Made by a program: the position numbers and the translations under genes
Shown: one piece after another, positions 1-34,276 of the stretch
Numbering within the stretch: position 1 is the stretch's first letter
Layout of the letters: each line of letters opens with the position of its first letter
DNA from: Pseudomonadota bacterium
GTDB lineage: Bacteria; Pseudomonadota; Alphaproteobacteria; Acetobacterales; Acetobacteraceae
DNA: 34,276 nt
Assembly (NCBI GenBank): GCA_021826425.1
Contig: JAKAZY010000005.1
Location: 1-34,276, forward strand
Direction: 5' to 3'
The notes under the pieces: generated by a model
The model's database searches: none
The model's input: only the letters and a program-made list of their open reading frames with translations
Told to the model about the DNA's origin: nothing

Positions 1-1293
1 GCCGCCCGGACGATCCAGCAGGGAAATGCTGCCGCCATGGGCGATGATGATATCCCGCGCGATGGCGAGGCCGAGCCCGGTGCCGCCGGGATCGTCGCTT
101 TCGAAAGGCTTCAGCAGTGTTTCGCGTTTTTGCTCGGGTATGCCGGGGCCGTTATCGTCGATGAGGATCCGCGCGCTCGCCCCAACGCGGGCTGCACTGA
201 CCCAGATCTGGGTGGCGTGGCGGCGGGCGTTGTCGATGAGGTTGGTGAAGGCCCGTCGCATCGCTTCTGGCCGCAATGTCAGCGTCAATGCCTCGGGCGT
301 GAAAAGGCTGATGGCCGCACCCGTGCGTTTCGCGGTGGTGCAGATATCCTCAAGCAGCACCGACAGGTCTGTGGGCACCGCCTGCTCGCTACCCTCGCCC
401 CTGGCGAAATTGAGATAGATGCCGATGAGATGCTCCATCTCCACGATGTCGCTTTCCATGTCCTGCATGTCATCCGCGGCGATGCCGGGCTGCATGGCCA
501 AGGCCAGCCGCAGGCGGGTGAGGGGCGTGCGCAAATCGTGGCTCACCCCGGCCAGCATGGTGGTGCGTTGGGTAAGGAACCGGCGCAGCCGCTCCTGCAT
601 GCGGTTGAAGGCGGTGGCGGCGCGGCGTACCTCGGCCGCCCCTTCCGGGCGGATGAGGCCGGTATCGCGCCCCATACCCAGCGCCTCCGCCGCTTCAGCA
701 AGCCGCCTGATACCCCGCACCTGGGTGCGCAGGAACAAGGCCGCGAGGACGACCAGCAGCAAGGCCGAGCCAATAAGCCAGATCAGGAACAGGTAGAACG
801 TGCCAATGAACAGCCGCTTGCGCGGCACGTTGATGCTCATCACGCCGTCGGCCATCTGAATATTCACCCGCAGGATGCCAGGGTGCGAATGCCAGCTGAC
901 ATTGAAGGGCCGGTGTACATCCTGCGCTAGGGCGCGGGCGAGGTCGTTATCCACCGGGCCTGGCGCATCTGGCGGCGGCAGATGGCGCAAGACCTGGTTG
1001 TGCATGAAAACCGACTGGAAAGTGAAATGCAGGTCACCTTCCTGCATCACTAGCGCGCGATGGGCGGGATCGCGTTCGATCTGGTCGATCATGAAGCCGA
1101 TCTCACCGGCCACGCCGCCGGCGAGGCGGCGGGAGAGTTCATCGAGATGGGTGCCGTAGAAAATCTCCAGCGCCACGCCCTGCAGCACCACCATCGGGAT
1201 GAGTACGATCAGCAGCGAACGCCCGAACAGCCCGCGCGGCAGCAGCTTGCGCAAAAGCCGCTCCGCTTGCAGAGGGCCGAGACGGATTTTCAT
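1..1293 (-). CDS. EnvZ-like sensor histidine kinase (C-terminus runs off window start)
   Basis: Reverse-strand reading from ATG at 1293 (MKIRLGPLQAERLLRKLLPRGLFGRSLLIVLIPMVVLQGVALEI...), H-box region SHDLRTPLTRLRL, N-box region NLIDNARRHA, G-box DPGGTGLGLAIARDIIIAHGGSISLLDRPGG at the window edge. ATGA overlap with the upstream response regulator. Confidence 0.9.
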   Translation of the reverse strand, partial: MKIRLGPLQAERLLRKLLPRGLFGRSLLIVLIPMVVLQGVALEIFYGTHLDELSRRLAGGVAGEIGFMIDQIERDPAHRALVMQEGDLHFTFQSVFMHNQVLRHLPPPDAPGPVDNDLARALAQDVHRPFNVSWHSHPGILRVNIQMADGVMSINVPRKRLFIGTFYLFLIWLIGSALLLVVLAALFLRTQVRGIRRLAEAAEALGMGRDTGLIRPEGAAEVRRAATAFNRMQERLRRFLTQRTTMLAGVSHDLRTPLTRLRLALAMQPGIAADDMQDMESDIVEMEHLIGIYLNFARGEGSEQAVPTDLSVLLEDICTTAKRTGAAISLFTPEALTLTLRPEAMRRAFTNLIDNARRHATQIWVSAARVGASARILIDDNGPGIPEQKRETLLKPFESDDPGGTGLGLAIARDIIIAHGGSISLLDRPGG

Positions 1294-2000
1294 GCCCCCG
1301 GCTTCAGCACATAGCCCTTGCCGCGCACGGTTTGCAGAAAGCGCGGCTCGCGCGGGTCTGGCTCAATTTTGCGGCGCAGGCGCGTTACCTGCACGTCGAT
1401 GGCGCGCTCGTTCACGTCGTCCAGCCCCAAAGCGGCGGCCAGCGCCTCGCGGGAGAAAATTTCATGCGGCCGGGCGGCTAGCGTGGTGAGCAAGGAAAGC
1501 TCCGCTCCGGTGAGGCGTGTGCGGGCGTTGGAGCTGATCAGCTCGCCGCGCTCGGCATCGAAGCTGGCTGCGCCCAGCGGCAGCGGGCCGGCTGACGCGG
1601 CCGGGGGTTGGGCGCGGCGCAGCATGGCGCGCAGCCGGGCTACCAGCACGCGCGGGTCGAACGGTTTGCCGAGATAATCATCCGCCCCGGCCTGGAACCC
1701 GGCCAGAATATCCTCTGGTGTATCCCGCGCGGTAAGTAGCAGGATGGGCATGAGCGGTGCCCGCTCCGCCCGCAGGCTGTTGGTAAGATCAAGCCCGGTT
1801 TCGCCGGGCATCATCACATCCAGCACCATCAGGTCGAATTCCATGGCGCGCAGCCTCTCGCGCGCTTCCGCGGCGCAGGCGGCGCAAGTGACGCGAAAGC
1901 CGTTCTCAGCGAGGTAGCGCCCGGCAAGTGCTGCCAGCCGGGCATCGTCATCGACCAGCAGGACATGCGGTGCATCCTCGGTCAAGGCGACCTGGGTCAT
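1290..2000 (-). CDS. OmpR-family response regulator (receiver + winged-helix)
   Basis: MTQVALTEDAPHVLLVDDDARLAAL..., DLMVLDVMMPGETG, LLLTARDTPED, GADDYLGKPFDPRVL, C-terminal VTRLRRKIEPDPREPRFLQTVRGKGYVLKPGA. Confidence 0.93.
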   Translation of the reverse strand: MTQVALTEDAPHVLLVDDDARLAALAGRYLAENGFRVTCAACAAEARERLRAMEFDLMVLDVMMPGETGLDLTNSLRAERAPLMPILLLTARDTPEDILAGFQAGADDYLGKPFDPRVLVARLRAMLRRAQPPAASAGPLPLGAASFDAERGELISSNARTRLTGAELSLLTTLAARPHEIFSREALAAALGLDDVNERAIDVQVTRLRRKIEPDPREPRFLQTVRGKGYVLKPGA

Positions 2001-2010
2001 CGGCGGAAAA

Positions 2011-2586
2011 TCAGGCGCTGCGCGGCGGCTTTGGCAGGCGCGGCGGCTCCGAGGTTTCAAGATAGGCGCGCCCGCCAGGGCCGATTAGCCCGCGCATGAC
2101 GCGCTTGAAGCCCTCAACGGCGGGGCCGCCGGCTTCGCGATACGCCGTCAGCAGCCGCTCGCGCTGGGTTTCGAATAGCCGCCGCTCCAGCATGGCGCCC
2201 TTCTCGGTTAGGGTGAGCAGGCGCTGGCGGCGGTCTTTCGGCCCTGGCACCTGGGTGACGTAGCCATCGCGGATCAGTGGACCAAGCACACGGGTGAGGC
2301 TTTGCTTGGTGATGCCGAGGATGGACAGCAGCTCCCCCACGTTGAGGTTGGGCCTGCGGGCGATCCAGTGCAGGCAGCGATGATGCGCGCGGCCGAATTT
2401 CATCTCGGCGAGAATGGAGTCAGCCGGGCTGTTCAGGTCCCGCAGTGCAAAGAACAGCATATCCTGCGCGGCGCGCAGCTCATCCTCGCGCAGAAATAGC
2501 AGGCTGGCACCGGGTGCTGCGTGCATGGCGCTGGGCAGGGTTTCGCGTTTGCTGGCCTGGTAGGGTTGAGTCGGGGTGTTAGGCAT
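2011..2586 (-). CDS. MarR-family transcriptional regulator
   Basis: MPNTPTQPYQASKRETLP...HHRCLHWIARRPNLNVGELLSILGITKQSLTRVLGPLIRDGYVTQVPGPKDRRQRLLTLTEKG: winged-helix MarR signature. The 585-aa track ORF is a read-through antisense to ilvE; the internal ATG at 2586 is the credible start. Confidence 0.88.
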   Translation of the reverse strand: MPNTPTQPYQASKRETLPSAMHAAPGASLLFLREDELRAAQDMLFFALRDLNSPADSILAEMKFGRAHHRCLHWIARRPNLNVGELLSILGITKQSLTRVLGPLIRDGYVTQVPGPKDRRQRLLTLTEKGAMLERRLFETQRERLLTAYREAGGPAVEGFKRVMRGLIGPGGRAYLETSEPPRLPKPPRSA

Positions 2587-2622
2587 GGCAATTTCAATAA
2601 TTAAGGGTTGGCCGCAATGAAG

Positions 2623-2666
2623 TTTTAGAAACGGCTGACTTTTACGCAAGTTCTGACCGTCTAAAA
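2623..2666. promoter_or_regulatory. Imperfect inverted repeat between divergent marR and ilvE (candidate operator or leader hairpin)
   Basis: TTTTAGAAACGG ... CCGTCTAAAA with inner ACTT/AAGT pairing, within the 108-bp divergent intergenic region. Confidence 0.45.
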
Positions 2667-2694
2667 AGACTACCTCAAACGGAGAATTTTGACC

Positions 2695-3597
2695 ATGGCG
2701 CTCGTGCCCTTCGACGATCGTGACGGCTTCATCTGGTGGGATGGCAAGCTGATCCCCTGGCGTGAGGCAAAGCTGCACGTGCTCAGCCATGGCCTGCATT
2801 ATGCCTCGGCCGTGTTCGAGGGGGAGCGTGCCTATGCTGGTAACATCTTCAAGCTGCGCCAGCATACCGAACGCCTGATCGCCTCCGGGCGCCTGCTGGG
2901 CTTTGAAATCCCCTTCTCCGCCGCACAGATCGACGCGGCTTGCATCGAGACCATGGCCGCGAACAACCTCACGGACGCCTATGTCCGCCCGCTGGCTTGG
3001 CGCGGGTCCGAGCAGCTTGGCGTCTCTGCCCAGCAGACTAAAATCCATCTGATGATTGCCTGCTGGACCTGGCCGGATTATTTCGGTCAGGACCGCATGA
3101 AGGGCATCCGCCTCAATATCTCCGACTGGCGCCGCCCGCACCCGCTCTCCGCCCCCACCGCATCCAAGGCGGCCGGACTGTACATGATAGGCACGCTCTC
3201 CAAGCACAAGGCCGAGGCCGAGGGCTACGAGGAATCGCTGATGTACACCTGGGACGGTTATGTGGCCGAGGGCACCAGCGCCAATATCTTCTTCGTGCAA
3301 GACAACAAGCTGCACACTCCGGCAACCGATTGCTTCCTGAACGGCATCACCCGCCAGACAGTGATCGCCCTTGCCAAGGCGCGGGGGATTGAGGTGATCG
3401 AACGAAATATCAGGCCGGAGGAGCTTGGCTCGTTCAGCGAATGCTTCCTCACCGGCACCGCCGCCGAGGTAACGCCGGTGCGCCAGATTGGCGCCGCCCT
3501 GCATTATACCCCCGGCACGCTCACCGAGACCCTGCTGAACGACTATACGGCGCTGGTGCGCATGTCCCCGGAAGAGGTTGAAAAACGCGCGGCCTGA
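2695..3597 (+). CDS. ilvE: Branched-chain amino acid aminotransferase
   Basis: MALVPFDDRDGFIWWDGKLIPWREAKLHVLSHGLHYASAVFEGERAY... SKHKAEAEGYEESLMYTWDGYVAEGTSANIFFV: class IV PLP aminotransferase. GGAGA ribosome-binding site at about 2681. Confidence 0.95.
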   Translation: MALVPFDDRDGFIWWDGKLIPWREAKLHVLSHGLHYASAVFEGERAYAGNIFKLRQHTERLIASGRLLGFEIPFSAAQIDAACIETMAANNLTDAYVRPLAWRGSEQLGVSAQQTKIHLMIACWTWPDYFGQDRMKGIRLNISDWRRPHPLSAPTASKAAGLYMIGTLSKHKAEAEGYEESLMYTWDGYVAEGTSANIFFVQDNKLHTPATDCFLNGITRQTVIALAKARGIEVIERNIRPEELGSFSECFLTGTAAEVTPVRQIGAALHYTPGTLTETLLNDYTALVRMSPEEVEKRAA

Positions 3598-3614
3598 ACC
3601 GAAAGGTACCTCTG

Positions 3615-3645
3615 CCCTTGCGATATAAGCACGATATCGCAAGGG
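3615..3645. terminator. 12-bp perfect inverted repeat downstream of ilvE (hairpin, no strong T tract)
   Basis: CCCTTGCGATAT-aagcacg-ATATCGCAAGGG. Confidence 0.5.
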
Positions 3646-3707
3646 GTTAACAAAACGCCATGGGCTGGAAAGCTGTTTTTCCAGCTCATGTCTGCCACCT
3701 ATGCCCC

Positions 3708-4907
3708 ATGGCAGAGAGCGGACGAAAACTGGTCCCTTTGGAGGGGCTGCGCGGTATCGCCGCCGCAATTGTGGTTCTCTATCATCTGGCGCTGGCCTTC
3801 ACGCCCAAGGGTGTAGGGGTGGTGCCACATGGTTATGGCGCGCTGGGCACATTCACGCAGTTTGCCCTGGGCATGCTGAACGGCGGCGCGGCGGTGGCGG
3901 TGTTTTTTGTGCTGTCCGGCTTTATTCTCAGCCTGCCGTTCGGGCGAGACAGGCGCATCTCCCGCGTTGTTGTGGCACTTCTGAAGCGCTGGCCTCGCCT
4001 GGCCTGCCTCACCGTCATCGCCTGCCTGTTCGCCTTCGCGCTCATTAGCTGGTCCGGCCATGAATATAAGCAAGCCGCGCATGTCATCGGTGCGGGGTGG
4101 CTGGCAAGCCACGGAAACTCGCCAATCCGGCCCGAACATCTCACCTGGGAGGGCGCGTTGCGCGAAGGGTTGGTAAGAGTCTTCACCCAGGGCGAGGTGA
4201 AATTCGACTCGCCTTTATGGACCATGCGGATCGAGTTGTTCGGCTCCTTCGCCATTTTTTTCGCCGCCCCGGTTCTGTTCGCCATCGGCAGTTGGGTTAT
4301 AAGGCTGGGGCTGGTGGCGCTGGCAATTTATGTGGCTGGCACCGGCTACCCCTTCACCTTCTTCGCGGATTTTCTGGTGGGCACGGTGCTGGCCATGCTG
4401 TTCGCTGAGGGAAGGCTGCCGGAGCTGAGCAACAAGGCGGCTGTGGCGCTTGGCGGGATGGGGCTTTATCTGTTCAGCTTTACTTATGAACAGAAGCTGC
4501 TCATTCACGCCCCGCTGAAGCTGCTGCTTTCCGCCACATACAGCCATTACGTGTGGGATGCCGGGGCCGCACTCATCATCATCGTATTGCTGGGCAACCA
4601 GGCCATTCGGCGGGTGTTTTCCGGCGGTTGGGCGGTGTGGTTGGGGCTGCTTTCCTTCCCCATTTACCTGCTGCACGGGCCGATATTGCTTTCAGCGGGC
4701 TCGGTGGCGTTCATGGATGGCGTGGGCACGCTGGGTGTAGCGGGTGCGGCGGTGCTGGCGGCTTCCTGCTCCATTCTGCTTACTTTGGTTTGTGCCTTGC
4801 CGCTGGCCTGGGTGGATAAACTCTGGACCCGGCTGCTCTCCCGCGTGATGCGGCCCCCAGGAAGAGCAGGAGCCAAGCCAATAAAAAACGCCCAGGCAGG
4901 AGCCTGA
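3708..4907 (+). CDS. Acyltransferase-3 (OafA/YrhL-type) membrane protein
   Basis: LVPLEGLRGIAAAIVVLYHLALAF, FVLSGFILSLPFGRDRRIS, SPLWTMRIELFGSF, LLSFPIYLLHGPILL; multiple TM segments. Confidence 0.9.
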   Translation: MAESGRKLVPLEGLRGIAAAIVVLYHLALAFTPKGVGVVPHGYGALGTFTQFALGMLNGGAAVAVFFVLSGFILSLPFGRDRRISRVVVALLKRWPRLACLTVIACLFAFALISWSGHEYKQAAHVIGAGWLASHGNSPIRPEHLTWEGALREGLVRVFTQGEVKFDSPLWTMRIELFGSFAIFFAAPVLFAIGSWVIRLGLVALAIYVAGTGYPFTFFADFLVGTVLAMLFAEGRLPELSNKAAVALGGMGLYLFSFTYEQKLLIHAPLKLLLSATYSHYVWDAGAALIIIVLLGNQAIRRVFSGGWAVWLGLLSFPIYLLHGPILLSAGSVAFMDGVGTLGVAGAAVLAASCSILLTLVCALPLAWVDKLWTRLLSRVMRPPGRAGAKPIKNAQAGA

Positions 4908-4913
4908 GCGTTT
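4882..4913 (-). terminator. Intrinsic terminator for the Hint-domain gene, overlapping the 3' end of the convergent acyltransferase gene
   Basis: On minus strand: AAACGCTCAGGC-TCCT-GCCTGGGCGTTTTTTAT, stem plus T run. Confidence 0.75.
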
Positions 4914-4939
4914 CGAAAGCGGCTTTTGGCAGGTCGGGT

Positions 4940-5959
4940 TCAGGCCGCTTGCAGCCTGGCATAAGGTGCTGCAAGGGCGGCGAGCTTGGCGCGGAGCGAA
5001 GCCGGAATCTGCCGCTCGGCCTTGGCGCGGGGATAGGCCATTTCCGGGATCGGCTCTGCATCACCCGCGATGGCTTGATATTCAGCCCAGTTGTCGAAAG
5101 CCATCCGGTCGACATTGTCGACGAAGGTTTCGCTCGGTGCACCCTCGGCCAGGATCAGCGAATGATCCGCAGTTTCGATGTGATAATAGGTGAATTGGCC
5201 GGGCATGTTGCCTTCGCGCACAATGCTGCTGCCGTTCACCATCGCCCCGGCCTGCACCAGAATCCCATCCAGGAACATCGCGTGGTCCGGGGAGACCAGC
5301 AGATCTTGCATGGGCAGGCCTTTGCCCAGCGCCCCGGCCTTGATACGCACCGGCAGGGCGCGTGCGGGGTCTGCAAACTTCATGTTCACAACGCGCCGGC
5401 CCATCCAGCGCACGGATTTAACCTCGCCAGAGGGGGTCAGCACCGTATCACCCGCTTCAAGCTCTTCCACCAGGCGTTGCCCGCCGGGGGTGGCAATGCT
5501 CGTGCCGGCGCAGAAGCAGGGCGCGTCTGTGCTGAGGAGCGACAGAGTGGTCGTGGGGTTGGTTCTGCCGCTCACGGTAAGCAGCTTAAACGTGCCGTTC
5601 TGCTCGAAGAGATTATATATCGTGTTTCCAACCTTAAACAGCAGGCCCGCGTCGTCGAGCCCGTTTTGGCTGCCGCTATAGCCAGCATAATTCACGCCGG
5701 AGCCAGCAACGGGGAAAATCGCGTTGTCATAAAGCGCTACGTTATTGGAGATGCTAACCGCACCCGAAGAGCCGGTTTCACCGGTGATGGTCTTGCCGGC
5801 GATGCTGCCGGAGATGCCGGTTACGGCATAACCCTGCCCCGTCACCGTTATGCTGGGGACGTTTGAGGGAATCGTTTGCAAGGTTGTGCTGACCGTGACG
5901 TTGATCGTGTCGGTTTGGGTGCCTTGCTTGAAGGTGTAAGTATAGGTTTGTGACATCAT
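4940..5959 (-). CDS. Hint (Hedgehog/intein) domain-containing protein
   Basis: APCFCAGTSIATPGGQRLVEELEAGDTVLTPSGEVKSVRWMGRR (block A-like Cys and GTxIxT), LLVSPDHAMFLDG (block B-like His), YYHIETADHSLILAEGAPSETFVDN; N-terminal beta/Gly/Thr-rich region. Confidence 0.88.
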   Translation of the reverse strand: MMSQTYTYTFKQGTQTDTINVTVSTTLQTIPSNVPSITVTGQGYAVTGISGSIAGKTITGETGSSGAVSISNNVALYDNAIFPVAGSGVNYAGYSGSQNGLDDAGLLFKVGNTIYNLFEQNGTFKLLTVSGRTNPTTTLSLLSTDAPCFCAGTSIATPGGQRLVEELEAGDTVLTPSGEVKSVRWMGRRVVNMKFADPARALPVRIKAGALGKGLPMQDLLVSPDHAMFLDGILVQAGAMVNGSSIVREGNMPGQFTYYHIETADHSLILAEGAPSETFVDNVDRMAFDNWAEYQAIAGDAEPIPEMAYPRAKAERQIPASLRAKLAALAAPYARLQAA

Positions 5960-6211
5960 CAACTCCGGGACAACTTAACGGATGATTAAAGCTTCGCTGT
6001 ATCGGCGTTCTCTATACGGCAACGCCAAGGTATTGCCAGAAGTTAACGATCAATAAAATGTGTTCGGTTAAAAAAAGACACGAATAAATGTATTAAAATA
6101 AAAAATTTAGATGTTTTTTAGTGTTTTTTCTGAAAATTACAGCGCATCTAAAGTTTGACCAATTCTGTAGCGATTCGGTCTGATGTCATCGCATTCTTAA
6201 GGTGTTGATCA

Positions 6212-6274
6212 GGGGCTGATCCGCGTTTCAAGTTGGATCGGCTTGCGATTCAACTTGAAGTGGTCAGGCTCTAG
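6212..6274 (-). repeat. Palindromic intergenic element, copy A (overlaps stop codon of the GT39 gene)
   Basis: Minus strand CTAGAGCCTGACCACTTCAAGTTGAATCGCAAGCCGATCCAACTTGAAACGCGGATCAGCCCC; 9-bp perfect arms TTCAAGTTG (6227-6235) / CAACTTGAA (6251-6259). Left boundary approximate. Confidence 0.65.
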
Positions 6275-7647
6275 GGCCGAGGAAATACCCTGGCCGGTGT
6301 TTGGGCGGTGATCTGGCAAACACGATAGCTCATCACCGGTTCATCGCGACGCGTGCGGGTAATAACGCCCACCTCATCCGGGCAGGAAGCATCCCCGCGG
6401 CGGGTGATCAGCAGGCCGGTTTCGCCCTGCATTGCCGCCGCCGGCCAGTTAAAATATTTCCAGCGCGGGCCAAAGCCCAGAACCGGCACGTTTTTTGGCG
6501 CATAGAATGCCAGTTCAGCTTCGGTGGCGTAGTCATCCGAGGTGATAAAGGCCGGGTGACTGGCGGCGGCCTGCGCGGCAAAATCTTTCCAGCCCGCCAT
6601 TTGCAGGGCGGAAGTGTCGCGCCTGGCTGGAATGGGCGCAAAGCCGGTGAGGGCCTGTGCATATACCAGCGCGGTGACGCCAAAGCCCAGCGCCAAAGCT
6701 GGGTGGCGCCAGCGGGGTGGTCCGGCGGCGGCGGCCAGGCAGGCGGCGGGGTAGAGAATGGCCACCCAGTTGCCCTGCACCCGGCCGTTCAGCACGAACT
6801 CCACAAAAACCAGCGCGGGCAATAAAGTTAACCACAGCAGCAGACGCGCGCCGGGGTTGGCATCGCCCCGCAAATGCCACAAACCGCGCACCGCCAGGGC
6901 CGCGATGAGCGGGGTGAACAGCAAAGCCTGCCCGCCCACCAGTTCACCAAAAAATTGCATGGCCCGGGCGGGGTTGAATCCGTCCTCCCGGCCGCCTTGC
7001 TTCAAATAGCTGGCCCAACCATGGCCAGCATTCCAGGCGATATCCGGCGCAAAAACCAGCAACGCCAGGGCAATGCCCGCCCAGGGCCAGGGAGTGCGCA
7101 ACTGGGCGCGGATGGCGGGCGTGAACAGCGCCCACAGCCCCACCCCAGCCAGGAACAAGGCGGCGGTGTATTTGGAAAACAGCATCAACCCGGCGATGCC
7201 CCCTGCCGCCAGCCACCAGCGTGGATTGCGGGACTCCACCAGCCGGGCCAGCGCCCACACGCCCAGGGTCCAGAAAAACAGCAGCGGGGTGTCGGGTGTC
7301 ATCACCACGCAGCCCGCGCCCAGCATCAGCGTGGCGTTTAGGAAAGCGGCGGCGGCCAGGCCAATCCGCCTGCCGGGCAGCAGCCGGTTGCCAGCATTAT
7401 ACAGCGCCAGCGAGCCCAGCGCCGCCGCCAGTGGACCCAGCAGCCGAATGCCCAGCGGCGTGTCTCCGCATAAGGCGATACCCGCCTTAATCCACAGCGC
7501 CACCATTGGCGGATGGTCCAGATACCCGGCTTGGAGATGCTTCGCCCAGGTGAAGTAATAGGCTTCATCTGGCGTCAGCGGCAGGGCGGCGGCCAAAGCA
7601 AGGCGCAGCGCGGTAAGTGCTACCAGCGCCGCGAGGGCTCCCTTCAT
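6271..7647 (-). CDS. Glycosyltransferase family 39 (ArnT/PMT-like) integral membrane protein
   Basis: LRLALAAALPLTPDEAYYFTWAKHLQAGYLDHPPMVALWIKAG..., multiple TM helices: ArnT/PMT_2 signature. Confidence 0.9.
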   Translation of the reverse strand: MKGALAALVALTALRLALAAALPLTPDEAYYFTWAKHLQAGYLDHPPMVALWIKAGIALCGDTPLGIRLLGPLAAALGSLALYNAGNRLLPGRRIGLAAAAFLNATLMLGAGCVVMTPDTPLLFFWTLGVWALARLVESRNPRWWLAAGGIAGLMLFSKYTAALFLAGVGLWALFTPAIRAQLRTPWPWAGIALALLVFAPDIAWNAGHGWASYLKQGGREDGFNPARAMQFFGELVGGQALLFTPLIAALAVRGLWHLRGDANPGARLLLWLTLLPALVFVEFVLNGRVQGNWVAILYPAACLAAAAGPPRWRHPALALGFGVTALVYAQALTGFAPIPARRDTSALQMAGWKDFAAQAAASHPAFITSDDYATEAELAFYAPKNVPVLGFGPRWKYFNWPAAAMQGETGLLITRRGDASCPDEVGVITRTRRDEPVMSYRVCQITAQTPARVFPRP

Positions 7648-7648
7648 G

Positions 7649-8731
7649 CTATCGCGCGCGCCAGACGAGCGTGGCGGAAACCGCGTAATTCCAGACCACG
7701 CCTACCGCGGCACCAGCGGCACCCGAGAGCAGGCTGTGCCCGTTTTCCGCATAAAGCGCCGTGGCGATGCCGATATTGGCAATGGCCCCGAGCCCGCAAA
7801 CAGCCATGAACAGCGCCAGGCCCCGCCAGGCTTTTGTGCCTTTCAACCGCTGCGCCCGGTAGGTGAGTTGATTGTTGAGCTGGAAATTCATCACCATGGC
7901 CACGATCGTGCCCAGGGTTTGCGCTTTGCCGAAATCCATCCCGGCGGCGGTGGCGATCTGCAGCACCAGAATATTCACGAGCACGCCGATAATGCCCACC
8001 AGCGCGAAGGAGATGAAACGCAGCGGCACCGTGCCGCGCAGGGCTTTGTCTAGCAGCAGCCCGGCAAATTGCGCCAGCACCAGAACGTCCAGCTTGCTTT
8101 CGCCCGCCAGACGGGGGCGGAATTTATACGGGATTTCCGCGATATCGAGCTTGCGCGGCGAGGCCAGAACGAGGTCTAGCAGGATCTTGAAGCCTTGGCC
8201 CGTCAGCCTGGCGGCCAGCGCGTCGAATAAATCCCGTCGCAACAGGAAGAAGCCGCTCATCGGGTCCGAGATGGAGGTGTGCGTCACCATCTGGGCAACC
8301 CGGATGCCGGTTTGGGAGAGCTTCACCCGCAGCGGCGAGGAGAGGCCGGCGGAGTCACCACCTTCCACGTGGCGGCTGCCCACGGCCATGTCCGCGCCGT
8401 TCATCACGGCTTCCAGCATCAGGGGCAGGCGAGTTTCGTCATGCTGCATGTCGCCGTCAATCACGGCGATATGAGTGGCCGCGGAGGACAGTGCGCCCTC
8501 GATGACTGCCGAGGACAGCCCGCGCCGACCGATGCGGCGAATGCAGTGCACACGCGGGTCCAATTGCGCGATCCGCTTGGCTTCGGCGCTGGTGCCATCC
8601 GGGCTGTCATCGTCGACGAACACAACCTCCCACGCCAGACCAGCGAGCGCCGTATCCAGGGCCGCGACCATCGGGGCGACATTCGCGCGTTCGTTATAGC
8701 ACGGGACGACGATCGTAAGAGCGAGAGTCAC
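7649..8731 (-). CDS. Glycosyltransferase family 2 (polyprenyl-phosphate sugar transferase type) fused to GtrA-like membrane domain
   Basis: LALTIVVPCYNERANVAPMVAALD...VVFVDDDSPDGT...HIAVIDGDMQHDE; C-terminal FISFALVGIIGVLVNILVLQ... four-TM GtrA-like region. GTG at 8731 is the likely start, avoiding overlap with the peroxiredoxin gene (stop at 8736). Confidence 0.88.
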   Translation of the reverse strand: MTLALTIVVPCYNERANVAPMVAALDTALAGLAWEVVFVDDDSPDGTSAEAKRIAQLDPRVHCIRRIGRRGLSSAVIEGALSSAATHIAVIDGDMQHDETRLPLMLEAVMNGADMAVGSRHVEGGDSAGLSSPLRVKLSQTGIRVAQMVTHTSISDPMSGFFLLRRDLFDALAARLTGQGFKILLDLVLASPRKLDIAEIPYKFRPRLAGESKLDVLVLAQFAGLLLDKALRGTVPLRFISFALVGIIGVLVNILVLQIATAAGMDFGKAQTLGTIVAMVMNFQLNNQLTYRAQRLKGTKAWRGLALFMAVCGLGAIANIGIATALYAENGHSLLSGAAGAAVGVVWNYAVSATLVWRAR

Positions 8732-8735
8732 CGGT

Positions 8736-9215
8736 TTAGAGGGCTTCGAGAATGGCCTCGGCGCGGCTGACCTCGAACCCACCCGGTTCCTCGACCGCAA
8801 CCTTGGTCACGGTACCATTTTCGATCACAAGCGCGAAACGCTGGCTGCGGACGCCCATGCCACGCGCCACCAGGTCCAGCTCCAGCCCCAACGCCTTGGT
8901 GAAGGTGGCGGAGCCATCCGCCAGGAATTGCACGGCGTCCCAGGCCTTCTGGTCCTTGGCCCAGGCGCCCAGCACAAAGGCGTCGTTCACCGCCAGGCAG
9001 ACGATCCTGTCCACGCCTTTTGCTTTTAGCTCCGGCGCCAGCTTCACGAAGCCGGGCACATGCTTGGCGCTGCAGGTGGGTGTGAAGGCGCCTGGCACGG
9101 CAAACAACACAACTTTTCCAAGGCCCAGCAGCTCCGCCGTTTCCACTTCGCGCGGGCCGTCCGGCGTAGCCAGCATTAGCTTCTGGGCCGGGATTTTGTC
9201 ACCAATTTTGATCAT
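8736..9215 (-). CDS. Peroxiredoxin (AhpC/TSA Prx5-like)
   Basis: MIKIGDKIPAQKLMLATPDGPREVETAELLGLGKVVLFAVPGAFTPTCSAKHVPGFVKLAPELKAKGVDRIVCLAVNDAFVLGAW; PGAFTPTC motif. Confidence 0.95.
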   Translation of the reverse strand: MIKIGDKIPAQKLMLATPDGPREVETAELLGLGKVVLFAVPGAFTPTCSAKHVPGFVKLAPELKAKGVDRIVCLAVNDAFVLGAWAKDQKAWDAVQFLADGSATFTKALGLELDLVARGMGVRSQRFALVIENGTVTKVAVEEPGGFEVSRAEAILEAL

Positions 9216-9326
9216 TGTCTGCCTATGTTCGTGGAACGGATGCTCCTTCTTAGGCGAAGTGGCGCGGCAGGTGAAGCCACGGCGCGGGGGCTGGCCGAGC
9301 GGCAGGCGCACGAATATAACAAGGCG

Positions 9327-9914
9327 ATGACGGAGCATGAAATTTCGGCGTCTCATCAACCTGGCTGGCTCACTGGGCAGGTGCTTCTGGCCATGCCGGC
9401 CTTGCGCGATCCGCGCTTTGCCCAGAGCGTGATCTTCGTCTGTGCGCATAACCAGGATGGCGCTATGGGACTGATGCTTAATCGTCCGTTGCGCAAGCCG
9501 AGATTCGGCGATTTGATGGAGCGATTGAAGGTGGAGCCGCACCCGCCGCGGCGCGAGCTGCCGATGGGCGAGGGCGGGCCGGTGGAGGATCATCGCGGGT
9601 TTGTGCTGCACTCGGCCGATTGGATGAGCGAAGGCAGCCTGGATGTGGACGGGGCGCATGGCTTGAGCGCCAGCATGGACGTGCTGCAGGCCGTAGCCTC
9701 TGGCAGCGGCCCTGCCCAGGCCCGGTTACTTCTGGGCTATGCCGGCTGGGGTGCCGGGCAGCTTGAGGAAGAGATTTGGCAGAATAGCTGGCTGACAGCC
9801 CCTGCAGATGATGAGATCATCTTCGACACCGACTACCGGACCAAATGGCAACGCGCGATGGCGAAGCTGAAGATTGACCCCGGGATGCTTTCGGGCGATG
9901 CCGGGCGCGCATGA
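9327..9914 (+). CDS. YqgE/AlgH family (UPF0301) protein
   Basis: GWLTGQVLLAMPALRDPRFAQSVIFVCAHNQDGAMGLMLNRPL... GYAGWGAGQLEEEIWQNSWLTAPAD. Internal ATG at 9327 fits family N-termini better than the track start at 9225. Confidence 0.93.
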   Translation: MTEHEISASHQPGWLTGQVLLAMPALRDPRFAQSVIFVCAHNQDGAMGLMLNRPLRKPRFGDLMERLKVEPHPPRRELPMGEGGPVEDHRGFVLHSADWMSEGSLDVDGAHGLSASMDVLQAVASGSGPAQARLLLGYAGWGAGQLEEEIWQNSWLTAPADDEIIFDTDYRTKWQRAMAKLKIDPGMLSGDAGRA

Positions 9915-10516
9915 AAAAACTCGTTATTGCCACCCATAATCCCGGCAAGCTCAAGGAATTCCGGACATTTCTGGCGCCACTGGGCTATGAGGTTACTTCC
10001 TCCGGGGAACTGGGCCTACCCGAACCTGCCGAAACCGCGCCAGATTTTGTGGGCAATGCCCGCATCAAGGCCGTGGCGGCGGCCAAAGCCTCAGGGCTTC
10101 CTGCGTTGGGCGATGATTCCGGGCTTTGCGTCTCGGCGTTGAATGGCCAGCCCGGCGTGTATTCTTCACGCTATGCAGGAGACGACTACCCGGGTGCCTT
10201 CGCCAAGATCATCGCCGCGGCTGAAGCCAAGAACGATTGGGAGGCATGGTTCACCTGTGCGCTTTGCCTTGCCCAGCCGGATGGCACCACTGGCACCTAT
10301 ATCGGCGAAGCGTTCGGGCGTATCGCCCCCGCGCCGCGCGGAGAAAACGGGTTCGGCTATGACCCGATCTTCATCCCCAATGGCTACGAACAGAGCTATG
10401 CCGAGCTTGGGCCTGAGAAAGACAAGATCAGCCACCGCGCGCGAGCGTTCGAGCAGATCGGCGCCGTGCTCGCGGATGCCGAAAAGCCGCGGAGTAGATT
10501 GCACATAAAGCCATGA
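9911..10516 (+). CDS. rdgB: RdgB/HAM1 family non-canonical purine NTP pyrophosphatase
   Basis: KKLVIATHNPGKLKEFRTFLAPLGYEV...LGDDSGLCVSALNGQPGVYSSRYAG...ENGFGYDPIFIPNG. ATGA overlap with the upstream gene. Confidence 0.95.
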   Translation: MKKLVIATHNPGKLKEFRTFLAPLGYEVTSSGELGLPEPAETAPDFVGNARIKAVAAAKASGLPALGDDSGLCVSALNGQPGVYSSRYAGDDYPGAFAKIIAAAEAKNDWEAWFTCALCLAQPDGTTGTYIGEAFGRIAPAPRGENGFGYDPIFIPNGYEQSYAELGPEKDKISHRARAFEQIGAVLADAEKPRSRLHIKP

Positions 10517-11427
10517 TTGCGGTTTTCGGGCATCGCGGCGCACGCGGATTATTGCCCGAAAACACGCTGCCGGGATTCGTCCTGGCGCAGCGGCTTCAGC
10601 TCACGGGGGTGGAATTTGATATCGGCGTAACGGCGGATGGCGTTGCGGTGGTGCATCATGACCCAAAGCCGAACCCTGACTCTGCCCGTGACAGCGCCGG
10701 CGTCTATGTCGGAGGTGACGCCCCGTTTATCCGCACGCTAACGTTTCAGCAGCTTGGCGCCTATGATGTCGGCCGGTTACGCGCGGGGTCTGACTACGCT
10801 GCGCGCTTTCCTGATCAAGCGCCACTTGATGGCACGCCCATTCCGATATTGGCCGAGGTACTGGCTTCATGCGCATCGCTGGATTTTCTTGTCGAGGTTA
10901 AAACCTTCCCAGACCAGCCAGAGGCAACGCTGGCGCCGAAGCAACTGGTTGAGGTGGTGGTGGGCACACTGCGAGAGGCAAAAGCCATCAACAAGGCCGT
11001 ACTTTACGCTTTCGACTGGCGGGTGCTGGAAGCAGCCGCGCTGCTGGAGCCTGCGTTGCGGCGCGGCTGCCTGACAGAGCCGCAAACCTTGGAACGTTCT
11101 GAGCTCTGGTTTGGCCAGACCCGGCTGGCCGCATTTGCACCGTGCCGACCTGGCAGTGTTCCGCGCGCGGTGGCCAGCACCGGCGCTGCCGTGTGGGCGC
11201 CGTTTCATGAGACGCTGGACGCTGCCGAGATGGATGAAGCCCGCCGCCTCGGCCTAGCGGTGATCCCCTGGACGGTGAACGAGGCCGCGGATATCCGCCG
11301 CATGAGCGAGCTTGGTGTGGACGGCATGATTTCTGACAGGCCAGACCGGGTGAAGGAGATGCTAGAGGCGGATGGCGTTACGATCGCCCCGCCGGGTTTT
11401 GTCGCTAGGTTAGGACGGGGGCGATGA
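10513..11427 (+). CDS. Glycerophosphodiester phosphodiesterase family protein
   Basis: IAVFGHRGARGLLPENTLPGFVLAQRLQLTGVEFDIGVTADGVAVVHHDPKPNPDS: GDPD HRG..ENT and E-x-D motifs. Confidence 0.92.
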   Translation: MIAVFGHRGARGLLPENTLPGFVLAQRLQLTGVEFDIGVTADGVAVVHHDPKPNPDSARDSAGVYVGGDAPFIRTLTFQQLGAYDVGRLRAGSDYAARFPDQAPLDGTPIPILAEVLASCASLDFLVEVKTFPDQPEATLAPKQLVEVVVGTLREAKAINKAVLYAFDWRVLEAAALLEPALRRGCLTEPQTLERSELWFGQTRLAAFAPCRPGSVPRAVASTGAAVWAPFHETLDAAEMDEARRLGLAVIPWTVNEAADIRRMSELGVDGMISDRPDRVKEMLEADGVTIAPPGFVARLGRGR

Positions 11428-11476
11428 CATCAGGTTAACCCGCGTTGCGGATCAACCTGAAATGATCACATCCTAA
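11410..11476. repeat. Palindromic intergenic element, copy B (spans the convergent GDPD/secA junction)
   Basis: TTAGGA (11410-11415) ... TCCTAA (11471-11476) terminal inverted repeat; inner TCAGGTT (11430-11436) / AACCTGA (11454-11460). Contains the GDPD TGA and the secA TAG (minus strand). Confidence 0.65.
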
Positions 11477-14181
11477 ACCTTGCCGTGACAGTATTTGAAT
11501 TTTTTGCCGGAGCCGCAGGGGCAGGCCGCGTTGCGCGGTGTCGCACCCCAGGTTTCGGGCCGGGCTGGGTTCACCTCTGCCTCATCGAAAACGGGAAGCA
11601 ACGCATCTGTATTGCGCACCACCGGCTCGGCCAAAGCCAGACCGCCCTGCATCGCGCCCGGCTCGGGGTGAGATTCCACCATCGCCGGCGGTGCGGGTTC
11701 GGCGGGCATCTGAACCTGCACGTGCGCCATCGCCAGGGTCACGCGCTCTTTCAAATCGTCCAGCATCGCTGCGAACATCGCGAAGGCCTCGCGCTTATAT
11801 TCGTTCAGCGGGTCGCGCTGGCCATAACCGCGAAGGCCAATGCCCTGGCGCAGATAATCCAGCGCCAGTAGATGCTCCTTCCAGACGGTATCCAACGTCT
11901 GCAACAGCACGGATTTCTCGATATAGGCGATAAGCTGCTGACCAAACTGCACGGCCTTGGCGGCTGCGGCTTGCTCGGCCGTCTGCTCGATCCGCTCGCG
12001 CAGATGTACTTCGTCGATGCCCTCTTCAGCCGCCCAATCCACAATTGGCAGATCCAGCGCCAGCACGCGGTTCACATCAGCGGCCAACTCGGCGGATTGC
12101 CATTGCTCGGCGAAGGCTTTCTCCGGCACGCGGTTTTCCACCATCGCGGAGATTACATCGGCGCGCATTTCGGTTACGACATCAGCGACGCTGTCCGTGC
12201 TCATAAACTCGCGGCGCTGGGCATAAACTTCCTTGCGCTGGTCGTTCATCACGTCGTCATATTTCAGCACGTTCTTGCGCATATCGAAATTACGAACTTC
12301 GACCTTCTTCTGCGCCTTCTCCAATGCCTTGTTGATCCAGGGGTGGATGATCGCCTCGCCATCCCTGAGCCCCAGCTTCTGCAACATGCTGCCCATCCGG
12401 TCGGAGCCGAAAATACGCATCAGATCGTCTTCGAGCGAGAGAAAGAAGCGTGATGCACCGGGGTCGCCTTGCCGGCCAGAGCGGCCGCGCAGCTGGTTGT
12501 CGATGCGCCGGCTTTCATGGCGCTCCGTGCCGATGACAAACAACCCGCCCGCCGCTTTCACCAGGTTGTGGTTGGCGTCGATCTCGGCGCGCAAGGCCGC
12601 CGGATCCACACCCGGTTCCAGCGCCAAGCGCATCTCGTAATTACCGCCGAGTTTGATGTCCGTGCCGCGCCCGGCCATATTGGTGGCGATGGTGATGGCG
12701 CCTGGTGCTCCGGCCTGGGCGACGATTTTGGCTTCCTGCTCATGGAAGCGGGCGTTTAGCACGCTGTGTTTGATGCCCTTCCTGTCGAGGAGGCTGGAGA
12801 TGATCTCGCTCTTCTCGATGCTCGTGGTGCCGACAAGCACCGGCTGGCCACGCTCCCGGCATTCGCTGATCAGTTTTGCCACCGCCTCATATTTCTCGGC
12901 GGCGGTACGGTATACCTCGTCGTCCTGGTCGTCGCGCGCCACCGGCACATTGGTGGGAATTTCGACGACGGTCAGCTTGTAGATCTGCTCGAACTCGTCC
13001 GCCTCCGTCATCGCGGTGCCGGTCATGCCAGCCAACTTGGGGTAGAGGCGGAAATAATTCTGGAAGGTGATGGAGGCGAGCGTCTGGTTCTCCTGTTGAA
13101 CCTCCACCCGCTCCTTGGCTTCCAGCGCTTGGTGCAGACCATCAGAATAGCGTCGGCCCTCCAGCATACGGCCGGTAAACTCGTCGATGATGACGATCTT
13201 ACCCTCACGCACGATGTAATCCACATCGCGGGCAAACAACGTGCGGGCGCGCAAGGATTGCTGCACATGATGCACCAGGGGCACGTTGGTGCGGTCGTAA
13301 AGCCCGCCGGAGAGCAGCCCGGCGGCTTGCATCATCTCCTCCACGGTTTCGGCACCCAGCTCGGTCATGTTTACCGTGCGGGCTTTTTCGTCTTTCTCAT
13401 AAAATTCATGTTTGCCGTCGTCGGCCACATCCCCGCGTGAGAGGAAGGCTTCCACCACCGTATCCACCTGGGCGTAGAGGCCGACAGGTTCATCGGACGG
13501 GCCGGAGATGATCAGCGGCGTGCGGGCTTCGTCGATCAGGATACTATCCACCTCGTCCACGATGGCAAAGCTGAAGGGCCGCTGAACCATATCCTCCAGC
13601 CGGTACTTCATATTGTCGCGCAGATAATCGAAGCCGAATTCGTTATTGGTGCCGTAAGTGATATCGGCGGCATAGGCGACGCGCCGGTCCGGTTCTTCCA
13701 CACCAGGCACAATAACGCCGGTGGAAAGCCCTAGAAAGCCGTAAAGCTGGCCCATCTGCTCGGCATCGCGCCGGGCCAGGTAGTCGTTGACGGTGACGAC
13801 ATGCACGCCCCGGCCGTTGAGCGCATTGAGATAGACAGCGAGTGTGGCGACCAGGGTCTTGCCCTCGCCGGTCTTCATCTCGGCGATGCGCCCTTCATGC
13901 AGTACCATGCCGCCGATCAGCTGCACGTCAAAATGGCGCATGCCGAGCACGCGCCGGGAGGCCTCACGCACCACGGCGAAGGCTTCCTCCAGGATATCGT
14001 CCAGGCGCTCACCCTGTTCCAGCCGGGTTTTGAATTCCTGGGTTTTGGCGGTCAGCGCCGCGTCGTCCAGCGCTGCCACCTGTGGTTCCAGCGCGTTGAT
14101 GGCCGCAACCCGGCGCTTGAAGCTTTTCAGGGTACGGTCGTTGCTGGAGCCGAAAACGGCGCGGGCGAGGCTGGATAACAT
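11473..14181 (-). CDS. secA: Preprotein translocase ATPase SecA
   Basis: [66 protein letters not shown]-terminal [15 protein letters not shown] zinc motif. Confidence 0.98.
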
Positions 14182-14344
14182 GATGGGGGTGAGATCCGCA
14201 CTTACAGTAAAAGATTGAGGCTGACATAGTAGCAGGGGGGGGCAGGGTCAATTCATCCGCCGTGCGGGGTGGAAAACGGCCAAGCCTTGCCCGGCAGCGG
14301 GCTTTGGCCCATAGGTGCCGCATCCTCAGAATAAGGTTGAACAT

Positions 14345-15229
14345 ATGCGTCGGTTGTCTAAGCTTTCCGCCCTGGCTCTCACGCTTGCCCTGGCCGCTCC
14401 GGCGGCATTCGCGCAGCCGGCCCCGGCCGGGCCAAAGGATTCCGATCCGGTGGTCGCCACGGTCAATGGCATCAAGATCCATATGAGCCAGATCCAGGCT
14501 GATGCGCAGAACTTGCCGCCGCAGGCGCAGCAATTATCGCCCCAGCAGCTGCTGCCGCTGCTGATTAACCAGGAAGTGGACCGCAAGGCCTTGCTGATTG
14601 CCGCGCAGAAAGAAAACCTGGAGAGTGACCCGGCTGTGGCTGCCCGCATGAAGGCCGCTGCCGATGTTCAGCTTGAAAATGCCTATGTGCAGAAGGCTGT
14701 GGCCGCGCAGGTGACCGATACCGCCGTGCAGGCCGAGTATAACCGCGACTATGCCGGCAAACCCGGCCCCGAGCAGGTGGATGCCCGCCATATCCTGGTT
14801 TCCTCGGAAGCTCAGGCGGAGGACATCATCAAACAGCTCAATAAGGGCGCTGACTTCGCCAAGCTGGCGGAGAAATACAGCATCGACCCCGGTGCGAAGA
14901 ATGGCGGCGAGCTGGGTTGGTTCTCCAAGGACGAGATGGTGCCCGCCTTTGCCGATGCCGCCTTCGCGCTGAAGAAGGGCCAGTACACCAAAACCCCGGT
15001 CCACACCCAGTTCGGCTGGCACGTGATCCTGAACGAAGGCCATCGCACCGCCCCCACCCCGACCCTGGCCGACGTGCAGGACCAGATACGTCAGAAGCTG
15101 AGTGACCAGGTGGTGCAGGCAACGCTGGACAAAGTGCGCAGCCAGGTGAAGGTCCAGGTGTTTGGCCCGGATGGAAAGCCGGTGCCGCAGACCGCACCGG
15201 ATGCCTCCGCCAGCGGCGCCAGCAAGTAG
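14345..15229 (+). CDS. Periplasmic parvulin-type peptidylprolyl isomerase
   Basis: Signal peptide MRRLSKLSALALTLALAAPAAFAQ; QVDARHILVSSEAQAEDIIKQLNKGADFAKLAEKYSIDPGAKNGGELGWFSKDEMVPAFADAAFALKKG...GWHVI. Confidence 0.93.
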   Translation: MRRLSKLSALALTLALAAPAAFAQPAPAGPKDSDPVVATVNGIKIHMSQIQADAQNLPPQAQQLSPQQLLPLLINQEVDRKALLIAAQKENLESDPAVAARMKAAADVQLENAYVQKAVAAQVTDTAVQAEYNRDYAGKPGPEQVDARHILVSSEAQAEDIIKQLNKGADFAKLAEKYSIDPGAKNGGELGWFSKDEMVPAFADAAFALKKGQYTKTPVHTQFGWHVILNEGHRTAPTPTLADVQDQIRQKLSDQVVQATLDKVRSQVKVQVFGPDGKPVPQTAPDASASGASK

Positions 15230-15235
15230 GCTGAC

Positions 15236-16465
15236 ATGGTTGGCCAGCTTCCCGTCTCTCCCTTAGCGCTTCCCCTGCCTGAGCTGCCGCCCATCGCGGG
15301 CGTACGCATGGCCACCGCGGCGACGGGGATTCGCTACAAAGGGCGAACGGATGTGTTGCTGGCCGAGCTGGCTGAGGGCACCAATGTGGCGGGTGTGTTC
15401 ACCCGCAACCAATGCCCCGGCGCGCCGGTTAGCTGGTGCCGGGAGGTGCTGTCCGGCGGCACCGCCCGCGCCCTGGTGGTAAATGCCGGCAATGCTAATG
15501 TGTTCACCGGCGCTGCCGGTGCCCGCGCTGCAGAAACCACGGCCGCCGCCGCCGCTGCCACCCTGGGCACCCAACCCGGCCAGATATTCCTGGCCTCCAC
15601 CGGCGTTATCGGCGAGCCGCTGCCGGCTGAAAAAATCGTCGCGGTGATGGACGCGCTGAAGGCAGACCTCACGGCGGACCGTTTCGCCGAGGCAGCCTGC
15701 GCCATCATGACCACCGACACCTTTCCGAAGGGCGCCACCCGCACCGCACGGCTGGGCGGGGTGGAGGTGCGGATCAACGGTATCGCCAAGGGCTCGGGCA
15801 TGATCGCGCCGGACATGGCGACGATGCTGAGCTTTATTTTCACCGATGCCGCGATTCCCGCCCCGGCTTTGCAGGCCATGCTCTCCAAGGGCGTGGAAAA
15901 CACATTCAACTGCATCACCATCGATTCCGATACCTCGACATCGGACACCGTGCTGCTCTTCGCCACTGGCCAGGCCGGCAACAAACCCACGCAAGACCCT
16001 GGCGCGCTGGCGGATTTCCGCCGTGCCTTGCACGAGGTCCTGCACGACCTGGCGATGATGGTTGTACGTGACGGTGAGGGTGCTCAGAAACTCGTCACCA
16101 TCAATGTTGAGGGCGCTGTCAGCCATGCCTCGGCCAAGCGCATCGGTATGGTCATCGCCAACTCCCCGTTGGTGAAAACCGCCATCGCGGGCGAGGATGC
16201 GAATTGGGGCCGTATTGTCATGGCTGTCGGCAAAGCGGGCGAACCGGCGGACCGCGACAAGCTGGGTGTGGCGGTAGGCGGCGTCTGGATGGCGCAGAAC
16301 GGAGGCGTGGTGCCGGGCTATAATGAAGCGCCCGTGGTTCAGCACATGAAGGGCCGCGAAATCGAAATCACCGTCGATATCGGCCTGGGTGATGGCCACG
16401 CCACCGTTTGGACATGCGACCTCACCCACGGCTATATCGACATTAATGGCTCCTACCGGAGCTAA
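15236..16465 (+). CDS. argJ: Bifunctional glutamate N-acetyltransferase/ornithine acetyltransferase
   Basis: [63 protein letters not shown] (autoproteolytic region here is APDMATML), terminal YTEN-like ING. Confidence 0.96.
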
Positions 16466-16499
16466 AACAGCGACTTTTCGAGAGAGCGGCCTGCGTTGG

Positions 16500-16706
16500 T
16501 CATTCGACGTCGATCGTGTCCTCAACGATATGGGTGAGATGCACAGCGTCGATTTGCAGCGTCATTTTGGCTTTTAGCCGCGCGCTGGGCTTGATCGTTC
16601 CGGCTTTCACACCTGCCGCGATCGCGGCTTCAATTTCGCGCTGCGAACTGACGCCGACTGTCTTGAGGAATTTGCGAACCGACATATTGAGTTTTTCTGA
16701 GTCCAT
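16500..16706 (-). CDS. Small protein resembling DUF6494 family
   Basis: MDSEKLNMSVRKFLKTVGVSSQREIEAAIAAGVKAGTIKPSARLKAKMTLQIDAVHLTHIVEDTIDVE; start chosen at the second Met (track start 16727). Family name from memory. Confidence 0.75.
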   Translation of the reverse strand: MDSEKLNMSVRKFLKTVGVSSQREIEAAIAAGVKAGTIKPSARLKAKMTLQIDAVHLTHIVEDTIDVE

Positions 16707-16823
16707 CCTGATTATCCTCCTGTGCACATATCTTTGATATCGCGTGGCGCCAACACCGTAATGATGCGCGTTCTGGCGATTGAAAGAAAAGAGAAAACAC
16801 TTGCGGGTAACGTTTTTTTCATT

Positions 16824-17168
16824 TCACCGTTTAATCACCACATAGGTCTTGCGCACCGTCTCCTCGATCTTCCAAACTCCAAGACTATTCGCGGGCAGCA
16901 GAAACGCATCCCCCGCCGTAAAGTGGATTTCTTTCCCGCCATCTGGCGTAAAGCTGCCCTTGCCGGCGATGAAATGGCAAAATTCCTGGTCGGTAATTTG
17001 CCGCCGCCATATGCCCGGCGTGCATTCCCAGATGCCGGTTTCCACCTGGTCCGCGCGCTTCACCTCCAGGCTGGAAACCTGGGAGACGGGTTCGCCCAAG
17101 GGCACCGCCACGGGACCGGAGGGGCCGAGATCGGCGATGAGACTATCGTGCAAATGTGTAATGCTCAT
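16824..17168 (-). CDS. Cupin domain protein (EutQ-like/cupin_3)
   Basis: VETGIWECTPGIWRRQITDQEFCHFIAGKGSFTPDGGKEIHFTAGDAFLLPANSLGVWKIEETVRKTYVVIKR. Confidence 0.88.
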   Translation of the reverse strand: MSITHLHDSLIADLGPSGPVAVPLGEPVSQVSSLEVKRADQVETGIWECTPGIWRRQITDQEFCHFIAGKGSFTPDGGKEIHFTAGDAFLLPANSLGVWKIEETVRKTYVVIKR

Positions 17169-17251
17169 GAAGAATATTCCATGTTCAAAATTATCTTGTC
17201 AGCCCTTGCATGCGCGCCGCCAAGCCAACTCCTTAAAACGACAGCCATAAC

Positions 17252-18436
17252 CTATTCAAGCGCGTCCACTGTTCCATTGCTCGTAACAACATCTACGGCC
17301 TTGCCATTGACGACCGGCGGCGTGACCACCAGCGGGGTATTGTAAAGCCACAGGGCTTTGCCGGTTGCGGCATTGAAGGCGCCAATGGCGTGGTCGTTTA
17401 TCTTTAGCACGACCGCGTTTTCGGCGGCCCAGAATTCGGGTTGTGAAAACGGTGTACCGTTGAGATCTGTCTGCCATACCAGCTTGCCGGTTTTGGCGTC
17501 GAGCGCAACCAACTGGCCTGCACGGTTCGCAACAATCACCAACTGCCCGGCCAAAATCGGCGAAAATACCGCATAATCTTCCATGTCATACTGCCAGAGC
17601 TGCCGGCCATTCGTCACGTTGAGCGCATATACCGAATGGTCTTCTGTCACGACATAAGCCGTACCCCGCGCAATGACCGCCGCAACATCGACGTTGCCGG
17701 CAGAGTCACTCCAGAGCGATTTGCCGGTGTTAAGGTCAAAGCCGTCGATATTTCCGCCCTGATCACCAATGACGACGACACCGTCGCTAATGGCGGGCGT
17801 GGCTGTGAATACATAGCCCGTTGTGCCGGTCCATTTGACCGCTCCGGTTTTGGCGTCGAGCGCGTAAACATTATGGTCGCCCGAGCCAAAGACCACGAAG
17901 CCGCCTGCCACCACTGGCGATGTCAGCGGGGCGCCATTGCCGGGAAACTGCCAAAGCCGCTTTGAAGGGGCCGCGCCGCTGGGTAAAAAAGCATACAGGC
18001 TATGCCCGTCGCTCTGTGCGAACAACATGCCGCCGCTGAGGATGGAGGCTTGGCTGCACATACATTCCGGTGGCTGATGGCGCGTATATTGCCAAATCAA
18101 GAAGCCGGTTTTCGCATCAATTGCCCGCAGGAAATGCGTGTTGCCGATGTCCGAGGCAACAAAAATTTGTGTTTTACCCACAGTCGGCGGGATGCTGATC
18201 GCTCCCTGCGTCGCGTAACTCCAGAGCAGCTTGCCGCTTTGCTCAGCAACCGCGAACAGGTTTGGGCCCGTTGGCTGTATGCTGGTCAGAAACAGGCTGC
18301 CGTTGCGCGCTTGCGGCGGAGAATAGACGGGAGCATCCAGATTTACCGACCAAATAATTCGCGGCGCAGGGGCTGCGTGAGCATTTGTTATAGTGGTTCC
18401 AAGAACCAATAAACCGGCCAATAGGAAACGGGACAT
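17252..18436 (-). CDS. Secreted PQQ-binding-like beta-propeller repeat protein
   Basis: Signal peptide MSRFLLAGLLVLGTTITNAHAAP; repeated blades of form VYALDAKTGAVKWTGT, VYALNVTNGRQLWQYD, LVALDAKTGKLVWQTD, IGAFNAATGKALWLYN. Confidence 0.9.
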   Translation of the reverse strand: MSRFLLAGLLVLGTTITNAHAAPAPRIIWSVNLDAPVYSPPQARNGSLFLTSIQPTGPNLFAVAEQSGKLLWSYATQGAISIPPTVGKTQIFVASDIGNTHFLRAIDAKTGFLIWQYTRHQPPECMCSQASILSGGMLFAQSDGHSLYAFLPSGAAPSKRLWQFPGNGAPLTSPVVAGGFVVFGSGDHNVYALDAKTGAVKWTGTTGYVFTATPAISDGVVVIGDQGGNIDGFDLNTGKSLWSDSAGNVDVAAVIARGTAYVVTEDHSVYALNVTNGRQLWQYDMEDYAVFSPILAGQLVIVANRAGQLVALDAKTGKLVWQTDLNGTPFSQPEFWAAENAVVLKINDHAIGAFNAATGKALWLYNTPLVVTPPVVNGKAVDVVTSNGTVDALE

Positions 18437-18620
18437 GCTGCACTTTCATTGTGTGCACGGGCCTATCCACGTCGCACAAAATGCCTTTTGGCGACAAACA
18501 TTCTAACGTGTCAATGTTTGCTGCAACGCGGTATGGCATATCCGCCAAGGACAACAACGGCCCAAGCCTTTCCCGGATTGGCTCGATACGAACAGCTAAA
18601 ATGGTTCGAGTGGCTAGTCT

Positions 18621-19028
18621 CTACCCCCGGTTTGCACCCTCACGGATAAGCAGGGCCAGAACGGCCAGAAACTCGATCCCGTCGACCCAGACAGAGAGCG
18701 TATGGCCCCGGTTGAAGGCGGCGGTGTTGCCCGCCGCCTGGTAGGCGTTGAGGCGCGGGATGAGCCAGAACCAGGCCCAGAAGGTGGCAGCAAAAATGAG
18801 GCCGGGCACCAGCGCGGCGCGGCTGCGGCGTAGGCCGTAGCCCAGCAGCGCCAGCCCGGAAGTGGCCAGCATGAAGCCATAATAGGACGGAAAACAGCCC
18901 TTCACGAACGGCCCGGCCACGGAAAGCGGAAGCCGGCTGAAGGCCAGATAGGTGAAAATGGGAAATAGCAGCATCCCGCCCGCCAGCAGGCCAAGGCCCG
19001 TGAGGGACAGAATGCCGCCGATGCGCAT
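18621..19028 (-). CDS. DUF4149-like four-TM membrane protein
   Basis: GGMLLFPIFTYLAFSRLPLSVAGPFVKGCFPSYYGFMLATSGLALLGYG...AFNRGHTLSVWVDGIEFLAVLALLIRE; hydrophobic TM pattern. Confidence 0.75.
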   Translation of the reverse strand: MRIGGILSLTGLGLLAGGMLLFPIFTYLAFSRLPLSVAGPFVKGCFPSYYGFMLATSGLALLGYGLRRSRAALVPGLIFAATFWAWFWLIPRLNAYQAAGNTAAFNRGHTLSVWVDGIEFLAVLALLIREGANRG

Positions 19029-19029
19029 A

Positions 19030-20337
19030 TTAGTAGCGGTAAGCCTCGTGCTTGAACGGACCCTGGACGTTCAGGCCCAGATATTGCGCCTGTTTCTGAG
19101 AGAGCTGGGTTAGTTTGGCACCCACCTTGGCCAGATGCAAAGCCGCCACCTTCTCGTCCAGATGGCGGGGCAGCACATAAACCTGCTTCTCATATTTGCC
19201 CGGCGGGGCGGTCCACAGCTCGATCTGCGCCAGCACCTGGTTGGTGAAGCTGGCGGACATCACGAAGCTCGGGTGGCCGGTGGCGTTGCCGAGGTTAACC
19301 AAGCGGCCCTCGGAAAGCACGATCAGGCGCTTGCCGTCGGGGAAGACCACCTCATCCACCTGCGGCTTCACATTGTCCCACTTATAATTCCGCAGCGCCT
19401 CGATCTGAATCTCGGAATCGAAATGCCCGATATTGCAGACGATGGTGCGGTGCTTCATGGCGCGCATATGATCGATGGTGATCACGTCCACATTGCCGGT
19501 GGCGGTCACGAAGATGTCGCCCACCGGGGCGGCGTCTTCCATCGTCACCACTTCATAGCCTTCCATAGCGGCTTGCAGGGCGCAGATCGGGTCGATCTCG
19601 CACACTTTGACGCGGCAGCCGGCATTTCGCAGGCTGGCAGCGGAACCCTTGCCGACATCGCCGAAGCCCGCAACCACGGCCACCTTGCCGGACATCATCA
19701 CATCCGTGCCACGGCGGATGCCATCCACCAGGCTCTCACGGCAGCCATAGAGATTGTCGAACTTGGACTTGGTGACCGAGTCGTTCACGTTGATGGCGGG
19801 CACCAGCAGCTTGCCGGCCTTGGCCATTTCCCACAGCCGGTGCACGCCGGTGGTGGTCTCCTCTGAAATGCCTTTCACATGAGCCAGCATCTCAGGGTAT
19901 TTGTCATGCATGATTTGAGTGACGTCGCCGCCATCATCCAGGATCATGTTCGGGGTCCAGCCATCCGGGCCGCGCAAAGTCTGCTCAATGCACCACCAGA
20001 ACTCTTCCTCGCTTAAGCCCTTCCAGGCGAACACGGGAATCCCGGCGGCGGCGATGGCGGCCGCGGCTTGGTCTTGCGTGGAGAAGATATTGCAGGAGGA
20101 CCAGCGTACGGAGGCACCCAGGGCCGTGAGTGTTTCGATCAGCACGGCGGTCTGGATGGTCATATGCAGGCAGCCGACGATGCGCGCCCCTGCCAGCGGC
20201 TTGTCCTTGCCGAATTCCTGACGCAGGGCCATCAGCCCGGGCATTTCGTCCTCGGCCATGGCAATTTCCTTGCGGCCCCATTCGGCCAGGGAAATATCCT
20301 TTACCTTGTAATCGGTGGGCAGGTTGGCGTCAGGCAT
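19030..20337 (-). CDS. ahcY: Adenosylhomocysteinase
   Basis: [69 protein letters not shown]-terminal [20 protein letters not shown]. Confidence 0.98.
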
Positions 20338-20452
20338 GGGGTGATTGTCCTTGCAACATGAAAATCTGGCGGAACCCTTATTCCCTTGCGGCCTTTATGC
20401 CAACCGTCAGGGCCGGAGTTTTGGCGGAGCGGCGGAACAGGCAGCTGCATAT

Positions 20453-20905
20453 TCATTGGCTGGCTGGGCCGCCGGGGCCGTAAACCGGCACCATCAGCAG
20501 CAGATTATCGCCATCGTCGAAGCCCAGAACCATGCTCACCTTGTCGCCCACTTTCATTTTCGGTTGCATACACATCAGATGATACCCGCCTTCGGCGAAG
20601 CTTACCTGACCATGGGCGGGGATGGTGATGCTCTTCATCATCACCATCATGGAGGTTCCGCCGTCATTCTCGCTTTTATGCAGCATCAGCGCGCCGCAGG
20701 CGGGGGAGCTGGCCTTCACCAGCCTGGTGGTGGTGTCCCCGCTATTGGTTAGAGTGATATAGCCGCCGGCGGGCAGATTTGGCAGCAGATAGCGGAACCA
20801 TGCGTTTGCGGCGTGTACATTCGCCGGTGATGGCACTGGCGTGCCGGAGGCCGAAGCGGCACCCAGCAGCACGGGCAACGCAAGAAGCATCAGGAAGCGT
20901 TTCAT
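20453..20905 (-). CDS. Periplasmic copper chaperone PCu(A)C family protein
   Basis: Signal peptide MKRFLMLLALPVLLGAASASG; NAWFRYLLPNLPAGGYITLTNSGDTTTRLVKASSPACGALMLHKSENDGGTSMMVMMKSITIPAHGQVSFAEGGYHLMCMQPK. Confidence 0.88.
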   Translation of the reverse strand: MKRFLMLLALPVLLGAASASGTPVPSPANVHAANAWFRYLLPNLPAGGYITLTNSGDTTTRLVKASSPACGALMLHKSENDGGTSMMVMMKSITIPAHGQVSFAEGGYHLMCMQPKMKVGDKVSMVLGFDDGDNLLLMVPVYGPGGPASQ

Positions 20906-20986
20906 GCCTTGAGGCTAATCCAATCAAACCCGCGCCGGAAGCTTGGTTTATTGCCAATCTGCCCTGTCCGGCGCAAAACGCTTCCC

Positions 20987-21397
20987 ATGGACCAAGCCAG
21001 TTTTGCCGATGCCGCGCGCGCCACAAGGCGTATGTTTGTCCGTGACCTTGTTCTGGATGCGCGCATTGGCGTTTACGCGCACGAGCAGGGGTGTACCCAG
21101 CGTATTCGGGTGAATCTCGATTTAGCGGTGGAGGATGACGGGGCTGCCAACCTCTCCCGCCCGGCCGTGGGCGCAGACGATCTCGGCCGGGTGGTGGATT
21201 ATGATACGGTGATCAACGCCGTGCGCGGAGTTGTTACGGCCGGGCATGTGCAACTGGTGGAAACGCTGGCGGAGCGCATGGCCGAGGTTTGCCTACATAA
21301 TAAGCGCATCCGCATGGCCAGAGTGACAGTGGAAAAACTCGATGCGGTAGCCGGTGTCGCCAGTGTAGGGGTGGAAATCGAACGCCGAAATATCTAG
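20987..21397 (+). CDS. folB: Dihydroneopterin aldolase
   Basis: MFVRDLVLDARIGVYAHEQGCTQRIRVNLDLAVEDD...VVDYDTVINAVRGVVTAGHVQLVETLAERMAEVCL..RMARVTVEKLDAVAGVASVGVEIER. Confidence 0.88.
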   Translation: MDQASFADAARATRRMFVRDLVLDARIGVYAHEQGCTQRIRVNLDLAVEDDGAANLSRPAVGADDLGRVVDYDTVINAVRGVVTAGHVQLVETLAERMAEVCLHNKRIRMARVTVEKLDAVAGVASVGVEIERRNI

Positions 21398-21589
21398 TTG
21401 TCCACGGCGCGGAACCCTTCAGCATCAAGGGGTTTCCGTGCGGCATGATGACAGCAGTATGGCCGATCAGTAATAAAATTATCTTTGAAGTTCAGTATGT
21501 TAACTGCAGGTAATGACGATTTGCGGTCGTTTGGGACGGTGAGCGCCACAACGCGATGTCCAAAGCCAAAACACAGCGAATCCACAAAC

Positions 21590-21598
21590 TTATCCACA
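21590..21598 (+). promoter_or_regulatory. Perfect DnaA-box-like 9-mer TTATCCACA
   Basis: TTATCCACA at 21590; near matches GAATCCACA at 21578 and TTGTCCACG at 21398. Confidence 0.35.
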
Positions 21599-21613
21599 GG
21601 GGGAGGGGATAAG

Positions 21614-23476
21614 TTGGAGATTCTGCCAACCGGCGTGACAGTAATCGAAACCGCGCTGGAGACCATGCCGGGCAACCCCGGCGTGTACCGGATGCTGGAT
21701 GCCAAGGGCGAGGCGCTTTATGTCGGCAAGGCGCGGAATCTTAAAAAGCGTGTCGTGTCTTACACACAGATCAGCCGTCTGCCAGAGCGACTGCGGCGCA
21801 TGGTGGCGGATACCGCCACCATGGAGATCCTCACCACCCATACAGAGGCCGAGGCACTGCTGCTTGAGGCCAACCTCATCAAGCGTCTGAAACCACGCTA
21901 TAATATTCTGTTGCGGGACGACAAAACCTATCCCTGGTTGATGCTGACGGCAGGGCAAGACTTCCCGCGCCTCACCAAGCATCGTGGCGCGCAGGAGAAG
22001 GCCAATCGTTATTGGGGGCCGTTTGCATCCGTGTGGGCAGTCAACCAGACCGTGCAGGCCCTGCAGCGGGTGTTCTTGTTGCGTACCTGTGCGGATACGG
22101 TGTTTGCCAACCGCACGCGCCCCTGCCTGCTGTTCCAGATCAAGCGTTGCTGCGCCCCTTGTGTGGGCCGGGTAAGCCAGGAGGAATATGCCGCTTTGGT
22201 GGTCCAGGCCATGGATTTCCTGAAAGGAAAAACCGGCCCGATGCAGAAAGATCTGGTCGCTGCAATGCAGCAAGCCGCTGAAAAGCTTGAGTTCGAACGC
22301 GCCGCGTCGCTGCGGGACCGTATCCGGGGCCTGGCTTACGTGCAGGGCAATGATGTCATCAACCCCGCCAGCCTGGGCGATGCGGATGTGGTGGCGCTCC
22401 ACCAGCAGGCGGGGCAAGCCTGCGTGCAGGTGTTTTTCATTCGCGGCGGACGCAATAATGGCAATCGCAGCGTTTTCCCCGCCACCTCGAAAGAGGATAG
22501 CCCGCAAGCGGTGATGGCCGCATTCATCGCGCAGTTTTACGACGACAAGCCTCCGCCAACTCAGATTTTACTGAACCACGTGGCTGAGGAGCAGAGTCTG
22601 CTGGAGGATGCGCTGAGCCTGAAGGCGGAACGGCGCGTGCATATTCTTGTACCCCAGCGCGGCGAGAAGGCCGATGTGGTGGCCCACGCTGCCACCAATG
22701 CTCGCCAGGCACTAGAGCGCAAGCTCGCCGAGACGGCGGGGCAAGGCAAGTTGCTCGCCGCCACGGCGGAATTGTTCGGCCTTACCGACACGCCCAGGCG
22801 TATCGAAACCTATGACAATTCCCACATCATGGGCACGAACGCTTACGGTGTGATGGTGGTGGCGGGTCCGGAGGGGGCGATGAAATCCGCCTACCGCAAA
22901 TTCGGCATCAAAAGCGTGATCGCCCCCGGCGATGATTTCGCCATGATGCGCGAAGTGCTGCAACGCCGCTTCGGTCGCGCCTTGGAAGAAGACCCGGACC
23001 GTTCTGGCGAAACCTGGCCGGATCTCGTGCTGATCGATGGCGGTGCCGGGCAGCTTTCCGCCGCCAGAGGCGTGATGGCGGATTTGGGGCTGGAGGATAT
23101 TCCGCTCGTTGCTATCGCCAAGGGGCCAGACCGCGACGCCGGGCGCGAATGGTTTTACACGGAAGGCCGCGAACCCTTTCAGTTGCCGCCGCGAGATCCG
23201 GTTTTGTATTTTATGCAACGCCTGCGAGACGAAGCGCATCGCTTTGCCATCACCACCCATCGCGCCGCGCGCAGCCGGAAGATGACAACATCGGAGCTGG
23301 ATGATGTGCCCGGCATTGGGGCTGCGCGCAAGAAGGCGCTGCTGCTGCATTTCGGCTCTGCGCGCGGGGTGAAGGGGGCTGGGTTGAAGGACCTGGAGGC
23401 TGTTACTGGCATCAACCGCGCCACCGCCCGCGCGGTGTACGCGTTTTTTCATCCAGGCGTGCGGATGGATGAATAG
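21614..23476 (+). CDS. uvrC: Excinuclease ABC subunit C
   Basis: [38 protein letters not shown] (GIY-YIG), [40 protein letters not shown], HhH region [22 protein letters not shown] at 21614 preceded by GGGAGGGGATAAG is a better start than the track ATG at 21485. Confidence 0.95.
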
Positions 23477-23543
23477 AGCGCCCCTTGGCTTCGCCCGCGG
23501 AACGGCTAAACTTGCCGTGGAGAGAGTACGAAGCGAGGATTGG

Positions 23544-25115
23544 ATGAGCCAGACGGGTTGGGCTGAAGTGATGTCGCTAGCCAAGACCGCGCCGGATATA
23601 CGCACCCTGTTCAAGGCCGATGCGCGGCGCTTTTCCCGTTTCTCTGCGCAAGGGGCGGGAATTCTGCTGGATTTTTCCAAAACCGCGCTCACGGATGAAA
23701 GCCTTGCTGCGTTGCTGAACCTTGCCCGTGGGGCGGGTGTAGAGTCTCGGCGAGATGCGATGTTCGTAGGCGAAGCCATCAATATTACAGAACAGCGAGC
23801 CGTTCTACACACCGCCTTGCGCGCGAGCGCGGATACGGTGGTCCAGGTTTCAGGCCGGAATGTGGTGCCACAGATTCAGGAAACCCTGAGCCGGTTTCTG
23901 GATTTTGCTGAGTCGATCCGCTCTGGTGCCATTGGTTCGTCGGATGGAAATGCTTTCAGCGATGTGGTGAATATCGGCATTGGCGGGTCGGATCTCGGCC
24001 CCGCCATGGTCACCGGCGCGCTGGCACCGTATCATGATGGCCCGCGTCTGCACTTCGTCTCGAATGTGGATGGTGCGCATATCGCGGACACGCTGCGCGG
24101 CTTGAACCCGGCGCGGACTTTGTTCATCGTCGCCTCCAAAACCTTCACCACGGTGGAGACCATGACCAACGCTGGCTCCGCCCGACGCTGGGTGGCGCAG
24201 GCTTTGGGCGAGGCAGCGGTGGGAGCACATTTCTGCGCCGTCTCCACCGCCATTGAGAAATGCGCCGCGTTTGGTATTTCCGCAGACCGCATCTTCGGTT
24301 TCTGGGATTGGGTGGGTGGGCGTTATTCCGTCTGGTCGTCTGTCGGGCTGCCGGTGGTCATCGCCATCGGGGCTAAAAATTTCCGCGCCTTCCTGGCCGG
24401 GGCGCGGGAGATGGACGAGCATTTTTGCGCTACCCCGCTAGAAGCAAACCTGCCGGTGTTGCTGGCCCTGGTGGGCGTTTGGCACCGCAATGCGCTGGGG
24501 TATCCCGCCCGGGCGATTCTGCCCTACGACCAGCGCCTTTCACGCTTTGCTGCCTATCTTCAGCAACTCGACATGGAGTCCAATGGCAAGCGCGTGACGC
24601 GGGAGGGTGAGCGGGTTGCCCGCTCCACCGGGCCACTGGTGTTTGGCGAGCCGGGCACAAACGGCCAGCACGCTTTTTACCAGCTAATCCATCAGGGCAC
24701 CGATGTGATTCCCTGTGAGTTCCTGATTGCCGCCAACGGGCATGAGCCGGAGTTGGCGCATCATCATCGTCTGCTCATCGCCAATTGTCTCGCGCAATCC
24801 CAGGCGCTGCTACAAGGCCGCACGCTGGAAGAGGCGGGCGCCAACCCGCACCGGGTGTTTCCAGGCAACCGCCCCTCGCTTGTCATCGCGTATGAAAAAC
24901 TGGACCCGGGGATGCTGGGCAAGCTCATCGCGCTTTACGAGCACCGGGTGTTCACAGAGGCGACGCTCTGGAACATCAACGCTTTTGACCAATGGGGCGT
25001 GGAGCTTGGCAAGGAGCTGGCGACGAGGTTGCTGCCGGTGGTGGAGGGCAAAGAAAGCTCCACCATGGCCGATGGCTCGACAGCCGGGCTTATTGCCTTC
25101 TTGCGTGGAGCTTGA
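23544..25115 (+). CDS. pgi: Glucose-6-phosphate isomerase
   Basis: [100 protein letters not shown]. Confidence 0.96.
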
Positions 25116-25124
25116 AACGGTTTC

Positions 25125-25157
25125 TTAGAGGGTTCAGCTAAAAGCTGAACCCTCTAA
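25125..25157 (+). terminator. Perfect 15-bp stem hairpin terminator after pgi; ends TTAGAG/CTCTAA
   Basis: TTAGAGGGTTCAGCT-AAA-AGCTGAACCCTCTAA followed by TTTT. Confidence 0.8.
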
Positions 25158-25233
25158 TTTTATGTTTGAGCGAGCAATTTCATGCGTTTATCTTGGCGCC
25201 GCCGCGTCAATCTAAAAGCAGATTGCTCTGGAT

Positions 25234-25308
25234 TGGCTGGGACGGGAGGATTCGAACCTCCGCATGGCGGAATCAAAATCCGCTGCCTTACCGCTTGGCG
25301 ACGTCCCA
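25234..25308 (-). tRNA. tRNA-Gln (anticodon TTG), CCA encoded
   Basis: Minus strand TGGGACGTCGCCAAGCGGTAAGGCAGCGGATTTTGATTCCGCCATGCGGAGGTTCGAATCCTCCCGTCCCAGCCA: acceptor pairs TGGGACG/CGTCCCA, anticodon loop TTTTGAT, T-loop GTTCGAATC. Confidence 0.97.
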
Positions 25309-25322
25309 TCGCGTGCGGGTTC

Positions 25323-26177
25323 TCATAAGCCGGTCGGGGGCGGCTGGTAAAGCCCCCCGCCCCAGCACCACCAGCCTGAACGTGCGGCTAGGCTGTTCGC
25401 CGCCGTTTGCGCTTCGGTGGCGGTATTGAACAGCGCAAAGCAGGTGGCGCCAGAGCCACTCATGCGCGCCAGCAGCACGCCCGGTAAGGCCGCAAGAATT
25501 GCCAGCACGTCGCCGATGATAGGCTGGATAGAGATGGCCGCCACTTGCAGGTCGTTGCCGCAAACCAGCAAATCCGCCGCCATGGCCGACGCATCCGGCC
25601 ACATCGCGGGCAGTATCGGCGCGGGGGAGAAATCGCCGACCCGCGCCTTGAAAACGGCTGGGGTGGGCACGGCAACACCAGGGTTCACCAGCATGATCCC
25701 GAATGCGGGCAGGCGCGGGGCGGGGGCCAGAATTTCACCGATCCCTTGCATCCGCGCTGGTTCTGAACGCAGGCAGACCGGCACATCAGCCCCCAGGCGT
25801 AGCGCGATGCCAGATAAATCCGCCGACTTTATCTCCCATAACCTGCATAGCGCCCGCAAGCAGGCCGCGGCATCGGCCGAGCCGCCGCCAATGCCGGATG
25901 CCACCGGCAAGTTTTTCTCCAGCCGCAGCCTTGCCCCGCGTCCCGACGCCAAGGCCCGTGCGGCCTTCAACAATAGGTTATCTGCCTCGCCCTGCAGCGC
26001 GGCACCGAACCTCCCGCCGAGGCTGAGCGAAAGCTTATCCGCCACATTCACCTCCACCCGGTCGCCGATATCGGGAAACACTGCCAGGCTGTCCAGCAGA
26101 TGATAGCCATCCGCCCGCCTGCCGGTGACGTGCAGATAAAGATTGACCTTGGCTGGTGCGAAGGAGGCGATGCTCAC
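25323..26177 (-). CDS. ispE: 4-diphosphocytidyl-2-C-methyl-D-erythritol kinase
   Basis: FAPAKVNLYLHVTGRRADGYHLLDSLAVFPDIGD, KNLPVASGIGGGSADAAACLRAL, LARMSGSGATCFALF. Confidence 0.95.
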   Translation of the reverse strand: MSIASFAPAKVNLYLHVTGRRADGYHLLDSLAVFPDIGDRVEVNVADKLSLSLGGRFGAALQGEADNLLLKAARALASGRGARLRLEKNLPVASGIGGGSADAAACLRALCRLWEIKSADLSGIALRLGADVPVCLRSEPARMQGIGEILAPAPRLPAFGIMLVNPGVAVPTPAVFKARVGDFSPAPILPAMWPDASAMAADLLVCGNDLQVAAISIQPIIGDVLAILAALPGVLLARMSGSGATCFALFNTATEAQTAANSLAARSGWWCWGGGLYQPPPTGL

Positions 26178-27886
26178 GGGGTTGGCGCGGGGAAATGCTG
26201 GCGTATCTGGGCTTCAACCGCGGCTTTCAGCGCCGGGTCCGGGTTCAGCCCCAGCGCCCTGTACCATTGAAAGCCTGCCTGCAATGGCTGCCCGGCCTGC
26301 CAGAACGCATCGCCCAGATGCGCGTTCACCTCCGCATTATCCGGGGTTAGTTGTGCCGCCCGTACAAGTATTGCCAGCGCCTGCTTGTTGTTGCCGCGCT
26401 TCAGCTCGATGAAGCCGAGAGAATCGAGTACCGCACCATCGTTGGGGTCCAGCCCGGCGGCCCTCGTGAGCATGGCCGCCGCCTGGTCCAGGTTTTCATC
26501 GCGCAGCGCCCAGCTATAGCCAAGATAGTTCAGCACATAAGGCTGGTCTGGCGAGAGTGCCAGCGCTTGCTTGATATCGGGCTCCGCAGCACGCCAATTA
26601 CCGGTCTGGTCCTCGCAGATGCCACGGTCGAAAAACAGGGTCCAGGCGTCCGGCGGTGGCGGGGTGCCGAGGTCGGCGATGGCCTTCTGGTAATAAGGCA
26701 GGGCCTGCCCGTACTGTCCGGCACTGCGCCGGATGTCTCCGGTTGCGGCTAACAGCGTGGTGCTATGGGGATTACTGGCGATCATCCCGTCCAGAAGCAT
26801 CACCGCTTTGTCAGTCTGGCCAAGGCTTGCCAGCAGATTGGCCGTTTGCATGGTGGCTGGGCCGTAAAGCGGGTCGGAGGGTTGGATTGGTGCCAGTGTC
26901 GCGATGGCGCTCTGCATCTGCACCTTGGTGGGGGTGTAGCTGGGGTCGTTGCCGTTGATCTGGGTGTTTGCCAGCAGCAGCCGCGCCGCCGAAAGGTCCG
27001 GCCGCATCTCCAGCGCGAAACGCAGGAACACCGCGCGCAGGAACGCGGCCTGAGGCTGCGAGAACGAGGCAGCGAGGGTGAGATACGCCTCCGCCATGCC
27101 CTGCACCGGCGTGGAGATGACCGGCGCGTGCATTTGCATTTCCATCTGTGGCAGGGCGATGGCGAGATCCGGATGTGCCGCGACGAGTGCCGCCAGCACG
27201 GCTTGCGCGCGGTCTTCATGGCCTTGCCGGGCATCCCAACTGGCCAGAATCTGCGCCAGGCGCAAATTGGGTGAATCCCCGGCAACGGCATCGTAAAGCT
27301 GTGAGGCGCTTTTGGTATCCCCCGACGCATCGGCGATCAGTGCGGCGTTTAGCACATACACGGCCCCAAAATTATTGTCGTTGAAAGCCGGCCCAAGCGT
27401 GTTCAGCGCGGCTTGCTCGTCGCCACGGCCGAACTCAGTCCAGGCCAGCAGCAGCGGCTTGATCATCCCGGTAAGCTGGTCGCCCGGCAGGGCGTTGAAG
27501 AATTTTGCCGCGGTGGCGTAATCGCTGCGTATCGCCGCTTGGTTGCCGCGCAGCAGCGAGGCGAGGACGTTTCCAGGCAAAAGTGGCGCCAACTGCGCCG
27601 CTTCGGGGCTGCCAGAGAGCAAGCCGGCCAAGAAGCCTTCCCCGGCAAGTTCCTGGTTTGCAGGATCTGCCTTCAGCGCGGTGGCGTAGAAGCCTGCGGC
27701 CTTTGCCGGGTCGTTCAACGAGTCAGCATAACGGGCCGCGAGGAATGCGCCCAGCGCCGGGTTGGATGGGGCAAGGCTGGGCTGTGCCAGCGGGGCGGGC
27801 GCGCTGCTGCCTGGCCCGGCCACACAGGCGGATAGCATGATGCAGGTGGCTATGGCGGCGCGGCCAAACGGCAATGAAGCTGGCAT
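26174..27886 (-). CDS. TPR-repeat lipoprotein
   Basis: Lipobox ML-SAC-V; C-terminal tetratricopeptide units (YVLNYLGYSWALRDENLDQAAAMLTRAAGLDPNDGAVLDSLGFIELKRGNNKQALAILVRAAQLTPDNAEVNAHLGDAFWQAG). Confidence 0.88.
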   Translation of the reverse strand: MPASLPFGRAAIATCIMLSACVAGPGSSAPAPLAQPSLAPSNPALGAFLAARYADSLNDPAKAAGFYATALKADPANQELAGEGFLAGLLSGSPEAAQLAPLLPGNVLASLLRGNQAAIRSDYATAAKFFNALPGDQLTGMIKPLLLAWTEFGRGDEQAALNTLGPAFNDNNFGAVYVLNAALIADASGDTKSASQLYDAVAGDSPNLRLAQILASWDARQGHEDRAQAVLAALVAAHPDLAIALPQMEMQMHAPVISTPVQGMAEAYLTLAASFSQPQAAFLRAVFLRFALEMRPDLSAARLLLANTQINGNDPSYTPTKVQMQSAIATLAPIQPSDPLYGPATMQTANLLASLGQTDKAVMLLDGMIASNPHSTTLLAATGDIRRSAGQYGQALPYYQKAIADLGTPPPPDAWTLFFDRGICEDQTGNWRAAEPDIKQALALSPDQPYVLNYLGYSWALRDENLDQAAAMLTRAAGLDPNDGAVLDSLGFIELKRGNNKQALAILVRAAQLTPDNAEVNAHLGDAFWQAGQPLQAGFQWYRALGLNPDPALKAAVEAQIRQHFPAPTP

Positions 27887-28000
27887 GAAAATTGTGTAGC
27901 AGTGTGACCGCAACCGGGCAAAACACGCGCTTGCCGGGCATGGGCCACCCCTCCTGCGTCACGCTTGTTCCGTCCTGCGGGGTGGGATAGCCTAACGCTC

Positions 28001-28405
28001 ATGCAACCAGAGTTCGAGGCCACGACCAGCGACATTACCGTGCAGGTGCGCGTGGCTTATCTGGATGAGCAATCCGCTCCCGAGGCCGGGCAGTTTTTTT
28101 GGGCGTATCATATAACCATCATCAACCAGAGCCTGGAGACCGTGCAGTTGTTGAAACGCAGTTGGTATATCACCGATGCCAGCGGCCGGGTGCAACGCGT
28201 GCATGGCGATGGTGTGGTGGGCAAGCAGCCGGTGCTTGAGCCCGGCGCGCGGTTTGAATACAGCTCCGGCACGCCACTTGGCACTGCCACGGGTTTCATG
28301 GTCGGCACCTACCATATGCAGTTGGTGCCATCGGGCATGCTGTTTGATGTGGCTGTGCCCGCCTTCAGCCTGGATAGTCCCTATCAGGACGAAAGACGGC
28401 ATTAG
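28001..28405 (+). CDS. apaG: ApaG (Co2+/Mg2+ efflux-associated) protein
   Basis: DITVQVRVAYLDEQSAPEAGQFFWAYHITIINQSLETVQLLKRSWYITDASGRVQRVHGDGVVGKQPVLEPGARFEYSSGTPLGTATGFMVGTYHM. Confidence 0.95.
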   Translation: MQPEFEATTSDITVQVRVAYLDEQSAPEAGQFFWAYHITIINQSLETVQLLKRSWYITDASGRVQRVHGDGVVGKQPVLEPGARFEYSSGTPLGTATGFMVGTYHMQLVPSGMLFDVAVPAFSLDSPYQDERRH

Positions 28406-28438
28406 AGCAAGATTCAACTTGAAACGATCAAACTCTAA
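28402..28438. repeat. Palindromic intergenic element, copy C (compact unit; supplies apaG stop codon)
   Basis: TTAGAGCAAGATTCAACTTGAAACGATCAAACTCTAA: TTAGAG/CTCTAA ends, TTCAA-C-TTGAA core; apaG TAG at 28403-28405 is within TTAGAG. Confidence 0.65.
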
Positions 28439-28534
28439 ACGTGCGGCCTAGTGTTGGCGCACTGATCCACCAGGCCCATATGACCGTAATACGAGCATGC
28501 CGGTTGGCCTGGCGAAACAGAGACGGAGTCCATT

Positions 28535-29170
28535 TTGAGTACCGAAAAGAAGGAGGCCAAACAGGCCAAGAAAAACAAAAGCCAAGCGCGGCCGAGCAGA
28601 GCCGAGGCGGAGGCGGCGGTGCGCACGATGCTGCTTTGGGCGGGGGAAGACCCTACGCGCGAAGGGCTTCTGGACACTCCCAAGCGCGTCGTGAAGTCTT
28701 ATGAGGAGCTGTTCAGCGGCTACGGCGAGGATCCCGCTTCCATCCTCTCCCGCACCTTTGAGGAGACGGATGGGTACGATGAAATTATTCTGCTGAAGGA
28801 TATCCGGCTTGAAAGCCATTGTGAGCATCACATGGTGCCGATTGTTGGATTGGCTCACGTGGCCTATCTGCCGGGCAACCGGGTTGTTGGCATTTCCAAG
28901 CTGGCGCGAGTGGTGGATGCCTATGCCAAGCGATTTCAGATTCAGGAGAAAATGACAGCACAGATCGCCAATACCATCCAGGAGGTGCTGCAGCCGCGCG
29001 GTGTGGCAGTGGTGATCGAGGCGAACCATCAATGCATTTCCACCCGTGGCGTGCACAAGCCGGGGGTGAGCATGGTCACCAGCCATATGCTGGGGGAATT
29101 CCGTGAAAACCCCTCGACCCGACGTGAGTTTCTGGCGATGATTCAGAGCCGGAAGTGCTCGGAGTTCTGA
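28535..29170 (+). CDS. folE: GTP cyclohydrolase I
   Basis: [93 protein letters not shown]. Confidence 0.97.
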
Positions 29171-29238
29171 GGTGGGGATGTGTGCAGTAAGATCCTCGGG
29201 GGGTAAGTCCCTCTCGCAAAGCTTGACGGAGTAGCCTT

Positions 29239-30318
29239 TTGCCTAGCGATACCACAGGCCCGACAGCCGGTTCTTTTGCTAACACCTACCCGGTGAGCGG
29301 GGCCGCCAGCCAAGCCAACCGCAAGCTGGTCTCCAACTGGCTATTCCTGTTGGCGTTCATGATCTGGGTGATGGTTGGCATTGGCGGCTATACACGTGAT
29401 TCAGGCTCTGGCTTGTCGATCATGAAATGGGAGCCGATTATCGGCGTGCTGCCACCGCTCTCCCAGGACGCGTGGAACAAGGTGTTTGCGCTGTATAAGA
29501 CCATCCCGCAATACCATCTTGAGCATCAGGGCATGGACCTGGCCGGTTTCCAGAAGTTGTTCTGGCCAGAATATATCCACCGCCTCTGGGGGCGGCTGAT
29601 GGGGGCGGTACTGCTGCTGCCGCTGATTTTGTTCACGCTTACCGGGCGGATCGAGAAGCGGCTGATCCCCTGGCTGGTGTTGCTGTTCCTGCTCGGCGGG
29701 CTGCAAGGTTTTATTGGTTGGTTCATGGTCTCCTCGGGCTTCCGGGCGGACTCCATCGCGGTGGAAGGCTGGCGGCTTTCGTTACATTTCTTTGGCGCCA
29801 TGTTCCTGTTCGGCGCGGTGTTATGGACGGCTTTGGTAGTCCGCGCGCCGGAGCCCGTGCGGTATGAAGGCATGCGGGGCCTGCGTCGGCATACGCTGAT
29901 GGCCTTCCTGCTGCTGCTGCTGGCGATGTGGGGCGGCACCATGGTCTCGGGCATTCATGGCATCGCGGATTTTTCCATGGCCAAGAACATCGGAACTGGC
30001 GCGCCACCGCCCGGTTGGCCAATGAGCGGGCTGCTCAACAGCGCGGCAGCGATTATTTTCGGACATCAATTGCTGGCGGTGTTGGCGGCTGTGGCCATTC
30101 TGTCGCTCACCGTGCGGGCCCTGCGCGGTGAGGCCCCTGGCCCGGTGCGTGATGGCGCGTTGCTGGTGGGCGGGCTGGTTATTTTGCAATTCGTACTTGG
30201 CGTTACCGCTTTGGTTTCAGGCCGCATCGACATCGGCGTGGTGCACCAGATGAACGCGGTGCTGCTGCTGGGGGGCTTGCTGTTAATGCTCTACCGGCTG
30301 CGGGGTGCGGCGCGATGA
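29239..30318 (+). CDS. ctaA: Heme A synthase (COX15/CtaA), paralog 1 with E-x-x-H-R motif
   Basis: GGYTRDSGSGLSIMKWEPIIGVLPPLS...FQKLFWPEYIHRLWGRLMGA; later His residues in LSLHFFGA, FGHQLLA, VVHQMNAV. TTG start with GGAG upstream. Confidence 0.88.
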   Translation: MPSDTTGPTAGSFANTYPVSGAASQANRKLVSNWLFLLAFMIWVMVGIGGYTRDSGSGLSIMKWEPIIGVLPPLSQDAWNKVFALYKTIPQYHLEHQGMDLAGFQKLFWPEYIHRLWGRLMGAVLLLPLILFTLTGRIEKRLIPWLVLLFLLGGLQGFIGWFMVSSGFRADSIAVEGWRLSLHFFGAMFLFGAVLWTALVVRAPEPVRYEGMRGLRRHTLMAFLLLLLAMWGGTMVSGIHGIADFSMAKNIGTGAPPPGWPMSGLLNSAAAIIFGHQLLAVLAAVAILSLTVRALRGEAPGPVRDGALLVGGLVILQFVLGVTALVSGRIDIGVVHQMNAVLLLGGLLLMLYRLRGAAR

Positions 30319-30369
30319 TACTGAAGGCCGAGCTGGCGCGCGGGGATGGCGGGGCGGAGATGGTAAAGG

Positions 30370-30396
30370 TTCCGGCATCGCACAGCGATGCTGGAA
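30370..30396. other. Hairpin-forming inverted repeat at the junction of the two ctaA-like genes
   Basis: TTCCgGCATCGC-ACA-GCGATGCtGGAA, 12-bp stem with one mismatch. Confidence 0.55.
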
Positions 30397-30430
30397 AGCC
30401 ACCGGAGGGGGGCGCGCGCCGAATGAAAAG

Positions 30431-31477
30431 GTGAGGCAGGACCGCGCCGTTGGAAACTGGTTGCTGCTGCTGGCCGCCATGGTGTTTGGCATGGTGGTGG
30501 GGGGCGGCCATGCGCGGACCATCGGCGCCAGCTTTTCCATCCAGGTCTGGCGGCCGTTCACCGGCTTTATCCCGCCCATGAGCACGGCGGACTGGAACCA
30601 GCTTTACGGCTTGTTCCAGCACACGGCGCAATATCAGGCCCATCCGATCGGCATCGCGCAGTATAAAGCCTTGTTCTGGCCAATGTTTTTGGACCGTTGC
30701 TGGGGCAGGCTGATGGCCTGCGTGTTCCTTGTTCCCTTCGTGGTGTTTCTGCTGAAAGGCCGCATCCAGCGCAGATTGGCTTTGTGGCTCGGCTTCATCT
30801 TCCTGCTTGGCGCCGGGCAGGCGGCTTATGGCTGGTACATGGTGCAGACGGGCATGTATCCCGGTGTGCTTTCCCCGCCGCCGGAATGGGCGGCGCCGCA
30901 TCTGCTCTCCGCCATGTTGATTTTCGCGGCATTGCTTTGGACCGGCCTGAGCCTGCGCAACCCAGAGCCGGTGCGGATTGAGGGTGCTGCTACACTGCGC
31001 GGCTTTACCACCGCCACAATGGGGTTGGTCTGGCTGACCATGGGGTTTGGCGCGCTGGTCGCTACCTCCGGCGCGCTGAAAGTGTTCAACACCTTCCCGA
31101 CCATGGATGGCTCCTGGCTGCCGCCAGACATGTTCGGTCAAAACCCGGTTTGGATGAATTTCATCACCAACAAGGGTACGGTGCAGTTCTGCCACCGCCT
31201 GCTGGCGACCATCACCGCGTTAACGGCGTTGACCACCGCCGTGATGGGCCTGCGGATGAAGCTGCCGCCCGCCACGCGGGATTTATTTCTACTGTTGGGC
31301 GGGCTGGTGGCGTTGCAATATGTGCTCGGCATGGCGACACTCGTGCTGGGAAACAATGAGCTCGGCTTTGTGCATGAGCTGAATGCCGTGCTGCTGTTTG
31401 CCGCTGCCATTGGTGCCCACCATGGGTTGCGCGGCGCGGTGGCCGCCCCCGTTGGGGCGCTGGCGGCGGCGGAATAG
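30431..31477 (+). CDS. COX15/CtaA family protein, paralog 2 lacking E-x-x-H-R motif
   Basis: NWLLLLAAMVFGMVVGGGHARTIGASFSIQVWRPFTGFIPPMS...LFWPMFLDRCWGRLMA; C-half VFNTFPTMDGSWLPP...WMNFITNKGTVQFCHRLLA and FVHELNAV match COX15. Track start 30305 overlaps ctaA 1; GTG at 30431 is a plausible start. Confidence 0.82.
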   Translation: MRQDRAVGNWLLLLAAMVFGMVVGGGHARTIGASFSIQVWRPFTGFIPPMSTADWNQLYGLFQHTAQYQAHPIGIAQYKALFWPMFLDRCWGRLMACVFLVPFVVFLLKGRIQRRLALWLGFIFLLGAGQAAYGWYMVQTGMYPGVLSPPPEWAAPHLLSAMLIFAALLWTGLSLRNPEPVRIEGAATLRGFTTATMGLVWLTMGFGALVATSGALKVFNTFPTMDGSWLPPDMFGQNPVWMNFITNKGTVQFCHRLLATITALTALTTAVMGLRMKLPPATRDLFLLLGGLVALQYVLGMATLVLGNNELGFVHELNAVLLFAAAIGAHHGLRGAVAAPVGALAAAE

Positions 31478-31488
31478 GAGTTTGAGAG

Positions 31489-32925
31489 ATGAGTGACGCG
31501 CTGACCAAGGCGGACGAATTCTTCCACGGCCCGCAAGGGCTGGATCTGACGGACGCTGGCAGGCACATCGCCACCGCGCTCGACGGGGCGGATGACGGCG
31601 AGCTGTTTCTGGAATACCGGGAATCGGAATCCATCTCGCTGGACGATGGCCGCATCCGCGCCGCCAGTTTTGACACGCGAAGGGGCTTCGGCCTGCGCGC
31701 GGTGCTGGGCGAGGCGGCGTATTTCGCCCATGCCGGGGATATTTCAGCCGCCGCATTGGGCCGCGCGGCGGAGACGATCCGCGCCGCCAAGGCTATGGAG
31801 CATAGCGTGACATCGGGCGACCCCGCCCCGGCCAGCGCGCCGCTTTATGAGGGCGTGAACCCGCTGGGCGAGGCGCCGTTCGCGGACCGCGCGGCGCTGC
31901 TCAAACAGATCGACGATTTCGCCCGCGCGGCGGATAAGCGCGTGGTGCAGGTGATGGCCAGCATCGCGGGTGAGTGGCAGGTGATCGAGATTATTCGCGC
32001 CGGTGGAGCGCGTGTGGCGGATATCCGCCCGCTGGTGCGGATCAATGTGTCCGTGGTGCTGGAAGAGAACGGCAAGCGTGAATCCGGTAGCCATGGCGCT
32101 GGCGGGCGTTCGGGCTATGGCGCCTATGTGGACCCGGATTTCTGGCAGAACGCGGTGCGCGAGGCGATCCGCCAAGCGGAGGTGAATTTGCGCGCCGTGG
32201 CGGCCCCGGCGGGGGAGATGCCGGTGGTGCTCGGCTCTGGCTGGCCCGGCATTCTGCTGCATGAGGCGATTGGCCACGGGCTGGAGGGGGATTTCAACCG
32301 CAAGCAGACCTCCGCCTTCGCCGGGCTGCTGGGCAGCCGCATCGCCGCACCGGGTGTGACGGTGGTGGATGACGGCACCATCCCCAACCGCCGCGGCTCG
32401 CTGACCATCGACGATGAAGGCACGCCGACCAGCCGCACCGTGCTGATCGAGGATGGGATTCTGAAAGGCTTCATCCAGGACCGGCAGAATGCGCGGCTGA
32501 TGAATATGCGCGCCACCGGCAATGGGCGGCGCCAGAGCTACGCCCACGCGCCGATGCCGCGCATGACCAACACCATCATGCAAGGCGGGCAGGACAAGAA
32601 GGAGGACATGATCGCCTCCGTGAAGCGCGGGCTGTATGCGGTGAATTTCGGCGGCGGGCAGGTGGATATCACCTCCGGCAAATTCGTGTTTTCCGCTTCC
32701 GAGGCCTATCTGATCGAGGATGGCAAGGTGACGTCGCCGGTGAAGGGGGCGACGCTGATCGGCAACGGGCCGGATGCGTTGACCAAGGTGGAGATGATTG
32801 GGGATGATCCGGCGCTCGACCCGGGCATTGGTACCTGTGGCAAGAATGGCCAGGGCGTGCCGGTGGGTGTTGGTCAGCCGACGTTGAAGCTCTCCGGACT
32901 CACCATTGGCGGCACGGCGGCGTGA
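31489..32925 (+). CDS. tldD: TldD-family metalloprotease
   Basis: GWPGILLHEAIGHGLEGDFNRKQTSAFAGLLGSRIAAPGVTVVDDGTIPNRRGSLTIDDEGTPTSRTVLIEDGILKGFIQDRQNARLM; HExxxH motif. Confidence 0.95.
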   Translation: MSDALTKADEFFHGPQGLDLTDAGRHIATALDGADDGELFLEYRESESISLDDGRIRAASFDTRRGFGLRAVLGEAAYFAHAGDISAAALGRAAETIRAAKAMEHSVTSGDPAPASAPLYEGVNPLGEAPFADRAALLKQIDDFARAADKRVVQVMASIAGEWQVIEIIRAGGARVADIRPLVRINVSVVLEENGKRESGSHGAGGRSGYGAYVDPDFWQNAVREAIRQAEVNLRAVAAPAGEMPVVLGSGWPGILLHEAIGHGLEGDFNRKQTSAFAGLLGSRIAAPGVTVVDDGTIPNRRGSLTIDDEGTPTSRTVLIEDGILKGFIQDRQNARLMNMRATGNGRRQSYAHAPMPRMTNTIMQGGQDKKEDMIASVKRGLYAVNFGGGQVDITSGKFVFSASEAYLIEDGKVTSPVKGATLIGNGPDALTKVEMIGDDPALDPGIGTCGKNGQGVPVGVGQPTLKLSGLTIGGTAA

Positions 32926-33671
32926 CTCCTAAAAATTTCTGCGCCGCATTGGCGGTTTACCTGGCTTTTGCAGGTTGTGCCGCGGCGCAGGAGCTGACCA
33001 TTCCGCCGCCGGTCTGGCCATATTTGCCCGTGCACGCGGCTTCCGCCACAGGTTTTGTTCCTAAAGGATGGGCGCTTGAGGCTCAGGCGAGGGGGGATTT
33101 AAACGGCGATGGCGTGCCGGATTTGATGTTGGTTCTGCGCGATCAGTCACCGAAAAACATCATTCCTAACCCTGACGGGTTTGGCGATGACCCACTCGAT
33201 AGCAATCCGCGCATCCTGCTTGTGGCTCTGGGTGGTAAGGATGGGTACCGGCTGATTGCCGCCAATCATGATCTTATTACCCGGCACACAGACCCCGACA
33301 TGGAGGATCCGTTCGACGCCAATGGCGGGGTGCTGTTTAAAAACGGCGCATTCCAGATCGATGTGAGCAGCTTTTATGACGCAGGCTCCTGGCAGACGGA
33401 AGATGTGACCTTCACCTTCAGATATCGGCATGGGCAGGTTGTGCTGGTGGGGTATGACAGCACGACAGTCAGCCGTAATTCCGGCGAGATGGACGGCGTG
33501 AGCGCCGATTACCTCACAGGCCGGGTTAAAACGACAAAGGGTTGGATTAATAATAACGAAGAGACCGTCAGCTGGTCGCATCTGAAGCCGCACAGGCTGC
33601 TGCGGCTGCCAGGTCTTGGCGATGGCCTGCTGTTCGACCCGCTGGCGGAGCGGTTCGACGCGCCTTCCTGA
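32922..33671 (+). CDS. Secreted protein with DxNxDGxxD calcium-binding-like loop, unknown function
   Basis: Signal peptide (GTG)TPKNFCAALAVYLAFAGCAAAQE; ARGDLNGDGVPDLMLVLRD (FG-GAP/EF-like loop). 4-nt overlap with tldD. Confidence 0.8.
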   Translation: MTPKNFCAALAVYLAFAGCAAAQELTIPPPVWPYLPVHAASATGFVPKGWALEAQARGDLNGDGVPDLMLVLRDQSPKNIIPNPDGFGDDPLDSNPRILLVALGGKDGYRLIAANHDLITRHTDPDMEDPFDANGGVLFKNGAFQIDVSSFYDAGSWQTEDVTFTFRYRHGQVVLVGYDSTTVSRNSGEMDGVSADYLTGRVKTTKGWINNNEETVSWSHLKPHRLLRLPGLGDGLLFDPLAERFDAPS

Positions 33672-33690
33672 ACCGGCGCGGGAGGCCCGT

Positions 33691-33719
33691 AAAAAAGGGC
33701 CTTGCGGCCCTCTTTTTTA
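33691..33719. terminator. Bidirectional intrinsic terminator between convergent genes
   Basis: AAAAAAGGGCC-TTGC-GGCCCTCTTTTTT. Confidence 0.85.
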
Positions 33720-34268
33720 TTCAGACTTCAGATGCCCCAGCAGCTTCTCGATGGCGGTGGGTTTGTCCACCTGTTCCAGTGCGGCGTATTCAGCCGCCAG
33801 ACGGTCCAGGGCCGATTCGTAAATCTGCCGTTCGGAGAAGCTCTGGTCTGGCTGCCCGGCATTGCGGTGCAGGTCGCGCACAACTTCCGCGATGGCTGAG
33901 GGGTCGCCGGAATTGATCTTGGCCTCGTATTCTTGGGCGCGGCGGGACCACATGGTGCGCTTGATGCGCGCCCGGCCTTTGAGCACGGCCAGCACCTCAT
34001 CGAAGCTCTTTTTGGAGGTGAGCTTACGCAAACCGGCGGTGCGCGCCTTGGTGGTCGGCACGCGCAGGGTCATGCGGTTTTCATCGAAGGTGATGCAGAT
34101 GAGTTCCAGCTTATGGCCGGCAATCTCTTCCACTGCGATCTTGTCGACCTTGCCGACGCCATGGGTGGGGTACACCACATAGTCGCCCTCTTTGAAGATT
34201 TCCGCCTTGGCGGGGGCACGCGGCGGCGCCAGTGGGCGGATGGGTCCGGCGGGAATGCCGCCATGCAT
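33717..34268 (-). CDS. CarD-family transcriptional regulator (start close to window edge; may extend)
   Basis: FKEGDYVVYPTHGVGKVDKIAVEEIAGHKLELICITFDENRMTLRVPTTKARTAGLRKLTSKKSFDEVLAVLKGRARIKRTMWSRRAQEYEAKINSGD. Confidence 0.93.
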   Translation of the reverse strand: MHGGIPAGPIRPLAPPRAPAKAEIFKEGDYVVYPTHGVGKVDKIAVEEIAGHKLELICITFDENRMTLRVPTTKARTAGLRKLTSKKSFDEVLAVLKGRARIKRTMWSRRAQEYEAKINSGDPSAIAEVVRDLHRNAGQPDQSFSERQIYESALDRLAAEYAALEQVDKPTAIEKLLGHLKSE

Positions 34269-34276
34269 CACCGGGG

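Follow-up and report, generated by a model that had tools for sequence, protein, structure and literature searches.

Tandem CtaA paralogs in Acidocella: a putative heme A synthase and a companion lacking the substrate-site Glu and His

The ctaA1-ctaA2 locus

The window analyzed here, a stretch of 34,276 nt that is contig 25 of an Acidocella genome (1.84 Mb, 81% complete), carries on its forward strand the genes apaG, folE, ctaA1, ctaA2, and tldD, in this order. A preceding sequence-only reading had noticed two adjacent, co-directional genes of the COX15/CtaA type, and the encoded peptides were found there as described. The features relevant to the following are listed below; key residues are referred to in the numbering of Bacillus subtilis CtaA (E57, H60, H123, H216, and H278).

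29239..30318, + strand: ctaA1, CtaA/Cox15-type; N-half intact (E57/H60/H123), C-half diverged, H216/H278 kept
29569..29580, + strand: E-Y-I-H motif of ctaA1; E111 and H114 of the ORF correspond to E57 and H60; invariant across all CtaA1
29785..29787, + strand: H183 of ctaA1, corresponding to H123
30064..30069, + strand: H276-Q277 of ctaA1, corresponding to H216 and the residue after it, which is Arg in single-copy CtaA
30244..30246, + strand: H336 of ctaA1, corresponding to H278
30305..31477, + strand: ctaA2 ORF; likely translated part 30431-31477
30683..30694, + strand: M-F-L-D of ctaA2 at the site of E-x-x-H, devoid of the catalytic Glu and of the first His
30899..30901, + strand: H157 of ctaA2, corresponding to H123; conserved
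31184..31198, + strand: Q-F-C-H-R of ctaA2, the canonical mirror motif, with H255 corresponding to H216
31373..31375, + strand: H315 of ctaA2, corresponding to H278; conserved, followed by Glu instead of the Gln of CtaA1 and single-copy CtaA
31489..32925, + strand: tldD, TldD/PmbA metalloprotease family (PF19289/PF19290/PF01523), marking the ancestral ctaA locus

Translation of ctaA2 probably starts at the GTG at 30431 rather than at 30305, since the proteins of relatives begin there, with MKxDRxVGNW. This start leaves a gap of 112 nt between ctaA1 and ctaA2 in the window. Of 49 pairs, 42 had an intergenic distance between -4 and +17 nt, and in 13 pairs the genes overlapped by 4 nt (an ATGA overlap being frequent). 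The spacer of the window (30319-30430) is the largest among the 49 pairs compared, and the ctaA2 frame is open across it.

Both proteins are covered over their full length by PF02628 (COX15-CtaA; E = 7.5e-76 for CtaA1 and 1.1e-77 for CtaA2) and span nearly the whole model, with 255.6 and 261.6 bits, respectively, vs a curated cut-off of 29.9. Against NCBIfam NF045570, the equivalog model of alphaproteobacterial heme A synthase, they scored 180.5 and 185.2 bits, which is below the cut-off of 550, in a comparison that covered the two window proteins. A PDB sequence search with the single window proteins gave no match, and a PDB profile search returned 8aw5 as the sole match. The AlphaFold2 models were best matched by 6a2j and 8aw5, the heme A synthases of B. 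subtilis and Aquifex aeolicus (CtaA1: pLDDT 91.6, pTM 0.89, top match 6a2j; CtaA2: pLDDT 94.9, pTM 0.92, top matches 6a2j and 8aw5). Each of the two proteins is predicted to fold as a complete CtaA. Their closest named relative is, in both cases, Acidocella aminolytica (83-84% identity).

Distribution and origin of the pair

The pair was present in all 37 Acidocella genomes (36 besides that of the window), and none contained a separate canonical ctaA. Extra pieces occurred in three of them: two pairs in G013, and fragments at contig ends in G027 and G030. The two pairs of G013 (L054/L092 and L055/L083; contigs 34 and 35) show crossed affinities, a window-like ctaA1 standing next to an L090-like ctaA2 and vice versa, which reflects either recombination between species or chimeric assembly at contig ends. 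For this genome, CtaA1 and CtaA2 are placed discordantly in the tree, so the two genes may be exchanged separately, which speaks against an obligatory partnership of their products.

Among 300 Acetobacteraceae genomes, ctaA2-like scores (at least 430 bits) were obtained for 14, exclusively from Acidocella, Acidiphilium, and a third genus, g48, and each of the 14 contained both genes. The co-conservation in relatives that had been proposed as a check was observed, the 14 including 6 of 6 sampled Acidiphilium genomes and the single g48 genome. Most other Acetobacteraceae with ctaA carry one copy, as had been presumed. Where other genomes of the family yielded two CtaA matches, the second was a canonical copy elsewhere, a fragment, or a weak match, and no tandem pair with E/H loss was seen among those inspected. 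Peptide patterns of ctaA2 hit 46 loci across the genomes of 84,980 species, all belonging to this group by name or similarity, in a pattern-based search that distant relatives could escape. A literature search yielded no description of the ctaA1-ctaA2 pair; an Acetobacteraceae phylogeny study that covers Acidocella and Acidiphilium and includes a Cox15 tree (PMC10715153) makes no mention of a CtaA duplication in the main-text passages naming Cox15.

In the phylogenetic tree, the paired sequences form one clade (support 100/99) and CtaA2 is monophyletic (100/100); at the base of the pair clade, the tree supports no particular branching sequence among CtaA2 and the two lineages of CtaA1. In the outgroup (L073, G159), ctaA is single-copy and immediately precedes tldD, and in Acidocella and Acidiphilium the order is ctaA1-ctaA2-tldD. 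Because the pair occupies the spot of single-copy ctaA beside tldD, its origin is tandem duplication in situ. Duplication of the ancestral, tldD-adjoining ctaA took place in an ancestor shared by Acidocella, Acidiphilium, and the third genus. Horizontal acquisition of ctaA2 was rejected: both paralogs nest with CtaA of the family, and they are located where ctaA and tldD adjoined ancestrally.

Key residues and divergence of the two halves

The key residues were compared in 49 CtaA1 and 50 CtaA2 sequences, using an alignment that included single-copy CtaA of the family and of the class. The contrast in motifs reported for the two window genes proved genuine throughout: E-x-x-H-R is present in 49 of 49 CtaA1 and in 0 of 50 CtaA2. 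All five of E57, H60, H123, H216, and H278 are found in every CtaA1. In CtaA2, the position of E57 is taken by M (46 sequences), N (3), or D (1), that of H60 by Asp in 50 of 50, and none contains an alternative E-x-x-H. The idea that the Met serves as a new heme ligand is weakened by the four sequences with N or D. The N-half loss claimed for gene 2 therefore concerns E57 and H60, but not H123, which is kept. With H123, H216, and H278, CtaA2 retains three of four heme-ligand histidines. Both ligands of the cofactor heme (H216 and H278) and the Q-F-x-H-R mirror motif, which also occurs in most single-copy CtaA, are present in 50 of 50 CtaA2, bearing out the canonical appearance of its C-half. 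According to a survey of heme A synthases, the Glu (E57) is strictly conserved and the residue H1 (corresponding to H60) is always His or Asn; an H1-to-Leu mutant was inactive, yet still bound hemes (PMC12808453). By this measure, CtaA2 falls outside heme A synthases, since the Glu and the His/Asn are both missing in 50 of 50.

The C-half of gene 1 is divergent, as had been stated, but both histidines (H276 and H336) are kept. QFxHR is changed to IFGHQ in the window and reads I/L-F-x-H-Q in 38 of 38 Acidocella CtaA1; in Acidiphilium and g48 it is near canonical (Q-W/F-x-H-R). The residue following H216 is Q in 38 of 38 Acidocella CtaA1, vs R in 34 of 34 single-copy CtaA and in CtaA1 of Acidiphilium. 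Moreover, the NTFPLMDG loop is replaced in Acidocella CtaA1 by a loop with invariant residues of its own (G252, G254, P256, and P257). Because the C-half mirror motif is generally less conserved across the family (PMC12808453), the missing Q-F-x-H-R of Acidocella CtaA1 is not decisive for its membership among the enzymes. A separate change was observed in CtaA1 of Acidiphilium and g48 (L127-L133), where the N-half loop TRLT is replaced by VQND; CtaA2 retains Arg there.

The halves of the two proteins also differ in how much they have changed. On a fixed topology, the changes per site on the founding branch of CtaA2 amounted to 0.96 (N-half) vs 0.30 (C-half; 3.3-fold more in N), and those on the branch of Acidocella CtaA1 to 0.18 vs 0.38 (2.2-fold more in C). 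Single-copy relatives of the family change somewhat less in the N-half than in the C-half (mean tip branches of 0.19 vs 0.27), so the N-heavy change of CtaA2 opposes the usual bias. Identity to single-copy CtaA of the family was 54% (N) and 30% (C) for CtaA1, and 39% (N) and 40% (C) for CtaA2. In Acidocella, conserved sites that only a single paralog has lost numbered 0 (N) and 7 (C) for CtaA1, and 9 (N) and 2 (C) for CtaA2 (Fisher p = 0.002); no such half-split was found in Acidiphilium (p = 0.55). Beyond the half-split, site-level complementarity was not observed, there being no deficit of double losses. Because the half-split occurs in Acidocella and not in Acidiphilium, the E/H loss of CtaA2 is the earlier, clade-wide, and ancestral event, and the C-half drift of CtaA1 the later one, confined to Acidocella.

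"Complementary loss", the term under which the pair had first been described, is therefore only partly right: the halves of the two paralogs diverge asymmetrically, and the paralogs are co-conserved in the clade without decay, but none of the five key residues is missing from CtaA1, and in Acidiphilium CtaA1 lacks the split. Nei-Gojobori dN/dS between close pairs was about 0.04-0.4 for both genes, which are rough values, as GC-rich synonymous sites saturate. Purifying selection acts on both genes. Covariation of the ctaA1 and ctaA2 rates beyond that with tldD was weak (partial r = 0.34-0.36; ctaA1-tldD given ctaA2, 0.36 in the full set) and lends little to the idea of a joint complex.

Roles of the two proteins

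An aa3-type COX1 is encoded in the genome of the window and in the Acidocella genomes searched. The operon in the window's genome comprises COX1 and SURF1 (profile match) together with COX2, CtaB, and COX3 (open frames read). As aa3-type oxidase genes are present, heme A is needed. SURF1 was found in 15 of 15 genomes of the clade, which rules out that CtaA2 replaces it. Cox11 (PF04442) is missing from the same number of Acidocella, Acidiphilium, and g48 genomes (L154, in the window's genome, contig 110: 8461-13843, and 14 others), despite the aa3 oxidase and SURF1; it is present in five single-ctaA relatives. Caa3_CtaG (PF09678), tentatively regarded as an alternative factor for assembling CuB (PMC9145763), occurs in 15 of 15 clade genomes, so CtaA2 is not needed as a substitute for Cox11 either.

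Both proteins resemble type 2 heme A synthase (alphaproteobacterial CtaA and mitochondrial Cox15; PF02628) in being full-length and of the alphaproteobacterial kind, CtaA1 with all five residues. Type 2 synthases are normally encoded by one gene, however, whereas here a tandem pair is found, with CtaA2 devoid of E57/H60 and a diverged C bundle in Acidocella CtaA1. Retention of the pair suggests that the enzyme has come to depend on a partner without catalytic activity, or to be modulated by it. The explanation to which we give about an even chance is that CtaA1 is the heme A synthase and CtaA2 a pseudoenzyme partner, both joined in a mixed oligomer via their heme-b C bundles. After duplication, CtaA1 would have stayed a heme A synthase with the oxidation site in its N bundle (for the mechanism, see PMC8239418), and CtaA2, having lost the substrate-site pair Glu57 and His60, would have become a presumably inactive paralog, in which the four-helix bundle of the C-half persists with its two heme-b ligands. 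In the putative mixed oligomer, the oxidation site would be that of CtaA1, and CtaA2, carrying heme b, may serve as a scaffold or relay electrons. The later loss of much canonical sequence from the C bundle of Acidocella CtaA1 would be expected if CtaA2 had assumed part of the role of this bundle.

Taken together, adjacency, co-conservation, and the half-specific rates are most simply explained by a mixed oligomer; co-occurrence is strict and the layout operon-like, as for a hetero-oligomer with a pseudoenzyme subunit. The trimer of the A. aeolicus enzyme (8aw5), the core of which is built by the C bundles (PMC7327177), has the same fold and suggests a route for assembling CtaA1 with CtaA2, but it is a homo-oligomer from one gene, whereas the assembly proposed here would be a hetero-oligomer. 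In the half-length archaeal type 1A heme A synthase of Aeropyrum pernix, function is likewise spread over more than one polypeptide; that enzyme, however, is a half-size homo-oligomer and not a pair of full-length, diverged paralogs. Retention of respiratory proteins after loss of cofactor ligands has a parallel in the bc1 complex of Acidocella and Acidiphilium, although the relevant passages of that work (PMC10715153) concern bc1 and, in acetous taxa, COX1.

The subfunctionalised, half-intact subunits envisaged from the sequence agree with the half-split in Acidocella, but not with the intact C-half ligands of gene 1, the result for Acidiphilium, or the different ages of the two divergences; the observations are better explained by one catalytic and one inactive subunit than by two subunits of which each is half-dead. 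An obligate hetero-oligomer, with catalysis in the N bundle of CtaA1, the heme-b function in the C bundle of CtaA2, and neither Acidocella protein making heme A alone, is a tentative and rather doubtful extension. Since CtaA1 has all five key residues, it may work alone, and since its C-half is near canonical in Acidiphilium, the division of labour would be looser there.

The main rival is a free-standing role of an inactive CtaA2, be it as a membrane heme-b cytochrome, as a carrier of heme O or heme A, or as a factor inserting heme into oxidase subunit I. Three ligand histidines are kept, the invariant Asp at H60 speaks for a new state under conservation and not for loss at random, and known enzymes retain heme binding when H1 is mutated (PMC12808453); on the other hand, ctaA2 strictly adjoins ctaA1 and often overlaps it, which suggests a joint product, and SURF1, the usual helper of heme insertion, is present throughout the clade, so that CtaA2 is no simple substitute. 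This role is possible, if on the whole improbable. That CtaA1 is complete, alone or as a homo-oligomer, and merely modulated by CtaA2, for example, by competition for the heme O of CtaB or by braking of mixed oligomers, would agree with its invariant set of five residues, but is unlikely given that the C-half in Acidocella departs from near-invariant residues (the mirror motif and the NTFPLMDG loop), which is unexpected for such an enzyme. Activity of CtaA2 itself as a heme A synthase, by means of a displaced acid (the Asp one helical turn past the lost Glu) in an altered mechanism or on another heme substrate, could build on the Asp in all 50 sequences, yet it is very improbable in view of the strictly conserved Glu and the His/Asn at H1 in the enzymes surveyed (PMC12808453). 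A functionless duplicate or an assembly artefact, for which the lost catalytic residues might speak, can be dismissed: the pair is not a decaying copy of one strain but occurs in three genera, in isolates and drafts of many species over long divergence, with invariant new residues and purifying selection at dN/dS well below 1, which also rules out a decaying pseudogene.

An enzyme with an inactive partner, as favored here, bears on two open questions, namely, what the cofactor heme b does in the C-half and why heme A synthases oligomerize. Mutations in COX15, the human homologue, cause fatal disease. The natural separation into CtaA2, with the cofactor site only, and CtaA1, with the substrate site and an altered cofactor half, would permit studying the halves apart. 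The pair also illustrates a stepwise path, in which the catalytic residues are lost in one copy and the cofactor half of the other then drifts, in one genus only.
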